A DNA stretch of 64,000 nt. Origin: Modestobacter altitudinis. Its GTDB lineage: Bacteria > Actinomycetota > Actinomycetes > Mycobacteriales > Geodermatophilaceae. The position numbers were made by a program, and so were the translations under genes. The stretch lies in contig NZ_SJEW01000016.1 of the NCBI RefSeq assembly GCF_005930475.1, forward strand, positions 1 to 64,000. The letters run 5' to 3'. Of this stretch, positions 1-64,000 are shown one piece after another. Below the pieces are notes generated by a model. The model did no database searches. It was not told the DNA's origin and saw only the letters and a program-made list of their open reading frames with translations. Position 1 is the first letter of the stretch. The number at the start of each line of letters is the position of its first letter.

Positions 1-286
1 CACCCCGACCGCCCCGGCCACGACCTCGGCGCCGGCCGCCACCACACCGGCCACGACGACCACCCGCCCGAGCCGCACCAGCGCCACCCCGACCGCCCCG
101 GCGGAGGACGAGGAGACCTCCGCGCCGGCGACGACCACCCGGGCGCCGAGCTCGACCAGCGCGCCGTCCTCCTCCCGCGCTCCGGTGAACAGCGGCGCCC
201 CGGCGAGCAGCCGCGCCCCCTCGTCCAGCGCGGAACCGTCGGCGACCAGGCAGCCGTCGGGCACCTCGAGCGCGCCGACCAGCTGA
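1..286 (+). CDS. C-terminal tail of a Thr/Pro/Ala/Ser-rich protein (5' truncated)
   Basis: An open frame enters from the left edge (first full codon at 2) and stops with TGA at 284-286, seven bases before the convergent stop of the alcohol dehydrogenase. It encodes about 94 residues made almost only of Thr, Pro, Ala and Ser, with one acidic patch (EDEE) near residue 38. This composition is typical of disordered extracellular linkers or wall-spanning tails in actinobacteria. A 17-base stretch recurs at 2-18 and 89-105, so the tail seems built by internal duplication. The opposite strand is also open here but has no usable start and reads as low-complexity Val/Ala, so I prefer the + strand. The catalytic or binding part of the protein lies outside the window and its function cannot be told. 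Confidence 0.5.
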   Translation, partial: TPTAPATTSAPAATTPATTTTRPSRTSATPTAPAEDEETSAPATTTRAPSSTSAPSSSRAPVNSGAPASSRAPSSSAEPSATRQPSGTSSAPTS

Positions 287-293
287 GCTCGGC

Positions 294-1325
294 TCAGAAC
301 GAGGTGACGACGGCGATCCCCGGCTCCCGGCCGACCGCGGCCAGCGCTGCACCGGCGTCGTCCAGCCCCAGCCGGCGGGTCACCAGCAGCTCGGGGTGCA
401 GCCGCCCGGCCTCGATCAGCGAGAGCATCGCCGGGTAGTCGGCGGCGGCCATGCCGTGGCTGCCCAGCACCGCCAGCTCGCCGGCGATGACGACCTCCAT
501 CGGCACCTCCGGGCGGCCCACCGCGGGTGGCAGCAGCCCCACCTGCACGTGCCGGCCGCGCCGGCGCAGGCTGCGGATGGAGTTGACGCAGGTCACGGCC
601 GCGCCGAGGGCGTCCAGGGAGACGTGCGCGCCCCCGCCGGTGAGCTCGGCGACCGCGGCCGGGACGTCGTCCGCCGTTCCGTCGACGAGGTGCTCCGCGC
701 CGCACGCGGCGGCCAGCTCCAGCGCTCCCGGTGACACGTCGACGGCCACCACCCGGGCGCCGGCCGCGACCGCGACCTGGACGGCGGACAACCCCACCCC
801 GCCGCAGCCGTGCACGGCGACCCACTCCCCCGGGGCCACCCGCCCGACGCCGGTGACCGCGCGGAACGCGGTCGCGAACCGGCAGCCCAGGCCGGCGGCG
901 GTGGCGAACGGCATCCCGTCGGGCAGCGCGACCAGGTTCACGTCGGCGGCGTCCACTGCGACGTGCTCCGCGAGCGACCCCCAGTGGGTGAAGCCCGGCT
1001 GGGTCTGGTGGAGGCACACCTGGCCGGCACCCTCCCGGCACGGCGGGCAGTGACCGCACGCGCAGACGAACGGCACGGTCACCCGGTCGCCGACCGACCA
1101 GTTCCGCACCCGGTCCCCGACCGCGGCGACGGTGCCGGCCAGCTCGTGCCCGGGGACGTGCGGCAGGACGACGTCGGGGTCGTGGCCGGACCAGCCGTGC
1201 CAGTCGCTGCGGCAGATGCCGCTGGCGCCCACCTGGACGACCACGCCGTCCGGGGCGGGGCCCGGCTCCGGTACCGAGCGGACCGTCAGGGGACCGCCGA
1301 ACTCCTCGAACACCAGCGCGCGCAC
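294..1325 (-). CDS. Zinc-dependent alcohol dehydrogenase, MDR family
   Basis: A 343-residue medium-chain dehydrogenase that should oxidise an alcohol (or reduce an aldehyde) with NAD(P). The catalytic zinc ligands are visible as Cys38 and the GHE motif at 59-61. The four structural-zinc cysteines are at 90, 93, 96 and 104 (CGHCPPC...C). A Rossmann GCGGVG motif follows at about residue 171 and an acidic residue (VAVDVS) near 196 suggests NAD rather than NADP. Length and domain order are normal for the family. The substrate cannot be read from the sequence. It is transcribed away from the aldolase-like gene at 1376, with a short inverted repeat in the shared promoter. Confidence 0.9.
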   Translation of the reverse strand: MRALVFEEFGGPLTVRSVPEPGPAPDGVVVQVGASGICRSDWHGWSGHDPDVVLPHVPGHELAGTVAAVGDRVRNWSVGDRVTVPFVCACGHCPPCREGAGQVCLHQTQPGFTHWGSLAEHVAVDAADVNLVALPDGMPFATAAGLGCRFATAFRAVTGVGRVAPGEWVAVHGCGGVGLSAVQVAVAAGARVVAVDVSPGALELAAACGAEHLVDGTADDVPAAVAELTGGGAHVSLDALGAAVTCVNSIRSLRRRGRHVQVGLLPPAVGRPEVPMEVVIAGELAVLGSHGMAAADYPAMLSLIEAGRLHPELLVTRRLGLDDAGAALAAVGREPGIAVVTSF

Positions 1326-1331
1326 GCCGAG

Positions 1332-1369
1332 AGCCTGCCTGGTGCCGCTCCGGGGGCGGCAGGCAGGCT
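1332..1369. promoter_or_regulatory. Inverted repeat in the divergent ADH/aldolase promoter
   Basis: AGCCTGCCTG at 1332-1341 is repeated in inverse at 1360-1369 (CAGGCAGGCT), a perfect 10-bp pair 18 bases apart, with a smaller CCGC/GCGG pair inside. It fills most of the 50-bp gap between the two divergent genes. It may be an operator for both or a hairpin; no regulator is adjacent. Confidence 0.35.
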
Positions 1370-1375
1370 GGGCCC

Positions 1376-2434
1376 GTGGACGACCTCGCTGCGTTGCGCC
1401 AGTCCTGCGACCGGGCCCTGGCCGGGCACGGCCCGCAGACCGCCGCCGACCTGCTCGCGACCGTCCCGCCGGACACCGCGGTGGACCGCTACGGCGACGG
1501 CGGGGTGGTCACCGAGCTCGAGGAGGAGGTCGCCGACGTCCTCGGGCAGCCGGCGGCGGTCTACCTGCCCAGCGGGATCATGGCCCAGCAGGCAGCGCTG
1601 CGGGTGCACGCCGAGCACCGGGGACGGCGCGCGGTGGTCTACCACCCGCAGTGCCACCTCGAGGTGCACGAGGGGCGGGCGCTGGAGCGGTTGCAGGGCC
1701 TGGTCGGTCGCCCGGCCGGCGACCGCGACCGGCTGCTGCTCCGGACCGACCTCGACGCCGTCGCCGAGCACCCGGCGGCGCTGCTGGTCGAGCTGCCGCA
1801 GCGGGACCTGGGCGGGCAGCTGCCGCCGTGGGACGACCTGGTCGCCCAGGCGACCTGGGCCCGTGAGCGCGGCGCCGCCGCCCACCTGGACGGCGCACGG
1901 CTGTGGGAGGCCGCCGCCGGCTACGGGCGTCCGCCGGCCGAGATCGCCGCGCTGTTCGACACCACCTACGTCAGCTTCTACAAGGGCATCGGCGCGCTGG
2001 CCGGCAGCGCACTGGCCGGGTCGGCCGAGGTCGTCGCCGAGGCGCGCGAGTGGCGGCGCCGGCTGGGCGGCACGCTGTTCGGGCTGTGGCCAGGTGCGGC
2101 GTCCGCGCTGACCTGCCTGCGCCGCCGGCTGCCGCTGTTCCCCGGCTACCTGGAGCAGGCCCGCGCGGTTGCCGCCGCCGTGGCGGACCTCCCCGGCGTC
2201 ACCGTCGTCCCGGACCCGCCGCAGACCCCGATGCTGCACCTGCTGCTCCGCACCGACGCCGCCCGGTTCACCGCGGCGGCCCGCACGCTGGCCGCGGGCG
2301 GGCTGTGGACCTGGGAGCGCGCCGCCCCGACGGCCGACCCGGGTGTGCAGCGGGTCGAGCTCCCGGTCGGCGACGCGACGACCGCGCTGACGATCGGGGA
2401 GATCCGCGAGGCGATCGCCGCACTGGCCGGCTGA
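1376..2434 (+). CDS. Threonine aldolase / beta-eliminating lyase family PLP enzyme
   Basis: A 352-residue fold-type I PLP enzyme that resembles low-specificity L-threonine aldolase (threonine to glycine plus acetaldehyde). The cofactor aspartate lies in HLDGARLW (Asp172) and the Schiff-base lysine in SFYKG (Lys203), where the family usually has S-x-S-K. The N-terminal PSGIMAQQAAL stretch (about 65-75) is the family's cofactor-phosphate region. Start is GTG at 1376; a weak -10-like CAGGCT lies a few bases upstream, so the mRNA may be leaderless. The aldolase would yield acetaldehyde, which the divergent alcohol dehydrogenase could reduce; that link is inference. A different beta-eliminating lyase activity is possible. 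Confidence 0.8.
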   Translation: MDDLAALRQSCDRALAGHGPQTAADLLATVPPDTAVDRYGDGGVVTELEEEVADVLGQPAAVYLPSGIMAQQAALRVHAEHRGRRAVVYHPQCHLEVHEGRALERLQGLVGRPAGDRDRLLLRTDLDAVAEHPAALLVELPQRDLGGQLPPWDDLVAQATWARERGAAAHLDGARLWEAAAGYGRPPAEIAALFDTTYVSFYKGIGALAGSALAGSAEVVAEAREWRRRLGGTLFGLWPGAASALTCLRRRLPLFPGYLEQARAVAAAVADLPGVTVVPDPPQTPMLHLLLRTDAARFTAAARTLAAGGLWTWERAAPTADPGVQRVELPVGDATTALTIGEIREAIAALAG

Positions 2435-2485
2435 CCCCTCGGCCCGACCCGGCAGCCCGACCGGCATTGCGGTACACAATCGACC

Positions 2486-2578
2486 GTGGACCTGCTCGCC
2501 GGCACAGGCGTCGAGGAGCGGTTCCCTGCCGGCCGTTGCCCGGCCTGCTCAGACGTCAGCCGCGCTCCACGTGCCTGA
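2486..2578 (+). CDS. Possible 30-residue leader ORF overlapping the next start
   Basis: GTG at 2486 follows the -10-like TACACAAT at 2473-2480 by only five bases, as in leaderless actinobacterial mRNAs. The frame runs 30 codons, contains a CPAC motif, and stops at 2576-2578, overlapping the GTG (2571) of the HATPase gene. It could couple translation of the downstream gene. It may equally be chance, or the N-terminus of the next gene shifted by a frameshift. Confidence 0.25.
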   Translation: MDLLAGTGVEERFPAGRCPACSDVSRAPRA

Positions 2579-3398
2579 TCTCGTCACCGAGGGCCGCTGC
2601 GGGGAGTCCACGCTGCACCGGTGCCTGCGGCCACGGACCAGCGACCACTGGACCCGGATCGACCTCAGGGCACTCACCTTCGCCGAACCCGTCGGGTTGA
2701 CCGCGCTGGCGACCTTCGCCGAGGAGCAGCTCCGAGCCGGTCACCGGGTGCTGGTCCAGCGCCCCGAGGACGCCAGCGTGGCCCGGTACCTGGCCCGGAT
2801 GCGGCTGGACGAGACGCTCACGGCCCTCGGTGCCGAGGTGGACCTCCCCCACGTACGGGCTCGGCCCCTGGGCAACGTGCTGCTGGAGCTGACCAGGTTC
2901 GACGGCCACCGGGGCGCGGGCGCGTTGGCGCAGATGGTCCACGCACTGATCGCCCCGTACGACGCCGAGGCGGCGAACGCCCTGCACAACGGCCTGTGCG
3001 AGGCGGGCATCAACGTCGTCGACCACGCACGGCGGGACGGCGGCTTCCTGGCGGCCCAGATCACCCACAACGGCCGGCGGTTGAGCTTCGCGGTGTCCGA
3101 CTCGGGCATCGGACTCCTGCGATCACTGAGCCGCAAGGGGGCCCGGACCGACGCGGACGCGCTCCGGATGGCCATCCGGCCGGGCATCTCCGAGCACGAC
3201 GACCCCGGGCGGGGCGTCGGGCTCTCGGACATGGTCCGCGAGCTGTCCCGCCTAGGGGGACACCTGCACCTGACCTCGGGACGCTCCTCGCTCCTGGCCC
3301 CGGACACCTCGGAGGAGACGCATGTGTGGCCGCAGGGCATCACGGGCACGCACCTGCAAGGTGTCATACCACTACGACACGCCGTCCCCCTGGGGTGA
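2571..3398 (+). CDS. STAS-like plus HATPase_c protein (anti-sigma/switch type)
   Basis: A 275-residue protein with an N-terminal STAS-like segment (about 25-90: beta strand RIDLRAL, then a helix and VLVQRP) and a C-terminal GHKL ATPase domain. The N box is LHNGLCEAGINVVDHA (138-153), the G1 box DSGIG (177-181) and the G2 box GRGVGL (about 219). No transmembrane segment or phospho-His domain is present, so it is not a sensor kinase; it looks like a cytosolic RsbW/SpoIIAB-type kinase fused to its own STAS module. The start is GTG at 2571. A small DUF4325-like protein is encoded next, a common partner of such ATPases. Target is unknown. Confidence 0.7.
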   Translation: MPDLVTEGRCGESTLHRCLRPRTSDHWTRIDLRALTFAEPVGLTALATFAEEQLRAGHRVLVQRPEDASVARYLARMRLDETLTALGAEVDLPHVRARPLGNVLLELTRFDGHRGAGALAQMVHALIAPYDAEAANALHNGLCEAGINVVDHARRDGGFLAAQITHNGRRLSFAVSDSGIGLLRSLSRKGARTDADALRMAIRPGISEHDDPGRGVGLSDMVRELSRLGGHLHLTSGRSSLLAPDTSEETHVWPQGITGTHLQGVIPLRHAVPLG

Positions 3399-3470
3399 CG
3401 TACCGGCCCCTGGGTGGGCGAGGTGCTGACCGGCGTGATGGGATCAGCGGGCGTGGTCCGACGCGATCGC

Positions 3471-3504
3471 TGGTCCCGGGACGAGGGCGAGGTCCTCGGG
3501 ACCA
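3471..3504 (+). terminator. Hairpin between the HATPase gene and its small partner
   Basis: TGGTCCCGGGAC at 3471-3482 can pair with GTCCTCGGGACCA at 3492-3504 (one bulge). No T-run follows. It may end the HATPase transcript or reduce read-through into the small gene at 3532. Confidence 0.4.
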
Positions 3505-3531
3505 GGCCGACGTCCTCCGAGCGAGGACAGA

Positions 3532-3858
3532 GTGCGGGGGTTGAGGAGCCGGGTGTTCGTGCTGAGACTCCCTCGACTGGTGGGGACACGGGAGGCCGCG
3601 GTCGACCTCCTGGACGAGCAGGCCGTCCCCCGCGACCTCCGGCACGCTGACGTCATCGTGTTCTGCGACGACCTGGCCACCGGCTCGGCCTCCTTCGCCG
3701 ACGAACTGGTCCGGCAGGTGCTCGCCGAACGCCACGGGGGTCACCTCGTCCTCGTGGGCGCCCCCCAGCTGTTCTGGGCGCGGGTGTGCGAGTCGGCAGA
3801 GCGCCGAGGGGTCCCGCACCGGGTCACGCAGAAGTCGGCCGCCGAGGTGACCCGGTAG
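3532..3858 (+). CDS. Small STAS-like protein resembling DUF4325
   Basis: A 108-residue protein if translation begins at GTG 3532; TTG 3541 and GTG 3553 are alternatives and no strong Shine-Dalgarno decides. The core ADVIVFCDDLATGSASFADEL (about 39-59) matches my memory of the DUF4325 STAS-like family, whose hallmark is a conserved segment ending in FxDE before a helix. It is followed by a beta strand HLVLVGAP and a final amphipathic helix. DUF4325 proteins are often found beside HATPase_c proteins such as the one at 2571, so the pair probably works as a partner-switch module. No enzyme motif is seen. Confidence 0.6.
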   Translation: MRGLRSRVFVLRLPRLVGTREAAVDLLDEQAVPRDLRHADVIVFCDDLATGSASFADELVRQVLAERHGGHLVLVGAPQLFWARVCESAERRGVPHRVTQKSAAEVTR

Positions 3859-3862
3859 GGGG

Positions 3863-4315
3863 TCACCCGTAGGCCTGCCGCAGGCAGCGCTCGATCTCAT
3901 CGGCGAGGGCCTGGAAGGCCGCCGCCTCCTCCTCGACGTTCACGTCGGGGTCCTTCGCGGCGTAGGACCCGCCGACGTCCTGGTAGGCAGCAGCCAGCGG
4001 CCGCAGGGCCTCGCCGTGCAGCGACTGGGCGATGGCCTCGTCCAGGGCCATCACCTGGTCCTCCAGCGCGTCGTCCCGCACCCGGCGCTGCAGGCGACCG
4101 GTGCGCCGCTTCCGCTGGTACAGCCGTCGCAGCCGGAGCAGCGCCGACTGCGCGTCCTTGAGCGATCGAGCGGCGCTGTCGTCGCGACGGGTACGACGCT
4201 TCTCCCTGAGCTGCAGCCAGGTGCCGATGTTGGACGCGCTCAGCACGGCCGTCACGGCCCAGTGCAGCCAGTCCGCCCAGGTCATGAAGATGACGTTACG
4301 TGTCCCCACCGTCAC
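3863..4315 (-). CDS. Hypothetical membrane-anchored basic/coiled-coil protein
   Basis: Up to 150 residues. The first start (4315) gives a short leader; ATG at 4285 (MTWADWLHW) is equally good. One transmembrane helix lies near residues 14-30 (LHWAVTAVLSASNIGTWL), followed by a strongly basic stretch (REKRRTRRDD, LRRLYQRKRRTGRLQRR) and an acidic C-terminal helix. This resembles small actinobacterial membrane proteins with a cytosolic coiled coil. I do not recognise a family. Its stop is four bases from that of the convergent DUF4325-like gene. Confidence 0.6.
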   Translation of the reverse strand: MTVGTRNVIFMTWADWLHWAVTAVLSASNIGTWLQLREKRRTRRDDSAARSLKDAQSALLRLRRLYQRKRRTGRLQRRVRDDALEDQVMALDEAIAQSLHGEALRPLAAAYQDVGGSYAAKDPDVNVEEEAAAFQALADEIERCLRQAYG

Positions 4316-4341
4316 AAAATCGCTCCGCCGACGAGCGAGCG

Positions 4342-4422
4342 GTGGTCCACCTGTCGCTGGACGACCTGCTCACCGCGCTGCTGCCGGGGGCCCGGCCCGC
4401 GTCCGACCGGGCGACGTCCTAG
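4342..4422 (+). other. Possible 26-codon ORF or gene remnant before the metY leader
   Basis: In the gap 4316-4420 a frame beginning GTG at 4342 reads VVHLSLDDLLTALLPGARP and stops with TAG at 4420-4422, inside the likely -10 hexamer of the metY promoter. It looks more like protein than chance but has no Shine-Dalgarno. It may be a decayed C-terminus. Confidence 0.25.
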
Positions 4423-4425
4423 GAT
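4420..4425 (+). promoter_or_regulatory. -10 element of the metYX leader transcript
   Basis: TAGGAT lies six bases before the first paired base of the SAM-IV riboswitch, the right distance for a SigA-type -10. No clear TTGACA-like -35 is seen. Confidence 0.5.
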
Positions 4426-4427
4426 GG

Positions 4428-4560
4428 GCGTGGCTCACGAGAGGCAGCGACAAGCACCTGGCTGGCTGCCCGGCAACCTCAACTCCGTCTGAGGTGCTCC
4501 AGGGGAAGAGCTGGCCGGACAGCACCCGCCGCCCGGCAAGGACGGAGCCCTCCGCGCTGT
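4428..4560 (+). ncRNA. SAM-IV riboswitch
   Basis: The leader carries the SAM-IV landmarks in order: GGCTCACGAGAGGCAGCGAC (about 4432-4451), the CTGGCTGGCTGCCCGGCAACC core (4458-4478), the GGTGCTCCAGGGGAAGAG segment (4493-4510) and a downstream CCGCCCGGCAAG (4528-4539) that can form the pseudoknot element. SAM-IV aptamers are known upstream of sulfur-metabolism genes in Actinomycetales. Here it precedes metY, so high S-adenosylmethionine should shut down homocysteine synthesis. The expression platform may mask the AGGAGGTG Shine-Dalgarno at about 4578-4585. Confidence 0.87.
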
Positions 4561-4593
4561 GGGTGCTCCGGCGACCCAGGAGGTGCTCAGCGC

Positions 4594-5886
4594 ATGACCG
4601 AACCCAGCGGCTGGAGCTTCGAGACCCGGCAGATCCACGCCGGAGCCGCTCCCGACCCGACCACCGGCGCCCGGGCGCTGCCGATCTACGCCACCACCAG
4701 CTACCAGTTCCGGGACAGCCAGCACGCCGCGGACCTGTTCGCGCTGGCCGAGATGGGCAACATCTACACCCGGATCATGAACCCGACGCAGGACGCGCTC
4801 GAGCAGCGGGTGGCCTCGCTCGAGGGTGGCGTCGCGGCGCTCGCGGTGGCCAGCGGCCAGGCCGCCGAGACCCTGGCGATCCTGAACATCGCCGAGGCCG
4901 GCAGCCACGTCGTCGCCTCGGCCTCGCTGTACGGCGGCACCTACAACCTGCTGCACCACTCGCTGCCCAAGCTGGGCGTCCAGGTCTCCTTCGTCGAGGA
5001 CCCCGACGACCCGGAGAACTGGCAGTCCCTGGTGCAGGAGAACACCAAGGCCTTCTACGCCGAGACCATCGGCAACCCCAAGGGCGACGTCCTGGACATC
5101 TCGGCGGTGTCGGAGGTCGCGCACCGCAACGGCGTCCCGCTGATCGTGGACAACACGATCGCCACGCCGTTCCTGATCCGGCCGATCGAGCACGGCGCCG
5201 ACATCGTCGTCCACTCCGCCACCAAGTACCTCGGGGGGCACGGCACCGCGATCGCCGGGCTCATCGTCGACTCCGGCAACTTCGCCTGGACCGGCGGGAA
5301 GTTCCCCGGCTTCACCACTCCCGACCCGACCTACCACGGCGTCGTCTACGCCGACCTCGGTGCGCCGGCGTACGCGCTCAAGGCCCGGGTGCAGCTGCTC
5401 CGCGACCTCGGCCCGGCGATCTCCCCGTTCAACGCCTGGCTCATCGTGCAGGGCATCGAGACGCTGTCGCTGCGCATGGAGCGGCACGTGGCCAACACCC
5501 AGCGGGTCGCCGAGTGGCTGGAGTCCCGCGACGAGGTCGAGTCGGTGCACTACGCCGGCCTGGCGTCCTCGCCCTGGCACGCCGCGCAGCTGAAGTACGC
5601 CCCGAAGGGCGCCGGTGCGGTGCTGGCCTTCGAGATCCGCGGCGGCATCGAGGCCGGCAAGCGCTTCGTCGAGGGGCTGGAGCTGCACAGCCACGTGGCC
5701 AACATCGGTGACGTGCGCAGCCTGGTCATCCACCCGGCGTCCACCACGCACTCGCAGCTGACCGCCGACGAGCAGCGGACCACCGGCGTCACCCCCGGCC
5801 TGGTCCGGCTGGCGGTGGGCCTGGAGGGGATCGAGGACATCCTGGCCGACCTTGAGTCCGGGTTCCGGGCCGCCAAGGGGTCCTGA
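4594..5886 (+). CDS. metY: O-acetylhomoserine sulfhydrylase (MetY)
   Basis: A 430-residue Cys/Met-metabolism PLP enzyme that converts O-acetyl-L-homoserine and sulfide to homocysteine and acetate. Landmarks are YTRIMNPT (58-65), the cofactor-stacking SLYGGTYN (111-118), DNTIATP (186-192) and the Schiff-base lysine in HSATKYLGGHG (Lys211). The C-terminal SLVIHPASTTHSQL and GLVRLAVGLE motifs are those of MetY rather than MetB. Length is normal. The ATG at 4594 has a strong Shine-Dalgarno, AGGAGGTG. It is first in a two-gene operon with metX, two bases apart, under the SAM-IV riboswitch. Confidence 0.95.
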   Translation: MTEPSGWSFETRQIHAGAAPDPTTGARALPIYATTSYQFRDSQHAADLFALAEMGNIYTRIMNPTQDALEQRVASLEGGVAALAVASGQAAETLAILNIAEAGSHVVASASLYGGTYNLLHHSLPKLGVQVSFVEDPDDPENWQSLVQENTKAFYAETIGNPKGDVLDISAVSEVAHRNGVPLIVDNTIATPFLIRPIEHGADIVVHSATKYLGGHGTAIAGLIVDSGNFAWTGGKFPGFTTPDPTYHGVVYADLGAPAYALKARVQLLRDLGPAISPFNAWLIVQGIETLSLRMERHVANTQRVAEWLESRDEVESVHYAGLASSPWHAAQLKYAPKGAGAVLAFEIRGGIEAGKRFVEGLELHSHVANIGDVRSLVIHPASTTHSQLTADEQRTTGVTPGLVRLAVGLEGIEDILADLESGFRAAKGS

Positions 5887-5888
5887 CG

Positions 5889-7010
5889 TTGTCCGGGTCC
5901 CGGGGGGCGGCACCGTCCGTCTCCGGGGCCCGGACCGGCGGCTGGGTCGAGGGCGACCCGGTCGGGATGCGGCAGTTCCTCGACCTCGCCGGTCCGGTCG
6001 AGCTCGAACGCGGCGACGTGCTGCCGGCGGTGCGGGTCGCCTACGAGACGTGGGGGACGCTCGCGCCCGACGCGGGCAACGCGGTGCTGGTGGAGCACGC
6101 GCTCACCGGCGACAGCCACGTCGTCGGCCCGGCCGGGCCGGGGCACGCGACGGCCGGCTGGTGGCCGTCGCTGATCGGTGCGGCCGCCCCGCTGGACACC
6201 GACCGGCTGTTCGTCGTCTGCGCCAACGTCCTCGGCGGCTGCCAGGGGACGACCGGGCCCTCCTCGAACGCACCGGACGGCGCCCCGTGGGGCTCTCGGT
6301 TCCCCGAGGTCACCATCGCCGACCAGGTGGCGGTCGAGGCGGCGCTGGCCGACGCCCTGGGCATCGGCACCTGGCAGGCGGTGCTCGGCGGCTCGATGGG
6401 CGGGATGCGGGCGCTGGAGTGGGCGGTCTCCCGACCCGAGCGGGTCGCCGGGTTGTTCTTCCTGGCCTCGGGGGCGGTGGCCAGCGCCGACCAGATCGGC
6501 ACCCAGACCACCCAGCAGACCGCCGTGCGCAGCGACCCGGCGTGGTCCGGCGGCGACTACGCCCCCGGACCGGGACCGGTGACCGGGCTCGGGGTCGCCC
6601 GCCGGATCGCGCACCTCACCTACCGCAGCGGCCTCGAGCTCGACGCCCGGTTCGGCACGACGGTGCAGGACGACGGCCGGTTCGCCGTCGCCTCCTACCT
6701 CGACCACCACGCCGCCAAGCTGGCCGCACGGTTCGACGCCGGCAGCTACGTCGTGCTCACCGAGGCGATGAACAGCTGGGACGTCGGCCGCGGCCGAGGG
6801 GGCGTGGAGGCGGCGCTGTCCCGGGTCACCGCGCGGGCCGTCGTCGCCGGCATCGACTCCGACCGGCTCTACCCACCGGCGCAGCAGCAGCGGGTGGCGG
6901 CGGGCCTCGGCGTCCCGCTGCGGCTCATCACCTCGCCCTACGGCCACGACGGCTTCCTGGTGGAGACCGCCGAGGTCGGCGCGCTGGTCCGGGAGCTGCT
7001 GACGGGCTGA
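5889..7010 (+). CDS. metX: Homoserine O-acetyltransferase (MetX)
   Basis: A 373-residue alpha/beta-hydrolase-fold acyltransferase giving O-acetylhomoserine, the substrate of the preceding enzyme. The nucleophile is Ser169 in GGSMGGMRALEW; the Asp is in GIDSDRLYPP (about 315) and the His in YGHDGFLVE (about 350), completing the triad. The substrate loop NVLGGCQGTTGP (113-124) is present. The frame can start at TTG 5889, two bases after the metY stop, or at ATG 5967 (residue 27); the first 26 residues are Gly/Ser-rich and look dispensable. Acetyl rather than succinyl donor is inferred from the MetX-type motifs and metY linkage. Confidence 0.95.
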   Translation: MSGSRGAAPSVSGARTGGWVEGDPVGMRQFLDLAGPVELERGDVLPAVRVAYETWGTLAPDAGNAVLVEHALTGDSHVVGPAGPGHATAGWWPSLIGAAAPLDTDRLFVVCANVLGGCQGTTGPSSNAPDGAPWGSRFPEVTIADQVAVEAALADALGIGTWQAVLGGSMGGMRALEWAVSRPERVAGLFFLASGAVASADQIGTQTTQQTAVRSDPAWSGGDYAPGPGPVTGLGVARRIAHLTYRSGLELDARFGTTVQDDGRFAVASYLDHHAAKLAARFDAGSYVVLTEAMNSWDVGRGRGGVEAALSRVTARAVVAGIDSDRLYPPAQQQRVAAGLGVPLRLITSPYGHDGFLVETAEVGALVRELLTG

Positions 7011-7033
7011 GCGGGTCCGCGCCGGGGGCCTCG

Positions 7034-7053
7034 CGTGGCAGGCCGGTGCCACG
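7034..7053 (+). promoter_or_regulatory. Palindrome before the desaturase promoter
   Basis: CGTGGCA at 7034-7040 and TGCCACG at 7047-7053 form a perfect 7-bp inverted repeat around six bases. A -10-like CATACC follows at 7057-7062. It could be an operator for the desaturase or a weak terminator of metYX. It shares the GTGGCA half-site with the putative MftR sites but has different spacing. Confidence 0.4.
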
Positions 7054-7173
7054 TCGCATACCGTCGGCCGCACGCGGTGCTCGATCCCGATGCAGCGCGG
7101 TCCCCGTCGTCGCCGGCCCGCCGGCCCCACCCGGCGTGCCCCGGAGCAGCCCGGAGCCGGCCAGAGAGAGCAG

Positions 7174-8280
7174 ATGACCGCATCCACCCTGGAGGGCTCC
7201 ACGCCTCCGCCCGCCCGCGGACCCCGTCCCGAGCGAGCCCGTGACCGGTCGGTCAGCGTCTACGCCGAGCTGTCCCAGCAGGTCAAGGACGCCGGGCTGC
7301 TGAACCGCCGCCGCCCGTACTACGTCGTGTCGATCGCGCTGACCGTCGCCGCGTTCGCCGGCGTCTGGGTCGCCATCGTCGCCGTCGGGGACTCGTGGTG
7401 GCAGCTGGCCCTCGCCGTCCTGCTCTCGCTGGTCTGCACCCAGTTCGGCTTCTTGGGACACGACACCGCGCACCGTCAGGCGTTCGGCTCGCACCGGGTC
7501 AACGAGTGGTCGGCGCGGGTGCTGTCCTGCGGCTTCGCCGGCATCGGCTACGGCTGGTGGATGCAGAAGCACAACCGGCACCACAACGCCCCGAACCAGA
7601 TGGGCAAGGACCCCGACATCGTGTCGGAGGTGCTCGCCTTCACCCCGGACGACGCCGCCGAGCGGACCACCGGCCTGCGTGGCTGGTTCACCCGCCACCA
7701 GGGCTGGGCGTTCTTCCCGCTGCTGTGCTTCGAGGGCGCGGCGCTGCACGCCAACAGCATCGCCACGCTGGTCCGGGACAAGTCGATGCCGCACCGCCGG
7801 CTCGAGGTCGCCATCATCGCGCTGCGGCTCGGGCTCTTCGTCGCCGCGGTGTTCCTGGTCATGCCGCCGCTGCTGGCCGTGGGCTTCATCGTCGTCCAGC
7901 AGGCGGTCTTCGGTCTGCTCCTGGGTGGGTCCTTCGCGCCCAACCACAAGGGCATGCCGGTCGTCCCGAAGAACGCCAAGGTCGACTTCCTGCGCCGCCA
8001 GGTCCTCATGTCCCGCAACATCCGGGGTGGCCTGCTGACCGACTTCATGATGGGCGGGCTGAACTACCAGATCGAGCACCACCTGTTCCCCAGCATGCCG
8101 CGGCCGAACCTGCGCAAGGTCCAGCCGATGGTGCGCGCGCACTGCGAGAAGCACGGGATCAGCTACACCGAGACGTCGCTGGTCGGGTCCTACCGGATGG
8201 TCGTCCGGTACCTGAACCGGGTGGGCCTGGGCGAGCGCGACCCGTTCGTCTGCCCGCTGGTGCAGTCCGTCCGCAACTGA
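7174..8280 (+). CDS. Acyl-CoA / membrane fatty acid desaturase
   Basis: A 368-residue integral-membrane di-iron desaturase that inserts a cis double bond into fatty acyl chains. The three histidine boxes are HDTAH (96-100), HNRHH (133-137) and QIEHH (about 311-315), the last with the Q-x-x-HH form. Hydrophobic pairs lie near 50-90 and 215-260. Start chosen as ATG 7174 after AGAGAGAG; an in-frame ATG at 7090 would add 28 Arg/Pro-rich residues with no leader value. It resembles mycobacterial DesA3-like enzymes. A ferredoxin or reductase partner is not adjacent. Confidence 0.92.
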   Translation: MTASTLEGSTPPPARGPRPERARDRSVSVYAELSQQVKDAGLLNRRRPYYVVSIALTVAAFAGVWVAIVAVGDSWWQLALAVLLSLVCTQFGFLGHDTAHRQAFGSHRVNEWSARVLSCGFAGIGYGWWMQKHNRHHNAPNQMGKDPDIVSEVLAFTPDDAAERTTGLRGWFTRHQGWAFFPLLCFEGAALHANSIATLVRDKSMPHRRLEVAIIALRLGLFVAAVFLVMPPLLAVGFIVVQQAVFGLLLGGSFAPNHKGMPVVPKNAKVDFLRRQVLMSRNIRGGLLTDFMMGGLNYQIEHHLFPSMPRPNLRKVQPMVRAHCEKHGISYTETSLVGSYRMVVRYLNRVGLGERDPFVCPLVQSVRN

Positions 8281-8285
8281 GAGGA

Positions 8286-8338
8286 CCCCGCTGCCCCCCA
8301 CCACTCACACGCTCGCGGCGGGGCCCTGCAACGGGGCC
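8286..8338. terminator. Convergent terminator hairpins
   Basis: CCCCGC (8286-8291) pairs with GCGGGG (8318-8323), and GGCCC with GGGCC around TGCAACG up to 8338. The structures fill the gap between the convergent desaturase and sigma-factor stops. No T-tract is present. Confidence 0.5.
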
Positions 8339-8339
8339 G

Positions 8340-8996
8340 CTACAAGCTCAGCGCGACCAGCACGACGATCGCGACCAGCACCGCGGCCAGGGCGAGCAGG
8401 CCGAGCCGGTGGCTGCGCCGGTCGCGGGCGCCCTCCCGGACCCAGCGGAGGGCGTCGTCCGGGGTGGTGACCTGCTCCGCCCGCAGGGCCAGGCTACTGG
8501 CCAGCCGGGGACCGTCGGTGCCGAGGGCGTCGAGGCCGCGGGCGATGGCGCCGGTGACCGTGTCGACCGGGGAGCCGAGCGCGTCGGCGGTGTCGGCCAC
8601 CGACAGCCCCGTCCCGTACCGGAGCACCAGGGTGGCCCGCAGCTGGGGCGCGAGCCGCGCCAGCGCGGTCGACACCTCGTCCGGCGGGCCGGGGTCGGTG
8701 GGGCGCCGGGCGAAGCCGGGGAAGCCGACGGCGTTCGCCAGGACCGGGCTGTCCCCGAGCAGGTCCCCCACCCGGGACACCCGCCGCCAGCTGGTGTGCG
8801 CGGCCACCAGCTGCCGCCGGGCGGAGGCGGTGGCGGCGTCCTGGTCGTCGAACCGGCCCCAGGCCTGCTCGGTGGTGATCAGCGCGCCCTGCAGCAGATC
8901 GCGCGCCTCCACCCGGTCGCCGGTCAGCAGGTACGCCGTCCGCAGCAGCCCGGCCGACCGGTCGGTCACGAACTCCTCGAACGACCCCGCGCTCAC
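8340..8996 (-). CDS. SigE-family ECF-like sigma factor with C-terminal membrane anchor
   Basis: About 218 residues. The N-terminal sigma region 2-like part (FVTDRSAGLLRTAYLLTGDRVEARDLLQ, about 7-34) is typical of the actinobacterial SigE family. Region 4 follows with the HTH LSVADTADALGSPVDTVTGAIARGL (about 124-148). Unusually, the last 25 residues are a single transmembrane helix (LGLLALAAVLVAIVVLVAL). GTG 8996 overlaps the TGA of the upstream gene (GTGA), so the two are translationally coupled. A membrane-tethered sigma factor may carry its own anchor instead of using a separate anti-sigma factor. It could be a degenerate regulator; the -10 recognition helix looks acidic. Confidence 0.7.
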   Translation of the reverse strand: MSAGSFEEFVTDRSAGLLRTAYLLTGDRVEARDLLQGALITTEQAWGRFDDQDAATASARRQLVAAHTSWRRVSRVGDLLGDSPVLANAVGFPGFARRPTDPGPPDEVSTALARLAPQLRATLVLRYGTGLSVADTADALGSPVDTVTGAIARGLDALGTDGPRLASSLALRAEQVTTPDDALRWVREGARDRRSHRLGLLALAAVLVAIVVLVALSL

Positions 8997-9496
8997 CCGC
9001 CCGACCCGGTCCCCGCCGGTTCGGGCCAGCCGGCCAGCGAGCCGATCCAGGCCAGCGCCAGCCACGCACCGGTCAGCTGCCCGGTGCCCCTCCCGTCGGT
9101 GACGTCCAGCCGCCACGGCGCCGAGGCGTGCCGCGGCCGGCGTGACCCGCTGCCCGGCACCGCTGCGACCACCCGCCACGTCTGGACCGGCAGTCGCCGG
9201 GGCGGCCGCTCGGCGCGCCCGGACGTCGCCCAGACGCCCTCGCGGCTGGCCTGCACCTGCTCGGCGGGCGCGTCAGCCGGCCAGTGCAGCCGGACGACGC
9301 CCAGGTCCAGGTAGGCCGCTGGGTCGGCGGGCAGCGTCCAGGTCGCGGGTCGGGCGCCGGTGGACGCATCAGCGCCCAGCGTGACCACGGTCGAGACGCC
9401 CTTCAGCAACGCACCCAGCGCCCGCCCGACCCGGACCTCCGGCGGCGCGTCGTCCACGGTCCAGCCGACCAGCCGGCGCAGGTCCTCGTCGCTCAC
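8993..9496 (-). CDS. Hypothetical protein coupled to the sigma-like gene
   Basis: A 167-residue protein from GTG 9496 (VSDEDLRRLVGW); an ATG at 9514 would add six residues. The sequence has repeated aromatic beta-like segments (WTLPADPAAYLDLGVVRLHW, TWRVVAAVPG, PWRLDVTDG) and a C-terminal half-hydrophobic stretch LTGAWLALAWIGSLAGW. No signal peptide or enzyme motif is seen. Its stop overlaps the start of the anchored sigma-like gene, so it may be its partner. I do not recognise the family. Confidence 0.6.
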   Translation of the reverse strand: MSDEDLRRLVGWTVDDAPPEVRVGRALGALLKGVSTVVTLGADASTGARPATWTLPADPAAYLDLGVVRLHWPADAPAEQVQASREGVWATSGRAERPPRRLPVQTWRVVAAVPGSGSRRPRHASAPWRLDVTDGRGTGQLTGAWLALAWIGSLAGWPEPAGTGSGG

Positions 9497-9517
9497 CCGG
9501 CCAGCCTGCCGCACGGG

Positions 9518-10051
9518 CTACTGCTGCACGCGGCGGACCGCGCGGTGGGCGTCGAGGCGGTCGGTGTAGCTGGTCGCGTTGGCCCGGATCGCGGCCCGGT
9601 CGCCCTCGGTGGTCTCCCGGCGCACCTTGGCCGGCACCCCGGCGACCAGTGAGTTCGGCGGGACCTCCGCGCCCTGCATGACCACGGCCCCGGCGGCGAC
9701 GATCGAGCCGGAGCCGATGTGCGCGCCGTTGAGCACGGTGCTGCCCATCCCGATGAGCACGTCGTCGTCCACCCGGGCGCCGTGCAGCACCACGTTGTGG
9801 CCCACGGTGACCCCACGCCCGATGACCAGCGGGGCGCCGGGGTCGCTGTGCAGGGTCGAGCCGTCCTGCACGTTGGAGTCCGCGCCGATCTCGATGACCT
9901 CGGCGTCGGCACGGGCGATCGCGCCGTACCAGATGCTCGACCGCGGCCCCATCGTCACCTTGCCCACGACGACCGCCGTCGGTGCCACGAACGCCTGCTC
10001 GTCGATCTCCGGGGCGCCGAAGTCGAGCTCTCCGATGTAGCTGTCAGCCAC
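9518..10051 (-). CDS. Gamma-class carbonic anhydrase family protein
   Basis: A 177-residue left-handed beta-helix protein built from hexapeptide repeats (VGKVTMGPRSSIWYGAI, IGADSNVQDGSTLHSD, IGRGVTVGHNVVLHGA, IGMGSTVLNGAHI). Zinc-ligand histidines are present in LHSDPG, VGHNVVLHGA. The end motif NSLVAGVPAKVRRE matches the YrdA/CaiE-like subgroup. Start is GTG 10051 (VADSYIGELD); a longer frame upstream reads as Cys/Arg-rich non-coding. CO2 hydration or a related acyl/metal role is possible; activity in this subgroup is not certain. Confidence 0.85.
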   Translation of the reverse strand: MADSYIGELDFGAPEIDEQAFVAPTAVVVGKVTMGPRSSIWYGAIARADAEVIEIGADSNVQDGSTLHSDPGAPLVIGRGVTVGHNVVLHGARVDDDVLIGMGSTVLNGAHIGSGSIVAAGAVVMQGAEVPPNSLVAGVPAKVRRETTEGDRAAIRANATSYTDRLDAHRAVRRVQQ

Positions 10052-10107
10052 GCTGCTGCACTCCTCGCCGAGGTCGCGGGCGGGTCCCGCTGCTCGGGAG
10101 CAGCAGA

Positions 10108-10419
10108 TCACACCCCGCCGTCGGCACCCCACTCGGCGAGGAAGGCGGCCGGGGTGAGCTCGGCGAGGTGGCGCTGCACCAGAGCGAGCATCTCCCCGGG
10201 CACGTTGGGGTCCCCGGCCGGCACCCGCACCACCTCGGCGCCGCCGGCGCGGCGGGTCACCACCACGTCGCTGAGCGAGGGCTGCGGGAGCAGCCCCCAG
10301 GCGAGCTCGGCGGCGAACGCGGCCAGGAACCGGGCGCTCCGGGCCAGCCGGCCACCGCGGCGCGGCTGCAGCGTCGCCTCGTACACGTCGCTGGTCCGCT
10401 GGTCCGCTGCTCCGGTCAC
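10108..10419 (-). CDS. Hypothetical protein, about 103 residues
   Basis: Starts at GTG 10419 and ends 56 bases before the carbonic-anhydrase-like gene. It has a central helix (RSARFLAAFAAELAWGLL), a beta segment SDVVVTRRAGGAEVVRVPAGD and a C-terminal helical part (EMLALVQRHLAELTPAAFLAEW). No cysteine pair, signal peptide or known motif. The frame is preferred over overlapping ones because its hydrophobic pattern is regular. Function unknown. Confidence 0.55.
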   Translation of the reverse strand: MTGAADQRTSDVYEATLQPRRGGRLARSARFLAAFAAELAWGLLPQPSLSDVVVTRRAGGAEVVRVPAGDPNVPGEMLALVQRHLAELTPAAFLAEWGADGGV

Positions 10420-10444
10420 CGGGCCAGCCTGGCCGACGCAGGGG

Positions 10445-11335
10445 TCAGAGGTCGACCTCGGCCAGCACCCGGGGGATCTGCGCAGGCAGCTCGCGGGCCA
10501 GGAAGCCGAGCCGGCCGACCGTGGCGGCCAGCCGCTCCCCTGCCCGGCCGTGCAGGTAGGAGGCCCACACCGCGGCCTGGTCGGGCTCGGCCCCGCGGGC
10601 CAGCAGGCCGGCCACCACCCCGGCCCGCACGTCGCCGGAGCCGGAGACGCCCAGCCCCGCGCCGCCGCTCTCGTCCTCCCACAGCCGGCCGTCCGGACCG
10701 GCGATCCAGCTCGTCGCCCCGCCCAGGCCCACGGTGGCGTGCGCCTGCTCGGCCAGCCGCCGGGCCGCACCGGCCGGGTCGTCGTCGACCTCGTCGGGCT
10801 CCACGTGCAGCGTCAGCCCCAGCTCGGTGGGGTTGGGGGTGAGCACCACGCGGCCGGCGAGGTGGTGCAGGCACTGCGGGTCGGCGGTGACGGCGGCCAG
10901 GCCGAGGGCGTCGAGCGCGACCGGCCCCTCCAGCTCCGGCAGCAGCGCCTCGACCAGGCCCCGGGTCTCCGGCTCGTCGGCCATGCCGGGGCCGATGAGC
11001 ACGGCCGAGGCGCGCTGGGCCAGGTCGAGCAGCAGCTCCGCCGAGTCGGCGCGGATGGCACCGGCCTCGGTCGACGGGACGCCGCGGACCAGCGCCTCGG
11101 GGAGCGCGATGGACACGTGCGGGGCGACCTTCGACGGGACGACGACCTGCAGCTTCCCCGCGCCGGAGCGCAGTGCCGCCTCGGCGGCCAGGGTCACCGC
11201 GCCGAGGGTCTCCGTGCTGCCGCCGATGACCAGGATCGAGCCGCGGGACTCCTTGCCCCCGGTCGGCTCGGGCAGCCGCCAGCCCCGCAGCACCTGCGGG
11301 GTGACCAGGGTGGCGTCAGGCTGGGGACGGGACAT
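10445..11335 (-). CDS. nnrD: ADP-dependent NAD(P)H-hydrate dehydratase
   Basis: A 296-residue YjeF C-terminal-type ribokinase-fold protein that dehydrates damaged (S)-NAD(P)HX back to NAD(P)H. Visible motifs are SILVIGGSTETLGAVTLAAEAALRSGAG (about 33-60), IGPGM (113-117), the VLTPNPTELG block (about 162) and the catalytic GVSGSGDVRAGVVAGLLARG (about 227). The N-terminal epimerase domain (NnrE) is absent, so this is the stand-alone dehydratase. The usual KG in GGATSWI is replaced by GG, a small oddity in the nucleotide region. It overlaps the upstream phosphatase gene by 20 bases. Confidence 0.88.
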   Translation of the reverse strand: MSRPQPDATLVTPQVLRGWRLPEPTGGKESRGSILVIGGSTETLGAVTLAAEAALRSGAGKLQVVVPSKVAPHVSIALPEALVRGVPSTEAGAIRADSAELLLDLAQRASAVLIGPGMADEPETRGLVEALLPELEGPVALDALGLAAVTADPQCLHHLAGRVVLTPNPTELGLTLHVEPDEVDDDPAGAARRLAEQAHATVGLGGATSWIAGPDGRLWEDESGGAGLGVSGSGDVRAGVVAGLLARGAEPDQAAVWASYLHGRAGERLAATVGRLGFLARELPAQIPRVLAEVDL

Positions 11336-12065
11336 CGTTCTCCTCGGTCACGGGGGCCTCGTCGTCCGGGTGGTCGTCGAGGTGCTCGACACCGTTGAAG
11401 GTGACGAGCCGGAAGCGCCCGTCGGACGCCTCGTAGCGGGTCACCGAGGTGTTGGCGATCTGGTCGCCCCGGTCGATCTCCAGCAGCTGGCTCTCGGTGA
11501 GCTCCTCCAGCACGTACCGGAAGACCATGACCACGGCCTGGTGCGAGACGCACAGCAGCCGCTCGCCGTCGTGCCGCAGCGCCTCGGTGGCCAGCAGGCT
11601 GCGCACCCGCAGGGCGACGTCGGCCCAGCTCTCGCCGCCCGGCGGCCGGTAGTAGAACTTGCCGAGCAGGTCGCGGCGGCGCGCCTCGTCGGGGTACTCC
11701 TCGCGGATCCCCTCCCGGGTCATCCCGTCGAAGGCGCCGAAGTCCCGCTCCCGCAGCCGTTCGTCGTACCGGATGGTCAGCTCCGCCCCGCTGGCCGCCA
11801 CCGCCCGCTGCGCCGTGGCCGCCGCCCGGGCGAACGGGGAGCTGAGCACGGTGGTCGGCCGGTCGCCGGCGGGCAGCCCCGCCAGCCACGCGCCGAGCGC
11901 GTCGGCCTGGGACTCACCGGTGGGCGACAGCGGGACGTCGGGGTCCCGGACGTCGAGCTCGAGCCGGCCCGAGCCCTGCTCGTGGGCCTGGGCATCGGCC
12001 AGGTTGCCCATGCTCTCGCCGTGGCGGACCAGCCACAGCGCGGTGGGGCCCGGTGACTGCGCCAT
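11316..12065 (-). CDS. Histidine phosphatase family protein
   Basis: A 249-residue phosphoglycerate-mutase-like phosphatase. The RHGE motif lies at 14-17 with the phospho-accepting His15, the second Arg in SSPFARAAATAQ and the second catalytic His in CVSHQAVVMVF. The family removes phosphate from small molecules or proteins; the substrate is unknown. The C-terminal 20 residues are acidic and probably disordered, encoded in the overlap with the NAD(P)HX dehydratase gene. The overlap suggests joint expression. Confidence 0.85.
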   Translation of the reverse strand: MAQSPGPTALWLVRHGESMGNLADAQAHEQGSGRLELDVRDPDVPLSPTGESQADALGAWLAGLPAGDRPTTVLSSPFARAAATAQRAVAASGAELTIRYDERLRERDFGAFDGMTREGIREEYPDEARRRDLLGKFYYRPPGGESWADVALRVRSLLATEALRHDGERLLCVSHQAVVMVFRYVLEELTESQLLEIDRGDQIANTSVTRYEASDGRFRLVTFNGVEHLDDHPDDEAPVTEENDVPSPA

Positions 12066-12189
12066 GGAGAGTCCCCGTCCGTCGTCGCGGCGCCGCTGCT
12101 CGGCCCGTCCGCTGGGCCGTAGCCGAGGGGGACGGCGGTCAAACCGCCGGGTGCTGGACGGCGGCGGGCGCGGTCACCACGATGGGGCC

Positions 12190-12771
12190 GTGGCCGACGA
12201 CACGACCTTCGAGACGCGCGCGTTCCCCAGCGCGGCCGACTTCGACGCCTGGCTGGCCACCGAGCACGACCGAGCGCCCGGCCTCTTCGTCAAGATCGCG
12301 AAGAAGTCCGCGGGGATCCCCTCGCTCACCGCGGCCGAGGCGGTCGAGGTGGCGCTGTGCCACGGCTGGATCGACGGCCGCGGCAACCGGGTGGACGACG
12401 ACTGGTTCACCGTCCGGTACACCCCGCGGCGGCCCAGGAGCGTCTGGTCGCAGAAGAACGTGGAGACGGTGGCCCGGCTGATCGCCGACGGGCGGATGCG
12501 ACCGGCCGGGCTGGCGGCGGTGGAGGCCGCGCAGGCCGACGGGCGCTGGGACCGCGCCTACGCGGGGCCCGCGACGATCACCGTGCCCGACGACCTGGTC
12601 GCCGCACTGGCCGCCGAGCCCGCGGCGGAGTCGTTCTTCGCCGGGCTGGACAGGACGAGCCGGTACGCCGTCCTGTGGCGGGTGCACACCGCCGCCACCC
12701 CGCAGACCCGGGCGAACCGCATCGCTGCCTGCGTCCAGATGCTCGCGGAGGGTCGCCGCTTCCACGGTTGA
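12190..12771 (+). CDS. YdeI/OmpD-associated family protein
   Basis: A 193-residue protein from GTG 12190. The motifs FETRAFPSAADFDAWLATEH, GLFVKIAKKSAGIPSLTAAEAVEVALCHGWIDG and RPRSVWSQKNVETVARL are those of the YdeI (bacteriocin-protection) family, whose C-terminal half is a helical YdeI/OmpD-associated domain. Its biochemical role is not established. A cluster of basic residues (YTPRRPR) suggests an anionic ligand. It is a lone gene, divergent from the phosphatase. Confidence 0.8.
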   Translation: MADDTTFETRAFPSAADFDAWLATEHDRAPGLFVKIAKKSAGIPSLTAAEAVEVALCHGWIDGRGNRVDDDWFTVRYTPRRPRSVWSQKNVETVARLIADGRMRPAGLAAVEAAQADGRWDRAYAGPATITVPDDLVAALAAEPAAESFFAGLDRTSRYAVLWRVHTAATPQTRANRIAACVQMLAEGRRFHG

Positions 12772-12899
12772 GGCGCGTGTCGCGCCCGCGAGGTCGTTCC
12801 GGACGACGACGACCACCTCACCTGCAGGTCCGCTCCGCTAGGAACGCCCAGGACCCGTGCCCGGCGGGACGGCAGTGGGACGACCCAGGAGGCTCCTCC

Positions 12900-14240
12900 G
12901 TGACCAGCACGCTCGACCAGCTCACCGGCACCGTGCACCGCCCCGGCGACCCGGGGTACCCGGCCGCGGTGACCGGGTACAACCTCGCCGTCGTGCACGC
13001 GCCCGCCCTCGTCGTGGAGGCGCAGACGGTCGACGACGTCGTCACCGCCGTCCGGTACGCCGCCGCCGAGGGTCTCGCGGTGACGGTGCAGAACACCGGT
13101 CACGGCGCCCGCCACCCCGTCGGCCCGGACACCCTGCTGCTGCGCACCGGCGCGCTGGACGGCGTGGCGGTGGACCCCGTCGGCCGCACCGTGACCGTCG
13201 GCGCCGGCGTCACCAGCGGCCAGGTCGTGGCCGCCGCCGCGCCGCACGGGCTGGCGCTGGTGGCCGGCGCCGCACCCTCGGTCGGCGTGGTCGGGATGGC
13301 CACCGGGGGCGGCATGGGCCCGCTGGCCCGGGCGCTGGGCTTCGCCGCGGACCGGGTCCGCAGCTTCGAGGTGGTGACCGCGGACGGCGAGCAGCGGCAC
13401 GTGGCCGCCGACAGCGAGCCTGACCTCTTCTTCGCCCTGCGGGGCGGCGGTGGCGGTGTCGCCGTGATCACCGCGCTGACCGCGGACCTGGTCGAGCTGC
13501 CCGGCTTCTGGGGCGGTGCGGTGTTCTTCCCCGGCGCGCACGCGGCCGCCGTCCTGCACGCCTGGCGGACCTGGGCGCCCACGCTGCCCACCGAGGTGAC
13601 CACCTCGATCGCGCTGCTCCGGCTGCCGGACCTGCCCGACCTCCCCCCTCCGCTGCGCGGGCAGTTCCTGGTCCACCTGCGGATCGCCTCGACCGGATCG
13701 CCGGACGACGGCGCGGCCCTGCTCGCGCCGATGCGGGCGGTGGCCCCGGTGGTGGTCGACACCGTCGGCCCGAGGCCGTACACCGAGATCGGTGCCGTCC
13801 ACCTCGACCCCGAGCAACCAGCCCCGACCGCCGATTCCGGCTGCCTGCTCGGCGGGCTGCCCGCCGCGGCGGTCGACGCGCTGCTCGCCGTGGCCGGGCC
13901 GGGGGTCGAGACCCCGCTGCTGGCGGTGGAGCTGCGTCAGCTCGGTGGCGCGCTGGCGGTGCGCCCGGAGGTGCCGGACGCGGTGAGCGGCCGGGACGCC
14001 GCCTTCTCGCTGTTCGCGGTCGGCGTGCTGGCCCCACCGGTCGCCGCGCAGGTGCCGGCCGCCGTCCGCGCTGCGGTGGCCGCGCTGGCGCCGTGGCGCT
14101 CCGGTCTGCAGTACGGCTTCGCAGCCGGCCAGGACCTCACCGAGGCGTGGACCCCCTCGGTCCTGGCGCGGCTGCGTCGGGTCACCCGCGACCGCGACCC
14201 GGACGGCCTGTTCCGCGCCGCCCAGCAGCTCCCGGCCTAG
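12900..14240 (+). CDS. FAD-binding (PCMH/BBE-type) oxidoreductase
   Basis: A 446-residue flavoprotein of the VAO/BBE family. The FAD-binding N-terminal domain shows VEAQTVDDVVTAVRYAAAEGLAVTVQNTGHGA, where the His in TGHG could bind FAD covalently, then GVVGMATGGGMGPLARALGFAADRV and DLFFALRGGGGGVAVIT. The C-terminal NPDGLF-like DRDPDGLFRA matches the berberine-bridge ending. Such enzymes oxidise alcohols, sugars or alkaloid-like compounds using O2. GTG 12900 has the strong Shine-Dalgarno CCAGGAGG. Substrate unknown; no partner gene. Confidence 0.88.
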   Translation: MTSTLDQLTGTVHRPGDPGYPAAVTGYNLAVVHAPALVVEAQTVDDVVTAVRYAAAEGLAVTVQNTGHGARHPVGPDTLLLRTGALDGVAVDPVGRTVTVGAGVTSGQVVAAAAPHGLALVAGAAPSVGVVGMATGGGMGPLARALGFAADRVRSFEVVTADGEQRHVAADSEPDLFFALRGGGGGVAVITALTADLVELPGFWGGAVFFPGAHAAAVLHAWRTWAPTLPTEVTTSIALLRLPDLPDLPPPLRGQFLVHLRIASTGSPDDGAALLAPMRAVAPVVVDTVGPRPYTEIGAVHLDPEQPAPTADSGCLLGGLPAAAVDALLAVAGPGVETPLLAVELRQLGGALAVRPEVPDAVSGRDAAFSLFAVGVLAPPVAAQVPAAVRAAVAALAPWRSGLQYGFAAGQDLTEAWTPSVLARLRRVTRDRDPDGLFRAAQQLPA

Positions 14241-14252
14241 CCCGTGCCGTCC

Positions 14253-14336
14253 GGGATCAGGTCACCTGATCATGTGTGCTCCTGGCTCACCGCACACCGT
14301 GAGCCAGGAGCAAGCACGATCAGGTGACCTGATCCC
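14253..14336. terminator. Nested 84-base palindrome between convergent genes
   Basis: GGGATCAGGTCACCTGATC at 14253-14271 pairs with its inverse at the other end (14318-14336), and inside it GCTCCTGGCTCAC pairs with GTGAGCCAGGAGC. Each outer arm is itself a palindrome (GATCAGGT-N-ACCTGATC), so the element could also form a cruciform with three stems. It lies between the convergent FAD oxidoreductase and NlpC/P60 genes and probably terminates both. Confidence 0.75.
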
Positions 14337-14361
14337 GCGCGAGGGGCAGGAGAGTTCCCGG

Positions 14362-15363
14362 CTACCCCGTGACGCGGCGGGCGCCGACGTAGCCGCCCTT
14401 GTCCACGCTGGTGACGGCGACCGGCTTGCCGGTCACGCTGGCGTGCACCATCTGGCCGTTGCCGATGTAGAGGCCGACGTGGCTGACCGGGGAGTAGAAG
14501 AACACCAGGTCACCGGGCTGCAGCTCGGCCCGGGAGACCGCCACGCCCATCGTGGACTGGGCACGGCTGGAGTGCGGCAGGGTGATCCCGGCAGCGGCGT
14601 AGGCGTACATCGTCAGGCCGGAGCAGTCGAAGGTGTCCGGGCCGCTGGCGCCGACGCCGTACATGTCCCCGACCTGGGCCAGCGCGGTCCGCACCGCGGC
14701 CCCGGCGGCGGCGGTCGGCGCGGGGGCCGGGCTGGCGGTGACCTCGGGGCCGGCCAGCACGGTCTGCACCCGCACCTGGTCGGCGGCCGACAGCCGGGAC
14801 AGGTCGGCCTGGTAGCCGGCCAGCTCGTCCTTCAGCTGCGCCTTCTGCGACTCCAGGTCCGCCGCGGCCGCGGTGGCGGCGACAGCGGCGGCGTCGGCGG
14901 ACCGCTGGGCCTCGTCGGCGGCGGTCCGCGCGGCGGTCGCCTGCGCGACGATCGCGTCGGCGTGCGAGGCCAGCTGGTCGAGGGTGTTCATCTGCTGGAT
15001 CAGGTCGTCGGCCGAGCCGCTGGTGAGGAAGGCGGCCAGCCGGCCGCGGGTGGTGCCGACGTACCCGGTCTGCGCGATCGCCCGCAGCTCCGGCTCCAGG
15101 GCGTCGAGCTGCACCTGGGCCTGGGCGGCCGCTGCGGCGGCGGCGGTCGCGGCCACCTGCTGCTGCTCGGCGGACGCCGCGGCCTGGTTGACCTCCTCGC
15201 CGACCTGCTCGAGCTGCTGCCCGGTGTCGGCGACGGCCTGCCGGGCCTGCTCGGCGGTTGCCGGGGCGGCGGAGCTGGTCGTCGGGGTGAGGACGACGGC
15301 GACACCGGCGGTCAGCGCGAGGGCGGCGGCGCGCGTCCACCGTCGCGTGGTCGATCGGGTCAC
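14362..15363 (-). CDS. Secreted NlpC/P60 (C40) peptidoglycan hydrolase with coiled coil
   Basis: A 333-residue exported protein: signal peptide (about 1-32, LALTAGVAVVLTPTTSSAAPA), a long Ala/Gln-rich coiled coil (about 35-200), a Pro/Ala linker, and a C-terminal NlpC/P60 domain. The catalytic Cys is in FDCSGL (about 246), the His in SHVGLYIG and the third polar residue in MVHA. It resembles RipA/RipC D-glutamyl-endopeptidases that split septal peptidoglycan; the coiled coil may dock to FtsX. Start is GTG 15363. A structured 5' leader and a TTGACA element lie upstream. Confidence 0.9.
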   Translation of the reverse strand: MTRSTTRRWTRAAALALTAGVAVVLTPTTSSAAPATAEQARQAVADTGQQLEQVGEEVNQAAASAEQQQVAATAAAAAAAQAQVQLDALEPELRAIAQTGYVGTTRGRLAAFLTSGSADDLIQQMNTLDQLASHADAIVAQATAARTAADEAQRSADAAAVAATAAAADLESQKAQLKDELAGYQADLSRLSAADQVRVQTVLAGPEVTASPAPAPTAAAGAAVRTALAQVGDMYGVGASGPDTFDCSGLTMYAYAAAGITLPHSSRAQSTMGVAVSRAELQPGDLVFFYSPVSHVGLYIGNGQMVHASVTGKPVAVTSVDKGGYVGARRVTG

Positions 15364-15372
15364 GAGGGGCCT

Positions 15373-15428
15373 CCGTCTGCGCGCGTCGCGCCCGGGGAGG
15401 GGCGACGGGCTCCGCGCGCGTCAGACGG
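15373..15428 (-). promoter_or_regulatory. Large 5'-leader hairpin of the NlpC/P60 gene
   Basis: CCGTCT with the adjacent GCGCGC run pairs with GCGCGC-AGACGG across 56 bases, directly upstream of the GTG start and downstream of the promoter. Hydrolase genes of this type are riboswitch-controlled (c-di-AMP) in some actinobacteria, but I do not see the ydaO consensus here. Confidence 0.35.
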
Positions 15429-15455
15429 AAGGTAGGGAGATCGTGCCGTTGTCAA
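15429..15455 (-). promoter_or_regulatory. Candidate promoter of the NlpC/P60 gene
   Basis: On the - strand TTGACA (15455-15450) is followed after 15 bases by TACCTT (15434-15429). A perfect TTGACA is rare in this GC-rich window; the spacer is shorter than the ideal 17. Confidence 0.4.
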
Positions 15456-15495
15456 GAGCTCCGGCGCGCCGGGACCGATCGGTCCGCAGCGGACC

Positions 15496-15975
15496 TCAGT
15501 CCCACAGGCCCCGTGGGCCACTCCCGCCCCGGGCGGAGGGGATGAGCCGGTCCGCCACGGCGCCGGTGGCGAAGGAGTAGACCGCCTTGTGCGCGACGTC
15601 GACGACCTGGTCGCGGCGGGACCAGGTCCACGGCGGCGCGCCGACGCCGGTCACGTTCTCCAGCGTCTGGTCCACCGCGAGCCGCACCACGGTGTGCCAG
15701 GCCGAGGCGCGGGGACCGCGCAGCCCGGCGGCGGACCAGATGCCCCGCAGCGCCCCGACGACGGCGCCGGTGCCCCAGTGCATGAGGTGGTTGCGCACCG
15801 GTGGGCGCGCGGACCCCGGCAGCCGACGTCCGGTGGTCAGCGCGGTCAGCGTGCGTCCCGGCACGTAGGAGTCCGGACGGTGGGTGAACTGCTGCTCGAG
15901 CTTCTCCCCCGCGGTCATCACGGCGACGCCGGCGAGGCCGGCCACTGCTCCACGTGCTGCTGCTCGCGCCCACAT
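15496..15975 (-). CDS. Hypothetical protein with Gly/Ala-rich membrane-like segments
   Basis: A 159-residue protein from ATG 15975. Weakly hydrophobic segments GAVAGLAGVAVMTAGE (9-24) and WGTGAVVGALRGIWSAAGL (about 68-86) and VYSFATGAVADRLI (about 135) suggest a small membrane-associated protein, similar in layout to YagU/DUF1440-type proteins. No catalytic motif. It stands alone between two terminators. Confidence 0.6.
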   Translation of the reverse strand: MWARAAARGAVAGLAGVAVMTAGEKLEQQFTHRPDSYVPGRTLTALTTGRRLPGSARPPVRNHLMHWGTGAVVGALRGIWSAAGLRGPRASAWHTVVRLAVDQTLENVTGVGAPPWTWSRRDQVVDVAHKAVYSFATGAVADRLIPSARGGSGPRGLWD

Positions 15976-16011
15976 GGCCGGAGGACTACCCCGGGTGCGG
16001 GGCCGGACACG

Positions 16012-16051
16012 CGACGAGCCGCCCACCGGTTGCCCGGCGGACGGCTCGTCG
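16012..16051 (-). terminator. Terminator hairpin after the Cys-rich gene
   Basis: CGACGAGCCG (16012-16021) pairs perfectly with CGGCTCGTCG (16042-16051). It lies just downstream of the stop at 16065. Confidence 0.6.
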
Positions 16052-16064
16052 TGAGTCGGTGCGG

Positions 16065-16370
16065 TCAGCCCGCGGCGGGCTCGGAGGCCTCGAGCGCCTC
16101 GAGGGCGGCGACGTCGCGCAGGATGGCGGACAGCTCCGCGGAGCTCCAGGACTCGCAGCAGTCGCAGTCGCCGGTGGCGGTGAAGCTGCGCAGCCCGAGG
16201 CTGCCGCCGGCCTGGTCCTCGGCGAGGGCGAGCTGGCCGTCGTCGGGGTTGCGGTGGCACCGGCACGACGAGGCGCACATGCCCAGCCCCCAGCCCGACA
16301 CGATCACGGACGGGCCGTTCTCGTGGACCTTGCCCAGCTGGAAGATCGAAGGCTTCTGGCAGTACGTCAT
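16065..16370 (-). CDS. Small Cys-rich hypothetical protein
   Basis: A 101-residue protein from ATG 16370 (MTYCQKPSIF). Nine cysteines, grouped as C4, CASSCRC (about 31-37) and CDCC (about 72-75), suggest metal binding or disulfides, yet there is no signal peptide. The C-terminus is an acidic Ala/Glu helix. No family recognised. Codon use is as in the neighbours. Confidence 0.6.
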   Translation of the reverse strand: MTYCQKPSIFQLGKVHENGPSVIVSGWGLGMCASSCRCHRNPDDGQLALAEDQAGGSLGLRSFTATGDCDCCESWSSAELSAILRDVAALEALEASEPAAG

Positions 16371-16692
16371 GTCGGGCTCCCCTCGCCGTCCTGCCACGGT
16401 GGGCAGGGGGTCGTCATCGGCGTTCGGGGAGAAGTAGACACGAAGGGGGTTTCATGTCCGCGTCGGCGGGGCATGAAACGCGGCTTCGACAGCTCGTCCT
16501 GCTCATCCGTCCCACGGGTCGCTGGGGAACCTCCCGCACCGGCACCGGACGAGGCGACCACCCGGGACCGGTGGCAGGACATCGGACCGCTCCTCTTCGG
16601 CTCGCCACCGGCGGCACCCTGGCCGCCCACCGCGCCCAGGAGCTGTTCGGCTGGTTCGGCGGCCGCCGCGGCGCCGGCCGGTCGAGCGCGGG
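16371..16692. other. 322-base gap without a convincing gene
   Basis: The only structure I see is the hairpin at 16449-16479. A frame on the + strand from 16454 is Arg/Gly/Thr-rich and runs into the end of glyA, so I treat it as non-coding. The region should hold the promoter of the Cys-rich gene. Confidence 0.4.
16449..16479. terminator. AT-containing hairpin downstream of glyA
   Basis: GTTTCATG (16449-16456) pairs with CATGAAAC (16472-16479) with an inner CCGC/GCGG pair. It lies 215 bases past the glyA stop and 79 bases upstream of the Cys-rich gene, so it may instead be an operator. Confidence 0.35.
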
Positions 16693-18126
16693 TCAGCGCC
16701 CGGAGAGGTCGACCTCCGGGTAGAGCGGGTGGGCGCCGACCAGCTCCTCGGCCCGGGCCCGCACCCGCTCGGCGACCGCGGCGTCGAGCCGGTAGCGGAC
16801 CTTCGAGTCGCCGTCGGGCTGGGTGCTGGTCAGCACGTCGACGAGCAGCTCCCCGACCTCGGCGAGCTCGGCCTCGCGCAGGCCGCGGGTGGTCAGCGCC
16901 GGGGTGCCGAGCCGGATGCCGGAGGTGTACCAGGGACCGTTCGGGTCGGCGGGCACGGAGTTGCGGTTGGTCACCAGCCCGGCGTCCAGCAGTGCCGCCT
17001 CGGCCTGCCGGCCGGTGAGCCCGAAGCTGCTGACGTCGACCAGCACCAGGTGGTTGTCGGTGCCGCCGGTGACCAGCCGTGCGCCACGGCGCAGCAGCCC
17101 GTCGGCGAGCGCCTGGGCGTTGTCGACGATCTGCTGGGCGTAGCCGGCGAACTCCGGACGGCGGGCCTCGGCCAGCGCGACCGCCTTGGCCGCCATCACG
17201 TGCGGCAGCGGACCGCCGAGCACCATCGGGCATCCCCGGTCGACCTCCGGGGCGTACTCCTCGGTGCACAGCACCATCCCGCCGCGCGGGCCGCGCAGCG
17301 ACTTGTGCGTGGTGGTGGTGACGACGTCGGCGTGCGGCACCGGGTCGAAGTCCCCGGTGAGCACCTTGCCCGCCACCAGACCGGCGAAGTGCGCCATGTC
17401 CACCAGCAGGGTGGCGCCCACCTCATCGGCGATCTCCCGCATCGCGGCGAAGTCGACCCGCCGCGGGTAGGCGGAGTAGCCCGCGACCAGGACCAGCGGC
17501 CGGAACTCGCGGGCCCGCTCGCGCAGCGCCGCGTAGTCGAGCAGCCCGGTCGCCGGGTCGGTGCCGTAGCTGGACTGGGAGAACATCTTGCCGGAGATGT
17601 TCGGCCGGAACCCGTGGGTGAGGTGGCCGCCGGCGTCCAGCGACATGCCCAGCATCCGCTGGTCGCCGAGCGCCCGGCGCAGCTGCGCCCAGTCGGCCTC
17701 GCTGAGCGCGTCGACGTTCCTCACGCCGGCCTCGGCCAGCGCCGGGCTCTCCACCCGGTGGGCCAGGATGGACCAGAAGGCGACCAGGTTGGCGTCGATG
17801 CCCGAGTGCGGCTGGACGTAGGCGTGGTCGGCGCCGAACAGCTCGCGGGCGTGCTCGGCGGCCAGCCGCTCGACGGTGTCGACGTTCTGGCAGGCGGCGT
17901 AGAACCGCCGCCCCGGCGTGCCCTCGGCGTACTTGTCGCTGAACCAGTTGCCCATCGCCAGCAGGACGGCGGGGCTGGCGTAGTTCTCGCTGGCGATGAG
18001 CTTGAGGCTCTCGCGCTGGTCGGTGAGCTCCTGCCCGATGGCGGCCGCCACCCGGGGCTCGACCTGCGCGATCACGTCCAGCGCGCCGGCGAAGGCGGCG
18101 GTCTCACGGCTGACGGTGGTGGTCAT
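16693..18126 (-). CDS. glyA: Serine hydroxymethyltransferase
   Basis: A 477-residue PLP enzyme that moves the serine hydroxymethyl group to tetrahydrofolate, giving glycine and methylene-THF. Landmarks are [12 protein letters not shown] (43-54), [18 protein letters not shown] (66-83), [12 protein letters not shown] (243-254) and the Schiff-base lysine in [14 protein letters not shown] (Lys275). It is 40-50 residues longer than E. coli GlyA because of an insertion at about 118-165 and a longer tail; this longer form occurs in actinobacteria. The start is ATG 18126. A ZTP riboswitch precedes it, tying it to the folate/ZMP status. Confidence 0.93.
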
Positions 18127-18147
18127 CGGGCACTCCTGGCGTCGACG

Positions 18148-18232
18148 GGGGCCCAGGCGCGCGGCGGTCGACGGAGCCGCTCCCCGGTGGTGGTCCACCT
18201 GTCAGCGCCAGTCACGGCCCACGGCGAGGATA
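18148..18232 (-). ncRNA. ZTP (pfl) riboswitch upstream of glyA
   Basis: Read on the - strand, the leader contains the pfl-motif landmarks: GGGCCGTGACTGGCG (about 18219-18205), ACAGGTGGACCACCACCGGG (about 18202-18183), GGAGCG, and after a short linker the pseudoknot partner CGCGCCTGGGC (about 18161-18151). A -10-like TATCCT at 18232-18227 starts just before it. ZTP riboswitches turn on folate and purine one-carbon genes when 10-formyl-THF runs short, which fits glyA. Confidence 0.87.
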
Positions 18233-18329
18233 GCGGCGGTCCGCCACCGACCCCGCGGCCGGCGGCCGGCGGCCCCGGATGGTCATCTGCCGGTGGTGCG
18301 GCGGCCATCCCGCTGGGTACTGCACCGGC

Positions 18330-18623
18330 ATGTCCATGAGCGCACCGTTCGACCCGGTCCAGCCCTCCACCGACGACGGGATCCCCGCCGCGGACGCCGG
18401 GACCGGCGCACCGCCGCCGGCCGAGGGCTTCGGGGTCGGTGGCGAGGAGCCGGACCGCCCCGAGCAGACCGACGAGGAGAGCCCGGCCGCGACGCAGAGC
18501 GAGACCCCGTTCCGGACGCCGGACCCCACCGAGGTCGGGCCGGAGCCGACCGGCAACCCGGTCGACCCGGCCATCTCCACCGCGACGCCCGACCCCGGGC
18601 AGACCGGCCGAGACGAGCGCTGA
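18330..18623 (+). CDS. Small acidic disordered hypothetical protein
   Basis: A 97-residue protein from ATG 18330 (ATG 18336 is also possible). It is rich in Pro, Asp, Glu, Thr and Gly, with no hydrophobic core, cysteine or signal peptide, so it is probably disordered. It ends eight bases before the perfect palindrome at 18631. I cannot assign a role; it could be a spurious frame, but its codon pattern is regular. Confidence 0.45.
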   Translation: MSMSAPFDPVQPSTDDGIPAADAGTGAPPPAEGFGVGGEEPDRPEQTDEESPAATQSETPFRTPDPTEVGPEPTGNPVDPAISTATPDPGQTGRDER

Positions 18624-18630
18624 GGGCCCT

Positions 18631-18666
18631 CCCCTGGGGCAGAAGTGGCCACTTCTGCCCCAGGGG
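18631..18666. terminator. 36-base perfect palindrome between convergent stops
   Basis: CCCCTGGGGCAGAAGTGG is followed at once by its exact inverse complement. It starts seven bases after one stop (18623) and ends one base before the stop of pmbA (18668). The centre AAGTGGCCACTT recurs in related form at 53701-53762. Confidence 0.7.
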
Positions 18667-18667
18667 G

Positions 18668-20047
18668 TCAGGACGCGGGCGAGACCGAGCTCATGTTGAA
18701 GTCCGGGATCCGCAGCATCGGCATCGCCGCCCGGGTGAACCAGTCGTTCCACTCCCGCGGCAGCGTCCGCTCGGTGCGGCTGGCCTCGGTGGCCCGCCCG
18801 AGCAGGTCGACAGGCGACTCGTTGAACCGGAAGTTGTTCACCGCCCCGCTGACCTCGCCGTCCTCCACCAGGAAGACGCCGTCGCGGGTGAGCCCGGTGA
18901 CCAGCAGCGTCTGCGGGTCGACCTCCCGGATGTACCAGAGCGTGGTCAGCAGCAGCCCACGCTCGGTGCGGGCGATCATCTCGGCGGGCGACGCGGTCGC
19001 GGTGCGGTCCTCGAGCACGAGGTTGTCCAGCGCCGAGGTGGCCGGGGCCTCCGTCTTCAGCGCCCAGGCCCGCGGCCGGACCAGGTTGGTGAGCACGCCG
19101 TCGCGGATCCAGTCGACCGCCGGCGTGGCCATGCCGTTGTCGAACACCGACGCGCTGCCCGAGGAGCCACCGACCACCTGGAACGGCGAGGTCTCCAGAC
19201 CGGGCGCGTCCGGGTCGCTGCGCAGGGTCAGCGGCAGCTGGGCCAGCCGGTCGCCGATCCGGTTGCCGCCGCCGGGCCGGGCGTAGACGCTGCGCCCCTC
19301 GTCGGCGTCCCGGGCCTCCATCGACCAGTAGGCGACGACCATCAGGTCGCTGACCGTCGACGGCGGCAGCAGCGTCTCGTAGCGGCCGGCCGGCAGGTCG
19401 ATCCGCCGCCGCGACCAGGCCATCTTCTGCTGCACCTCGGCGGCCAGGTCGGCGACCCGGACGTCGGTGAAGTCGCGGGTGCCCACGCCGGCCCACACCG
19501 ACCGGCCGAAGTCGGTGCTCTTGCCGTTGAGCTCCACCCGGCCGGTGGGCTGGTCGTGCCGCAGCCGTAGGCCGGTGGAGCTGCCCAGGTAGGTCGTCGC
19601 CAGCTGGTGCTCGGCGAACCCGAACAGCAGCTCGTCCCGGCCGCGGGCCTCGCCGAACGCCTGCCCGAGGGCGGGGGCGAAGTCGGCGAAGACGTCGATC
19701 GAGGTCTCCGCCGCGTCGGCGTCCCAGTCCCCGGCGCCGGGCGGCACCTCGCTGACCAACGGCATCGCGTCCTCGGCCGGGCCGGCGTCCCGGGCGGCTT
19801 GCTCGCTGGCCGCCACCAGCTCGGCGACGTCCGGGGTGCCGGTGCGGGCGACCGTGCCGGTGGCCATCCCGGCACCACCGTCGACGAAGGAGATGACGAC
19901 GACCTGCCGGGAGCGCATGGCGCCGTTGGTGGTCAGGCTGTTGCTCGCCCAGCGGAGGTTGGCCTCCGAGCTCTCGGTGACGTAGGTGATCTGCCCGTCC
20001 GCCGTCGACGCCGCCAGCGCCCGCTCGACCAGCTCCTGCGGGGTCAT
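18668..20047 (-). CDS. pmbA: PmbA/TldE subunit of the TldD-TldE metalloprotease
   Basis: A 459-residue PmbA-type protein. It forms a heterodimer with TldD that degrades unfolded peptides and processes microcin-like and thiazole peptides; TldE itself lacks the metal site, and no HExxxH is seen here. Family segments include the N-terminal VERALAASTADGQITYV, the central SRRRIDLPAGRYETLLPPSTVSDLM, and the C-terminal LLVTGLTRDGVFLVEDGEVSGAVNNFRFNESPVDLL. It follows tldD on the same strand with a 76-base repeat-rich gap. Peptide substrates in this genome are unknown; mycofactocin precursor is 40 kb away. Confidence 0.9.
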   Translation of the reverse strand: MTPQELVERALAASTADGQITYVTESSEANLRWASNSLTTNGAMRSRQVVVISFVDGGAGMATGTVARTGTPDVAELVAASEQAARDAGPAEDAMPLVSEVPPGAGDWDADAAETSIDVFADFAPALGQAFGEARGRDELLFGFAEHQLATTYLGSSTGLRLRHDQPTGRVELNGKSTDFGRSVWAGVGTRDFTDVRVADLAAEVQQKMAWSRRRIDLPAGRYETLLPPSTVSDLMVVAYWSMEARDADEGRSVYARPGGGNRIGDRLAQLPLTLRSDPDAPGLETSPFQVVGGSSGSASVFDNGMATPAVDWIRDGVLTNLVRPRAWALKTEAPATSALDNLVLEDRTATASPAEMIARTERGLLLTTLWYIREVDPQTLLVTGLTRDGVFLVEDGEVSGAVNNFRFNESPVDLLGRATEASRTERTLPREWNDWFTRAAMPMLRIPDFNMSSVSPAS

Positions 20048-20123
20048 GACGTCATCGCTCCGCTCCTCGCTCGCTGGCGCTCGCTGCGATGCTCACTCGT
20101 CGTCTCGCTGGCGCTCATCGACG
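20048..20123 (-). repeat. GAGCG-rich repeat between tldD and pmbA
   Basis: On the - strand the gap reads as repeated AGCGAGC/GCGCCAGCGAG units (GCGCCAGCGAG occurs twice) and ends GGAGCGGAGCGATGACGTC just before the pmbA ATG. Similar short Ser/Glu/Arg-coding or intergenic repeats are common in high-GC actinobacteria. A frame through it (ATG about 20118) would run into pmbA out of frame, so it is unlikely to be translated. It also supplies the pmbA Shine-Dalgarno-like GGAGCG. Confidence 0.5.
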
Positions 20124-21638
20124 TCACCGCCCGCCCTCCTGCTTGGTGTTGAGGATGGTCGTCTGCTCGAACAGCGCGGTCGGGCAGCCGTGGCTCACCG
20201 GCGCGACCTGGCCCGGCTGGGCCTTGCCGCAGTTGAACGCGCCGCCCAGCACGTAGGTCTGCGGGCCGCCGACCGCGGTCATCGAGCCCCAGAAGTCCGT
20301 CGTCGTCGCCTGGTAGGCCACGTCCCGGAGCTGCCCGGCCAGCTGCCCGCCCTCGATCTTGTAGAACCGCTGCCCGGTGAACTGGAAGTTGTACCGCTGC
20401 ATGTCGATCGACCAGCTGTTGTCGCCGACCACGTAGACGCCGCGCTCGACCCCGGCGATGATCTCCTCCGTCGAGGGGCCGTCGGGGGTCGGCTGCAGCG
20501 AGACGTTGGCCATCCGCTGCACCGGCACGTGGGCGGCGGAGTCGGCGAAGGAGCAGCCGTTGGAACGCTCTGCACCCATCTTGGACGCCGTGTTGCGGTC
20601 GACCTGGTAGCCGACGAGCACACCGTCGCGGACGAGGTCCCACTGCTGGCCGGCGACGCCCTCGTCGTCCCAGCCGACGGTGGACAGGCCGTGCTCGGCG
20701 GTGCGGTCACCGGTGACGTTCAGCAGCGGCGAGCCGTACTGCAGGGTGCCCAGCTGGTCAGGCGTGGCGAAGGAGGTGCCGGCGTAGGCGGCCTCGTAGC
20801 CCAGCGCCCGGTCCAGCTCGGTGGCGTGGCCGATGGACTCGTGGATGGTCAGCCACAGGTTCGAGGGGTCGACGACCAGGTCGTACCGGCCGGGGTCGAC
20901 CGAGGGGGCCTTCACCTTCTCCCGCAGCAGCTCCGGCAGCTCGGCGAGCTCACCGCGCCAGTCCCAGCCGCCGCCGGCGACGAACTCCCAGCCCTGGCCG
21001 ACCGGTGGGGCGAGCGTGCGCATCGACTCGAAGGTGCCGGTGGTCCGGTCGACGGTGAGCGCGGTGAACTCGGGGTGCACGCGCACGCGCTGCTGACGGG
21101 TCCGGGTGCCGGCCGTGTCGGCGTAGAACTTCTGCTCCTTGACCTGCAGCGCGCTGGTCTGCACGTGCTCCACGCCGTCAGCGGCCAGCAGCTGCTCGGA
21201 GAGCTCGACGAGCAGCCCGGTCTTCTCCGCGTCCGGGACGGCGAACGGGTCGACCTCGTAGGCCGACACCCACTCGCCGTCGGCGTGCACCGGCTCGGGC
21301 GCCAGCTCGACGCGGTCGGTGTTCATCGCTGCGGACACCTGCGCGACGGCGACCGCCTCCTCGGCGAGCCGGACCGCCTCCGCCGCGGTCAGCACGACGC
21401 CGGCGGCGAACCCCCAGGTGCCCTCGTGCACGACGCGGACGGCGAGCCCCAGGTCCTCCCCGTTCCCCAGCGCCTCCAGCCGCGCATCGCGCAGCCGGAT
21501 GCTCTGCGTGCGGATCCGCTCGACCCGCAGGTCGGCGTGCTCGCACCCCAGGTCGACCGCCCGGGTCAGCGCCGCGTCGGCGAGCGCGGACAGCGGGAGG
21601 GCGAGGAAGGACTCGTCGACGGACCGGGTCTGTGCCAC
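20124..21638 (-). CDS. tldD: TldD catalytic subunit of the TldD-TldE metalloprotease
   Basis: A 504-residue protein with the zinc motif HESIGH (HExxxH) in LWLTIHESIGHATELDRALGYEAAYAGTSF (about 270-298) and a late zinc-ligand cysteine in GGAFNCGKAQPG. The neighbouring LVVDPSNLWLTIHE and IIAGVERGVYVVGDNSWSIDM blocks are typical. With PmbA it forms the cytosolic TldD/E protease that cleaves flexible peptides. The start is an ATG-type codon at 21638, 88 bases from the next gene. Confidence 0.93.
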   Translation of the reverse strand: MAQTRSVDESFLALPLSALADAALTRAVDLGCEHADLRVERIRTQSIRLRDARLEALGNGEDLGLAVRVVHEGTWGFAAGVVLTAAEAVRLAEEAVAVAQVSAAMNTDRVELAPEPVHADGEWVSAYEVDPFAVPDAEKTGLLVELSEQLLAADGVEHVQTSALQVKEQKFYADTAGTRTRQQRVRVHPEFTALTVDRTTGTFESMRTLAPPVGQGWEFVAGGGWDWRGELAELPELLREKVKAPSVDPGRYDLVVDPSNLWLTIHESIGHATELDRALGYEAAYAGTSFATPDQLGTLQYGSPLLNVTGDRTAEHGLSTVGWDDEGVAGQQWDLVRDGVLVGYQVDRNTASKMGAERSNGCSFADSAAHVPVQRMANVSLQPTPDGPSTEEIIAGVERGVYVVGDNSWSIDMQRYNFQFTGQRFYKIEGGQLAGQLRDVAYQATTTDFWGSMTAVGGPQTYVLGGAFNCGKAQPGQVAPVSHGCPTALFEQTTILNTKQEGGR

Positions 21639-21725
21639 GAGGTGGTGTCTACCCCATGCCCCGGCCTCGGCCCTGCTGCAGGGGCCCGCCGCGAGCTCGC
21701 GAGCGGTGGGGGGCAGCGGGGTCCT

Positions 21726-23594
21726 TCAGCCGAGCTCGCTGTCGACCCAGCACCAGCGCCAGGCCTCGTCGGGCTCGGCGCTCACCACCACCGGGTGCCC
21801 CTCCGCCCCGAAGTGCGCGCGGGAGTGCCGGCGCGGCGAGGAGTCGCAGCAGCCGACGTGGCCGCAGGTCAGGCAGGTGCGCAGGTGCACCCACGTCGTC
21901 CCCTCGCGCAGGCAGTCCTCGCAGGCCGACTCCGGGTGCGCCGCGCCCACCGGCGCCAGGCGCAGGTGCGCGCAGCGCTCGTCGCTGGGCCGGGGCGCCA
22001 GCGGTCGCTCGCGGTCCAGCGACTCCAGCTCCTCGTGGCGGTCGAGCAGCGACTCCTCGACGTCGATGGCGTTCAGCGCGGCCTCCAGCACCTCGGCCGG
22101 AGCGGTGCCGGCGTCGCGGGCGCGCACCACGACCTCCCGCTCGGCGTCGAGCATCGCCATCCTCAGCCGCGCGTAGATGCTGGACGGGGTCTGCTGGTCG
22201 GCCAGCGGCCGGCCCAGCCGCTCCCAGCTGGCGTGCGACCGCGCGGTGGACCGGTCGCGCAGCCGGTCGACGACGCCGTCCGGCTCGTCACCGGTGGTCA
22301 GCTCGGTGAGCCGCTGCTGCCCGGCAGCGTTGGCGGCGTCGCCGATCACCGCTGCCTGCAGCGCGTCCTCGGCGGGGTCGGGTGGCGGCAGGCCGACCTT
22401 GCGCACCAGCCAGGGCAGGGACGAGCCCTGCACCAGCAGGGTGCCGACGACGACGGTGAACGCCGCCAGCAGCAGCACCTCCCGGTTCGGCAGGTCCTCC
22501 GGCAGCACCTGGGCGGCGGCCAGCGTGACGACGCCGCGCATGCCCGCCCAGGAGACCAGCCCGGCGACCGCGGGGCTCCAGGCCAGCCGGCGCATCCCCG
22601 GCGTGCCGACGGTCAGGATCCCGGCCAGTCCGAACACGAACACGAAGCGCACGACCACGGTGGCCACCAGCACCCCGACGCAGACCGCGACGATCCTCCC
22701 CGTCCCCAGGCCGCTGTCGGCGGCGCCGGAGAGCAGCCCGGGCAGCTGCATCCCGATGAGCAGGAACACGCCGTTCTCCAGCACGAACGCGACGGTGCGC
22801 CAGGTGATCGCCTCGGTCACCCGGGCCGTCGCCGTCTGCACCTTCGGGGAGACGTGCGCCAGCGCCAGCCCGGTGACGACGGTGGCCAGCACACCCGAGG
22901 CGTGCACCTCCTCCGCGGCGAGGAAGGCCAGGTAGGGGGCCACGAAGGAGACCAGGGTGTCCAGCACGGGGTCCTGCACCCGGGCCCGCACGACGGCGAG
23001 CACCGCGGCGACCACGCCGCCGACGAGCACCGCGCCCACGACCGCCCAGGCGAACTCGCCGGCGACCTCGACGGGTGAGGGCTCCGTGGTCAGCGCCGAG
23101 ACGGCGACGCTCAGCGCGATCAGCGCCGCCGCGTCGTTGACCAGGCTCTCGTGCTCCAGCAGGGTCGCGACCCGCCGCGGCAGCCCCAGCCGGCGGCCGA
23201 TCGCCGAGGCCGCGATCGCGTCGGGTGGCGCGACCACCGCGCCCAGCGCCAGCGCGGCCGCCAAGGCCACGCCGGGCAGCAGCAACCAGGTGACCCAGCC
23301 GACGAACAGCGTGGTGACGACGACGAGCACCACCGACATCGAGACGATGCTGGCCTTGTTGTGCTTGAAGTCGAACAGCGACGTCCGGGCGGTGGTGGCG
23401 TACAGCAGCGGCGGGAGGATGGCGAAGAGCACCACGTCCGGGTCCAGCTGCACGTCCGGCACGTGCGGCAGGTAGGACGCCGCGGCGCCGACCACCACGA
23501 GCACCAGCGGGGTCGGCCAACCGAACCGGTTGCACATGCCGGCGACGACGCCGACCGCGATCACCAGCGCCACCAGCTGGGCGGTCAGCTCCAT
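21726..23594 (-). CDS. CPA1-type Na+/H+ antiporter fused to a UBP zinc finger
   Basis: A 622-residue protein. Residues 1-410 form a CPA1 sodium/proton exchanger with about 12 membrane helices; family motifs are LPPLLYA, VAPPDAIAASAIGRRLGLP, HESLVNDAAALIAL (with the ion-binding ND) and SWAGMRGVVTLAAA. A cytosolic helical part (about 430-530) follows. The last 80 residues are a UBP-type zinc finger: C-x-H near CAHL, then CEDC, CLTCGHVGCCDSSPRRHSRAHF and GHPVVV. In eukaryotes this fold binds the ubiquitin C-terminus; its bacterial role is unknown, perhaps a Gly-Gly or metal sensor. ATG 23594 is the only start before helix 1. Confidence 0.9.
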   Translation of the reverse strand: MELTAQLVALVIAVGVVAGMCNRFGWPTPLVLVVVGAAASYLPHVPDVQLDPDVVLFAILPPLLYATTARTSLFDFKHNKASIVSMSVVLVVVTTLFVGWVTWLLLPGVALAAALALGAVVAPPDAIAASAIGRRLGLPRRVATLLEHESLVNDAAALIALSVAVSALTTEPSPVEVAGEFAWAVVGAVLVGGVVAAVLAVVRARVQDPVLDTLVSFVAPYLAFLAAEEVHASGVLATVVTGLALAHVSPKVQTATARVTEAITWRTVAFVLENGVFLLIGMQLPGLLSGAADSGLGTGRIVAVCVGVLVATVVVRFVFVFGLAGILTVGTPGMRRLAWSPAVAGLVSWAGMRGVVTLAAAQVLPEDLPNREVLLLAAFTVVVGTLLVQGSSLPWLVRKVGLPPPDPAEDALQAAVIGDAANAAGQQRLTELTTGDEPDGVVDRLRDRSTARSHASWERLGRPLADQQTPSSIYARLRMAMLDAEREVVVRARDAGTAPAEVLEAALNAIDVEESLLDRHEELESLDRERPLAPRPSDERCAHLRLAPVGAAHPESACEDCLREGTTWVHLRTCLTCGHVGCCDSSPRRHSRAHFGAEGHPVVVSAEPDEAWRWCWVDSELG

Positions 23595-23625
23595 GCTCGG
23601 TCCGTCTCCACGGACACCGATCCTC

Positions 23626-23964
23626 TCAGTGCAGGTGCTCAGCCCAGTCGGCCGGCACCCGGCCGGCCGGGCCGGGCACCGGCTGCCCCGCGGGGTGCGC
23701 GGTCGGGGGCGCCAGCTGCGGACCGTCGGCGAACTCACCTTCCACGTAGTCCCAGAACCAGCCCTCGCCCGGCTCGAAGCTCTGCACGATCCGGTGGCCG
23801 GAACCGTGGGCGTGCGCCGTGGCGTGCTGGTTGGGCGAGGAGTCGCAGCAGCCGACGTGCCCGCACGCCGCGCACCGGCGCAGGTGCAGCCACCACGCGC
23901 CGCTGGCCTCGCACTCCACGCACCCCGTGCCGCTGGGCGGGGCGGTCGGGTCGATCTGGTCCAT
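23626..23964 (-). CDS. Stand-alone UBP-type zinc finger protein
   Basis: A 112-residue protein that is essentially one UBP zinc finger: CVECEASGAWWLHLRRCAACGHVGCCDSSPNQHATAHAHGSGHRIVQSFEPGEGWFWDYVE. Nearly every ligand Cys/His aligns with the C-terminal domain of the antiporter 31 bases downstream, and the two CGHVGCCDSSP cores are identical. The tail is Pro-rich. The genes are co-oriented and close, so they probably form an operon. Such proteins are common in actinobacteria but have no proven role. Confidence 0.88.
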   Translation of the reverse strand: MDQIDPTAPPSGTGCVECEASGAWWLHLRRCAACGHVGCCDSSPNQHATAHAHGSGHRIVQSFEPGEGWFWDYVEGEFADGPQLAPPTAHPAGQPVPGPAGRVPADWAEHLH

Positions 23965-24026
23965 GGGTGCTCCTCGTGAGGTCGATGCGCCGCCGTGAGT
24001 CTCACCCAGCGGCGGCTCCTCCGGAA

Positions 24027-24065
24027 GCTCGTGCTCTGCTGCCGCCCGGGCAGCAGAGCACGAGC
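24027..24065 (-). terminator. Strong 16-bp stem hairpin
   Basis: GCTCGTGCTCTGCTGC (24027-24042) pairs perfectly with 24050-24065 around a 7-base loop. It is 52 bases past the stop of the SnoaL-like gene (- strand) and 63 bases before the UBP gene start. Confidence 0.7.
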
Positions 24066-24116
24066 CCTCGCGATCAGACCTGGGCCGTGCGGAGGAGTGG
24101 ACCGCCGCCGCGGGCT

Positions 24117-24476
24117 TCAGGCGTCGAGCACGGTCCACAGCCGGGCGATCCGACCGTCGACCACCTGGGCGACGTCCAGGCCGCCGAGCACCGGCTCCCC
24201 ACCCGGCGGGCCGAGTCGCCAGGCCCGCATGCCCAGGTCGCCCACGCCACGGAACGACCCGGCCGGCGTGAAGACCAGACCCGGCCCCTGGGCCAGCAGC
24301 CCGGTCACCGTGGCCGCCAGCTCCTCCCGGCCGGTCGCGGTCTGCCCGGCGTCGACGAACACCACGTCCGCGGTGAACACCGCGGCGATCACCTCGGCGC
24401 GCCGCTGCGGGTCCGGCTCGTTGAAGACGCCCTGGAGCATGCGCTCCAGCAACTGCTCACTGCTGGGCTCGGACAC
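24117..24476 (-). CDS. SnoaL/NTF2-like protein
   Basis: A 119-residue cone-shaped NTF2-fold protein with the usual order: N-terminal helix LLERMLQGVFNEPDPQRRAEVIAAVFTADVVFVDAG, TGREELAATVTGLL, then beta strands (LVFTPAG..., MRAWRLGPPGGEPVLGGLDVAQVVDGRIARLW). The family holds small enzymes and ligand carriers; no catalytic pair can be assigned. It is divergent from the MarR gene, which suggests that the MarR protein controls it. Confidence 0.8.
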   Translation of the reverse strand: MSEPSSEQLLERMLQGVFNEPDPQRRAEVIAAVFTADVVFVDAGQTATGREELAATVTGLLAQGPGLVFTPAGSFRGVGDLGMRAWRLGPPGGEPVLGGLDVAQVVDGRIARLWTVLDA

Positions 24477-24550
24477 GGGCGCCTCCCGGCTCGACGTCGG
24501 CTGGACGGCGATGCACGGTCGACACCGACGGGGCCGTCACGGAGGAAGCT

Positions 24551-24561
24551 ACATGACATGT
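24551..24561. promoter_or_regulatory. Short palindrome over the marR start
   Basis: ACATG-A-CATGT is a perfect inverted repeat whose right half contains the ATG (24558) of the MarR gene. It lies in the 81-base divergent region and may be an autoregulatory operator. Confidence 0.35.
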
Positions 24562-25097
24562 CACCCAATCCGAACGGTCCTCCGGTCCCGCCGGCGCTCA
24601 GCCCCGAGCAGCAGGGGACCTGGTTCGCCTACATGCGGGTGATGCTGCGGCTGGGCTACGAGATGAACCGGCAGCTGCAGACCGACAGCGACCTGTCCCT
24701 GCCGGACTTCGACGTCCTCAACGCGCTGGCCGACTCGCCGGACGGGCGGCTGCAGCTGACCGGGCTGGCCACCCGGCTCGCCTGGGAGCGCAGCCGGCTG
24801 TCCCACCACCTGCAGCGGATGAGCGCCCGCGGGCTGGTCGAGCGGAGCCCGTCGGCCACCGACCGGCGGGCGACCGACGCCGTCCTGACCGACGCGGGCC
24901 GGGCGGCGCTGACCGCGGCCACCCCGGGTCACACGGACCTGGTGCGGCGGATGTTCTTCGACGGGCTGGACCCGGCACTGCTGCCCGCGCTGCGCACCGC
25001 CCTGGAGCAGGTGCACGAGCAGGTGCTCGTGCACGGCACGCTGCCGCGCCCCGGTCAGCCGCAGCGGCGACTGCCGGGGTTGGAGCCCGCGGGCTGA
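24558..25097 (+). CDS. MarR-family transcriptional regulator
   Basis: A 179-residue winged-helix repressor. After an N-terminal dimer helix (WFAYMRVMLRLGYEMNRQLQ), the HTH and wing read LSLPDFDVLNALADSPDGRLQLTGLATRLAWERSRLSHHLQRMSARGLVERSPSATDRRATDAVLTDAGR, the classic MarR pattern with the DRR wing. Several frames upstream are open but ATG 24558 is the natural start. It is divergent from the SnoaL-like gene, 80 bases apart, its likely target. Confidence 0.9.
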   Translation: MSPNPNGPPVPPALSPEQQGTWFAYMRVMLRLGYEMNRQLQTDSDLSLPDFDVLNALADSPDGRLQLTGLATRLAWERSRLSHHLQRMSARGLVERSPSATDRRATDAVLTDAGRAALTAATPGHTDLVRRMFFDGLDPALLPALRTALEQVHEQVLVHGTLPRPGQPQRRLPGLEPAG

Positions 25098-25114
25098 CGG
25101 GTACCCGCCGCGGC

Positions 25115-25921
25115 ATGGCCGGCGACGAGCACGACGTCACGCTCACCTTCGGCGGCAACGCGACGACCCTGCTCCGGCTGGGACCGTTCACGCTGCTGAC
25201 CGACCCCAACTTCCTGCACCGGGGGCAGCGCGCCTACCTGGGCTACGGGCTGTTCACCAAGCGGCTCACCGAGCCCGCGCTGCAGCCCACCCAGCTGCCG
25301 GTGCTGGACGCGATCCTGCTGTCCCACCTGCACGACGACCACTGGGACGCGATCGCCACCCGCTCGCTGCCCAAGGACACGCCGGTGGTGACCACCCCGG
25401 CGGCCGCGCGGGAGCTGGCTGAGAAGGGCTTCGGCGCGACCAGCGACCTCACCGACTGGCAGACCCACGAGCTCACCTCCGGGACGACGACGCTGCGGAT
25501 CACCTCGGTGCCCGGCGTGCACGGCCCGGGCCTGCTCGGCCGGCTGCTGCCGCCGGTGATGGGCAGCGTGCTCGAGCTCGTCGACGACGGCACGGTCACC
25601 TGGCGGGGCTACATCAGCGGTGACACGCTCTACCGCCGGGACATCGGGGAGGTGCTGCAGCGCTGCGGCCCCCTCGACGTCGCCATCCCGCACCTGGGCG
25701 GCACCAAGGCGTACGGCTTCACGGTGACCATGGACGGCCGCCAGGGCGCCGACCTGGTCGAGCTGCTCCGGCCCGCGGTCGTCGTCCCGGTGCACTACGA
25801 CGACTACACGGCGTTCAACAGCCCGCTCGGTGACTTCGTCGCCGAGGTCGCCACCCGCCGCGCCCCGGGGGAGATCCGCACCGTGGGCCGCGGCCAGACC
25901 ATCTCACTGCGCGCCACCTGA
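25115..25921 (+). CDS. Metallo-beta-lactamase-fold hydrolase, UlaG-like
   Basis: A 268-residue MBL-fold protein with the metal motif HLHDDHWD (about 68-75) and further ligands in VPGVHGPG, YISGDTLYR and VPVHYDD. The compact TFGGNATTLLRLGPFTLLTDPNF start is typical of the UlaG/RomA group of lactonases and phosphodiesterases. It has no signal peptide. It lies 17 bases after marR on the same strand, so it is likely co-transcribed. Substrate unknown. Confidence 0.85.
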   Translation: MAGDEHDVTLTFGGNATTLLRLGPFTLLTDPNFLHRGQRAYLGYGLFTKRLTEPALQPTQLPVLDAILLSHLHDDHWDAIATRSLPKDTPVVTTPAAARELAEKGFGATSDLTDWQTHELTSGTTTLRITSVPGVHGPGLLGRLLPPVMGSVLELVDDGTVTWRGYISGDTLYRRDIGEVLQRCGPLDVAIPHLGGTKAYGFTVTMDGRQGADLVELLRPAVVVPVHYDDYTAFNSPLGDFVAEVATRRAPGEIRTVGRGQTISLRAT

Positions 25922-25966
25922 GTGGAGTCCCAGCGCATCGTGTTCCGAGCGCTGGGACTCCACTCA
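25919..25966. terminator. Hairpin that contains both convergent stop codons
   Basis: TGAGTGGAGTCCCAGCGC (25919-25936) pairs perfectly with 25949-25966 around 12 bases. Its first three bases are the TGA of the MBL gene and its last three are the TGA (TCA) of the amidohydrolase on the other strand. The symmetry makes one stem end both genes. Confidence 0.8.
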
Positions 25967-27259
25967 GCGGCCGGCCAGCCGCATCGCCCGGGTCTGCACG
26001 TCCGCCCGCAGGGCCGCCTCGTCCACGGTGGTGCTGATGCCGTCGCGCACCACCTGCCGGCCGGCGACCCAGGTGTCCCGGACGTGCCGGGAACCGACCG
26101 ACCAGACCAGGTGGGTGACCAGGTCGGTCACGTCGCCGACGGGGGTGAACGCGATGTCCTCGGTGTCCACGTGCACCAGGTCCGCCCGCCGTCCGGCGGT
26201 GAGCTGACCCAGGTCCTCGCGCCCGATGGCCGCGGCCGCCGCCCCGGTGGCCAGCCAGAGCGCCTCCGGGGCCGTGAGCGCGGTCGCGTCCCGCTCGCGG
26301 AGCCGGGCCAGCTGAGCGGCCAGCCGGAGGTCCTCGAAGAGGTCCAGGTTGTCGTTCGACGCCGGCCCGTCGGTGCCCATGCCGACGCGGATGCCCAGAT
26401 CGAGCATGTCCCGCAGCCGCGCGGTGCCGCTGGCCAGCTTGCTGTTGCTGCCCGGGCAGTGGGCCACCGCGACGTCGTACTCCCGCCACAGCTCCAGGTC
26501 GCCGTCGTCCATGTGCACGCAGTGCGCGCCGAGCACCCGGCCGCCCAGCACGTCGTGGGCGGCCAGCAGCGCCGGGACGCTCAGCCCGTGGGTGGCCAGC
26601 AGCTCGTTTCCCTCGGTGGCGGTCTCCGCGACGTGCACGGTGAGCAGCAGGCCGTGCTCGCGGGCGGCCTCGGCTGCCTGGGTGAGCACCGGGAGGGGGA
26701 CCGTGTACGCCGAGTGCGGACCGATGCCGAACTCGACCTGCTCGTCGCTGTTCCCGGCCAGCCCCACGGCGGTGGCCAGCTGCTCGTCGAAGGTGCCGAA
26801 GCCGGGCAGCCCGATGAGCGGGTTGGCCACCACCGCCCGGGCGCCGGTGGCCCGGACCGCCGACCCGATCCGCTCGGGCTGGAAGTACATCTCCACGCTG
26901 GTGGTGACCCCGTGCCGGAGCATCTCCGCCGACGCGGCGGTCATCGCCACCTCGACGTCCTCGGGGGTGAGCCTCGCCTCACGCGGCCACATCACCTCCC
27001 GCAGCCAGCGGTCCAGCGGCAGCCCCTCGCCCTGCCCCCGGAACAGCACCATCGGGGCGTGCGAGTGGGTGTTCACCATGCCCGGGGTGAGCACCCCGGG
27101 CAGCTGCCTGACCTCGGCCTCCTCCGGCACGGGCGGTGCGTCCGCGGCCGGGCCGACCCAGCTGATCACGCCGTCGCCGACGTCCAGCACGGCATCGGGG
27201 ACGACGGTGCCGGCACGGTCGCCGACGACGACGGCGCGGGCGGTGAAGCGCTGCAGCAT
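25964..27259 (-). CDS. Amidohydrolase, MTA/SAH-deaminase-like
   Basis: A 431-residue metal-dependent deaminase/hydrolase. Ligands appear in order: GMVNTHSHAPM (H-x-H), ETATEGNELLATHG/VLGAHCVHMDD, HCPGSNSKLASG and GTDGPASNDNLDLFEDLR (Asp). This matches MtaD/SsnA-type proteins that deaminate methylthioadenosine or S-adenosylhomocysteine, or chlorohydrolase relatives. The VADRAAAGRRADLVHVD ending closes the composite beta domain. ATG 27259. It could salvage the MTA/SAH made by methyl transfer, but no linked genes prove the substrate. Confidence 0.85.
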   Translation of the reverse strand: MLQRFTARAVVVGDRAGTVVPDAVLDVGDGVISWVGPAADAPPVPEEAEVRQLPGVLTPGMVNTHSHAPMVLFRGQGEGLPLDRWLREVMWPREARLTPEDVEVAMTAASAEMLRHGVTTSVEMYFQPERIGSAVRATGARAVVANPLIGLPGFGTFDEQLATAVGLAGNSDEQVEFGIGPHSAYTVPLPVLTQAAEAAREHGLLLTVHVAETATEGNELLATHGLSVPALLAAHDVLGGRVLGAHCVHMDDGDLELWREYDVAVAHCPGSNSKLASGTARLRDMLDLGIRVGMGTDGPASNDNLDLFEDLRLAAQLARLRERDATALTAPEALWLATGAAAAAIGREDLGQLTAGRRADLVHVDTEDIAFTPVGDVTDLVTHLVWSVGSRHVRDTWVAGRQVVRDGISTTVDEAALRADVQTRAMRLAGR

Positions 27260-27331
27260 GGACGCTGAACCTACTGGCGCGGCCGCGGCCGGGCCCGGCG
27301 ACGCACGCGGACCGCCGATACCGTGGGTCCC

Positions 27332-28009
27332 ATGCCCGTCCTCGCCGCCGCCTCGTCCGACCAGGGGGGCATCACCGGCTTCCTGCTGGACCTCGTCGAC
27401 AAGCTGGGCGCGGTCGGTGTCGGCCTCACCATCCTGATCGAGACCGTCATCCCGCCGATCCCCAGCGAGGCGGTGCTCGGCGCCGCCGGGGTGCTGATCA
27501 ACGACGGTCGGCTCTCCGTCGTCCCGGTGGTCCTCTTCGCCACCCTCGGCTCGGTGGTCGGGGCGCTGGTCCTCTACTGGGTCGGCCGGGCCCTGGGCCC
27601 CCGCCGCTCGCACGCCTTCCTCGACCGGCTGCCCCTGGTCGCCACCGAGGACGTCGACCGGACCTTTGAATGGTTCGAGCGGCACGGGCGCTCCGCGGTC
27701 TTCTTCGGCCGCATGGTCCCGATCGTGCGCAGCTTCGTGTCGGTGCCGGCCGGTGTGGTGAAGATGCCGCTGCCGCAGTTCCTGGCGTTCACCACCGCAG
27801 GCAGCCTGATCTGGAACAGCGTGCTGATCGGGCTCGGCGTCGCCGCCGGCGACTTCGTCGAGGCCAACCTGCACTACCTGGACTACGCCGTCGTCGCGGC
27901 GGTGGTCCTGGGCGTGGGCTGGTTCGTCTACAAGAAGGTGACCGGCGGGTTCAGCCGTCCCGCGGACGCCGGCGTCGACCTGCCGGTCGACGAGCGGGAC
28001 GAGGCCTGA
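27332..28009 (+). CDS. DedA/SNARE-associated family membrane protein
   Basis: A 225-residue inner-membrane protein from ATG 27332 (GTG 27323 is possible). The DedA motifs are the re-entrant ETVIPPIPSEAVLGAAG (about 33-49), GSVVGALVLYWVGRALG and FFGRMVPIVRSFVSVPAGVVKMP (F-x-x-R-x-x-P-x-x-R). DedA proteins flip lipid carriers or phospholipids and support the proton gradient. The C-terminus is a cytosolic tail after the last helix (VVLGVGWFVYKKV). It lies four bases before the next gene. Confidence 0.92.
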   Translation: MPVLAAASSDQGGITGFLLDLVDKLGAVGVGLTILIETVIPPIPSEAVLGAAGVLINDGRLSVVPVVLFATLGSVVGALVLYWVGRALGPRRSHAFLDRLPLVATEDVDRTFEWFERHGRSAVFFGRMVPIVRSFVSVPAGVVKMPLPQFLAFTTAGSLIWNSVLIGLGVAAGDFVEANLHYLDYAVVAAVVLGVGWFVYKKVTGGFSRPADAGVDLPVDERDEA

Positions 28010-28013
28010 CGCG

Positions 28014-28685
28014 GTGCGCACCCGCCCGGACGTCGTCGCCTTCGACGTCAACGAGACCCTGCTGGACCTCGCGCCGGTCGGCGCCGCGCTGGTCGAGCAC
28101 GGCCAGTCCGAGCAGCTGCTGCCCTCGGTCTTCTCGCGGACCCTGCTCACCGGGTTCGCCGGCGTGGCCCTGGGCACCTGGTTCCCGTTCCGGGCCGCCT
28201 TCGAGACCTCGGTGGCACAGCTGACCGGCTTGCCGCCGGCCGCCTGTTCCGCGGTCGCCGACGCCTTCGGTGAGCTCTCCCCCCATCCGGACGTCGAGCC
28301 CGCGCTGCGCCTGCTGACCGAGGCCGGCGTGCGCGCGGTGACGCTGAGCCACGGGTCCCCGGGGGTGGCGGAGGCGGGGCTGGCCCGCGGCGGGGTCGCC
28401 GCCCTGGTGGAGCAGACCCTGACCTCGGAGTCGATCCGCGCCTGGAAGCCCGCCCGCGAGGCCTACCTGTGGGCGGCGGGGACCTGCGGCGTCGCCCCCG
28501 ACCGGATGGCCCTGGTCGCCGCGCACTCGTGGGACGTCGCCGGCGCCCGCCGGGCGGGGCTGACGGCGGCGTTCACCTCGAACCGGGCCGAGCGGGTGTA
28601 CGCCGAGGTCCTCGAGCCCCCGCACGTGCAGGGCGCCTCCCTCGTCGAGGCGGTCGAGGCGCTGCTCGCCCTCCCCCGCGGGTGA
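28014..28685 (+). CDS. Haloacid dehalogenase type II-like hydrolase
   Basis: A 223-residue HAD hydrolase from GTG 28014. Motif I is FDVNETLLDL with nucleophile Asp11, motif II is TLSHGSPG, the Lys is in IRAWKPAREAY and motif IV reads VAAHSWDVAGARRAGL. These are L-2-haloacid dehalogenase features (D-V-N-E/G-T-L, S-N/H-G, W-D), although many family members act on phosphates. It is the middle of a tight run dedA-HAD-hydrolase. Confidence 0.87.
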   Translation: MRTRPDVVAFDVNETLLDLAPVGAALVEHGQSEQLLPSVFSRTLLTGFAGVALGTWFPFRAAFETSVAQLTGLPPAACSAVADAFGELSPHPDVEPALRLLTEAGVRAVTLSHGSPGVAEAGLARGGVAALVEQTLTSESIRAWKPAREAYLWAAGTCGVAPDRMALVAAHSWDVAGARRAGLTAAFTSNRAERVYAEVLEPPHVQGASLVEAVEALLALPRG

Positions 28686-29293
28686 CCGCCCGCGAGGTCC
28701 GCACCCCGCTGGGCCCGGCGCGGGTGCACTGCACCGGGCCGGCGGCCGGGGTCGCCGGCACGCTGGTGCTCGGGCACGGTGCCGGTGGCGGGGTGGACTC
28801 CGCCGACCTGCGTGCCGTCGCCGCGGCCGGGGCGGCGGCTCGGTGGCGGGTGCTGCTGGTCGAGCAGCCGTGGCGGGTCGCCGGACGCCGGATCGCGCCC
28901 GCGCCGCCGCGGCTGGACGAGGCCTGGACGGCGGTGCTGGTAGAGGTGCGCGACCTGCTCGGCGGCCCGCTGGTGCTCGGCGGCCGCAGCGCCGGGGCGC
29001 GGGTGGCCTGCCGGACGGCGGCGGCGCAGGGTGCGGCCGGGGTCCTCGCCCTGGCCTTCCCGCTGCACCCGCCCGGCAGGCCGGAGAAGAGCCGCGCCGC
29101 CGAACTGCACGGCGTCGACGTCCCGCTGGTCGTCGTGCAGGGCCAGACCGACGCCTTCGGCCGCCCGGCCGAGGTGGAGGCGGCCCTGGCCGGGCACGCC
29201 GGCACCGTCCGCCCCGTCCCCGGTGACCACGGGCTGCGCAAGGACCCCGCCGCCGTCGCCACCGCCGCCGTCAGCTGGCTGGGGCGGCTCTGA
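28682..29293 (+). CDS. Alpha/beta-hydrolase, KANL3/Tex30-like
   Basis: A 203-residue hydrolase from GTG 28682, which overlaps the TGA of the HAD gene (GTGA). The oxyanion strand is TLVLGHGAGGG (27-37), the nucleophile lies in GGRSAGARVA (about 101-110) and the His in PGDHGLRKDP. Length and the HGAGGG motif match the small Tex30/KANL3 group of esterase-like proteins. The role is unknown; expression is coupled to the dehalogenase-like gene. Confidence 0.82.
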   Translation: MTAREVRTPLGPARVHCTGPAAGVAGTLVLGHGAGGGVDSADLRAVAAAGAAARWRVLLVEQPWRVAGRRIAPAPPRLDEAWTAVLVEVRDLLGGPLVLGGRSAGARVACRTAAAQGAAGVLALAFPLHPPGRPEKSRAAELHGVDVPLVVVQGQTDAFGRPAEVEAALAGHAGTVRPVPGDHGLRKDPAAVATAAVSWLGRL

Positions 29294-29305
29294 CGGCGGG
29301 TCCGC

Positions 29306-30346
29306 TCACTTCCGGAACTGGCGGATGATCAGCAGCAGGAGCACCAGCACGGCCGCCCCGCCGGCCGCGGGGGCCGCGTAGCGGGTGAGCGCCGCGCCGC
29401 CGGCCACCTCCAGCAGGTCGATCGGCTCCGGCTCCACCGGCGCGAGCGGGCGCTGCGGCGCCGACGGCGTGCTCCGGGCCGGGCCCCCGCCGGCGGGCCG
29501 GTTCGGCGGGGCGGTGGTGCCCGTCGGCGGCTTGCTCGGTGCCTTCTTCGCCGCGGTGAGGGGGGTGGCGGCGGGCTTCGTCGGCGGGAGCGTCGGATCG
29601 GGCACCGACGCGGCCGGTGCGGCCTCGGCGGGCGCGGCCTTCGCCGGGGCGGCCTTCACCGGTGGCGTGACCGCCGACTCGGTGGTCGCGGCGCCGTCGG
29701 CAGCCGCGGCCGCGGTCTTCTTCGCCGCCGCGGCGGCCTTCTTCGCCGGCCCACCGGACGCCGAGCCCTCCACGGAGGTCGCGACCTCCTCGACGACGCC
29801 GGCGGTGGTCGCCGCGGCCTTCGCTGCCGCGGTGCTGACGGTGGTCGCGACGGTCGGCTCCTGCTGCACCTCGGCCGCTGCCGAGTCCACGAGGCCGGCG
29901 TCCCCGCTGGCCAGCTGGGCGGAGAGCTTGTCGGCGAACTGCCCGAGGAGCTTGTTGCCCACGTCGGTCATCACGCCGCGGCCGAACTGCGCGGGGCGGC
30001 CGGTGATGTTCAGGTCGGTCAGCACGTCGACCCGGGTGACGCTGCCCTCGGCAGCCAGCGTGGCGGTGACGATCGCCGCGGCGGTGCCGTTGCCCCGCTG
30101 GTCCTTGCCGCGGGCGTCGATGACCGCCTTGTGCGCGGTCTCGTCCTTCTCGATGAAGGAGCCCTTGCCCTGGTAGGTCAGGTTGATCGGCCCCAGCTTG
30201 ACCTTCACCCGGCCGGTGAAGTCGTCCCCGGTGACCGAGTCGAGCACCGCCCCGGGCATGCACGGGGCGATCCGGTCGATGTCCAACAGCACCCGCCACG
30301 CCTCGTCGACGGGCAGGGGCACGGTGAACGAGTTCTCCAGCTGCAC
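29306..30346 (-). CDS. coxG: CoxG-type SRPBCC protein with membrane tail
   Basis: A 346-residue protein from GTG 30346, with a strong GAGGTCCTGCA leader. The N-terminal 150 residues are an SRPBCC domain of the CoxG (CO dehydrogenase subunit G) type: VPLPVDEAWRVLLDIDRIAPCMPGAVLDSV, KVKLGPINLTYQGKGSF, VLTDLNITGRPAQFGRGVMTDVGNKLLGQFADKL. A long Ala/Pro/Lys/Thr-rich linker (about 155-310) leads to one C-terminal membrane helix (AAVLVLLLLIIRQF). In Oligotropha, CoxG helps to recruit CO dehydrogenase to the membrane, so this fused anchor fits that job. It is last in the S-L-M-G series, 227 bases after M. Confidence 0.87.
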   Translation of the reverse strand: MQLENSFTVPLPVDEAWRVLLDIDRIAPCMPGAVLDSVTGDDFTGRVKVKLGPINLTYQGKGSFIEKDETAHKAVIDARGKDQRGNGTAAAIVTATLAAEGSVTRVDVLTDLNITGRPAQFGRGVMTDVGNKLLGQFADKLSAQLASGDAGLVDSAAAEVQQEPTVATTVSTAAAKAAATTAGVVEEVATSVEGSASGGPAKKAAAAAKKTAAAAADGAATTESAVTPPVKAAPAKAAPAEAAPAASVPDPTLPPTKPAATPLTAAKKAPSKPPTGTTAPPNRPAGGGPARSTPSAPQRPLAPVEPEPIDLLEVAGGAALTRYAAPAAGGAAVLVLLLLIIRQFRK

Positions 30347-30573
30347 TGCAGGACCTCCGAGGATGTGCGGCCCGACGCCGTCCGGGGGGGACGGCGACAC
30401 CGGCGGCGAGCCGAGCCGGGACGTGCGGGGATGGGACGAGAAGGCGACGCTACCGCGCTCCGCACGCCCCTCCCGCACATCCGATCACGCGCGGGACGAC
30501 GGCGCAGGTGGGGAACGGCGACGGCGCGCCGGCCCGGCCCGCCCACGAGGGACGGACCGGTCCGGATCGCTTC

Positions 30574-31437
30574 CTACAGACCTGCGGCCGCAGCCAGGGC
30601 GCGCCGGGTGAGCACCTGGGCGAGGTGCTGCCGGTAGTCGGCCTGGGCGTTGAGGTCGTTGCTCGGGCTGGTGCCCTCGGCGGCCTGGGCGGCGGCAGCG
30701 GTGACCGTCTCCAGGCTGACGTCGACCCCGACCAGGGCGGCCTCGGTGGCGCTGGCCCGCAACGGGGTCGGCCCCATGTTGGTCAGCCCGATGCGCGCCT
30801 CGGTGATCCGGCCACCCTCCCGCCGGACGGCCGCAGCCACCGCCACGATCGACCAGGCCTGGGCGACCCGGGTGAACTTCTCGTAGCGGACGCCCCAGCC
30901 GTCGGCCGCGGCGAGCTTGGGGAGCCGGATCTCGACGAGCAGCTCCCCCTCCTCGAGCGCGGTGGTCAGGTAGTCGACGAAGAACTCCGAGGCCGGCACC
31001 GTCCGCCGTCCGGCCGGGCCGGCGATGACGAACTCGGCGTCCAGCGCCAGCGCCACCGCCGGCAGGTCACCGGCCGGGTCGGCGTGCGCCAGCGCGCCGC
31101 CGAAGGTGCCCCGGCGGCGCACCTGCCGGTCGGCCACCGTCTCGGTGGCCTGCACCAGCAGCTGGGCGTACTGGGCCAGCAGCGGGTCGGTGAGCACGTC
31201 GGCGTGCGTGGTCATCGCGCCGACGACCAGCTGGTCGCCCTCCTCCCGCACCCCGCGCAGCCCCTCGACCCGGGTGAGGTCGACGACGACCTCCGGCGCG
31301 GCCAGCCGCAGCCGCATCACCGGGATGAGCGACTGACCGCCGGCGAGGACCTTCACGTCGTCCCCGCCGTCGGCGATGGCCTGGAGCGCCTCCTCGACGG
31401 TGGTGGGGCGGGAGTACGCGAACGCTGCGGGTATCAC
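30574..31437 (-). CDS. coxM: Molybdenum hydroxylase FAD subunit (CoxM-like)
   Basis: A 287-residue FAD-binding subunit of the xanthine-oxidase family. FAD motifs are AGGQSLIP (about 32-39) and TFGGALAHADPAGDLPA (about 111-127); the C-terminal domain shows KFTRVAQAWSIVAVAAAVRREGG. It passes electrons from the iron-sulfur subunit to the acceptor. Its start overlaps the stop of the large subunit by four bases. With the neighbouring genes it forms a three-subunit hydroxylase. Confidence 0.92.
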   Translation of the reverse strand: MIPAAFAYSRPTTVEEALQAIADGGDDVKVLAGGQSLIPVMRLRLAAPEVVVDLTRVEGLRGVREEGDQLVVGAMTTHADVLTDPLLAQYAQLLVQATETVADRQVRRRGTFGGALAHADPAGDLPAVALALDAEFVIAGPAGRRTVPASEFFVDYLTTALEEGELLVEIRLPKLAAADGWGVRYEKFTRVAQAWSIVAVAAAVRREGGRITEARIGLTNMGPTPLRASATEAALVGVDVSLETVTAAAAQAAEGTSPSNDLNAQADYRQHLAQVLTRRALAAAAGL

Positions 31438-33932
31438 TGCTGGTCTCCTTCGGTGGCAGAAGCGGTGGCCGCCTCACTCGAGGTGACGCCCTGGGCGTTG
31501 GACGTGGCCGCGGCCCGGTCGCCGCCGTCCCCGCCCTCGTGGATCGCCCGCCAGACCCGTTCCGGGGTCAGCGGCATGCGCAGCTCGCTGACGCCGAGGT
31601 GCCGGACGGCGTCGATCGCGGCGTTGACCACCGCCGGGGTGCTGGCGATGCAGCCGGCCTCCCCGACGCCCTTGGCGCCCAGCGGGTTGCTGGTCGCCTC
31701 GTGCACGGTGTTGCCGGTGTCGAAGTGCGGCAGGTCGGCGGCCGAGGGGATCAGGTAGTCCACGAAGCTGCCGGTGGTCAGGTTGCCCTCGGCGTCGTAG
31801 ATCGCCTCCTCGAACATCGCCTGGGCGATCCCCTGCGCCAGGCCGCCGTGCACCTGGCCCTCCACGATCAGCGGGTTCACGATCGTCCCGACGTCGTCCA
31901 CGCAGGCGTACTTGCGGATCTTGGCGAACCCGGTCTCGGTGTCGATCTCCATCGCGCAGATGTGCGTGCCGTGCGGGAAGGAGAAGTTCTCCGGGTCGAA
32001 GGTCGCCTCCGAGTCGATGGAGGGCTCGATCCCCTCCGGGTAGTCGTGCGCGGCGAAGACGGCCAGGGCCACCTCCTGGATGCCGATGGAGGCCCCCGGC
32101 GTCCCCTTGACGGAGAACTTCCCGTCGGTGAACTCCAGGTCGTCCTCGCTGGCCTCCAGCAGGTGGGCGGCGATCGCCCGCGCCTTCTGCACGACCTTCT
32201 CCGCCGCCTTGACCACCGCCGTGCCGCCGACCACCAGGGACCGGGAGCCGTAGGTGTCCAGGCCGCGGGAGGAGATCGCGGTGTCGCCGTGCAGCACCTC
32301 GACGTCCTCGAAGGGCACGCCGAGCTGGTCGGCGACGATCTGGCTCCACGCCGTCTCGTGGCCCTGCCCGTGCGGCGTCGAGCCGGTGACGACCTCGACC
32401 TTGCCGGTCGGCAGCATCCGGATCGAGGCCGACTCCCAGCCACCCGCGCCGAAGGAGAGCGACCCGAGCACCCGGGAGGGGGCCAGGCCGCACATCTCGG
32501 TGAAGGTGGAGAAGCCGATGCCCAGCTGGACGGGGTCGTTCGACTCCCGGCGGCGCTGCTGCTCGGCCCGCAGCTCGTCGTAGCCCAGCAGCTCCAGCGC
32601 CTGACTCGTGGCCTGGGCGTAGTCGCCGCTGTCGTACTCGAGCCCGGCCACCGTGGTGAACGGGAACTCGTCGGCGTTGATCCAGTTCTTCCGGCGCAGC
32701 TCCAGCGGGTCCATGCCCAGCTCGACGGCGAGCTCGTCCATGATCCGCTCGATCGCGAACGTCGCCTCCGGTCGGCCTGCGCCGCGGTAGGCGTCGGTGG
32801 GCACCATGTTGGTGAACACGCCGTCGCACTCGAAGCGGTAGGCCGGGAACTTGTAGATGCCGGGGAACATGAACGCGCCCAGCGCCGGCACGCCCGGGGT
32901 GATCAGCCGCAGGTAGGCGCCCATGCTGGCGAGCAGCCGCACCCGCAGCCCCCGGACGGTGCCGTCCCGGTCGGCAGCGATGTCGACGAACTGCACCTGG
33001 TCGCGGCCGTGGTGGGCGGTCATCAGCGACTCACCGCGGGTCTCGGTCCACTTGATCGGCTTGCCGAGCCGGCGCGCGACCAGCAGGGCCAGGATCTCCT
33101 CCGGGTTGACCTGCAGCTTCCCACCGAAGCCACCACCGACGTCGGGGGCGATCACCCGCAGCTTGTGCTCCGGGATGCCGGTGACGCTGGCCGCCATGAC
33201 CCGCAGGATGTGCGGGATCTGGGTGGCCGACCACATCGTGTAGTTGTCCCGGGTCGGCTGGACGACGACCGACCGGGGCTCCATGAAGGCCGGGATCAGC
33301 CGCTGCTGGACGAACCGGCGGCTGACGGTGACCTCGGCGTCGGCGAAGGCCTGGTCGGTGTCGCCGCCGGTCCCGGCCTCGCCGGCGTCGAAGACGAAGT
33401 GGTAGCTCGTGTTCGACGAGGTGGAGTCGTGCACCAGGGGCGAGCCGTCCTTGACGGCCTCCTCCATGTCCAGCACGACCGGCAGCGGCTCGTAGTCGAC
33501 GTCGATCGCCTCGAGGGCGTCCGCGGCGGCCGTCCGGGTGCGGGCGACGACGATGGCCACGGCCTCACCGACGTGGTTGACCTGGTCCACGGCGATCGAG
33601 GGGTGCCCCGGGTTGACCATGTCCGGCGTCACCGGCCAGGCGCAGGGCAGCGACCCCTGCTCCTCGGCGAGGTCGGCACCGGTGAAGACGGCGACGACGT
33701 TCGGCCGGTCCTTGGCCGCGCTCACGTCGAGGTGGGTGATCCGCCCGTGGGCGACCGGGCTGCGCAGCATCGCCATGTGCAGCATGCCCGGCAGCACGAT
33801 GTTGTCGGTCCACTGCGTCTCGCCGGTGATCAGGCGCGCGTCCTCCTTGCGCAGGCGCGCCTGCCCGATCTCCTTGGCCGGTGCGAGGTCGACTGGGGTG
33901 TCCGGGACGGCCGGGTCCTCGACCGCGGTCAC
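31434..33932 (-). CDS. coxL: Molybdenum hydroxylase large subunit, CoxL form II
   Basis: An 832-residue Mo-pterin subunit. Moco-binding motifs include VGGGFGGK (265-272), the catalytic-loop AYRGAGR (381-387), and the base Glu in [10 protein letters not shown] near 765. True (form I) CO dehydrogenases carry AYxCSFR with the copper-binding cysteine; AYRGAGR marks form II, whose substrate is unsettled and may be a purine, aldehyde or aromatic. I therefore would not call it a CO oxidiser. It overlaps both the small-subunit gene and the FAD-subunit gene by four bases, so the trio is translationally coupled. Confidence 0.93.
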
Positions 33933-34480
33933 GACTGCGCCACCACGTGCTCAGCAGCGGCGGTGTCCACCGCTGCCGGTGAGGCGTCCGGGTCGCCGGG
34001 TGCCTGCCCACGCATCTCGGCGGCCGCGTGCTGCACTGCCTTGACGATGTTCTGGTAGCCGGTGCAGCGGCAGAGGTTGCCCTCGATGCCCTCGCGGACC
34101 TCGGTCTCGCTCGGGTCCGGGTTCTCCTTCAGCAGGTCGATCGAGGCCATGATCATCCCCGGGGTGCAGAAGCCGCACTGCAGCCCGTGCATCTCGTGGA
34201 AGGCCCGCTGGACCGGGTGCAGGGCGCCGCCGATGCCCTCCTCGGCGACCCCCTCGATGGTGGTGACCTGGCTGCCGTCGGCCTGCACGGCGAGCACGGT
34301 GCAGGACTTCACCGCCTGCCCGTCCAGGTGCACGGTGCACGCGCCGCAGTTGCTGGTGTCGCAGCCCACGACGGTGCCGACCTTGCCGAGCTGTTCCCTG
34401 AGGTAGTGGACCAGCAGGGTCCGCGGCTCGACGTCGTCCGTGTAGGACTCCCCGTCGACCCGCACGTTGATCTGCGTCAC
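33929..34480 (-). CDS. coxS: Molybdenum hydroxylase 2Fe-2S subunit (CoxS-like)
   Basis: A 183-residue small subunit with two 2Fe-2S clusters: plant-type Cys40, 45, 48, 60 ([10 protein letters not shown]...C) and the helical-domain Cys102, 105, 137, 139 (CGFC...CRC). The last 25 residues are an Ala/Asp-rich extension. Start GTG 34480 follows GGAGGAC; ATG 34501 is an alternative. First gene of the order S-L-M, unlike the M-S-L order of bona fide cox operons. Confidence 0.93.
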
Positions 34481-34678
34481 GTGTCCTCCGCTTCGTTGCA
34501 TCGGCTCTGTACCGCGGTCAGCCCGCGGATCCTGCGGCAGTGTGACAACCGACACGCGCGCGAGTCCACACCTCCTGCCCCGGGCCGCCGGCCCCGATCC
34601 GCAGGTGCGGTCCCCCGACGGCCTCCAAGGCTCAGGCGCGGAACGGATCGCTGCGTCGGACCGCAACCTGCGCCCCGG

Positions 34679-34699
34679 GCAACGTTGCACCGCGTTGCA
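34679..34699 (-). promoter_or_regulatory. GTTGCA-type candidate operator before coxS
   Basis: GCAACGTTGC (34679-34688) is a perfect palindrome, and TTGCA recurs at 34685 and 34695 (TTGCA-N5-TTGCA); another GTTGCAT lies at 34495. The sites stand about 200 bases upstream of coxS, right after the GAF-regulator stop, and may be its targets. Confidence 0.4.
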
Positions 34700-34708
34700 G
34701 CGGTGCGG

Positions 34709-36031
34709 TCAGCGGCGGACCGGACCCCGGGGTCCGCCGCGCAGCCGCTGCACGTGCCCGGCGGCGGCGGTCCGCCGCGTCCCGGGCGGGAGCACGGCCA
34801 GGCACGCCTGCCAGGTGCCCAGGTCGTCGGCGGCCTCGGGCAGTTCGCTGTAGCGGACCAGCAGGTCCGGGCGCCCGCTGGTCAGCACCGCCGTGCGCAC
34901 CTCGTCGGCGAGGCGGGCACGGGCGGTCCGCACCCCCGGTGCCGTCGACCCCGGCAGCAGCGGCCCCCGGTAGCGGTCCAGCGCCGAGCCCACCGCGCCC
35001 CGGGCGATCAGCCCGCGCACCTCCTCGGCGTCCGTCCGCACCGGTCCGAGCAGCCGGTAGGGCCGCGACCCGACGAGCTGGTCGCCCACCAGCCGCCGGA
35101 GCCGGGAGAGCTCGGCGCGCACGGTGACCGCGGCGGCGTCGCCGGCGTGGCACTCGGCGGCCAGCTGCTCCGCCGTCCGCCCGGTGCCCGCCGCAGCGGC
35201 CTCGGCGAGCAGCACCATCAGCTCCGAGTGCCGCAGCGACAGCTCCTGCGCGCCGGCGGCCGTGCGGAGCCGGGCCCGGTCGCGCCCCAGGGCCTCCAGC
35301 ACCGGGACGGCGGGCCGCTGGCCGGAGGGGAGCCGGTCGGTGCGCAGGCCCCGGTCTCGGCCGAGCCAGCGGAGCTCGGACTCCGCGGCGGCCGCCGTCG
35401 CCCGGACCAGCGTCAGCACGTGCGGACTGGCCACGTGGTCGCCGCCGGTCACGTCGATGGCGCCCAGCAGGGCACCGGTGAGCGGGTCGTGCACCGGTGC
35501 CGCCGAGCAGCTCCACGGCTGGACCGGACGGCGGTAGTGCTCGCTGCCGTGGATCTGGACGGCGTGGTCGAGGGCGAGGGCGGTGCCCGGCGCGTTGGTC
35601 CCGGCGGCGCTCTCGCTCCACGAGGAGCCCTCCACGAAGTGCACCCCGGCGGCCCGGTCCTTGAGCCGCGAGTCGCCCTCCACCCACAGCATCCGGCCGG
35701 CCGCGTCGGTGACCGCGACGATCATCTGGTCCACCTCGGCGTCGGCCACGAGCAGCCGTCGGATCACCGGCATGACCGCGGCCAGCGGGTGGGCCGCCCG
35801 GTAGGCGATCAGGTCGTCGTCGAGGAGGTCCACCGGGGGCGGCGCCCCGTCGGGGTCGACGCCGCTGCGCAGCGACCTGCGCCAGGAGTTCCAGACGACC
35901 GCGCGGACCTGGTCCCCTGGTGGGGCCTCGACCTGGGTGACGAGTGCCTCGTGCGCGGCCCGCAGGCGCCGGGCGAGCACCGGACCCGGGTCCCCGTCGG
36001 GGAGCGCGAGCCACGGGTTCAGGGTCGTCAC
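34709..36031 (-). CDS. GAF-domain transcriptional regulator without AAA+ domain
   Basis: A 440-residue protein. The N-terminus (VWNSWRRSLRSGVDPD, about 46-61) and GAF segment (MIVAVTDAAGRMLWVEGDSRL ... EGSSWSESAAGTNAPGTALAL ... WSCSAAPVHDPLTGALLGAIDVTG) match the sensor half of AcoR-type activators. Instead of the sigma-54 AAA+ module it continues to a winged-helix region (LRHSELMVLLAEAA ... VTVRAELSRLRRLVGDQLVGSRPYRLLGPV, about 270-345) and a helical C-terminus. This GAF-wHTH type is common beside alcohol and aldehyde oxidation genes in actinobacteria. It is upstream of coxS on the same strand and is the likely controller of the hydroxylase. Confidence 0.82.
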   Translation of the reverse strand: MTTLNPWLALPDGDPGPVLARRLRAAHEALVTQVEAPPGDQVRAVVWNSWRRSLRSGVDPDGAPPPVDLLDDDLIAYRAAHPLAAVMPVIRRLLVADAEVDQMIVAVTDAAGRMLWVEGDSRLKDRAAGVHFVEGSSWSESAAGTNAPGTALALDHAVQIHGSEHYRRPVQPWSCSAAPVHDPLTGALLGAIDVTGGDHVASPHVLTLVRATAAAAESELRWLGRDRGLRTDRLPSGQRPAVPVLEALGRDRARLRTAAGAQELSLRHSELMVLLAEAAAAGTGRTAEQLAAECHAGDAAAVTVRAELSRLRRLVGDQLVGSRPYRLLGPVRTDAEEVRGLIARGAVGSALDRYRGPLLPGSTAPGVRTARARLADEVRTAVLTSGRPDLLVRYSELPEAADDLGTWQACLAVLPPGTRRTAAAGHVQRLRGGPRGPVRR

Positions 36032-36119
36032 GGCGCGGGGTCCCCGGGGCTGAGGGTCATGGTCGCCCCATCGTGACCGCTGTCACCCGATCGCGCCAGC
36101 AGGTGACCCGCGACCGGGG

Positions 36120-37370
36120 TCAGACGGCGGCGAGCTCACGGCGGCGCAGCACCGCCGAGGCGGCGAGGAAACCGAGCCCGAGCACGGCCAGCCCGGCACC
36201 GACCAGGCTCGGGGCCCGGTAACCGAAGCCGGCGGCGATCACCAGACCACCCAGCCACGCACCCAGCGCGTTGGCCAGGTTCAGCGCCGAGTGGTTGAGC
36301 GCCGCGCCCAGCATCTGCGCGTCCCCGGCGACCTCCATCAGCCGCAGCTGCAGGCAGACGGCGAGCACCGAGCTGGCACTGGCGGTCAGGAACACCGCAA
36401 CCAGGAGGGCGCCGGTGCTCCCGGCGAGGACGACGACGGCGACCAGGAAGACGCCCAGCGCCACCACCGCGCCGAGCAGCGACGGGAACAGCGCCCGGTC
36501 GGCCAGCCGGCCACCGAGCGCGGTGCCGATGATCATGCCGACGCCGAAGACCAGCAACGCGACCGGGACGAAGCTCGCCGAGGCCCCGGAGACGTCGGTG
36601 AGCAGCGGGGCGATGTAGCTGTAGAGGGCGAACATGCCGCCGAAGCCGACGATCCCGAACAGCAGCGTCAGGACCACCTGCGGCCGGCGGAGCGCGCCCA
36701 GCTCGGACCGGATGGTCGCCTCGGCGCGGCCGGGCAGGGCGGGGACGACGAGCAGGACCGCGAGCACGGTTCCCGCCCCGAGGAGCACGACGGCCCAGTA
36801 GGCCGAGCGCCAGCCCATCGCCTGGCCGAGCCAGGTGGCCGCCGGGACGCCGACCACGTTGGCGATCGCCAGGCCGAGCATGACCGAGCTGACCGCCCGG
36901 CCGCGGAGCCGGTCGGGCACCAGCGAGGCGGCGATGAGCGAGGCGACACCGAAGTAGGCACCGTGCGGCAACCCGGCCACGAACCGGGCGAGGACGAGGG
37001 TCCCGAAGCCCGGGGCCAGCGCGCTCAGCGCGTTGCCGACGACGAACGCCGTCATCAGACCCACGGCCAGCCCGCGGCGCGGCAACCGCGCGCCGAGGGC
37101 GGCGATGACCGGCGCGCCGACCACCACACCCAGGGCGTAGGCGGAGATCAGGTGACCGGCCGAGGGGATGCTCGCGTCGACCCCGTCGGCGATGTCGGGC
37201 AGCAGGCCCATCGTGACGAACTCGGTGGTGCCGATGGCGAAGGCGCCGATGGCCAGCGCGCCGATGGCGAGGACCGCGGTGCGGGTGGAGGGGACGGTCG
37301 GGGCCGGCGTCGTCTCGACGGCGGGAGCGGCACTCACACGTCGAGCCAAGACAGCAGCGGCAGCCGGCAT
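36120..37370 (-). CDS. MFS transporter, AraJ/CmlR-like drug or sugar efflux
   Basis: A 12-helix major facilitator of 405-416 residues; starts at ATG 37370 or GTG 37337 cannot be told apart. Helix 1 (AVLAIGALAIGAFAIGTTEFVTMGLLPDIA) and the DHA1 motif GARLPRRG plus RFVAGLPHGAYFGVASLIAASLVPDRLRGRAVS are those of the AraJ/YdhP/Cmx group exporting sugars or chloramphenicol-like drugs. Substrate unknown. It is divergent from a secreted-protein gene 73 bases away. Confidence 0.88.
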   Translation of the reverse strand: MPAAAAVLARRVSAAPAVETTPAPTVPSTRTAVLAIGALAIGAFAIGTTEFVTMGLLPDIADGVDASIPSAGHLISAYALGVVVGAPVIAALGARLPRRGLAVGLMTAFVVGNALSALAPGFGTLVLARFVAGLPHGAYFGVASLIAASLVPDRLRGRAVSSVMLGLAIANVVGVPAATWLGQAMGWRSAYWAVVLLGAGTVLAVLLVVPALPGRAEATIRSELGALRRPQVVLTLLFGIVGFGGMFALYSYIAPLLTDVSGASASFVPVALLVFGVGMIIGTALGGRLADRALFPSLLGAVVALGVFLVAVVVLAGSTGALLVAVFLTASASSVLAVCLQLRLMEVAGDAQMLGAALNHSALNLANALGAWLGGLVIAAGFGYRAPSLVGAGLAVLGLGFLAASAVLRRRELAAV

Positions 37371-37443
37371 TCCCGCACCCGTTGGTCTCAAGGAGCTGTC
37401 CCCGGGTGCCGATGACCAACCGAGGACCGGGGAGGGGGCTGTC

Positions 37444-38196
37444 ATGGCCGAGCAGGGACGCCGCACATCGCACACCGCCGTGCGCCGCACGCCGAGGAAG
37501 GCCGCCCGCCGCGCGTCGCGGAACGGTGGGCTGACGCGCTGGCTGACCCCGGTGCTGGCGGTCGCCGCCGGCGGGCTGTTCGCCGCCTCGCAGCTCACCC
37601 CGGTGCTGGTCGAGCTCACGGCGTCCAGCACCATCGCCGACGAGGGGGCCACCTCGGGAGGCAGCTCGGCCGTCTCGCTCGGAGACGGCCTGATGTCCTG
37701 GTCCACCGGCCCGGTGGCCGGCGACTCCAACGGCGCGACGGTGACCGACGGCGACGCGGGAGGCGGCCTCGTCGTCCCCCAGCCGCCCCGGCCCGGCGGG
37801 ATCACGCTGCAGCCCTGGGCGGCCCGCGGCGTCGCCCCCACGCTGACCCCGCTGGAGCCGGCCTGCGGCGGCTACAGCACGCCTGAGCGGATCACCCCGG
37901 GGGTGGTCGCGGGCACCGGCTCGGCCACCGTCACCTGGATGTCCGACGCCCGCGGGGAGGTGCAGTCCTACCAGGTCTCCGCGGTCGACCAGCAGCCGGT
38001 GAGCGGGGTCCAGCCGGCACCGCTCACCGCCACCGCGGCCCAGCCCGAGGGGTGCCAGCAGGTCTCGGCGACGGTGACCGGGCTGGTGTCGGGGCAGTAC
38101 TACGTGTTCTGGCTCGAGGAGCAGGTCGTAAGCGCGACCACCGGGCGGACCAGGCTGGACCAGGTCGGCAGCTCGGCGCCGGTCCTCGTCGGCTGA
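37444..38196 (+). CDS. Membrane-anchored protein with fibronectin-III-like domain
   Basis: A 250-residue protein from ATG 37444. A basic N-terminus (about 1-30) precedes one membrane helix (LTRWLTPVLAVAAGGLFAASQLTPVLVEL, about 30-58); the rest is outside. The C-terminal 120 residues look like a fibronectin III or Ig-like fold (VTWMSDARGEVQSYQVSAVDQQPVSG ... QVSATVTGLVSGQYYVFWLEEQVV). Two cysteines (about 140 and 199) may pair. No partner or function can be given. Confidence 0.65.
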   Translation: MAEQGRRTSHTAVRRTPRKAARRASRNGGLTRWLTPVLAVAAGGLFAASQLTPVLVELTASSTIADEGATSGGSSAVSLGDGLMSWSTGPVAGDSNGATVTDGDAGGGLVVPQPPRPGGITLQPWAARGVAPTLTPLEPACGGYSTPERITPGVVAGTGSATVTWMSDARGEVQSYQVSAVDQQPVSGVQPAPLTATAAQPEGCQQVSATVTGLVSGQYYVFWLEEQVVSATTGRTRLDQVGSSAPVLVG

Positions 38197-38214
38197 GTTC
38201 CCCGGTCGGCTGGG

Positions 38215-39090
38215 TCACTCGGTGCTGGCGAACAGCCGTGCCCCGAGCCCGATGAGTGCGAGGGTGACCACCCCGACGGTGAGCAGCTGCACCCCGATCG
38301 GCACCGCCCAGCCCGCCCAGGTCAGCGGTGGCAGCAGCTTCTGCTCCGCCGCGGCGGTCAGGTCCAGGTGCTGGAGCACCAGGTGCCGCATCGGCTGGAC
38401 GACGTAGGTCAGCGGGTTGAGCCGGGTGACCACGCTCAGCCAGGCCGGCAGTCCACCCAGCGGGAACAGCGACCCGGACAGGAACATCATCGGGGTGATC
38501 AGCAGCTGGAGCATCGGCATCGCGCCCTGGATGGTCTTCACCCGGGTCGAGAGCAGGACCCCGAGCGCGGTCAGGAACAGCGAGCCCAGGAACAGGCAGC
38601 CGACCAGCTCCACCAGCAGCAGCGGGTCGTAGGGGATCCCGACGGTGCCGACCAGGGCCAGCAGCACCAGGCTCTGCCCGGTGGCCACGATGGCCCCGCC
38701 CAGGCACTTGCCCCAGATGATCGACGCCCGGGAGATCGGCGCCACCATCATCTCGCGGAGGAAGCCGAACTCCCGGTCCCACACCAGCGAGATGCCGGCG
38801 AAGGCGGCGGTGAACAGCACCGAGGTGGCCAGCACGCCCGGGAAGAGGAAGGTGCGGAAGCTGATCCCGCCGCCGGTGTCGACGATGCTGCCCAGCCCGG
38901 TGCCCATCACGAAGATGAACAGCAGCGGCTGCAGCAGCATCGACAGCATCCGGGCGCGGTCGGACCGGAAGCGCAGCAGCTCGCGGCGGGTGACCACCCA
39001 GGTGGCCCGGGCGTGGTGCGCCAGGTCGCTGCGCACCTCGCCGAGCGGCTCCGGGAGCGCACGCAGCGTCGTCGTCCGGTCGGTGGTCAT
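38215..39090 (-). CDS. ABC-2 permease of a Drr-type drug exporter
   Basis: A 291-residue six-helix permease of the DrrB family. The long first cytosolic part (WVVTRRELLRFRSDRARML) and EFGFLREMMVAPISRASIIWGKCLGGAIVATGQSLVLLALVG and PLTYVVQPMRHLVL blocks are diagnostic. With the preceding ATPase it should export a hydrophobic drug or lipid. Its start overlaps the ATPase stop by four bases. Confidence 0.92.
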   Translation of the reverse strand: MTTDRTTTLRALPEPLGEVRSDLAHHARATWVVTRRELLRFRSDRARMLSMLLQPLLFIFVMGTGLGSIVDTGGGISFRTFLFPGVLATSVLFTAAFAGISLVWDREFGFLREMMVAPISRASIIWGKCLGGAIVATGQSLVLLALVGTVGIPYDPLLLVELVGCLFLGSLFLTALGVLLSTRVKTIQGAMPMLQLLITPMMFLSGSLFPLGGLPAWLSVVTRLNPLTYVVQPMRHLVLQHLDLTAAAEQKLLPPLTWAGWAVPIGVQLLTVGVVTLALIGLGARLFASTE

Positions 39091-40076
39091 CGGGTCATCA
39101 CCCTTCCCGTGGCGGCCCGTGGCGCCTCGGAGTCGCGGATCGTGCGGCCGGTGTAGGTCAGGAAGACGTCGTCCAGGCTGGGCCGGGTGACGGTCACCGA
39201 CCGGATGTGCAGGTCGAGCTCGGTGAACAGCCGGGGGACGACGTGCGCGCCCTCCGGGACGGCGAGGGTCACCTGCCCCTCGTGCACGCCCGCCTCCAGC
39301 CCGAGCCGCTCCCGGATCCGGGCGAGGGCGAGCTCGTCGTCGTCCGTGCGCAGGGCGATCCGGTCGGTGCCGACGCTGGACTTCAACGCCTCGGGCGTGT
39401 CCTCCACGACGACCTGGCCGTGGTCCATGATCGCGATCCGGTCGCAGTGCTCGGCCTCGTCCATGTAGTGCGTGGTGACGAAGACGGTGATCTCGGTGCG
39501 CTGTCGGAGGTCGCGCAGGTAGTCCCAGATGGCCGCGCGGGTCTGCGGGTCCAGCCCGATCGTCGGCTCGTCGAGGAACAGGACCAGCGGCGCGTGCACC
39601 AGGCCGCGGGCGATCTCCAGCCGGCGCTTCATGCCCCCGCTGTACTTCACCACCGGGTCGCGGCGCCGGTCGGTGAGCGCCACCATCTCCAGCACCTCGG
39701 CGATCCGGCGGTCGGCGTCGGCGCGGGAGAGCCCGTAGAGGTCGGCGTGGAAGCGCAGGTTCTGCTCGGCGGTGAGCTGCTGGTCCAGGGTCTGCTGCTG
39801 GAACACCAGGCCGATCCGGCGGCGGACCTCGTTCCGCTCCCGGACGACGTCGAACCCGGCCACCCGCGCCGTCCCCGACGTGGGGTTGCGGATGGTGCAG
39901 AGCATCTCGATGGTCGTGGACTTCCCGGCGCCGTTCGGGCCGAGGAAGCCGTAGGTCTGCCCGGCCTCGACGCGCAGGTCGAGGCCGCGGACCGCCTCGA
40001 CGACGCCGTCGGCCGCCGGGTAGCTCTTCGTCAGCCCCACCACCTCGATGGCGGGCTCTCTAACGGTGTTAGACAC
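39087..40076 (-). CDS. ABC ATPase of a Drr-type drug exporter
   Basis: A 329-residue DrrA-like ATPase. Walker A is GPNGAGKSTT (about 48-57), Q-loop in VFQQQTLDQQLTAEQNL, signature YSGGMKRRLEIARGL, Walker B LVLFLDEPTIGLDPQTR and the switch His in VTTHYMDEAEHCDRIAIMDHG. The C-terminal DrrA extension (about 230-310) is present. GTG 40076 lies against the first TetR operator, so repression is probably direct. Confidence 0.95.
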   Translation of the reverse strand: MSNTVREPAIEVVGLTKSYPAADGVVEAVRGLDLRVEAGQTYGFLGPNGAGKSTTIEMLCTIRNPTSGTARVAGFDVVRERNEVRRRIGLVFQQQTLDQQLTAEQNLRFHADLYGLSRADADRRIAEVLEMVALTDRRRDPVVKYSGGMKRRLEIARGLVHAPLVLFLDEPTIGLDPQTRAAIWDYLRDLRQRTEITVFVTTHYMDEAEHCDRIAIMDHGQVVVEDTPEALKSSVGTDRIALRTDDDELALARIRERLGLEAGVHEGQVTLAVPEGAHVVPRLFTELDLHIRSVTVTRPSLDDVFLTYTGRTIRDSEAPRAATGRVMTR

Positions 40077-40105
40077 GACGCAGACAGTCCTCTACCACGG
40101 TTAGG
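40059..40105. promoter_or_regulatory. Two TetR operator boxes between the ABC and tetR genes
   Basis: TCTAAC-GGT-GTTAGA at 40059-40073 is a perfect palindrome whose end touches the ABC start codon. A second, imperfect copy CTA-CCACG-GTTAG lies at 40092-40104 before tetR. Both fit autoregulation plus repression of the exporter. Confidence 0.7.
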
Positions 40106-40114
40106 CTGTCAAGC

Positions 40115-40774
40115 GTGACCGCCACCCGCGCGCCGGTGACCCGCGAGGCCGTCGTCAGCACCGCCCTGGCGCTGCTGGCCGACGGCGGACTGGAGGCCGT
40201 CTCGTTCCGCCGGATCGCGACCCGGCTGGGGGTGTCGGCGCCCACGCTCTACTGGCACGTGGACAGCAAACGGCAGCTGATGGACCTGATGGCCGAGGAG
40301 CTGGTCCGCCGGAACGAGGCGTCCTCAGCCGGCCCGCGGCCCGGGCAGCCGTGGTGGGAGTGGCTGCGCGAGGACGCCCGGCAGCTGTTCACCGCGCTGA
40401 TCGCCACCCGCGACGCACCCCGGGTGGTCGCCGGGAACCGGCCCAGCGCCGAGGCGTTCGCCGGCATCGAGCGGGTGCTCGGCGTGCTGGTCGAGGCCGG
40501 CATGACCCCGGGACAGGCGCAGCAGACGCTGTTCGCGATCGGCGCCTACGTCATCGGCAGCGCGACCGAGTGGCAGGCCGAGGCCGACCGGGCGGCCGCC
40601 CAGCCACTGCCCGACGGCGACGACGAGGCAGCGAACGCGGCCCGGGCCCGGGCACTGGCCGAGCAGCCGCTGCTGCTGTCGGCGATCAGCGAGCTGCTGC
40701 ACCAGCCGCACTCGGCGGCGTTCGAGCACGGCCTGGACCTGCTCGTCGACGGACTCCGCGCCCGCTACAGCTGA
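40115..40774 (+). CDS. TetR-family repressor, TetR_C class 1 type
   Basis: A 219-residue repressor. The HTH is VVSTALALLADGGLEAVSFRRIATRLGVSAPTLYWHVDSKRQLMDLMAEEL (about 13-63); the YWHVxxKxxLxDxM wording and the large C-terminal ligand domain match TetR/TetR_C_1 proteins that sense drugs. It is divergent from the Drr-type exporter and separated by 38 bases holding two operator boxes, so its ligand is probably the exported compound. Confidence 0.92.
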   Translation: MTATRAPVTREAVVSTALALLADGGLEAVSFRRIATRLGVSAPTLYWHVDSKRQLMDLMAEELVRRNEASSAGPRPGQPWWEWLREDARQLFTALIATRDAPRVVAGNRPSAEAFAGIERVLGVLVEAGMTPGQAQQTLFAIGAYVIGSATEWQAEADRAAAQPLPDGDDEAANAARARALAEQPLLLSAISELLHQPHSAAFEHGLDLLVDGLRARYS

Positions 40775-40783
40775 CCCGCGGGG

Positions 40784-42082
40784 TCAGTGGACGGCGACCG
40801 GTGCGGCCTCCGGGTCGGGGTCCTCGAGCTGCCACGGGCGGACGACGACCACCAGGACGACGATCGCCAGCACCAGCGACGCGAGGACGACCGTGCCCAT
40901 CGCGACGGCGTCGTTGCCCAGCATGCCGACCAGCGGCGACACCGCGGCACCCACCCCGAACTGGACGGCCCCGAGCAGTGCGGCGGCGGTCCCGGCGGCG
41001 TCGCCGTGCCGGGACAGCGCCAGCGCCGGGGCGTTGGGCAGCGCGAGACCGCAGGCGAACATCACCGCCCACAGCGGGAGGACGACGGCGACCAGGCCAC
41101 CGGTCCCCGTGGCGGCCAGCACGAGCAGTGCGGCGCCGGCGACCGCACCGGCCACGGTGCCGGCGACGAGCACCTGGGCCGGGGAGGACCAGCGCAGCAG
41201 CACCGGGTTGAGCTGGGTGGCGGCGATCAGCCAGACGGCGCCGGCGCCGAAGAGCAGCCCGAACTGCTGCTCGTCGAGGCCGAACTCGTCCTGGAAGACG
41301 AAGGAGGACCCGGACACGTAGGCGAACAGCCCGGCCATGGTCAGGCCGGCGACCAGCACCAGCCCGACGTAGGCCCGGTCGCGGAACAGCGAGCCGTAGC
41401 TGCGCAGCGTGCCGGCGAGGCCGCTGCTGGTGCGGCGCTCCGGCGGCAGCGTCTCGCGGACGGCGAGGGAGCCCATCACCACCAGCAGCACGCCGTAGAG
41501 GGCCAGCAGCGCGAACACGCCGCGCCAGGAGGTGAACCGGAGCAGCTCACCGCCGATGGTGGGGGCGAGCACCGGCGCGACGCCGAGCACCAGGAAGAGC
41601 CGGGAGAGCATGGTGGCGGCGGCGCGGCCGTCGAAGAGGTCGCGGACGACGGCGATGGCGATCACCGCACCGGCCGCGGCGCCCACGCCCTGCAGCACGC
41701 GCAGCAGCCCGAGGACGGCGACGCTGGGGGCGAGGAGCACCAGCAGCGAGGCGAGCACGTGCAGCGCCGTCCCGGCCAGCAGCGGGCGGCGGCGACCGAA
41801 CCGGTCCGACAGCGGGCCGAGCACCAGCTGGCCGAGCGCGAGGCCGACCAGGGTGCCGGTGAGCGTCAGCTGGACCGCCGAGGAGGTGGTCTCCAGCTCG
41901 TCGGTGATCGTCGGCAGCGCGGGCAGGTACATGTCGATGGTGAGCGGCCCGAGCGCGACGAACGCGCCGAGCACCAGCGCGGTGCGCGCCGTCCTCGGCT
42001 TCTCGATCCGCGGGTCGGGCAGCCCGACGCCGGTCGGCGACGGGACGGTCGGGCGGGCGGTGCAGTCCTGCGTGGCGGTCAT
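40784..42082 (-). CDS. Bcr/CflA-type MFS multidrug transporter
   Basis: A 432-residue, 12-helix drug/proton antiporter. Helix 1 LGAFVALGPLTIDMYLPALPTI, motif A LSDRFGRRRPLLAGT and the VLQGVGAAAGAVIAIAVVRDL segment are those of the Bcr/CflA (bicyclomycin/chloramphenicol) group. ATG 42082. It ends nine bases from the convergent tetR, so both may belong to a drug-resistance cluster with the ABC exporter. Substrate unknown. Confidence 0.92.
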   Translation of the reverse strand: MTATQDCTARPTVPSPTGVGLPDPRIEKPRTARTALVLGAFVALGPLTIDMYLPALPTITDELETTSSAVQLTLTGTLVGLALGQLVLGPLSDRFGRRRPLLAGTALHVLASLLVLLAPSVAVLGLLRVLQGVGAAAGAVIAIAVVRDLFDGRAAATMLSRLFLVLGVAPVLAPTIGGELLRFTSWRGVFALLALYGVLLVVMGSLAVRETLPPERRTSSGLAGTLRSYGSLFRDRAYVGLVLVAGLTMAGLFAYVSGSSFVFQDEFGLDEQQFGLLFGAGAVWLIAATQLNPVLLRWSSPAQVLVAGTVAGAVAGAALLVLAATGTGGLVAVVLPLWAVMFACGLALPNAPALALSRHGDAAGTAAALLGAVQFGVGAAVSPLVGMLGNDAVAMGTVVLASLVLAIVVLVVVVRPWQLEDPDPEAAPVAVH

Positions 42083-42215
42083 GGGCCCCTCGGGTGGTGC
42101 GGTGACGCGGGGCCTCCGTTGGCCGGGACGCGGGTACGAGGCCGACAGCACCGCACAGCGGCGACACATTCCGCCGGACCGATGAGCGGCGCCCGCACCG
42201 GCGGTCTGGAGGTGC

Positions 42216-42818
42216 ATGAGCCGCACGACGTGCCACGTGACGATCTCGCTGGACGGCCACCTCGCCGGACCGCAGCAGAGCCGGGCGGACCCGCTGGGCG
42301 TGGGCGGCGAGCGCCTGCACGAGTGGATGTTCGCCGACGAGCCCCGGCCCGCGGCCGACGAGGCCGCCCGCGCCGACCTGCTGCGACCCCGCGGCGCCTT
42401 CGTGATGGGCCGCAACATGTTCGGCCCGGTCCGCGGCGGGTGGGACGAGGACTGGCGCGGCTGGTGGGGCGACGAGCCGCCGTACCACGCACCGGTGTTC
42501 GTCCTCACCCACCACCCGCGGGACCCGGTCGAGATGGCCGGCGGGACGACGTTCCACTTCGTGACCGCGGGGTTCGACGCGGCGATGGAGCAGGCGCGAG
42601 CCGCGGCCGGCGACGCCGACGTGACCATCGCCGGCGGCGCGTCCACGATCCGGCAGGCACTGGCGGCGGGAGCTCTGCACGAGCTGGTCCTCGATGTCGC
42701 GCCCGTCCTGCTGGGCGGCGGGGAGCGCCTGTTCGACGGCGTCGCCGACCCCGGGCTCACGCAGCTGGGGGTCACCTCCTCACCGCGAGTGACGCACGTC
42801 CACTACCGCGTGGGCTGA
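42216..42818 (+). CDS. Dihydrofolate-reductase-like (RibD C-terminal) protein
   Basis: A 200-residue RibD_C/DHFR-fold NADPH reductase. Motifs: VTISLDGHLAGPQQS (8-22), GAFVMGRNMFGPVRGGW, VFVLTHHPRDPVEMAGGTTFHFV and the nucleotide loop DVTIAGGASTIRQAL, then ELVLDVAPVLLGGGERLF. Such lone proteins are not the housekeeping DHFR; substrates are unknown. Its last 16 bases overlap the end of mftF on the opposite strand. Confidence 0.87.
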   Translation: MSRTTCHVTISLDGHLAGPQQSRADPLGVGGERLHEWMFADEPRPAADEAARADLLRPRGAFVMGRNMFGPVRGGWDEDWRGWWGDEPPYHAPVFVLTHHPRDPVEMAGGTTFHFVTAGFDAAMEQARAAAGDADVTIAGGASTIRQALAAGALHELVLDVAPVLLGGGERLFDGVADPGLTQLGVTSSPRVTHVHYRVG

Positions 42819-44248
42819 CGCGGCGGGCTGACCGGCGGCGGCGCGGCGGGCAGCAGCGCCCGGGGGTCCCGGGCGCGCAGCGCGCCGAGCCACAGCCCGG
42901 CACCGTAGGCGAGGTCCTCCAGGCGCCGTCCCGCGGCGAAGGTGGGCAGGTCGATCTCCTGGCGGAGCGGCCGCCAGCCGCTGACCGCGTCGGCGACGGC
43001 CACCCCGGCGACCAGCCACCGGGCCCGCCGGGACACCAGTGCCGCCGCCGCGGCGAGCGGCCAGTGGTGCCGGGTGACCGACCGGGCCAGGGTGCGGCCG
43101 GATGCCGCCGTGCCGCGCAGCACCAGCCCGGCCGCCAGCCGTACGGGCGGCCGGTCGCCGGGGGCGGCGAGCCGACCGGCCAGCTGCCACGAGGCCCGGC
43201 CCAGCACCCCACCGGCGGCGAGCACGCCCACCGGCGTCCCGGTCAGCGCCAGCGCCCAGGCCGCGGCCGACCACGGCGAGATCACCACCGGAGCGACCGC
43301 CGCGCCGTGCCGCTGGGCCAGCAGCGCCGCCCCGGTGCCGTAGAACGCCCGGCGGCGCAGCCACGCGGCCGGTTCCACCCGGTGGTCGTGCGCCACCCGA
43401 GCCGACGGTTCCAAGCGCACCCGCCAGCCGGCGCCGGCCAGCCGCCACACCAGGTCGACGTCCTCGGCGACCGGCATCGTCTCGTCGAAGCCACCTCGCA
43501 GTGCCGCCCGCCGGGCCAGCAGCGCGGCACTGGGCACGTAGGAGACCGTCGTCAGCGGGGCGACCCGGGCCGGCGTCGTCCCCATGTCCAGAGCGCTGCT
43601 CAGCGACTCGTACCGGGCCACCCAGCCGCTCGCGCCGGCCGGCAGGGCGGTGATCCGGGGGGCGACCAGCGCCACCCGGGGGTCGCTGAGGTGCCCGGCC
43701 AGCACCTCCAGCCAGCCGGGCTCCGGCACGCAGTCGGAGTCGACGAAGGCGACCAGCTCGGTGCCGGCGACCCGCAGCCCGGCGTTGCGGGCGGCCGCCG
43801 GACCGCGGGCGACCGGGTGCCGCAGCAGCCGGGCACCGGCGGCGACCGCCGCGACCGCGGCAGGGTCCGCCGAGCCGTCGTCCACCACGACCACCGGGCA
43901 GCCCGCCGTCCCGGGGTCGGCGCGCAGCGCGGCCAGCAGTCGGGCCAGCCCGTCGGTGCGGTCCCTGACCGGGACGACCACGGTCACCTCGGGGAACGGC
44001 GCCGGCGGCAGCTCCGGGTCGGCGACGCCGGTGTCGAGCAGCCGCGCGGCCAGCGCCGCGGTGCGGGCGTCGGTCACCTCGAGCCGGTCGCCGGCCAGCA
44101 GGGCCTGGGCCGCCGGCGCCAGCCGCAGCATCCGGAACGGTGACCCGCCGAGCAGCGTCGTCCCGCCGTCCCGGCACTGGGTCCCCGGTGCCAGCCGGAC
44201 GGCGAACCCGTCCGGCAGCCGGTCCGGGGGCGGGGCGGGGACGGTCAT
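42803..44248 (-). CDS. mftF: Mycofactocin glycosyltransferase MftF
   Basis: A 481-residue family 2 glycosyltransferase. The first 85 residues (LPDGFAVRLAPGTQCRDGGTTLLGGSPFRMLRLAP) are the N-terminal signature of MftF. The catalytic domain shows VTVVVPVRDR, VVVVDDGSADP and the metal motif AFVDSDCVPEPGW, and later AEDVDLVWRL. The C-terminal 150 residues hold hydrophobic helices. MftF adds beta-1,4-glucose units to premycofactocin. Here it is detached from the other mft genes and follows an isochorismatase-like gene with a four-base overlap. Confidence 0.92.
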   Translation of the reverse strand: MTVPAPPPDRLPDGFAVRLAPGTQCRDGGTTLLGGSPFRMLRLAPAAQALLAGDRLEVTDARTAALAARLLDTGVADPELPPAPFPEVTVVVPVRDRTDGLARLLAALRADPGTAGCPVVVVDDGSADPAAVAAVAAGARLLRHPVARGPAAARNAGLRVAGTELVAFVDSDCVPEPGWLEVLAGHLSDPRVALVAPRITALPAGASGWVARYESLSSALDMGTTPARVAPLTTVSYVPSAALLARRAALRGGFDETMPVAEDVDLVWRLAGAGWRVRLEPSARVAHDHRVEPAAWLRRRAFYGTGAALLAQRHGAAVAPVVISPWSAAAWALALTGTPVGVLAAGGVLGRASWQLAGRLAAPGDRPPVRLAAGLVLRGTAASGRTLARSVTRHHWPLAAAAALVSRRARWLVAGVAVADAVSGWRPLRQEIDLPTFAAGRRLEDLAYGAGLWLGALRARDPRALLPAAPPPVSPPRQPTR

Positions 44249-44772
44249 CGCCCGGCGAGCACCACGTCGGACGTGGTCAGGGTGATCAGCGGGGCGTACA
44301 GCGCCATCGCGGCGAGCGCCCGGTCGTGGTCGGCGTCGCTGGCCCCGGCGCAGGCGTCGGTGACCACCTGCACGGGGACCCCGGCGTCGGCGGCCGGCAG
44401 GGCAGTGGAGAGCACGCAGCAGTCGGTCGAGACGCCGGCCAGCAGCAGGGGGCCCTCACCGACGAGCGCGGCGAGATCCGGGCCCCACTTGCCGAACGTG
44501 GTGGCGTCCAGCACCGGGGCGTCGCCGGGGTCGTCGACCAGCGCGTACAGCGGGGCGTCCGGGGGCCGGAGGGCGAAGGGGAACTGCTCGTAGTAGGGCA
44601 CCCAGGCGCCGGTCGGCGTCGCCGGCGCGACGAACCGGGTGTGCACCACCCGGCCGGCGAAGGCCGCGGTCAGCCGGCGGATGGCCGGGTGCACCTCGGC
44701 GAACCGGGGCGCCCCCCACGGGGAGTCGCGATCGGCGAAGACGTGCTGGACGTCGATGACGCAGAGGGTCAC
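44245..44772 (-). CDS. Isochorismatase-like cysteine hydrolase
   Basis: A 175-residue hydrolase with the Asp-Lys-Cys triad: Asp7 in CVIDVQHVFA, Lys in TTFGKWGPDL and Cys in GVSTDCCVLSTAL, followed by VVTDACAGASDADHDRAL. Family members cut amides and ureido groups (nicotinamide, biuret, N-carbamoyl compounds). GTG 44772 overlaps the permease stop (GTGA), and mftF overlaps its own stop, so three genes are coupled. With an NCS1 permease upstream, uptake and hydrolysis of a purine, hydantoin or nicotinamide-like compound is likely. Confidence 0.9.
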   Translation of the reverse strand: MTLCVIDVQHVFADRDSPWGAPRFAEVHPAIRRLTAAFAGRVVHTRFVAPATPTGAWVPYYEQFPFALRPPDAPLYALVDDPGDAPVLDATTFGKWGPDLAALVGEGPLLLAGVSTDCCVLSTALPAADAGVPVQVVTDACAGASDADHDRALAAMALYAPLITLTTSDVVLAGR

Positions 44773-46235
44773 GCCGCCTCCTGCGCCCGCACCGCACCCC
44801 GGCGGAGCAGCAGGGTGCCCCCGAAGCCGACCACCAGGGCGACCAGGACGCCGAGGTTGGCGAACGCCCAGTCGCCGTCCTTGCCGCCCAGCCCGAGCAG
44901 GCCGAGCAGGTAGCCCTGCCACTGCAGCCAGCCGGCGTAGGTGTTGGTGACCAGACCCCAGCCGAGCACCGACCCGAGGACGAGGAGCGCCAGCGGGACC
45001 GGCGGGACGGCGCCGTAGCGGCCGCGCGGGTCGTAGAGGTCCGGCTCGGAGTAGTCGCGGCGGCGCAGCAGCAGGTCGGCCAGCACGACCCCGCACCAGG
45101 CGGCGACCGGGACGCCGAGGGTGATCAGGAAGCCCTGGAACTGGACGAAGAAGTCGCCCTCGGCGAGGAAGACGACCCAGACGGCCCCCAGCACCATGAG
45201 CACGCCGTCGATGGAGGCGGCGACCGGCCGGGGGATCCGCACGCCGGCCGACAGCAGCGCCAGGCCGGAGGAGTAGATGTCCAGCAGCGCGCCGCCGACC
45301 AGGCCGAGCACGGCGACCAGCGCGAACGGGACGAGGAACCAGGTGGGCAGCAGGGTGGCCAGCGCACCGATCGGGTCCGCGCCGATGGCGGTGGACAGGT
45401 TCCCGGAGGAGCCGGCCAGCAGCAGCCCGACCACGAGCAGGACGACCGGGGCCAGCGCCGAGCCGAACGTCGTCCAGCCCACGACGCCGCGGGTGGAGGA
45501 GGACCGCGGCAGGTACCGGGAGTAATCCGCGGCGGCGTTGACCCAGCCGAAGCCGTAGCCGGTCATGACGAAGACGAGCGCACCGATGAAGGCCTGGGTG
45601 GAGCCCGCCGGCAGCCCGCTGACGGTGCCCCAGTCGATCTCGTCGGCCACCAGGACCAGGTAGACGACGGTCAGCACGCCGGTGACCACGGTGATGACCG
45701 CCTGCATGCGCATGATCAGGTCGAAGCCGAGCACCCCGCCGACGACGACCAGCGTGGCGACCACCAGCAGGGCGACGACCTGCGTGGCCGTCCCGCCGCC
45801 CCACCCCAGCTCGGTGAAGACCGTCGCGGTCGCCAGCGTGGCCAGCGAGGTGAGCACCGTCTCCCAGCCGACGGTGAGCACCCAGGCCAGGACCGCGGGG
45901 ACGCGACCCCCGGTGACGCCGAAGGCCGCCCGGCTGAGCACCAGCGTGGGGGCCGAGCCGCGCTTGCCGGCGATCGCGACGAACCCGCACAGCAGGAAGC
46001 TGACGACGATCCCGACCACGCCGGCCACGACGGCCTGCCAGAACGAGATGCCGAAGCCGAGGGTGAAGGCGCCGTAGGCCAGACCGAGCACGCTGACGTT
46101 CGCGCCGAACCAGGGCCAGAACAGCTGCCGGGGCGTGCCCTTGCGCTCGGACTCGGAGATGACGTTGATGCCGTTGGTCTCCACCGCCACCCGCGAGGTG
46201 GGTGCAGCCGGCTCCCCGGTCGCCTGGTGCGCCAT
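44769..46235 (-). CDS. NCS1 family permease (purine/cytosine/allantoin type)
   Basis: A 488-residue, 12-helix nucleobase:cation symporter from ATG 46235 (a GTG at 46253 adds six residues). NCS1 features: the N-terminal ETNGINVISESERKGTPRQLFWPWFGANVSVLGLAYGAF, the SRAAFGVTGGRVPAVLAWVLTVGWE helix-3 block and YGFGWVNAAADYSRYLPRSSS. It should import a nucleobase or related ring. It heads the operon permease-hydrolase-mftF. The tail after helix 12 is short. Confidence 0.92.
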   Translation of the reverse strand: MAHQATGEPAAPTSRVAVETNGINVISESERKGTPRQLFWPWFGANVSVLGLAYGAFTLGFGISFWQAVVAGVVGIVVSFLLCGFVAIAGKRGSAPTLVLSRAAFGVTGGRVPAVLAWVLTVGWETVLTSLATLATATVFTELGWGGGTATQVVALLVVATLVVVGGVLGFDLIMRMQAVITVVTGVLTVVYLVLVADEIDWGTVSGLPAGSTQAFIGALVFVMTGYGFGWVNAAADYSRYLPRSSSTRGVVGWTTFGSALAPVVLLVVGLLLAGSSGNLSTAIGADPIGALATLLPTWFLVPFALVAVLGLVGGALLDIYSSGLALLSAGVRIPRPVAASIDGVLMVLGAVWVVFLAEGDFFVQFQGFLITLGVPVAAWCGVVLADLLLRRRDYSEPDLYDPRGRYGAVPPVPLALLVLGSVLGWGLVTNTYAGWLQWQGYLLGLLGLGGKDGDWAFANLGVLVALVVGFGGTLLLRRGAVRAQEAA

Positions 46236-46312
46236 CGCGTGCTCCGTCCTCACCGGCGGGTCCGTCCCCGCTCCCGGGCCGAGACCCTAACCGCGTCATG
46301 CACCCCGCACGG

Positions 46313-46326
46313 TTTCGCGCGCGAAA
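46313..46326 (-). promoter_or_regulatory. TTTCGCGCGCGAAA palindrome upstream of the NCS1 operon
   Basis: A perfect 14-base palindrome about 80 bases before the permease ATG, in a gap that also must hold the end of the L31 region. It is a good operator candidate for the permease-hydrolase-mftF operon. Confidence 0.5.
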
Positions 46327-46422
46327 GTACCGCGGTGCGCGCGCGGACCGGGGGAACGCAGCGACGCCGCCGGCTGGTCCCGGGAGGGACCTGCCGGCGG
46401 CGGCGTCAGGGAGTGCCGCGGG

Positions 46423-46680
46423 TCAGCTGCGGGTGCGGTTCCGCGCGCCGTAGCGCTGGTTGAACTTCTCGACCCGGCCGGCGGTGTCCAGCACGCGCTG
46501 GTTGCCGGTCCAGAACGGGTGGGAGGACGCGCTGATCTCGACCGGGACCACCGGCAGGGTCTCGCCGTCGAGCTCGATCGTCCGGCTCGTCTGGACCGTC
46601 GAGCGGGTCCGGAACGTCTCCCCCGTCGAGGTGTCCTGGAAGACGACGGTGCGGTACTCGGGGTGGATGCCGTTGCGCAT
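46423..46680 (-). CDS. rpmE2: 50S ribosomal protein L31 type B
   Basis: An 85-residue L31 of the zinc-free (C-minus) form: [59 protein letters not shown]. The CxxC zinc motif of L31 type A is missing. Such copies usually replace the zinc form when zinc is scarce and are often Zur-controlled; I see no clear Zur box, only the inverted repeat GTCGGT/ACCGAC at 46737-46760 upstream. Single gene. Confidence 0.95.
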
Positions 46681-46791
46681 GGCTGGTCCTCTCGGTCTGC
46701 GCGGGACGTCCGCCCCCGGTGGGGCGGGCTGATCGCGTCGGTACGGACAACAAACCGACGGCCCTGTTGTTCCCTCCCCGCAGTCGGCGCG

Positions 46792-48210
46792 CTACCGGGA
46801 CCCGGTCGGTGAGCGCAGCTCCTCGACGAGCTCGTGGCGGGGCGGCGCGGCCGGTGCGCCCGGAGCACCGCCCGGGGTGCGTTCCGGTCCCGGCGACGCC
46901 GCCCCGGGCACGGGCCGTCCCGGCAGCCACCCCTGCGCCAGCAGGTCGGCCACCCGCGGGTGCACCGACTCCAGCGCCGCGGGCGGGTCCACCAGGTGCA
47001 TGTGGCGCAGCACCGCCCGGGCGACCGTGCGGTCGGCACCGGCAGCCGCCAGCACCATCAGGTGGGGGACCTCGGCCGGGCCGCCGCGGGCGGTGGGAGG
47101 CACCCCGGTCGGGAGCCGGCCGTCCCGCACGGTCCGCCACATCGCGGCGCGGGCCTGGTCGGTGCACCGCGCGTCGTCGAACCAGGCCCGCAGCTCCCCG
47201 CGCTCCCAGGCGTCGAGCTGACCGCGCCACGAGCGGGCGTCCTCGGGAGCGGCGGCGACCGCGTCGGCGAGGCGGAGGGCGTGCGCGACCGCGAGCGAGG
47301 AGCCCCGACCGAAGTGCGGGTTCGTCGTGCACACGGCGTCGGCGAGCGGCTGCAGCCCCAGCGGGGCCGACTCGTGCAGCACGCGGAACGAGTTGCGCAG
47401 CCCGCCCATGACGACCACGTCCGAGACCGGCTCGGCCCGCTGGGCATCGGTCCAGTCGGCGGTGAGCGGCACCTGCCGGGTGGCTGCCTCGAACACCGGC
47501 GTCTCGCGCAGCACGGCCAGCTCAGGGTCGTCCGGCAGCCGGGTGAAGCAGACGGTGAAGACGCCCGCGTCGTGGGGGAACACGAGCACGGAGTAGCCGT
47601 CGCCCTCGGCCACGGAGATGACGCCGCGGTTCACCGGCCCGAACGAGGTGCTCGGCAGGGTGCGGTAGCGGCGCGAGGTGTACACCTCGTCGGCGGGCTC
47701 GTCGACGGTCTCCCGCAGCCAGCGGCGGGACACCCGGCCGCGGCGCCCGGTGGCGTCGACCACCAGGTCGGCGGGCAGCACGCGCCCGTCGGCCAGGCCC
47801 ACCCCGGTGACCGCTCCGTGCTCGACCCGCACGTCGGCGACCGCGGCGTACACCACGGTCACGCCGGGCTCGGCCTCGGCCATGCCCCGCATCACCCACT
47901 CCAGGGTGCTGCGGCGGCACCACATCGCCTGCAGGCCGTCGATCAGCTCGACCTGCGGCACGCCGATCGCCCGCAGGCCGTCCAGGACGTCGGGGAGCCC
48001 GTGGTCCAGTTCCTGGAAGAGGCGGGCCAGGAACGCGTGCGGTTGCTGGAACTGCGCCACCCCCCGCCGCGACCACTCGGCAGCGGCGGTCACGTCCGCC
48101 GGCCGGGGGGAGTCGTCACGGTCGACGACCTGCACACGATGTCCCTGGCGGGCGAGGGCCAGAGCCGCCGTCAGCCCAGCCACGCCGCCACCTGCGATGA
48201 CCACCTGCAT
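46792..48210 (-). CDS. FAD-dependent monooxygenase/halogenase-like flavoprotein
   Basis: A 472-residue flavoprotein from ATG 48210. The dinucleotide fold is VVIAGGGVAGLTAALALARQGHRVQVVDRD (3-32), with the second FAD motif DAVCTTNPHFGRGSSLAVAHALRLADAV (about 310-337) in place of the usual GD. The ATGRRGRVSRRW region is typical of squalene-epoxidase/halogenase-like oxidoreductases. The last 40 residues are Pro/Gly-rich. Substrate unknown; no partner gene. A TTGYA-GCT-TRCAA type half-palindrome lies about 160 bases upstream. Confidence 0.82.
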   Translation of the reverse strand: MQVVIAGGGVAGLTAALALARQGHRVQVVDRDDSPRPADVTAAAEWSRRGVAQFQQPHAFLARLFQELDHGLPDVLDGLRAIGVPQVELIDGLQAMWCRRSTLEWVMRGMAEAEPGVTVVYAAVADVRVEHGAVTGVGLADGRVLPADLVVDATGRRGRVSRRWLRETVDEPADEVYTSRRYRTLPSTSFGPVNRGVISVAEGDGYSVLVFPHDAGVFTVCFTRLPDDPELAVLRETPVFEAATRQVPLTADWTDAQRAEPVSDVVVMGGLRNSFRVLHESAPLGLQPLADAVCTTNPHFGRGSSLAVAHALRLADAVAAAPEDARSWRGQLDAWERGELRAWFDDARCTDQARAAMWRTVRDGRLPTGVPPTARGGPAEVPHLMVLAAAGADRTVARAVLRHMHLVDPPAALESVHPRVADLLAQGWLPGRPVPGAASPGPERTPGGAPGAPAAPPRHELVEELRSPTGSR

Positions 48211-48563
48211 TGCCGTTGTCCGTTCCCCGTGTCGACGCCCAGCTGCCCGTGCCGTCGCCGAGCGTCGGAGCAGGACGCCAGATGCACTCGGCCCTCGTGC
48301 GACCTGCGGTCGGCATGACCTCCCTCGGACACGGGGAGCCCGCCGATGTCCGGCCCCACCTGGGGAATTGCAAGCTACAACCAACGCCCGGGGCACGCCA
48401 GAGACCTGGGCACGGGGCCGCGCGGCCGGACGGGGAGCCGGCCCCGGTGCCCCGGGGCAGACCGCGCGGGTGGCCGACGACCGGGGACCCAGCCAACCCT
48501 GACCGGGCCCCGGGTCTGACCGACCGGAGGACGCCCGGTGACCTCCTCGTGACCTCCTGCTGG
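48211..48563. other. Gap between the flavoprotein and lipoprotein genes
   Basis: No convincing gene in about 350 bases. It holds TTGCAAGCTACAA at 48368-48380, an imperfect inverted repeat that is the most AT-rich spot and a candidate operator/promoter for the flavoprotein gene. GC-rich short repeats (CCCCGGG, CCGGACGGGG) fill the rest. Confidence 0.4.
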
Positions 48564-48582
48564 TTAGGTGAGCCTCACCTGA
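48564..48582 (+). promoter_or_regulatory. IdeR/DmdR1-type iron box
   Basis: TTAGGTGAGCCTCACCTGA is a 19-base near-palindrome that matches the IdeR consensus TTAGGTTAGGCTAACCTAA at most arm positions. It lies 82 bases before the siderophore-binding lipoprotein start and should repress it when iron is plentiful. Confidence 0.88.
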
Positions 48583-48664
48583 CCGACCCGAGGAGCACGC
48601 CGCCGTCTCCCCGCCCACGGTGCCCGCCGCCCGACCACCGCACCCATCCCGACCAGGAGCCCTC

Positions 48665-49660
48665 ATGTCCTCCCGACCCGCACTCCGCGGCGCCGCTCTG
48701 CTGGCCCTCGCCCTCGCCGTCACCAGCTGCAGTTCCGACTCCGGGGACGACCCCGCCGAGGGCAGCAGCGCCGGCAGCAGCTCCACCGGCGCCTTCCCGG
48801 TCACCATCGGCACCGCCTTCGGCGACGTCAGCGTCGAGGAGGAGCCCACCCGCGTGGTCGCCCTCGGCTGGGGCGACGCCGAGACCGCGCTCGCGCTCGG
48901 CGTGCAGCCGGTCGGCGCCAGCGACTGGCTGCAGTTCGGCGGTGAGGGCGTCGGCCCCTGGGCCGCCGGGGAGTACGACGAGGCGCCCGAGATCATCGAC
49001 AGCCTGGAGCCGAGCTACGAGGCGATCGCGGCGCTCCAGCCGGACCTGATCCTGGACACCAAGTCGCCGGCCACCCAGGACCGGTACGACAAGCTCAGCG
49101 CGATCGCCCCGACCGTCAGCCAGCCCGAGGGCGCGGACCCCTACCTGACCTCCTCGGCCGACCAGCTGCAGATGATCGGCGAGGCACTCGGGAAGAGCGA
49201 CGAGGCGACCGCGCTGCAGCAGCAGGTCGACCAGGCCTTCACCGACGCGGCCGCGGCCAACCCGGAGTTCGCCGGCACCTCGGTGGCCGTGGCCGCCTAC
49301 AGCGCCGAGGGCTTCGGCGCCTACGTGGAGGGCGACGCCCGGGTCGACTTCATGGAGCAGCTCGGCTTCGCGCTGAAGCCGGAGATCCAGGCCCTGGCCA
49401 CCGACAGCTTCTTCGTCTCGGTGAGCGAGGAGCAGCTGCCGCTGCTCGACGCCGGGCTGACCGTCGCGTTCCCGATCTTCGTCGACGCCGGACAGATCAC
49501 CGGCAACCCGCTGTGGCAGGCCATCCCGTCGGTGCAGGCCGGGCATGCGGTCGTCCTGGAGGACGAGACGCTGACCAGCGCCTTCTCGATCGGCACGCCG
49601 CAGGGCATCCAGTACGCCCTGGACAACGCCGTCCCGCTGTTCGCCGACGCGCTCAGCTGA
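48665..49660 (+). CDS. Iron-siderophore substrate-binding lipoprotein
   Basis: A 331-residue class III binding protein. The lipoprotein signal (LLALALAVTSC, lipobox V-T-S-C, Cys about 22) is followed by a Ser/Gly linker. The FecB-type domain shows PTRVVALGWGDAETALALGVQPVGAS, EAIAALQPDLILD, YDKLSAIAPTV and FSIGTPQGIQYALDN. It binds ferric siderophore or heme for an ABC importer, but no permease or ATPase is adjacent, so it is an orphan component. The iron box upstream supports the role. It overlaps the end of mftE on the other strand by eight bases. Confidence 0.92.
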   Translation: MSSRPALRGAALLALALAVTSCSSDSGDDPAEGSSAGSSSTGAFPVTIGTAFGDVSVEEEPTRVVALGWGDAETALALGVQPVGASDWLQFGGEGVGPWAAGEYDEAPEIIDSLEPSYEAIAALQPDLILDTKSPATQDRYDKLSAIAPTVSQPEGADPYLTSSADQLQMIGEALGKSDEATALQQQVDQAFTDAAAANPEFAGTSVAVAAYSAEGFGAYVEGDARVDFMEQLGFALKPEIQALATDSFFVSVSEEQLPLLDAGLTVAFPIFVDAGQITGNPLWQAIPSVQAGHAVVLEDETLTSAFSIGTPQGIQYALDNAVPLFADALS

Positions 49661-50366
49661 CCCGCGCGACGCCGCCGGGGAGCAGCCGACCGGCGGCGTC
49701 GACGTCCCAGCGGGTGGCCGCGGCGATCAGCCGGGCCCGGAGGTCGGCCAGCAGCTCGGCCCCCTCCGCCGCCGAGGCACCGGTCGGGTCCCCGAGGACG
49801 CCGTCCGGGCTCACCGCCCGCACCCCCTCGGCACGCAGCCGGGGCAGCAGCTCGCTGATCGGCGCCGTCTCCCCCGTCGCGGCCAGCGTCGTGCGCACCG
49901 CCCCGGGTTGCACGTGCAACATCAGCGACGTCTCGGTCCGCCCGGCGTGCGCGTCCCCGCCGGGCGCGCCGCACGGGAACCAGGCGACGTCCCGGCCCTC
50001 GGCCCGGAGCAGCGGCACCGCCGTCCGGAGCGCGTCGAGGTTGCCGCCGTGCCCGTTGACCACCAGCAGCCGGCCGGCCCAGCGCCCCGCCGAGCGGCCG
50101 TACTCCACCAGCAGCGCACCGAGCGCCTCGGTGCCGATCGAGATCGTGCCGGGGAAGCCCTCGTGCTCCCCGCTGGCGCCGTAGGCCAGCGCCGGGGCGA
50201 GCAGTGCACCGGTCAGCCGGGGGACGACGCCCTCCGCGACGGCCTGCGCCACGACCGTGTCGGTCGCCATCGGCAGGTGCCGGCCGTGCTGCTCCACCGA
50301 CCCCAACGGGACGACGACCAGCGGCGCGCCCGTGGCCTCGGGCCAGGTGGCGTCGGTCAACCTCAC
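49653..50366 (-). CDS. mftE: Mycofactocin peptidase MftE (creatininase family)
   Basis: A 237-residue creatininase-fold metallopeptidase from GTG 50366. Metal motifs are GSVEQHGRHLPMATD (about 22-36), NGHGGNLDALRTA and the HAGRTETSLML Glu. MftE cuts the MftC-modified MftA to release the Val-Tyr dipeptide (AHDP). It is 26 bases downstream of a GGDEF-EAL gene on the same strand, hence likely co-transcribed with it, not with mftABC. A long upstream in-frame extension is shadow of the GGDEF-EAL gene. Confidence 0.92.
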   Translation of the reverse strand: MRLTDATWPEATGAPLVVVPLGSVEQHGRHLPMATDTVVAQAVAEGVVPRLTGALLAPALAYGASGEHEGFPGTISIGTEALGALLVEYGRSAGRWAGRLLVVNGHGGNLDALRTAVPLLRAEGRDVAWFPCGAPGGDAHAGRTETSLMLHVQPGAVRTTLAATGETAPISELLPRLRAEGVRAVSPDGVLGDPTGASAAEGAELLADLRARLIAAATRWDVDAAGRLLPGGVARVS

Positions 50367-50392
50367 GACCGCGACCCTGCCAGACCCGGGCG

Positions 50393-52228
50393 TCACACCC
50401 GGGTGGGGACTCCCGACAGGTCGGCGTCGGGCCGGCAGTGCTCGGCAGGCTGCGGTCGGGCGAAGAGGTAGCCCTGCGCCGAGCCGCAGTGCAGGTCGGC
50501 CAGCGCCTGCCGCTGACCCTCGGTCTCGACGCCCTCCGCGACGACCCCGAGGCCCAGGCTGCGGGCCAGCTCCACCATCGAGGCGATCAGGGTGGTCGAC
50601 GACCCGCCGGTGGCGAGGTCGGTGACGAAGCTGCGGTCGATCTTGATGATGTCCGCCGGCAGCCGGCGGAGGTAGGAGAGCCCGGCGAAGCCCGTGCCGA
50701 AGTCGTCGATGGCGATCAGCACCCCCAGGTCCCGCAGCTGCTGCAGCCGGCCGACCACCGCATCGACGTCGTGGACCAGGATGCCCTCGGTCACCTCGAG
50801 GGTGAGCTGCTCGGCGGGGAACCCCGAGTCCAGCAGCGCCGCGGTCACGTCGGCGACCACCTCGCTGTCCATCAGCTGCCGGGGCGAGAGGTTGACCGCC
50901 ATCCGGAGCGGCTGGTGCGTCTCCGCGGTCCAGGCCGCCCCCTGCCGCAGGGCCTGCTGCAGCACCCAGCGCCCGATCCCGGAGATGGTCCCGGTGTCCT
51001 CGGCGAGCGGGATGAACTCCGCCGGCGGGATCATGCCCCGGTCCGGGTGGTGCCAGCGGACCAGCGCCTCGAAGCCCGTCGTCCGGCCGTCGCTGAGCCG
51101 CACGGTCGGCTGGTAGTAGACCTCGAGCTGCCCGGCCAGGACGGCGAGCGGGAGGTCCTGCAGCAGCCCGGCGCGCCGGCTGGCCGCCTCGGCCATGCCG
51201 TCGGAGTAGGCCACCAGCTGGTCGCCGCCCTGCGCCTTCGCCAGGTACATGGCCAGGTCGGCGTCGCGGAGCAGGGAGTCCGCGGTGTGCTCGCCCGGGT
51301 CGGCCGAGGTCGCCAGCCCGATGCTGGCGTGCACGGTGGCAAGACCGGCGTCCAGCTGCACCGGGAGCGCGAGGGCGTTGCGGACCCGCTCGCCGACGGC
51401 CCGGGCGGTCTTCGGGTCGGCGGTGAGCAGCACGGCGAACTCGTCGCCGCCGATCCGGGCGACCAGGTCGCCCGGGCGGACGCTGCGCTGGAACCGTTCG
51501 GCGACGGCCAGCAGGACCTGGTCGCCCGCCGCGTGCCCGCGGCTGTCGTTGACGTCCTTGAAGCCGTCGAGGTCGATGAAGAGCAGGCTCAGCGGGGCGC
51601 CCTCCCGCAGCAGGCGCTGGGTGCGCTCCTCGAGCTGGGTGCGGTTGGCGACCCCGGTCAGCGCGTCGTTGAGCACCTGGTCCTCGTTCAGCCGCCACGC
51701 CGCGAGGTGCGCCAGGCTGGCCGCGAGGACGAAGACGGCGTGGATGCCAGCCCACAGCCACGGGTCGTGTTGGCCACCGTGCCCGAAGACCGCGTGCGGG
51801 TACAGCGTGCCGACGACGCCATGGTGCAGGGTGACGACGACCAGCGCGATGCCGAAGGGCACCCAGTGCTGGTACAGCGAGACGACGCCGACCATCACGA
51901 AGAAGGCGAAGTGGGCCTCGGTGACCCCGCTCCACAGGTGCACGAGGGCGACCGAGGCGGCCATCAGGCTCAGCGTGGTCGCCGAGGACCGGGTGGACCG
52001 GCCGAAGGAGGGCGTCACCGCCACCAGCAGCGGACCCCCGACCGCTGCCAGCACCGTGACGGCGGCGAGCTGGCTCTCGCCCCAGGCCCAGCACAGCACG
52101 ACCAGGACCAGCGCCGACAGCATCGCCAGTCGCACGATCATCTGGTGCCGCCGCTGCCAGACCGCTCCGGGCAGGAGCCGGCCCTGCGGCAGCAGCGCAA
52201 CGAGCCGGGCACAGACTCTGGTGATCAC
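50393..52228 (-). CDS. Membrane GGDEF-EAL diguanylate cyclase/phosphodiesterase
   Basis: A 611-residue protein from GTG 52228. About five to six membrane helices (30-165) form a sensor, then a GGDEF domain with intact RIGGDEFAVLL and the I-site RPGD five residues before it (product inhibition), then an EAL domain with EALVRWHHPD, NLSPRQL, EVTEGIL, IDDFGTGFAGLSYLRRLPADIIKIDRSF and VAEGVET. Both catalytic sites look active, so it could make and destroy c-di-GMP. It heads a transcript that continues into mftE. The promoter region is shared with mftD and carries the candidate MftR palindrome. Confidence 0.93.
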   Translation of the reverse strand: MITRVCARLVALLPQGRLLPGAVWQRRHQMIVRLAMLSALVLVVLCWAWGESQLAAVTVLAAVGGPLLVAVTPSFGRSTRSSATTLSLMAASVALVHLWSGVTEAHFAFFVMVGVVSLYQHWVPFGIALVVVTLHHGVVGTLYPHAVFGHGGQHDPWLWAGIHAVFVLAASLAHLAAWRLNEDQVLNDALTGVANRTQLEERTQRLLREGAPLSLLFIDLDGFKDVNDSRGHAAGDQVLLAVAERFQRSVRPGDLVARIGGDEFAVLLTADPKTARAVGERVRNALALPVQLDAGLATVHASIGLATSADPGEHTADSLLRDADLAMYLAKAQGGDQLVAYSDGMAEAASRRAGLLQDLPLAVLAGQLEVYYQPTVRLSDGRTTGFEALVRWHHPDRGMIPPAEFIPLAEDTGTISGIGRWVLQQALRQGAAWTAETHQPLRMAVNLSPRQLMDSEVVADVTAALLDSGFPAEQLTLEVTEGILVHDVDAVVGRLQQLRDLGVLIAIDDFGTGFAGLSYLRRLPADIIKIDRSFVTDLATGGSSTTLIASMVELARSLGLGVVAEGVETEGQRQALADLHCGSAQGYLFARPQPAEHCRPDADLSGVPTRV

Positions 52229-52333
52229 CGCTCCGTGATCGACACGCCCCGGCGGGCGCTTGAGCAGCGGCGAGCCGGTACCCACCCCTGGGAGGGATCG
52301 ACAGGATCATGACCTGCGCCTCGTCGCGGTAGC

Positions 52334-52350
52334 GTGGCACTCAGTGCCAG
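52334..52350. promoter_or_regulatory. Candidate MftR operator before mftD and GGDEF-EAL
   Basis: GTGGCAC-TCA-GTGCCAG is a near-perfect 17-base palindrome. It lies 115 bases before mftD and 105 before the divergent GGDEF-EAL-mftE transcript. It matches the palindrome in the mftA promoter (60480-60496) at 15 of 17 positions, and the flank GCGTCGG is shared too. Confidence 0.65.
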
Positions 52351-52465
52351 CGTCGGCCGCCCCCGCTGCCCTGCGCTGTCACCCGGCCCGCGCGACCATG
52401 GGGCCCCTGCTGGGCGGCGACCCGTCACCCGGCGCGATCACGTACCAGGACGGCAGGAGCAGTCG

Positions 52466-53689
52466 ATGGCCAACCCGTGGTTCGAGTCAGTGGCGGAAGC
52501 ACAGCGTCGGGCGAAGAAGCGCCTGCCCAAGGGCGTCTACGGCGCGCTGGTGGCCGGCTCCGAGCGCGGCGTCACCGTCGACGACAACACCGCCGCCTTC
52601 GCCGAGCTCGGCTTCGCCCCGCACACTGCCGGGCTGGCCAACGACAAGCAGATGGCCGTCCGGGTCATGGGCCAGGACATCTCGATGCCCGTGCTGATCA
52701 GCCCCACCGGCGTGCAGGCCGTGCACCCCGACGGAGAGGTCGCCGTCGCCCGGGCCGCCGCCGCCCGCGGCACCGCCATGGGGCTGTCGTCCATGGCGAG
52801 CAAGCCGATGGAGGAGGTCATCGCGGCCAACCCGCAGACCTTCTTCCAGCTGTACTGGGTCGGCGATCGCGACGTGATGGCCGCCAAGGTCGAGCGGGCC
52901 CGCAAGGCCGGGGCGGCCGGGCTCATCGCCACCCTGGACTGGTCGTTCGCCTACGGCCGCGACTGGGGCAGCCCGTTCATCCCGGAGAAGGTCAACTTCG
53001 AGGCGGTGCGCCGGTACGCCCCGCAGGTGGCCCTCAAGCCGCGGTGGCTGTGGACCTTCGCCAGGACCGGCAAGCTGCCCGACCTGACCGTGCCGAACAT
53101 GGTGGGCGTCCCCGGCGAACCGGCGCCGACGTTCTTCGGTGCCTACGGCCAGTGGATGCAGTCGCCGATGCCGAGCTGGGAGGACGTCGCCTGGCTGCGC
53201 GAGCTGTGGCCCGACGCGCCGTTCATGCTCAAGGGCGTCATGCGGGTCGACGACGCCCGCCGCGCCGTCGACGCCGGGGTCACCGCGATCTCGGTCTCCA
53301 ACCACGGCGGCAACAACCTCGACGGCACGCCGGCCTCCATCCGGGCCCTCCCGGCCGTGGCCGAGGCCGTCGGCGACCAGGTCGAGGTGCTGCTCGACGG
53401 CGGCATCCGCCGCGGCAGCGACGTCGCCAAGGCCCTGGCCCTGGGCGCCAAGGCGGTCATGATCGGCCGCGCCTACCTGTGGGGCCTCGCGGCCAACGGC
53501 CAGCCCGGGGTGGAGAACGTCCTCGACCTGCTGCGCGACGGGCTCGGCTCCGCGCTGATCGGGCTGGGCCACACCTCGATCGACCAGCTGAACCCCGGCG
53601 ACCTGGTCATCCCGCCGGGCTTCGAACGCCACCTGGGCACCCCCGGCCCCGACGCCCCCGTGGGCAACCCCGCGTCCGGCCAGGCCTGA
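52466..53689 (+). CDS. mftD: Premycofactocin synthase MftD
   Basis: A 407-residue FMN-dependent alpha-hydroxy-acid oxidase-fold enzyme that turns AHDP into premycofactocin by oxidative deamination. Markers: WFESVAEAQRRAKKRLPKGVYGALVAGSERGVT at the start, LISPTGVQAVHPDGE, FQLYWVGDRD, the catalytic His280 in ISVSNHGGNNLDG and the phosphate motif LLDGGIRRGSDVAKALALGAKAVMIGRAYLWGL. These match MftD rather than lactate oxidase. ATG 52466 has GGAGCAG upstream. It is alone on the + strand inside the locus. Confidence 0.93.
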   Translation: MANPWFESVAEAQRRAKKRLPKGVYGALVAGSERGVTVDDNTAAFAELGFAPHTAGLANDKQMAVRVMGQDISMPVLISPTGVQAVHPDGEVAVARAAAARGTAMGLSSMASKPMEEVIAANPQTFFQLYWVGDRDVMAAKVERARKAGAAGLIATLDWSFAYGRDWGSPFIPEKVNFEAVRRYAPQVALKPRWLWTFARTGKLPDLTVPNMVGVPGEPAPTFFGAYGQWMQSPMPSWEDVAWLRELWPDAPFMLKGVMRVDDARRAVDAGVTAISVSNHGGNNLDGTPASIRALPAVAEAVGDQVEVLLDGGIRRGSDVAKALALGAKAVMIGRAYLWGLAANGQPGVENVLDLLRDGLGSALIGLGHTSIDQLNPGDLVIPPGFERHLGTPGPDAPVGNPASGQA

Positions 53690-53696
53690 CCCGCCG

Positions 53697-53762
53697 CGGT
53701 CCGCCTTTGTGGCCACTTTGGCGGAGGAGGCCGCGGCACGGTCCGCCTTTGTGGCCACGATG
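53697..53762. repeat. Tandem GTGGCCAC-core palindromes after mftD
   Basis: CGGTCCGCCTTTGTGGCCAC occurs at 53697-53716 and again at 53739-53758. Each copy is part of a CCGCC-N3-GTGGCCAC-N3-GGCGG stem. It lies between the convergent mftD and VWA genes, as a bidirectional terminator. The GTGGCCAC core is also the centre of the 18631 palindrome. Confidence 0.65.
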
Positions 53763-53779
53763 GCGGCCGGGGGGCTTCC

Positions 53780-54712
53780 TCAGTCGGCGAAGACGGCGGT
53801 GAGGGCGGCGGCGACGTCGCGGTGGTCGCGGACCAGGCGCAGCCGCCCCCGCCCTGCCCGGGCCAGGTCGCGGCCGAGCTCGACATCGTCCTCCCCCGAG
53901 GTGTCCAGCAGCACGTCGAGCCGGGGCAGCCGGGCGGCGGTGAGCCGCGGGTCGGGCCCGGCGTTGTGCACGCAGTCGGACAGCAGCAGCACCCGCGCGT
54001 CCCGCGGCGGCACCCCGGCGAGCTGCCGGGCCGCCGTCTCCAGCGCGAAGGTCACGTTGGTCAGCCCCTGGGTCGGCACCCGCAGCAGCAGGTCGAGCAC
54101 GGCCAGCGGGGCCACCTGCTCCCCCATCGGCACCAGCACCGCCGCGTCGGACCAGAAGGCGACGACGGCCAGCCGGTCGCGGGCGAGCTCACCGGCCAGC
54201 GCGCCCACCGTGGCCGCCGCCGTCTGCACCCGTTCGCCCTTCATCGACCCGGACACGTCGACCACCAGGACCACCGACCGCCGCTGCCGGACCCGCTCCC
54301 GGACGACGATGTCGGTCTCCTCGGGGTAGGGGTCGCCGGCGATCACCTCCAGGGTCCGCTCCAGGTCCAGCTCGTCGGACCCCCCGCTCCACGGCGTGCT
54401 GACCAGCTCACCGACCCCGCGCCGGGACCGCCGGTCGCGGGCCGGCCGCGGCACCGCCAGCCGGCGGGCGATCTGCCGCGCCCGGGCCCGCGTGAGCTGG
54501 TCGACGGCGTTCTCGGTGGCCAGGTCGGCGAGCGGGATCAGGTCGGCCGGCTCGTCCGTCGTCCCGGACGCCGTGCTCCCCGGCCGGGACGGACCGGTCC
54601 GGTCCCGCCGCCGGTCACCCGACGACAGCGCCAGCCCACCCCCGCCGCGGGACGGCTCGTAGAGCGACGGCTGCTCGGTGAGCTGCTTGGGCCGGCGCCG
54701 CAACGGCCGCAT
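53780..54712 (-). CDS. VWA-domain protein paired with a MoxR ATPase (CoxE-like)
   Basis: A 310-residue protein. The first 100 residues are charged and low-complexity; a VWA domain follows with an intact MIDAS, VVDVSGSMKGER (about 148-159), TNVTFALETAA and LLLSDCVHNAG. The pair MoxR-VWA acts in chaperoning metal-cofactor insertion or protein remodelling. No signal peptide or membrane helix, so cytosolic. It is 66 bases after the MoxR gene, which lies on the same strand. Confidence 0.87.
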   Translation of the reverse strand: MRPLRRRPKQLTEQPSLYEPSRGGGGLALSSGDRRRDRTGPSRPGSTASGTTDEPADLIPLADLATENAVDQLTRARARQIARRLAVPRPARDRRSRRGVGELVSTPWSGGSDELDLERTLEVIAGDPYPEETDIVVRERVRQRRSVVLVVDVSGSMKGERVQTAAATVGALAGELARDRLAVVAFWSDAAVLVPMGEQVAPLAVLDLLLRVPTQGLTNVTFALETAARQLAGVPPRDARVLLLSDCVHNAGPDPRLTAARLPRLDVLLDTSGEDDVELGRDLARAGRGRLRLVRDHRDVAAALTAVFAD

Positions 54713-54778
54713 GCCCCGGGCGCGGGCCGCGCCCGGACGGTCCCGCCGGGTGACCGGCGAGTCTGCTTCGACGGCTCT

Positions 54779-55675
54779 TCAACCAGGCGCGGCCGCGGCC
54801 GGCTGGAGCAGGAAGTGGTCCTCCCAGATCTCCCGGAGCACCGTCTCGGGCGTGCTCTCCAACGTCTCGTCGAGGAAGATCCGCCCGGACAGCGCGAGCA
54901 GGACGGCGTCCAGCACGACGTCGGTGTACTCCTCCGGCAGCCCGCGGGGCGGCGCGACCGACGGCTCGTCGGGCAGTGGCACCCCGCGCATCGCGGCCAG
55001 CTGGGCGGCGACCAGCGCGGTGTCGATGGCGCCGCGGACGCTGCTGCCCTGCCGGACGTCGTCGCGCTCGCGGGTCGCCCGGGTCAGCGCCACGGCGTCG
55101 GCGACCAGCCGGGGCGACTCGACGCCGGTGCGCCGGCCGACGATCCCGCGCTCGGCCTCGGCGTCCTGGTAGCCGATCGCCAGCCGGCACAACCGGTCGT
55201 GCACCGAGGTCGACAACCGCGTCGTCCCGACGTTGTCGAAGGGGTTCATCGAGGCGATCACCCGGAAGCTGGGCAGCGCCTCGACCACGCCCACCCGGGG
55301 GATGGTGATCCGCCGCTCGGCCATCGCGGTGAGCAGGGTGTTCAGGGTGTCCTCCGGCGCCCGGTTGAACTCCTCGACGTAGAGGAAGCCGCCGGCGCGC
55401 ATCGCCTCGACCAGCGGGCCGGGCACGAAGTTGTCCGGCGAGTAGTCCTCCCGCAGCACCCGGGCCGGGTCGTGGTGCCCGACCAGCCGGGTGGGCGTGA
55501 GATCGGCGTTGCCCTCGACGAAGACCAGCGGGATGCCCCACTCCGCGGTGATCGAGCGCAGCAGCGTGGACTTGGAGGTGCCCGGCGGCCCCTCGAGCAG
55601 GACGTCGCGGCCGGCGGCGACCGCGGCCAGCAGCAGGTCCAGCTCGCGGGCCCGCCCCACCAGGTGCCGCGCCAC
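54779..55675 (-). CDS. MoxR-family AAA+ ATPase
   Basis: A 298-residue ATPase from GTG 55675. Walker A is LLEGPPGTSKSTLLRS (25-40), Walker B with the MoxR wording GGFLYVEEFNRAPEDTLNTLLTAMAERRITIP, and sensor 1 VIASMNPFDNVGTTRLSTSVHDRL. The frame stays open upstream to TGA about 55790, and reads sensible protein (NEHISHSAGDDPLVTGS); a CTG at 55777 preceded by GAGAGGA could be a start giving 332 residues. The P-x-G-T-S-K-S-T Walker A and CoxD-like length suggest the CoxD/CoxE pair. It lies 190 bases after the SDR genes, same strand. Confidence 0.88.
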   Translation of the reverse strand: MARHLVGRARELDLLLAAVAAGRDVLLEGPPGTSKSTLLRSITAEWGIPLVFVEGNADLTPTRLVGHHDPARVLREDYSPDNFVPGPLVEAMRAGGFLYVEEFNRAPEDTLNTLLTAMAERRITIPRVGVVEALPSFRVIASMNPFDNVGTTRLSTSVHDRLCRLAIGYQDAEAERGIVGRRTGVESPRLVADAVALTRATRERDDVRQGSSVRGAIDTALVAAQLAAMRGVPLPDEPSVAPPRGLPEEYTDVVLDAVLLALSGRIFLDETLESTPETVLREIWEDHFLLQPAAAAPG

Positions 55676-55864
55676 CCGGCGGCGGACGGCGCGGACCGAG
55701 TCGCCGTCGTCCCCGGTGACCCGGCTGCCGGTGACCAGCGGGTCGTCGCCGGCGGAGTGCGAGATGTGCTCGTTCAGCGGAGCGTCCTCTCAGAGCGCCG
55801 GAAGCACGCTCCCGGCGGCCGGGCGGGGGACGGCGACCGGGATGGCCGCCGTCCCCGTCCGGGA

Positions 55865-56701
55865 CTACTGGACGGTGTACCCGGCGTCGACCGGGAGGGT
55901 CACGCCGGTGATGTAGCGCGCCTCGTCGGAGACGAGGAACAGGATCGCGTTGGAGATGTCGACCGGCTCCACCCACGGGATCGGCAGCGCGTTGGTCGAC
56001 TGGAAGATGGGCTCGGCCTTCTCCCGGCTAGGTGCCGGGTCGTCGGGCGCGAACAGCCCCCAGGTCTTCTGGTTCTGGATCATCACCGTGTCCACGCCGG
56101 TCGGGTGCACGCTGTTGACCCGGATCGAGTGGGCGGCGAACTCGTTGGCCAGGGTGCGCATGATCCCCACGACGCCGTGCTTGGCCGCCGTGTAGTGAAT
56201 CGTGTTCGGCGTCCCCTTGAGCCCGGCCGTGGAGCTGGTCAGCACGATCGCCCCGCCCCGGCCGCCCTCGACCAGGTGTGGCAGGGCGGCCTTGCAGGTG
56301 TTCCAGACGCCGGTGAGGTTGATGTCGATCATCTCCCGCCAGGCGTCGTCGGTGAGCTCCAGCGCCGGCTGGATCTCGAAGACGCCGGCGTTGCCGAGCA
56401 CGATGTCGAGCCGGCCGAGCTGGGCGACCCCGTCGTCGACCGCGGCCTTGAGCGCCCCGGAGTCGCGGACGTCGGCCTTGGTGGCCACGATCCGCCGGTC
56501 CAGCGCCTCGACCTGGCGCACCGTCTCCGCCAGGTCCTCCTCGGTGGCCGGCGGGTACATCTGGATCGACTCGACCGGTCCGGCGATGTCGACGGCGATG
56601 ATGTCGGCACCCTCCTGCGCCAACCGCAGCGCGTGGCTGCGGCCCTGGTTGCGCGCGGCGCCGGTGATGAACGCGACCTTGCCCTCCACCCGTCCTGCCA
56701 T
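55865..56701 (-). CDS. Mycofactocin-dependent SDR dehydrogenase 1
   Basis: A 278-residue short-chain dehydrogenase of the mycofactocin-coupled type. The cofactor motif is TGAARNQGRSHALRLA (14-29). The family hallmark, an insertion after the second beta strand ([34 protein letters not shown]), is present; it is thought to hold NAD tightly so that mycofactocin re-oxidises it in place. Catalytic Ser in VLTSSTAG, Tyr/Lys in YTAAKHG. The substrate may be a primary or secondary alcohol. ATG 56701 overlaps the stop of SDR 2 by one base (TGATG). Third of three paralogues. Confidence 0.92.
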   Translation of the reverse strand: MAGRVEGKVAFITGAARNQGRSHALRLAQEGADIIAVDIAGPVESIQMYPPATEEDLAETVRQVEALDRRIVATKADVRDSGALKAAVDDGVAQLGRLDIVLGNAGVFEIQPALELTDDAWREMIDINLTGVWNTCKAALPHLVEGGRGGAIVLTSSTAGLKGTPNTIHYTAAKHGVVGIMRTLANEFAAHSIRVNSVHPTGVDTVMIQNQKTWGLFAPDDPAPSREKAEPIFQSTNALPIPWVEPVDISNAILFLVSDEARYITGVTLPVDAGYTVQ

Positions 56702-57537
56702 CACTTGACCACCGATCCGGCGTCCACGGGCAGCTGGACGCCGGTGACGTAGCGGGCCATGTCCGAGGCGAGGAAGACGACGGCATTGGAGATGTCGACC
56801 GGCTCCACCCACTTGATCGGCAGCAGGTTGAGCGTGAGGAAGGCATCGCCGGCGTCGTCCCTCGTCGCGGTGCCGGGCGCGAGGTCGGGCCGGAACAGGT
56901 CGTAAGTGCCCTGGTTCTGCACCATGTCGGTGTTCACCGTGGTCGGGTGCACCGAGTTGACCCGGATCATGTGCGGCGCCAGCTCGATGGCGAAGACCTT
57001 CATCAGGCCGACCACGCCGTGCTTGGCGGCGACGTAGTGCGACAGGTGCGCCATGCCCATGATCCCGGCGGTCGAGCTGGTCAGCACGATCGAGCCGCCG
57101 CCGTCGTTCGCCTTCAGGTGTGGCACCGCCGCGCGGACGGTCTTGAAGACGCCGGAGAGGTTGGTGGCGATCATGTCGTCCCACATCTCGTCAGAGATGT
57201 CCTCGATCGCGGCGTAGCTGGCGATCCCGGCGTTGGCGGCCACGACGTCCAGCCGGCCCAGTTGCGCCACCCCCTCGTCCACGGCGGCGGTCAGCGCGGC
57301 GGTGTCCCGGACGTCGGCCTGGGTGGCGACGATCCGCCGGTCCAGCGCCTCGACCTCCTTGACCGTCTGCTGCAGGTCCTCCGGTGTGGCCATCGGGTAC
57401 GGCACCGTGCCGATCTGGCTGCACAGGTCGACGGCGATGATGTCCGCGCCCTCCTGCGCCAGCCGGATCGCGTGGCTGCGGCCCTGACCACGCGCCGCGC
57501 CTGTCACGAACGCGACCTTGCCCTCGAGCATGCCCAT
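56701..57537 (-). CDS. Mycofactocin-dependent SDR dehydrogenase 2
   Basis: A 278-residue SDR with the same layout: [16 protein letters not shown], the coupling insertion [33 protein letters not shown], Ser in VLTSSTAG and YVAAKHG. Its insertion is nearly the same as that of SDR 3 and differs from that of SDR 1, so 2 and 3 share a recent duplication. The stretch LTSSTAGIMGMAHLSHYVA differs around the active site, which suggests another substrate. It overlaps SDR 1 by one base and lies 76 bases after SDR 3. Confidence 0.92.
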   Translation of the reverse strand: MGMLEGKVAFVTGAARGQGRSHAIRLAQEGADIIAVDLCSQIGTVPYPMATPEDLQQTVKEVEALDRRIVATQADVRDTAALTAAVDEGVAQLGRLDVVAANAGIASYAAIEDISDEMWDDMIATNLSGVFKTVRAAVPHLKANDGGGSIVLTSSTAGIMGMAHLSHYVAAKHGVVGLMKVFAIELAPHMIRVNSVHPTTVNTDMVQNQGTYDLFRPDLAPGTATRDDAGDAFLTLNLLPIKWVEPVDISNAVVFLASDMARYVTGVQLPVDAGSVVK

Positions 57538-57613
57538 GACTTCTCCTCGTCGAGATCTCGCTGTGGGACGTCGTCGGTGCACCCCGGCCGCCCGGCGGAC
57601 GGCCGGGGGTGGA

Positions 57614-58429
57614 TCACTTGGCGGTGAAGCCGGCGTCGACCGGCAGGGTGACGCCGGTGACGTACCGGCCGTCGTCGGAGACCAGGAAGACGATCGCGTT
57701 GCTGATGTCGACCGCCTCGATCATCTCCACCGGCAGCAGGTTGGTCATCGCGCCGGCGATCGTCGGGTCCTCGGCCAGCCAGGTCTGCATGAACTCGTTG
57801 ACGACCATCGGGGTGTTGACGCCCGTGGGGTGGATCGTGTTCACCCGGATCCGGTGCGGGGCCAGGGTGTTGGCGAAGGACCGCATCAGCCCGACGACCC
57901 CGTGCTTGGCCGCGGTGTAGCCCTGCCCGCCGCCGGAGTCGCCGCCGATGCCCTTGAGCCCGGCGGTCGAGCTGGTGAGCACGATCGCCCCGCCCTGGCC
58001 CTGCTCGACCAGCACCGTCTCGGTGGCCCGGACGGTGTTCCAGACGCCGGTCAGGTTCACGTCGATGACGTCCTGCCAGCTCACGCTGGGGTCCTCCTCG
58101 GCACCCATCGGCGCGATTCCGGCGTTGGCCAGCACGATGTCCAACCGACCGAGTTGTGCGACGCCGTCCCGGACGGCCTGCTGCAGCGCCGGCAGGCTGC
58201 GGACGTCGGCCTCGCTGGCGACGATCCGCCGGTCGAGGGCCTCCACCTCCTTGACCGTCTGCTGCAGGTCCTCCGCGGTGGCCATCGGGTACGGCACCGT
58301 GTCGATCTGGCTGCACAGGTCGACCGCGATGATGTCGGCGCCCTCCTGCGCCAGCCGGACGGCGTGGCTGCGGCCCTGGCCGCGAGCCGCGCCGGTGATG
58401 AAGGCGACCTTGCCCTCGAGCTTGCCCAT
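57614..58429 (-). CDS. Mycofactocin-dependent SDR dehydrogenase 3
   Basis: A 271-residue [19 protein letters not shown], insertion [33 protein letters not shown], Ser in [11 protein letters not shown] and Tyr/Lys in GYTAAKHG, with a Gly-rich loop [11 protein letters not shown] before the Tyr that the others lack. First of the three tandem dehydrogenases downstream of mftC and the 48-residue gene. The family passes electrons to mycofactocin and hence needs MftABCDE. Confidence 0.93.
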
Positions 58430-58492
58430 GCTCCTGCTCCTCGTGTGGTCCCCCGCTGTGGACGTGCCTGGACGCGGTCGGACCAGGAGAGG

Positions 58493-58639
58493 TCAGACCG
58501 TCGGGGCCCCGATCAGGGCGGCGGCCGCCGGCCGCTCGGTTCGCGGGTGCCAGGCCGCCGGGCCGCGCAGGTACCAGGGGCGGGAGAGCTGCAGGGACGC
58601 CAGCGCAGGGAGGGGTCCGCGGCAGTCGACGATCGCCAC
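58493..58639 (-). CDS. Unrecognised 48-residue gene between mftC and the SDRs
   Basis: GTG 58639 is preceded by an excellent Shine-Dalgarno, AAGGAGGTG, eight bases upstream. The product begins VAIVDCRGPLPALASLQLSR, has a WYLRGPAAWHPR middle with two Trp and ends with an Ala-rich LIGAPTV. One Cys at residue 6. It lacks the IDGMCGVY end of MftA and has no membrane segment. It is in the mft operon on the same strand, 105 bases after mftC and 63 before SDR 3. It is too short to have been found by usual gene length cut-offs. Function unknown; a second peptide, an SDR partner or a leader are possible. Confidence 0.6.
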   Translation of the reverse strand: MAIVDCRGPLPALASLQLSRPWYLRGPAAWHPRTERPAAAALIGAPTV

Positions 58640-58744
58640 GCACCCCACCTCCTTCGTCGCGCTGTCTCGTCGTGGTCTACGCCCGCGTGCTGGACGCGGG
58701 CTGGGAGCCGACCGGCACCGGGCTGGGGTGCCGGCCGGCGCGGC

Positions 58745-59971
58745 TCAGCTCAGCGGCAGCCCGGCCAGCGGGGACTCGTCGCACAACTTGGCCGGGATGC
58801 TCGGCAGCCCGAGCATCGTCGGCTGGCCGCGGACCGGGCCCTTGTGCGAGTGGTCGAGGTGGCTGCGGGGTGTGACGAGCTCCAGGTCGCGGGCGGCCAG
58901 CGCGGTCTCGCCGTAGCCCTGCACGCACTCCGGGTCCGGGCCGTCCAGCGGCAGGCCGGTGAAGAACTTCGCCGCCATGCAGCCACCGCGGCAGGCGTCG
59001 AAGTGCGCGCACTTGGTGCAGGCCCCGCCGGTCTGGGGGTTGCGCAGGTCGGCGAACAGCTCGCTGTGCTGCCACACCTGTTGGAAACCGCCCGGGGAGC
59101 GCACGTTGCCGGCCAGGAACTGCTCGTGGATGGCGAACGGGCAGGCGTAGACGTCACCGACCGGGTCGATCAGGCAGACCACCCGGCCCGCGCCGCACAG
59201 GTTCAGCCCGGGCAGGGCCTCGCCGAGGGCGGACAGGTGGAAGAACGAGTCGCCGGTGAGCACCTGGTCGCCGTTGGCCAGCAGCCAGGAGTACAGGTCC
59301 CGCTGCTGGGCCTGGGTGGGGTGCAGCCGGTCCCAGACGTCGGCGCCGCGGCCCGACGGGCGGAAGCGGGTGATCCGCAGCTGTGCGCCGTAGCGGTCGG
59401 TGAGCGCCTTGAACTCATCCAGTTGCCCGGCGTTCTCCCGGGTGACCACGACGGAGACCTTGAAGTCCTTCATCCCGGCCTCGGCCAGGTTCTCCAGCGC
59501 CCGGGTGGCGGTGGCGAACGAGCCGGTGCCGCGGACGGCGTCGTTGACCTCGGCGGTGGCGCCGTCCAGGGAGATCTGCACGTCGACGTAGTCGGTGCGG
59601 GCCAGCTGCTGGGCGCGGGCTGCGTCCAGCTTGATCCCGTTGGTGGAGAACTTGACCCCGACGTCGTGGCCGATGGCGTAGTCCAGCAGGTGCCAGAAGT
59701 CCGGGCGCACGGTCGGCTCACCGCCGCCGACGTTGACGTAGAACACCTGCATCCGCTGCAGCTCGTCGATCACCGCCTCGGCCTCGGCGGTGGACAGCTC
59801 CCGCGGGTCCCGCCGTCCCGACGAGGACAGGCAGTGCACGCAGGCCAGGTTGCAGGCGTAGGTGAGCTCCCAGGTCAGGCAGATCGGCGCGTCCAGGCCG
59901 TACTCGAACTGGTCGATCAGCTTCCCGCCCGCGGGGCGCTCGGCAGGGCGGGAGGGCAGGACGGCGGTCAC
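58745..59971 (-). CDS. mftC: Radical SAM maturase MftC
   Basis: A 408-residue radical SAM/SPASM enzyme that decarboxylates the C-terminal Tyr of MftA and forms the Val-Tyr ring. The radical SAM cluster is CNLACVHC (Cys40, 44, 47), with VNVGGGEPTVRPDF the GGE motif. The SPASM region has auxiliary cysteines in LNLCGAGRVVCLIDPVGDVYACPF and GGACTKCAHFDACRGGCMAA. The N-terminal GLDAPICLTWELTYACN wording matches MftC. It overlaps mftB by four bases. The last 25 residues (TMLGLPSIPAKLCDES) are a family feature. Confidence 0.96.
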   Translation of the reverse strand: MTAVLPSRPAERPAGGKLIDQFEYGLDAPICLTWELTYACNLACVHCLSSSGRRDPRELSTAEAEAVIDELQRMQVFYVNVGGGEPTVRPDFWHLLDYAIGHDVGVKFSTNGIKLDAARAQQLARTDYVDVQISLDGATAEVNDAVRGTGSFATATRALENLAEAGMKDFKVSVVVTRENAGQLDEFKALTDRYGAQLRITRFRPSGRGADVWDRLHPTQAQQRDLYSWLLANGDQVLTGDSFFHLSALGEALPGLNLCGAGRVVCLIDPVGDVYACPFAIHEQFLAGNVRSPGGFQQVWQHSELFADLRNPQTGGACTKCAHFDACRGGCMAAKFFTGLPLDGPDPECVQGYGETALAARDLELVTPRSHLDHSHKGPVRGQPTMLGLPSIPAKLCDESPLAGLPLS

Positions 59972-60264
59972 GCGGACTCCTCGGGACGGCGTTCGATCAT
60001 CTGCGAGCGGGCGAGCGTGGCCAGCGCGGTGACGTAGGCCCGGTGCTGCCCCTCGGGCACCTCGCAGGCGGCCAGGGTGCTCGGCACGTCGGGGTGCGCC
60101 TCGAGAGCGGTCACCACCGCGACCAGCGGCTTCGACTTCAGGAACGACAGCTTCCGGTTCCCGAAGTGGTAGACGAGCGCGCCGAAGGGCTCCGGCCGCA
60201 GCGCCACCGACGGCGACTTCCGCCAGGGCACGGCGGGGTCGAAGGGCACGGCCGTGTCGGTCAC
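59968..60264 (-). CDS. mftB: Mycofactocin precursor chaperone MftB
   Basis: A 98-residue RiPP-recognition-element (PqqD-like) protein that binds the MftA leader for MftC. The core PWRKSPSVALRPEPFGALVYHFGNRKLSFLKSKPLVAVVTALEAHPDV is typical of MftB. GTG 60264 is taken as start; GTG 60327 is in frame, overlaps mftA and would add 21 Pro/Gly-rich residues. It overlaps mftC by four bases. Order A-B-C is as in other mft loci. Confidence 0.93.
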   Translation of the reverse strand: MTDTAVPFDPAVPWRKSPSVALRPEPFGALVYHFGNRKLSFLKSKPLVAVVTALEAHPDVPSTLAACEVPEGQHRAYVTALATLARSQMIERRPEESA

Positions 60265-60311
60265 CGCCCCCGCGACCGGTTGCCCGACCGCGGGGGCGGG
60301 GGAGCCGTCGA

Positions 60312-60431
60312 TCAGTACACCCCGCACATGCCGTCGATGGAGACCTCCTCGACCAGGGAGTCCTCGACGAGCACCTCCTCGGCGGCGGCCGGGGTCTCGG
60401 TGCGGGTCTCGTCCTGCGTCGTCTCGGGCAC
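60312..60431 (-). CDS. mftA: Mycofactocin precursor peptide MftA
   Basis: A 39-residue precursor that ends in the invariant SIDGMCGVY, whose last Val-Tyr becomes mycofactocin. The acidic leader (PETTQDETRTE ... EEVLVEDSLVEEV) binds MftB. GTG 60431 is preceded by CCGGAGGCATC; a GTG at 60458 would add nine residues but has no ribosome site. It is short enough to be missed by length cut-offs. It heads the mftABC operon. Confidence 0.96.
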   Translation of the reverse strand: MPETTQDETRTETPAAAEEVLVEDSLVEEVSIDGMCGVY

Positions 60432-60472
60432 GATGCCTCCGGGAGTGATCTGGTTCACGATCGGACGAGCCC

Positions 60473-60503
60473 GACGCTAGTGACACCGAGTGCCACCGGC
60501 AAG
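60473..60503 (-). promoter_or_regulatory. mftA promoter with candidate MftR operator in the spacer
   Basis: On the - strand TTGCCG (about 60502-60497), exactly 17 bases GTGGCAC-TCG-GTGTCAC (60496-60480), then TAGCGT (60479-60474). The spacer is the palindrome, so a bound TetR dimer would block polymerase. The palindrome matches the one at 52334-52350. Confidence 0.65.
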
Positions 60504-60606
60504 GGGCAGTTCGGGACGTCCAGGTCCTGCACAGCCCTCGCCCCGGCCGCTCCCAGACCGTCGGCCGATGCTCGGTGCGGCAACCACCCGACCCGGAGGT
60601 CCCCCC

Positions 60607-60711
60607 GTGCTCACCGTCGCCGTGCTCGTCGTCTTCTTCGCCCTGCTCACCGTCGCCGACCTGCTCCCCGGCCAGTCCGGGACGCCGGGGCTGGTGGCGC
60701 CCGTGCGCTGA
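60607..60711 (+). CDS. Candidate 34-residue single-helix membrane peptide
   Basis: GTG 60607 lies six bases after GGAGGT. The peptide begins LTVAVLVVFFALLTVADLL, one membrane helix, followed by PGQSGTPGLVAPV-R. It is too short for common gene finders. It is between mftA and mftR, on the mftR strand and 64 bases before it. It resembles small potassium-transporter-like (KdpF-sized) or stress peptides, but no kdp genes are here. Could be a chance ORF; the Shine-Dalgarno and clean helix argue otherwise. Confidence 0.5.
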   Translation: MLTVAVLVVFFALLTVADLLPGQSGTPGLVAPVR

Positions 60712-60774
60712 GCCGGCACCCGTGTCGGCGCCCGGTCGCTGCTCCGGAGCCCGTGCGCGGGGCAGACTGGGGAC

Positions 60775-61380
60775 ATGACCCAGACCGTGGTCCGCCCCGA
60801 CGCGCGCGAGGACACCCGCGCCCGGATCGAGCAGGCCGCCCTGGACCTCTTCACCGCCCAGGGCTTCGAGCAGGTGACGATCGACGAGATCGCCGAGGCC
60901 GCCGGCATCAGCCGGCGCACGTTCTTCCGCTACGTGAGCGCGAAGGCCGACGCGGTGTGGGGTGACTTCGACGCCCACGTCGTCCGCCTCGAGGCGATGC
61001 TCGCTGCCACGGTGGACGACCAGCCGGTGCTGGCCTCGATCTGCGCGGCCTACGTGGAGGTCAACGACTACGCGCACGCCGACCTGCCGATGTTGCGGCA
61101 GCGGATGCGGCTGATCCTCACCGAGCCGGCGCTGCAGGCGCACTCCCAGGTGCGGTACGCCGCCGTCGACCGGGTCGTCGCCGCGCACGTCGCCCGGCGG
61201 ACGGGGGTGACCCCCGACGCGCTCGTCCCCCGGCTGGTCGCCGTCAGCACCCGCGCGGCGGCGACGACGGCGTTCGAGGTCTGGCTCGCCGACGGGCGAG
61301 GCTGGCTGGGCACGGTGCTGCACCAGGCCTTCGACGAGCTGGCCGCCGGCTTCCCGTCCCTGCGGGCCCTGCCGGTATGA
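60775..61380 (+). CDS. mftR: Mycofactocin-system TetR regulator MftR
   Basis: A 201-residue TetR repressor. HTH: RIEQAALDLFTAQGFEQVTIDEIAEAAGISRRTFFRYVSAKADAVWGDFDAH (about 17-68); the FFRYV..KADAVWGDFD wording is that of MftR. MftR in mycobacteria represses mft genes until long-chain acyl-CoA binds. The C-terminal domain ends AFEVWLADGRGWLGTVLHQAFDELAAG. It is divergent from mftA with the palindrome between, nearer mftA. Confidence 0.92.
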   Translation: MTQTVVRPDAREDTRARIEQAALDLFTAQGFEQVTIDEIAEAAGISRRTFFRYVSAKADAVWGDFDAHVVRLEAMLAATVDDQPVLASICAAYVEVNDYAHADLPMLRQRMRLILTEPALQAHSQVRYAAVDRVVAAHVARRTGVTPDALVPRLVAVSTRAAATTAFEVWLADGRGWLGTVLHQAFDELAAGFPSLRALPV

Positions 61381-61405
61381 CCGGCAGGACCCGCGGACGA
61401 GCGGG

Positions 61406-61960
61406 TCAGACGGTGGTGCTGCTCTTCTCCGAGATGCCGCGCAGCACCTCGGACGGGCGCTGCTGCTCACCGGCGTAGGAGCTGATGACGACGAGCGTCC
61501 CGGTGATGGCCGGGATGACCCACTGCAGCTGGTCGAGCTTGTTCTGCGCGGCCGCGATGTCGGCGCGGGCCCGCTTCGAGGGCTTGGTCCCCCGCTTCGA
61601 CGGGGTCGCACCGCCCTGCTTGACGATGTTGCCGAGCACCCGGCTGTAGGCGGTCACGCCGAGGGCCGCTGCGGTCAGCAGGGTCTTGGCCGCCGACATG
61701 CCGCCGACGCCCTTCTGCTGGGCGACCCGGTCCTTGTTGGCACCGAGCTGCCCGACGCTGCCGACCAGGTGGGCCCCGATGGCGGCGGCGTTGACCGGCG
61801 TCCACCGGTTCCAGCCGGCGTTGGCGACGGCGCCGGCGTTCTTGTCGCTGCCGGCCTCGGCGGCGGCGGCGTTCAGGGCGACGGCGTTGGCGAGCGTGCC
61901 GCCGAACCAGGCGGCGAGGCCGACGTCGTGCAGGGAGCGGGACAAGGTGTTGGTAGCCAT
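61406..61960 (-). CDS. Hypothetical membrane protein, about 184 residues
   Basis: From ATG 61960. Hydrophobic segments are at about 10-32 (HDVGLAAWFGGTLANAVALNAAAA), 56-72 (NAAAIGAHLVGSVGQLG), 88-104 (AAKTLLTAAALGVTAYSRVLG) and 146-162 (LQWVIPAITGTLVVISSYAG), with a basic loop KRGTKPSKRARAD between. The pattern looks like DUF4149/DUF1772-type four-helix proteins. No ligand residues. Single gene; the leader 61961-62246 may hold its promoter. Confidence 0.7.
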   Translation of the reverse strand: MATNTLSRSLHDVGLAAWFGGTLANAVALNAAAAEAGSDKNAGAVANAGWNRWTPVNAAAIGAHLVGSVGQLGANKDRVAQQKGVGGMSAAKTLLTAAALGVTAYSRVLGNIVKQGGATPSKRGTKPSKRARADIAAAQNKLDQLQWVIPAITGTLVVISSYAGEQQRPSEVLRGISEKSSTTV

Positions 61961-62246
61961 TGCTGGGCCTCTCGGGTCGGGGTGGTGGACCAGCGACCGC
62001 GGAGGCCGTCGAGGCCCCCACCGCCACCGGGGAACTGCACGAGGGCCGTCCGGTCGACGCGCTCGGCGACCTGGTCCTCGTCGATCCGCATGGGGCTCCG
62101 TTACCCGCCCGTTTCCATTGCACCCTTCCGACAGCCCACTGTCTGCGATCCGTCGGCGCGACGGGCGGCCCACCGATGAGCGGGCGGCTCCCGACCGGTC
62201 TCCACTGGTGTCCGGCAGCACCCCCCCTCCGGCAGAGGACCTCGCC

Positions 62247-62618
62247 ATGACCACACCCCGCCAGACCGCCGAGGCCTTCTCCGGCCACCGCTTCTCCGAC
62301 GCCTACGACGTCCTGGCGCCCGAGGTGCGGTGGACCTCCGTCGGCCAGGGGACGGTCACCGGCCGCCAGGCCGTCGTCGACGCCTGCGAGGCCAGCCTGG
62401 CCGAGCTGGCGACCGCGACGGTGGAGTTCGTCCGCTTCGTGGTCGTCGCCGACGACGACGGGGCCGCGGTGGACGCCGTGGGCCGCTACGAGGACGCCGA
62501 CGGGGAGGTCAGCGTCGTCTCCTCCTGCGACGTCTACGAGTTCACCGGCGGGGTCCTGACCACGATCACCACCTACGCCGTGGAGCTGGACCCGGCGGCA
62601 GCCGCGGACCGCACCTAA
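62247..62618 (+). CDS. SnoaL-like/NTF2-fold protein
   Basis: A 123-residue small NTF2-like protein from ATG 62247: AEAFSGHRFSDAYDVLAPEVRWTSVGQGTVTGRQAVVDACEASLAEL, then strands VEFVRFVVVADDDGAAVDAVGRYED and EVSVVSSCDVYEFTGGVLTTITTYAVEL. The fold fits a small isomerase/dehydratase or binding protein, with no clear active site. It ends one base before the DsbA-family gene, so both are likely one operon. Confidence 0.8.
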   Translation: MTTPRQTAEAFSGHRFSDAYDVLAPEVRWTSVGQGTVTGRQAVVDACEASLAELATATVEFVRFVVVADDDGAAVDAVGRYEDADGEVSVVSSCDVYEFTGGVLTTITTYAVELDPAAAADRT

Positions 62619-62619
62619 C

Positions 62620-63345
62620 GTGCACGACGTGGCCGATCTCGACTTCTACTTCGACCCGCTGTGCCCCTTCGCCTGGATGACCAGCAGGTGGGTGCGGCTG
62701 GTGCAGGCGCAGCGGGACTACTCGGTGGACTGGCGGTTCATCTCACTGCGCCTGGTCAACGCCGGGGTCGACTACGACGCCCAGTTCCCGCCGGACTACG
62801 AGGCCGGGCACACCGCCGGGCTGCGGTTGCTCCGGGTGGCCGCCCGGACCCGCGCGGAGCACGGCCGGACGGCGGTGGGCACGTTGTACGAGGCGTTGGG
62901 GCAGCGCCTGTTCGACTCCCCGCCCGACCCCGAGGACAGCGCGGTCCGCCGCGGCACCCGGGCGTTCCTCGACCCGGTGCTGGAGTCGGTCGGCCTCCCC
63001 GCGGCGTTGGCCGATGCGCTGGACGACGCCTCTCTCGACGCCGTCGTGCAGGCGGAGACCGACGAGGCGCTGTCGCTGACCGGCAGGGACGTGGGCACGC
63101 CGATCATCCACGTCCAGCCGCCCGCCGGGGTCGCGTTCTTCGGGCCGGTGATCAGCCGACTGCCCGATGAGGACGACGCCGTCCGGCTGTGGGACCACGT
63201 CGTCGGCCTGGCCTCGTTCCCGGGCTTCGCCGAGCTCAAGCGCAGCCTGCGGGAGCTGCCGCAGCTGCGTGGCCTGGGCGTCGAACCGGGCGAGGTGGGC
63301 GCGCAGGAGGACTGGCACGGCGGGAGCCGGCGGCAGCGGACGTAG
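62620..63345 (+). CDS. DsbA-family protein, Rv2466c-like mycothiol-linked
   Basis: A 241-residue thioredoxin-fold protein. The active site reads DFYFDPLCPFAWMTSRWVRLVQ (about 8-29); the resolving Cys of Rv2466c's CPWC is Trp here (CPFAW), as in the wider family, so it would be a one-cysteine enzyme. The family includes mycothiol-dependent nitroreductases and reductases that use mycothiol or mycoredoxin. VGTPIIHVQPPAGVAFFGPVISRLP holds the cis-Pro. GTG 62620 follows the preceding stop at once. Confidence 0.82.
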   Translation: MHDVADLDFYFDPLCPFAWMTSRWVRLVQAQRDYSVDWRFISLRLVNAGVDYDAQFPPDYEAGHTAGLRLLRVAARTRAEHGRTAVGTLYEALGQRLFDSPPDPEDSAVRRGTRAFLDPVLESVGLPAALADALDDASLDAVVQAETDEALSLTGRDVGTPIIHVQPPAGVAFFGPVISRLPDEDDAVRLWDHVVGLASFPGFAELKRSLRELPQLRGLGVEPGEVGAQEDWHGGSRRQRT

Positions 63346-63348
63346 GTT
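63343..63348 (+). promoter_or_regulatory. -10 element of a likely leaderless dapA mRNA
   Basis: TAGGTT ends six bases before the GTG at 63355, the distance for transcription to begin at the start codon. It overlaps the end of the DsbA-family gene. Confidence 0.5.
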
Positions 63349-63354
63349 GGCCGG

Positions 63355-64000
63355 GTGAGGAACGCCACCGCCCCTCCCTTCGGGCGCCTGCTGACGGCGA
63401 TGGTCACCCCGATGCGGGACGACGGCTCCGTGGACCTGGACGCGGCTGCCGCGCTGGCGACCCACCTGGTCGCCTCCGGCCACGACGGGCTGGTGCTCAA
63501 CGGCACGACCGGGGAGGCACCGACCACACACGCCCAGGAGAAGGCCGACCTGGTCCGGGTCGTCGTCGACGCCGTGGGCGACCGGGCGCTGGTGCTCGCC
63601 GGGGCGGGCTCGAACGACACCGAGCACGCGGTCCGGATGGCCGAGCAGGCAGCCGAGGCCGGGGCGCAGGGGCTCCTCGTCGTCGCGCCGTACTACTCGC
63701 GACCCTCCCAGGAGGGGATCCGCCGGCACACCGTCGCCATCGCCGACGCCACCGACCTGCCGGTGATGCTCTACGACGTCCCCGCCCGCACCGGCGTCCG
63801 CTGCTCCGCGGACACGCTCTCCCGGCTGGCCGAGCACCCCCGGGTGGTCGCGGTCAAGGACGCCACCGGCGACGTGCAGGCGGCCACCCGGCTGATCGCC
63901 GAGACCGGGCTGGCCTGGTACAGCGGCGACGACGGCCTGCTGCTGCCGTTCCTGTCCGTGGGTGCCGTCGGGCTGGTCAGCATGGCCGGCCACCTGGTCG
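63355..64000 (+). CDS. dapA: 4-hydroxy-tetrahydrodipicolinate synthase (3' truncated)
   Basis: 215 residues are seen before the window ends (full length about 300). It condenses pyruvate with aspartate semialdehyde in lysine and peptidoglycan-precursor synthesis. Motifs: LLTAMVTPM, GLVLNGTTGEAPT, AGAGSNDTEHAV, the Tyr in MLYDVPARTGVR and the Schiff-base Lys in VVAVKDATGDV. These match DapA rather than N-acetylneuraminate lyase. GTG 63355. The DapA C-terminal domain lies outside. Confidence 0.93.
   Translation, partial: MRNATAPPFGRLLTAMVTPMRDDGSVDLDAAAALATHLVASGHDGLVLNGTTGEAPTTHAQEKADLVRVVVDAVGDRALVLAGAGSNDTEHAVRMAEQAAEAGAQGLLVVAPYYSRPSQEGIRRHTVAIADATDLPVMLYDVPARTGVRCSADTLSRLAEHPRVVAVKDATGDVQAATRLIAETGLAWYSGDDGLLLPFLSVGAVGLVSMAGHLV

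Follow-up and report, generated by a model that had tools for sequence, protein, structure and literature searches.

Our analysis of a 64,000-nucleotide (nt) stretch of Modestobacter altitudinis DNA (contig NZ_SJEW01000016.1, positions 1 to 64,000; here referred to as the window) made it likely that a c-di-GMP enzyme gene under a flagellar-type sigma factor has become stably lodged within a mycofactocin (mft) cluster, where a leaderless promoter of its own, with the pattern CTCMAG-N15-GYCGAW, serves it. From left to right, the cluster comprises mftF, mftE, and the GGDEF-EAL gene on the minus strand, mftD on the plus strand, genes for VWA and MoxR proteins, three mycofactocin-type SDRs, mftC, mftB, and mftA, all on the minus strand, and finally mftR on the plus strand. 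The inverted mftD thus stands between the GGDEF-EAL gene and mftABC. The features used below are as follows.

42803 to 44248, minus strand: mftF (TIGR03965, 494 bits)
49653 to 50366, minus strand: mftE (TIGR03964, 330 bits against a cut-off of 172)
50383 to 50390: deletion junction with 8-bp microhomology; about 515 bp lost relative to the sister genome
50393 to 52228, minus strand: GGDEF-EAL gene, 611 amino acids (Pfam/NCBIfam matches, 19-orthologue alignment, and model)
52238 to 52264, minus strand: putative flagellar-sigma-type promoter of the GGDEF-EAL gene, CTCAAG-N15-GTCGAT (−35 at 52259 to 52264, −10 at 52238 to 52243, 9 nt to the GTG start)
52335 to 52349: MftR operator TGGCACTCAGTGCCA, matching the Mycobacterium smegmatis core (PMC8728441), directly downstream of the −10-like TAGCGT of mftD
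52466 to 53689, plus strand: mftD (TIGR03966, 683 bits), divergent from the GGDEF-EAL gene
58745 to 59971, minus strand: mftC (TIGR03962, 652 bits)
59968 to 60240, minus strand: mftB (start approximate; TIGR03967, 110 bits)
60312 to 60431, minus strand: mftA, C terminus IDGMCGVY
60481 to 60495, minus strand: MftR operator TGGCACTCGGTGTCA, between the −35 and −10 of mftA
60775 to 61380, plus strand: mftR (TIGR03968, 244 bits)

As in the M. smegmatis cluster (PMC8728441), mftR is divergent from mftABC and an operator with the core GGCA-N5-TGCC lies at mftA; the window differs in having a second operator at a separate mftD and in its extra GGDEF-EAL, SDR, MoxR, and VWA genes. The nearest named relatives of mftC come from Geodermatophilaceae bacterium URHA0031 and Modestobacter excelsi. 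The preliminary description of this DNA had regarded a link between c-di-GMP and mycofactocin as new, and indeed nothing connecting mycofactocin with GGDEF or diguanylate was found in the open-licence literature, a body that excludes subscription papers. The sole open-licence paper that contains both mycofactocin and c-di-GMP mentions each once, its topic being prophages. As far as that literature goes, the arrangement would be the first reported genomic tie of c-di-GMP signalling to the mycofactocin cofactor.

Judged from its domains, the GGDEF-EAL gene product is a bifunctional c-di-GMP enzyme with a membrane anchor, predicted to be both diguanylate cyclase and phosphodiesterase. Six predicted N-terminal membrane helices are followed by a GGDEF domain (Pfam, 132.6 bits) and then by an EAL domain (248 bits). 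The GGDEF motif occupies residues 260 to 264, and an I-site RxxD lies five residues ahead of it (RPGD-LVARI-GGDEF); both RxxD and GGDEF are kept in more than 19 orthologues. Across 19 orthologues, the metal and substrate residues (D219, N227, D236, and GDEF) are invariant, and so are the EAL catalytic residues E387, N446, E478, D508, D509, K529, E565, and Q585. Pairwise dN/dS among the orthologues is 0.13 to 0.26, and therefore the enzyme is under selection; a degenerate enzyme was ruled out on these ratios together with the conserved GGDEF, I-site, and EAL residues. The domain scores, the invariant residues, and the predicted helices corroborated the earlier claims of two intact active sites, an I-site, and a membrane region. 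The six-helix domain was predicted by a model whose confidence is low in that part, and it has no sequence match in Pfam, NCBIfam, or solved structures. It is rich in histidines, with H28, H106, H135, H136, H163, H174, and also E104 nearly invariant in both clades, and presumably is an uncharacterised sensor. Domain order and catalytic residues are like those of other membrane GGDEF-EAL enzymes (the motility regulator 4rnh/4rnf, MucR, and DosP), the closest solved chain being the motility regulator (E value of 4e-92, residues 186 to 597), whereas the His-rich N terminus is unmatched by sequence among the solved ones. The window genome contains about 30 GGDEF matches, and c-di-GMP signalling in it is therefore extensive.

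The preliminary description overlooked the flagellar-type promoter of this gene. Comparison of the gaps between mftC and the GGDEF-EAL gene first revealed the motif CTC[CA]AG-N15-G[CT]CGAT about 9 nt before the start, and the transcript is probably leaderless. With at most two mismatches to CTCMAG-N15-GYCGAW, the motif lies 8 to 10 nt before the start in 26 of the 29 mft-linked orthologues, compared with 0.0003 in dinucleotide shuffles; with at most three mismatches, it precedes 16 of the 20 unlinked relatives, compared with 0.005 in shuffles. Since linked and unlinked copies share it, the promoter came with the gene. We drew the flagellar promoter consensus from the literature, where the flagellar/WhiG −10 consensus is given as GCCGATAA (PMC8325347), and from flbD of the family, which has CTCAAG-N15-GCCGAW ahead of it in 22 of 24 family genomes when up to one mismatch is allowed. 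Exact copies of CTCAAG-N15-GCCGAT in the window genome stand ahead of flbD, cheB (named by sequence inspection), an EAL gene, and a GAF-SpoIIE gene. The match is imperfect in detail: the −10 in the window is GTCGAT versus the flbD-type GCCGAT, and the −35 in Blastococcus is mostly CTCCAG versus the CTCAAG of flbD; many CTCCAG-type matches in the window genome appear to lie in coding sequence. The window genome encodes flagellin, FliM, and FlbD, a FliA/WhiG sigma factor (TIGR02479, 282 bits), and a second sigma factor beside flagellin. Collectively, the promoter appears to be of the flagellar type, which points to motility control.

This organization is reminiscent of the RsiG-(c-di-GMP)-WhiG regulon of Streptomyces and Rubrobacter, in which a flagellar-type promoter likewise serves a c-di-GMP enzyme gene. 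RsiG, the c-di-GMP-dependent anti-sigma factor of WhiG, was reported in 16 of 16 Geodermatophilaceae, and for Rubrobacter, WhiG control of dgc/pde genes with feedback was proposed (PMC8325347). Unlike in that regulon, the gene in the window sits in a mycofactocin cluster and its −35 is CTCMAG, and a role for RsiG would be assigned by analogy.

In the preliminary description, the promoter of the GGDEF-EAL gene was thought to carry an MftR site that would place the gene in the MftR regulon. A perfect operator is indeed present in the shared intergenic region, at 52335 to 52349, but it belongs to mftD. The operator core mapped in M. smegmatis is T-N2-GGCA-N5-TGCC-N2-A (PMC8728441), and the whole window genome contains only two exact operators, those listed above. 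The one at 52335 to 52349 abuts the mftD −10 and does not overlap the GGDEF-EAL promoter; it lies 106 bp upstream of the GGDEF-EAL start and about 70 bp upstream of its −35, an unusual place for a TetR-type block of a promoter. In nearly all family genomes examined, TGGCACTCRGTGCCA-like sites occur both between the −35 and −10 of mftA and just behind a −10-like TAGC at mftD. The site stays beside mftD in two Modestobacter genomes that lack the GGDEF-EAL gene, M. excelsi and G088, and also in Blastococcus, although mftD and the GGDEF-EAL gene are apart there. Because the operator persists with mftD where the enzyme gene is absent or elsewhere, we take it, on this comparative evidence, to be the mftD operator. 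The proposal that it is the operator of the GGDEF-EAL gene itself was rejected on position and conservation, and membership in the MftR regulon through this site is not supported. The case illustrates that neighbourhood alone can point to the wrong regulator, the nearby operator being that of the divergent mftD; together, these comparisons define, for Geodermatophilaceae, a promoter of the flagellar type and a plan of MftR-controlled operons with two sites.

The association of the GGDEF-EAL gene with the mft cluster was surveyed in 115 Geodermatophilaceae genomes, in which mftE and close relatives of the enzyme were listed. Matches of at least 67% identity were present in 31 of the 115 genomes. 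In 28 of these 31, mftE follows the gene on the same strand at a distance of 0.03 to 4.1 kb, and one further orthologue adjoins mftC; for the remaining two, the contigs measure 3.7 and 7.2 kb, and no mft gene was found on them. Hence all 29 orthologues that can be judged for position, from Blastococcus and Modestobacter, lie within the mft cluster, and the orthologues form one clade with a support of 100/100. Relatives of at most 64% identity are separate from this clade, and none was found mft linked among the 115 genomes. The gene is the immediate downstream neighbour of mftC in 21 Blastococcus genomes, with a gap of 39 to 117 bp. Chance adjacency was rejected in view of 29 genomes in one clade. 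The gene is not present wherever the pathway is: it lies upstream of mftE in 28 of the 101 mft-bearing family genomes, and G114, a genome without an mftE match, encodes a close relative of the enzyme. At 53 mft loci outside the family, no GGDEF-EAL gene was found within about 10 kb, which excluded a general mft partner. One of these loci has a lone GGDEF gene about 8 kb away. Losses are visible as well: Modestobacter sp. DSM 44400 (L128) retains a truncated remnant, and three assemblies (L096, L097, and L085) show frameshifts or stops. Because the linked copies form one clade, keep their position in the cluster throughout, and have no counterpart at the 53 outside loci, the most plausible account of the association is one event specific to this lineage, followed by losses. 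Conservation of at least the same breadth as that of the GGDEF-EAL gene is seen for an iron-type periplasmic binding-protein gene next to mftE, and a fixed position alone is therefore no proof of a functional tie.

The immediate adjacency to mftE has a different history. In the window, 26 bp (50367 to 50392) separate the end of the GGDEF-EAL gene at 50393 from the GTG start of mftE (50364 to 50366) on the same strand, exactly as described before. The sister genome and most others have a PNPOx-like gene between the two, placed on the opposite strand and divergent from mftE, and sometimes a YchJ-like gene as well (names by sequence inspection); this led us to reject a conserved operon with mftE. 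Comparison with the sister genome indicated that the lost segment of about 515 bp carried this PNPOx-family gene, and the 26-bp adjacency is accordingly a new, strain-specific product of deletion. Linkage to the mft cluster, which a check of neighbourhood conservation was expected to reveal, is thus general among the judgeable orthologues, whereas direct contact with mftE is confined to the window strain. The native sequence upstream of mftE has shrunk to 24 bp or less, and therefore mftE in this strain probably relies on transcription that comes through the GGDEF-EAL gene from its promoter.

The following scenario is the most likely one. The GGDEF-EAL gene would have entered the mft cluster in an ancestor of the copies now seen in Blastococcus and Modestobacter, mostly at a site directly behind mftC, and it would since have been either retained there or lost, never being seen elsewhere. 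A sigma factor of the FliA/WhiG family would transcribe it while motile cells form. The enzyme may then alter c-di-GMP, with a presumed net direction of activity, upon a putative signal at the His-rich membrane domain, and c-di-GMP could feed back on the flagellar-type sigma factor through RsiG, which reads c-di-GMP and restrains the sigma factor. Transcription that starts at the MftR-controlled mftABC promoter could read through in Blastococcus and raise GGDEF-EAL expression, while in the window strain the deletion would have left mftE co-transcribed. Functional coupling of the enzyme to mycofactocin is possible; it would need either this read-through or the capture of mftE. A point against the flagellar-sigma reading is that selection for co-expression with mft genes might also account for the conserved position.

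It is improbable that the gene works as a member of the MftR regulon and couples the c-di-GMP level to mycofactocin redox metabolism. In favor of such membership are the perfect operator in the intergenic region shared with mftD, one of the genome's two, the cluster position kept across the clade, and Blastococcus, where the gene follows mftC at 39 to 117 bp and so lies downstream of a promoter that carries an MftR operator. By layout, a position in the mftABC unit fits the 21 Blastococcus genomes, with G+C-rich hairpins and the gene's own promoter intervening in the gap, and does not fit the window. Against it speak the faithfulness of the other operator to mftD (in G087/G088 without the gene and in Blastococcus with the gene elsewhere), the distance of that operator from the GGDEF-EAL −35, the absence of the gene from most mft-bearing relatives, and the close relative in G114. 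Somewhat less doubtful, yet still rather unlikely, is a broader proposal in which the Blastococcus and Modestobacter enzyme integrates the flagellar sigma factor and MftR-controlled mftABC read-through, so that c-di-GMP and motility are co-regulated with mycofactocin-dependent alcohol or fatty-acid redox metabolism; in the window strain, a motility promoter would have captured mftE, the gene for the mycofactocin peptidase.

Nearly an even chance can be given to mere hitchhiking, in which the gene landed once and stays by gene-order inertia, wholly under its own regulation and with no tie to mycofactocin. Its promoter is conserved with it inside and outside the cluster, it has often been lost, and the binding-protein gene beside mftE, which has no known mft role, is equally stable; however, all judgeable copies of the clade stayed in the cluster despite module insertions and the mftD inversion around them. 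This explanation overlaps with our preferred reading of a flagellar-type gene lodged in the cluster and differs from it only by denying read-through or a tie. The odds are balanced for a reverse coupling in the window strain, compatible with the preferred reading, in which loss of the PNPOx-like gene put mftE under the flagellar-type promoter and mycofactocin maturation follows motility signalling. The short remnant of native upstream sequence and the 26-bp same-strand gap argue for it, whereas it concerns one genome only, a promoter may lie within the 3′ end of the GGDEF-EAL gene, and mftE may not limit mycofactocin production. The arrangement makes control by the sigma factor, c-di-GMP, and MftR testable in culturable strains, e.g., Blastococcus saxobsidens and B. 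aggregatus.

The GGDEF-EAL protein, encoded at 50396-52228 of the window, carries a six-helix membrane domain (residues 1-185) in which seven His/Glu residues are nearly invariant and for which no match was found in Pfam, NCBIfam or among solved structures. Upstream of the gene, an inverted repeat of the CTCACCC-N4-GGGTGAG type is conserved 5′ of the flagellar-type promoter in both the mycofactocin-linked and the unlinked sister clade. This repeat, a possible operator for some regulator, lies about 45-75 nt upstream of the GGDEF-EAL starts (e.g., in loci L206, L199, and L171) and is degenerate in the window.

In 8 of approximately 18 genomes, a large radical-SAM gene was located one to three genes from the unlinked sister copy (loci L190, L191, L194, L197, L199, L200, L206, and L208). 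Inspection of its sequence suggested a gene resembling fbiC, the FO synthase of cofactor F420, which would represent a further redox-cofactor neighbor for GGDEF-EAL, here in the sister clade. Klenkia harbors a different GGDEF-EAL gene (about 44% identity) 4.6-7.6 kb past mftR (loci L142, L148, L149, and L157).

Several other features were observed in the window:
48620-49657, gene for an iron-type periplasmic binding protein; its place beside mftE is conserved at almost every Blastococcus and Modestobacter locus
53783-55675, MoxR-type AAA ATPase and VWA protein pair within the mft cluster, alongside mycofactocin SDRs; found also in Klenkia and other Modestobacter
4433-4548, plus strand, SAM-IV riboswitch
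18144-18225, minus strand, ZMP/ZTP riboswitch

Follow-up and report, generated by a model that had tools for sequence, protein, structure and literature searches.

The loci for mycofactocin (mft), a redox cofactor, carry small proteins such as MftB, which the available part of its source describes as about 90 amino acids long and present in all mft gene neighborhoods (PMC3023750), and MftR is given as the regulator of mft in the accessible portion of a further report (PMC11778925). Arrest peptides of the RAPP-like group, according to the accessible text of the study that describes them, stall the ribosome with the third residue of the motif in the P site, and the motifs whose arrest activity is demonstrated there do not include RGPA (PMC10987492). 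In the window that we analyzed, a 64,000-nucleotide stretch of Modestobacter altitudinis DNA, a small open reading frame (ORF) of the mft operon invites comparison with both kinds of system.

Position and composition of the small ORF

The small ORF occupies the gap that separates mftC (58745-59971) from the first SDR gene (57614-58429). The relevant features of the window are as follows.

60775..61380, plus strand: mftR (TIGR03968)
60312..60458, minus strand: mftA (TIGR03969)
59968..60264, minus strand: mftB (TIGR03967)
58745..59971, minus strand: mftC (TIGR03962)
58646..58654, minus strand: Shine-Dalgarno sequence AAGGAGGTG, with 8 nt separating GGAGG from GTG
58493..58639, minus strand: small ORF, 48 amino acids, GTG start, TGA stop
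57614..58429, minus strand: first SDR gene, mycofactocin coupled (TIGR03971)
56701..57537, minus strand: second SDR gene (TIGR03971)
55865..56701, minus strand: third SDR gene (SDR3; TIGR03971), of a clade found in 14/14 loci with the small ORF
53780..55675, minus strand: genes that follow the SDR block and encode a MoxR-type AAA ATPase and a CoxE-like VWA protein

The initial annotation had proposed an unannotated 48-residue gene at this place in the mft operon, preceded by a perfect Shine-Dalgarno sequence and encoding a peptide with Cys6 and two Trp. The frame, start, and neighbors are indeed those described, a good GGAGG-type site lies 8 nt from the GTG, and Cys6 and both Trp appear in the translation. 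An alternative in-frame GTG at 58648 would give a product of 51 amino acids; the GTG at 58639 is favored as the start because the orthologues begin M-A/T-V-V/L-D-C. The length of the ORF is in itself no evidence of coding, since chance frames abound in this high-G+C region, where the ORF list of the window has 75 ORFs of at least 25 amino acids overlapping 10 kb.

Distribution in Geodermatophilaceae

In a first pass, an MftC query was run on 79 near genomes and 30 mftC loci were inspected, among which five Modestobacter loci carried the same small ORF. A profile of 14 sequences then placed orthologues, all at E ≤ 1e-20, in 14 genomes out of the 112 of the family; the next match was at 0.002. 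The E-values of those 14 are flattering because the profile was made from them. With the single peptide as query against the same 112 genomes, the Klenkia-group matches ranged from 1e-9 to 1e-12 and the next match was at 0.004. Weak family matches (E 0.002-0.1) were left out of the count, and two of them (L083 and L084) were inspected. By genus, the small ORF is present in 9/9 Klenkia-group genomes and 5/23 Modestobacter genomes, the other 18 of the 23 being without it. The suggestion that other mft loci be compared thus yielded orthologues at 14 loci in two genera.

Beyond the family, a class-wide search of 394 genomes returned the query's own copy and one other match (E 6.6e-4), which lies inside a 281-codon frame, reads RPWYLTSP, and was taken as chance. 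A wider contig scan gave 11 loci, 10 of which are contigs of family genomes already found, including a 3,350-base contig of G141 (L060); the eleventh, in Phycisphaerae, was likewise set aside as chance, with stop codons breaking its frame. A plasmid search gave no match, and neither did Pfam or NCBIfam at E ≤ 10 or Rfam at E ≤ 1. A literature search with the peptide core strings and for mycofactocin in Geodermatophilaceae did not find the small ORF. Conservation places the ORF above the chance frames around it, given the gap between 14/112 genomes at E ≤ 1e-20 and the next match at 0.002. From these searches, it looks like a small gene whose family is new and narrowly distributed, confined to two genera of bacteria from soil and rock, which would make it an optional and as yet unnamed extra component of the mycofactocin system. 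With 14 sequences and a clear core, the family is compact and amenable to direct tests.

Codon-position signature of a probable protein-coding gene

The 14 orthologues share a constant core, (S/A)(R/K)PWYLRGPAAW(H/K/R)P, in which the wobble bases vary.

58550..58579, minus strand: invariant-core codons, PWYLRGPAAW, from the 14-sequence alignment

In alignment A2, the first and second bases of codons 12 to 21 and 23, chosen for having a single residue in all 14 sequences, vary at 0/22 positions and the third bases at 8/11, which is the outcome of the third-position check proposed in the initial annotation. Over codons 11 to 23, 4/26 first and second bases vary compared to 10/13 third bases (Fisher P = 3e-4, an indicative value because the rows are related). 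Across 36 codons, the pN/pS of the Modestobacter copies among themselves was 0.54 and that of the Klenkia copies 0.45; between the genera it was 0.81 in frame, rising to 1.24 and 1.51 when the frame was shifted. Stop codons or frameshifts in orthologues, which had been named as grounds for refutation, were absent, all 14 copies being open.

Signals for translation are also present in both genera. A GGAGG-type site precedes the GTG at the same place in 5/5 Modestobacter copies. In the Klenkia group, an OYE gene (a TIGR03996 match in the one locus tested) sits between mftC and the small ORF, and its stop overlaps the small-ORF start as GTGA in 9/9 loci. The C-terminal tails differ in length and sequence among the 14 copies, and the AlphaFold model of the peptide is poor (pLDDT 57), with no stable fold predicted. 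The small ORF is real and, judged from the alignments, looks protein coding.

The SDR block as the constant neighbor

To place the small ORF in its genomic setting, we compared 41 regions (40 fetched plus the window), of which 14 contain the small ORF and 27 do not. These 41 are a selection: the window, 34 more taken from the list of 60 mftC places, and six ORF regions added from genomes outside those drawn in the MftC search. An SDR block lies directly 3' of the small ORF in 14/14 loci, and the AAA and VWA genes follow the SDR genes in 13/13 of the ORF-containing loci that are uncut by a contig end. In 9 of the 27 regions lacking the small ORF, mftC or OYE is followed by an SDR block; two of the remaining regions (L136 and L137) end at mftC, so that their following genes cannot be judged. 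Peptide and profile searches of the 112 family genomes revealed no copy of the small ORF outside an SDR-block setting. One genome (G010) has three mftC loci (L099, L123, and L124), and the small ORF occurs only at L099, with mft SDR genes. The AAA and VWA genes are also found in several loci without the small ORF; the MoxR-type ATPase and CoxE-like VWA protein may act together in the maturation of an mft-linked enzyme.

In the SDR tree, the first SDRs after the small ORF fall in separate clades, each with members from ORF-less loci, and one ORF locus (L111) sits on a long branch. The small ORF therefore keeps its place while the neighboring SDR changes. This variation in clade makes a dedicated docking peptide for a given SDR, one of the roles first suggested for the ORF, unlikely. 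On the poorly resolved MftC tree, the small-ORF label requires three changes. Relative to MftB of the window, one group of loci (those with the small ORF plus L114, L115, L123, L136, and L137) shows 82-99% identity and a second group, the remaining ORF-less loci, 67-77%. In L114 and L115 (genomes G004 and G016), a gene is inserted between the SDR genes of the mft block; its product and that of the gene at 52334-53689 (plus strand) of the window share about 60% identity.

Elements between the small ORF and the first SDR gene

Several sequence features lie at the end of the small ORF and downstream of it.

58541..58543, minus strand: conserved rare Arg codon (codon 24), CGA in the window
58521..58535, minus strand: inverted repeat GCGGCY-N3-GGCCGC within the small ORF, with nearly invariant arms and a variable spacer
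58475..58500, minus strand: hairpin spanning the small-ORF stop codon, present in 10/14 copies and missing in 4/14
58449..58457, minus strand: AGCGGGGGA element 5' of the first SDR gene

Between the small ORF and the start of the first SDR gene, 13/14 ORF-containing loci have the AGCGGGGGA element; of the ORF-less SDR loci, 0/9 have it in front of the first SDR. Two genomes, G006 and G007, have additional sequence between the element and the SDR start, and the G007 element is shorter by two bases. A different sequence occupies the same slot elsewhere: the 15-mer GCGAGAGACCGGATC occurs five times in the 23 Modestobacter genomes, always between mftC and the SDR genes, its carriers being five ORF-less Modestobacter SDR loci (L139-L143) and never a genome with the small ORF. 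In these loci, the first SDR follows it at a distance of about 40-55 nt. An Rfam search with four ORF-less leaders gave no match; GCGAGAGACCGGATC is perhaps an operator or an RNA leader. Its confinement to the mftC-SDR slot of ORF-less SDR loci makes that slot look regulatory. The linkage of the ORF with a downstream element, together with a slot shared with an alternative leader, argues for a role in regulating the SDR block.

A change in the type of constraint was observed within the ORF itself. Codon 24 is CGA in nine copies, AGA in four, and CCA in one, with a final A in 14/14. Among the 740 Arg codons of mftC, SDR3, and the AAA and VWA genes of the same operons, CGA was counted 10 times (10/740) and AGA never (0/740), and 0/794 aligned columns of these genes end in A throughout. 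In codons 2 to 23, first and second bases vary at 13/44 positions and third bases at 17/22, while in codons 24 to 32 the corresponding counts are 7/18 and 2/9, suggesting that the constraint on residues ends about where a constraint on bases begins. Of the conserved fourfold columns, about 27% have an invariant wobble base (mftC, 55/207; SDR3, 38/137), and under this rate at least seven invariant wobbles among the nine of codons 24 to 32 would have P 0.002, a value that ignores relatedness and for which the boundary at codon 24 was picked after the data were seen.

The RNA itself gave a mixed picture. The hairpin at the stop codon shows two-sided changes at 2/11 pairs, and the consensus fold of the small ORF at 0/21. 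Single-sequence folds of the loci had no common alternative structure, and neither an internal promoter nor an intrinsic terminator was found at the locus. The inverted repeat shows no covariation among the ORF copies; its motif is common in these genomes, yet mostly rarer than the reversed control, and we rejected it as a genome-wide signal for want of enrichment over that control. The toeprint distance is 15-16 nt, and a ribosome with codon 23 in the P site would reach about column 82 and cover the 5' arm of the repeat (columns 78-92). This step is weak because the repeat has neither covariation nor enrichment.

A possible leader peptide and its alternatives

Our tentative preference is that the small ORF encodes a leader peptide that acts in cis on the mycofactocin SDR block, a reading that may well be wrong. 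Ribosomes leaving mftC in Modestobacter, or the OYE gene in Klenkia, would translate the small ORF, and the nascent PALxxL...PWYLRGPAAWxP would occupy the exit tunnel as the ribosome reaches the rare Arg codon. Pausing at this codon, under the influence of some signal, could alter the pairing of the RNA just downstream and thereby change how well the SDR message is translated or how stable it is, so that the dose of cofactor-using versus cofactor-making enzymes would be set. This reading is favored by the SDR block lying directly 3' in 14/14 loci whatever the clade of the first SDR, by the AGCGGGGGA element that accompanies the ORF, by the wobble constraint and A-ending codon that begin after the core, by a stop-codon hairpin with compensatory changes, and by the predicted lack of a stable fold in the peptide. 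It is weakened by the inverted repeat without covariation and the hairpin missing in 4/14 copies; by the displacement of AGCGGGGGA in G006 and G007 and its shortening in the latter; by the lack of a terminator, Rfam match, or shared alternative fold at the locus; by an RGPA motif that lies outside the demonstrated arrest motifs; and by the conservation of residues after RGP. The motif KPWYLRGP presumably resembles the core of ribosome-binding proline-rich antimicrobial peptides, a likeness that we do not use as evidence.

A leader peptide would mean cis control of cofactor-dependent dehydrogenases; to our knowledge, little is known of how the mycofactocin system is regulated beyond MftR. A more specific version, in which a nascent-peptide switch of a new kind possibly senses mycofactocin, its redox state, or an SDR substrate to set the ratio of SDRs to biosynthesis, and is replaced by an unrelated leader in sister species, is unlikely.

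A somewhat more doubtful reading than the leader peptide is a small basic protein that acts in trans, with a constant pathway partner bound through the Trp-rich PWYLRGPAAW(K/H)P core; candidate partners would be an SDR3-type dehydrogenase, a maturation protein, or the MoxR/VWA pair. Purifying selection on the residues and the ORF's own Shine-Dalgarno sequence or stop-start coupling would suit such a protein, as would an SDR3-clade gene in 14/14 loci and the AAA and VWA genes in 13/13 uncut ones. These partners, however, are also found without the small ORF, which for its part never occurs away from an SDR block in the family genomes searched, and the peptide is short, with a low-confidence model. 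A trans-acting protein would also leave the wobble constraint after codon 24 unexplained. If this were nonetheless its role, the ORF would supply a small protein partner of nicotinoprotein SDRs.

It is improbable that the ORF is a translated spacer whose peptide sequence hardly matters and which keeps ribosomes on the mftC/OYE-SDR message through coupling or protection from Rho. The GTGA overlap with OYE in the Klenkia group, the variable tails, and an ORF end near the SDR start in most copies would fit this role, but 11 core residues are identical in 14/14 copies despite varying wobble bases.

The initial annotation had also raised a second RiPP substrate of MftC, to which we give very little credence, while its claim that the product is not MftA holds. 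The ORF adjoins mftC in Modestobacter, and the product is small, with Trp and Tyr in its core, but features of MftA are absent: there is no TIGR03969 match, 0/14 copies end in VY, and the tails vary. Moreover, Cys is missing from 9/9 Klenkia-group copies, in which OYE separates mftC from the small ORF. Barely credible is a conserved RNA or DNA element with a frame open by chance. The mostly invariant wobbles at codons 24-32 and the frequency of open frames at high G+C would fit it, but the codon-position pattern of the core, the GTGA overlap kept in all nine Klenkia-group loci, and a between-genera pN/pS that is higher in the shifted frames than in frame speak against it.

Comparison with known systems

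We finally set the candidate leader peptide beside the systems that it most resembles. Like MftB (TIGR03967), the product is a small protein of mft loci, but it has half the length, no detected relation to MftB, and a distribution limited to two genera. It shares with MftA (TIGR03969) the condition of a small ORF in the same operon and differs in being without a C-terminal core of the IDGMCGVY type, the true mftA being located at 60312-60458. Compared with the RAPP-like group, the genes downstream encode mycofactocin-type SDRs instead of secA, secDF, or yidC, no localization signal was seen, and the motif is RGPA and not RAPP, RAPG, or RAGP; a stall at RGP would leave the conservation of the residues past it unaccounted for. 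Yet the small ORF has in common with SecM, ApcA/ApdA, and the RAPP-like arrest peptides that it is a short ORF directly upstream of its possible targets, with a conserved core, variable ends, and an R-G-P triplet.
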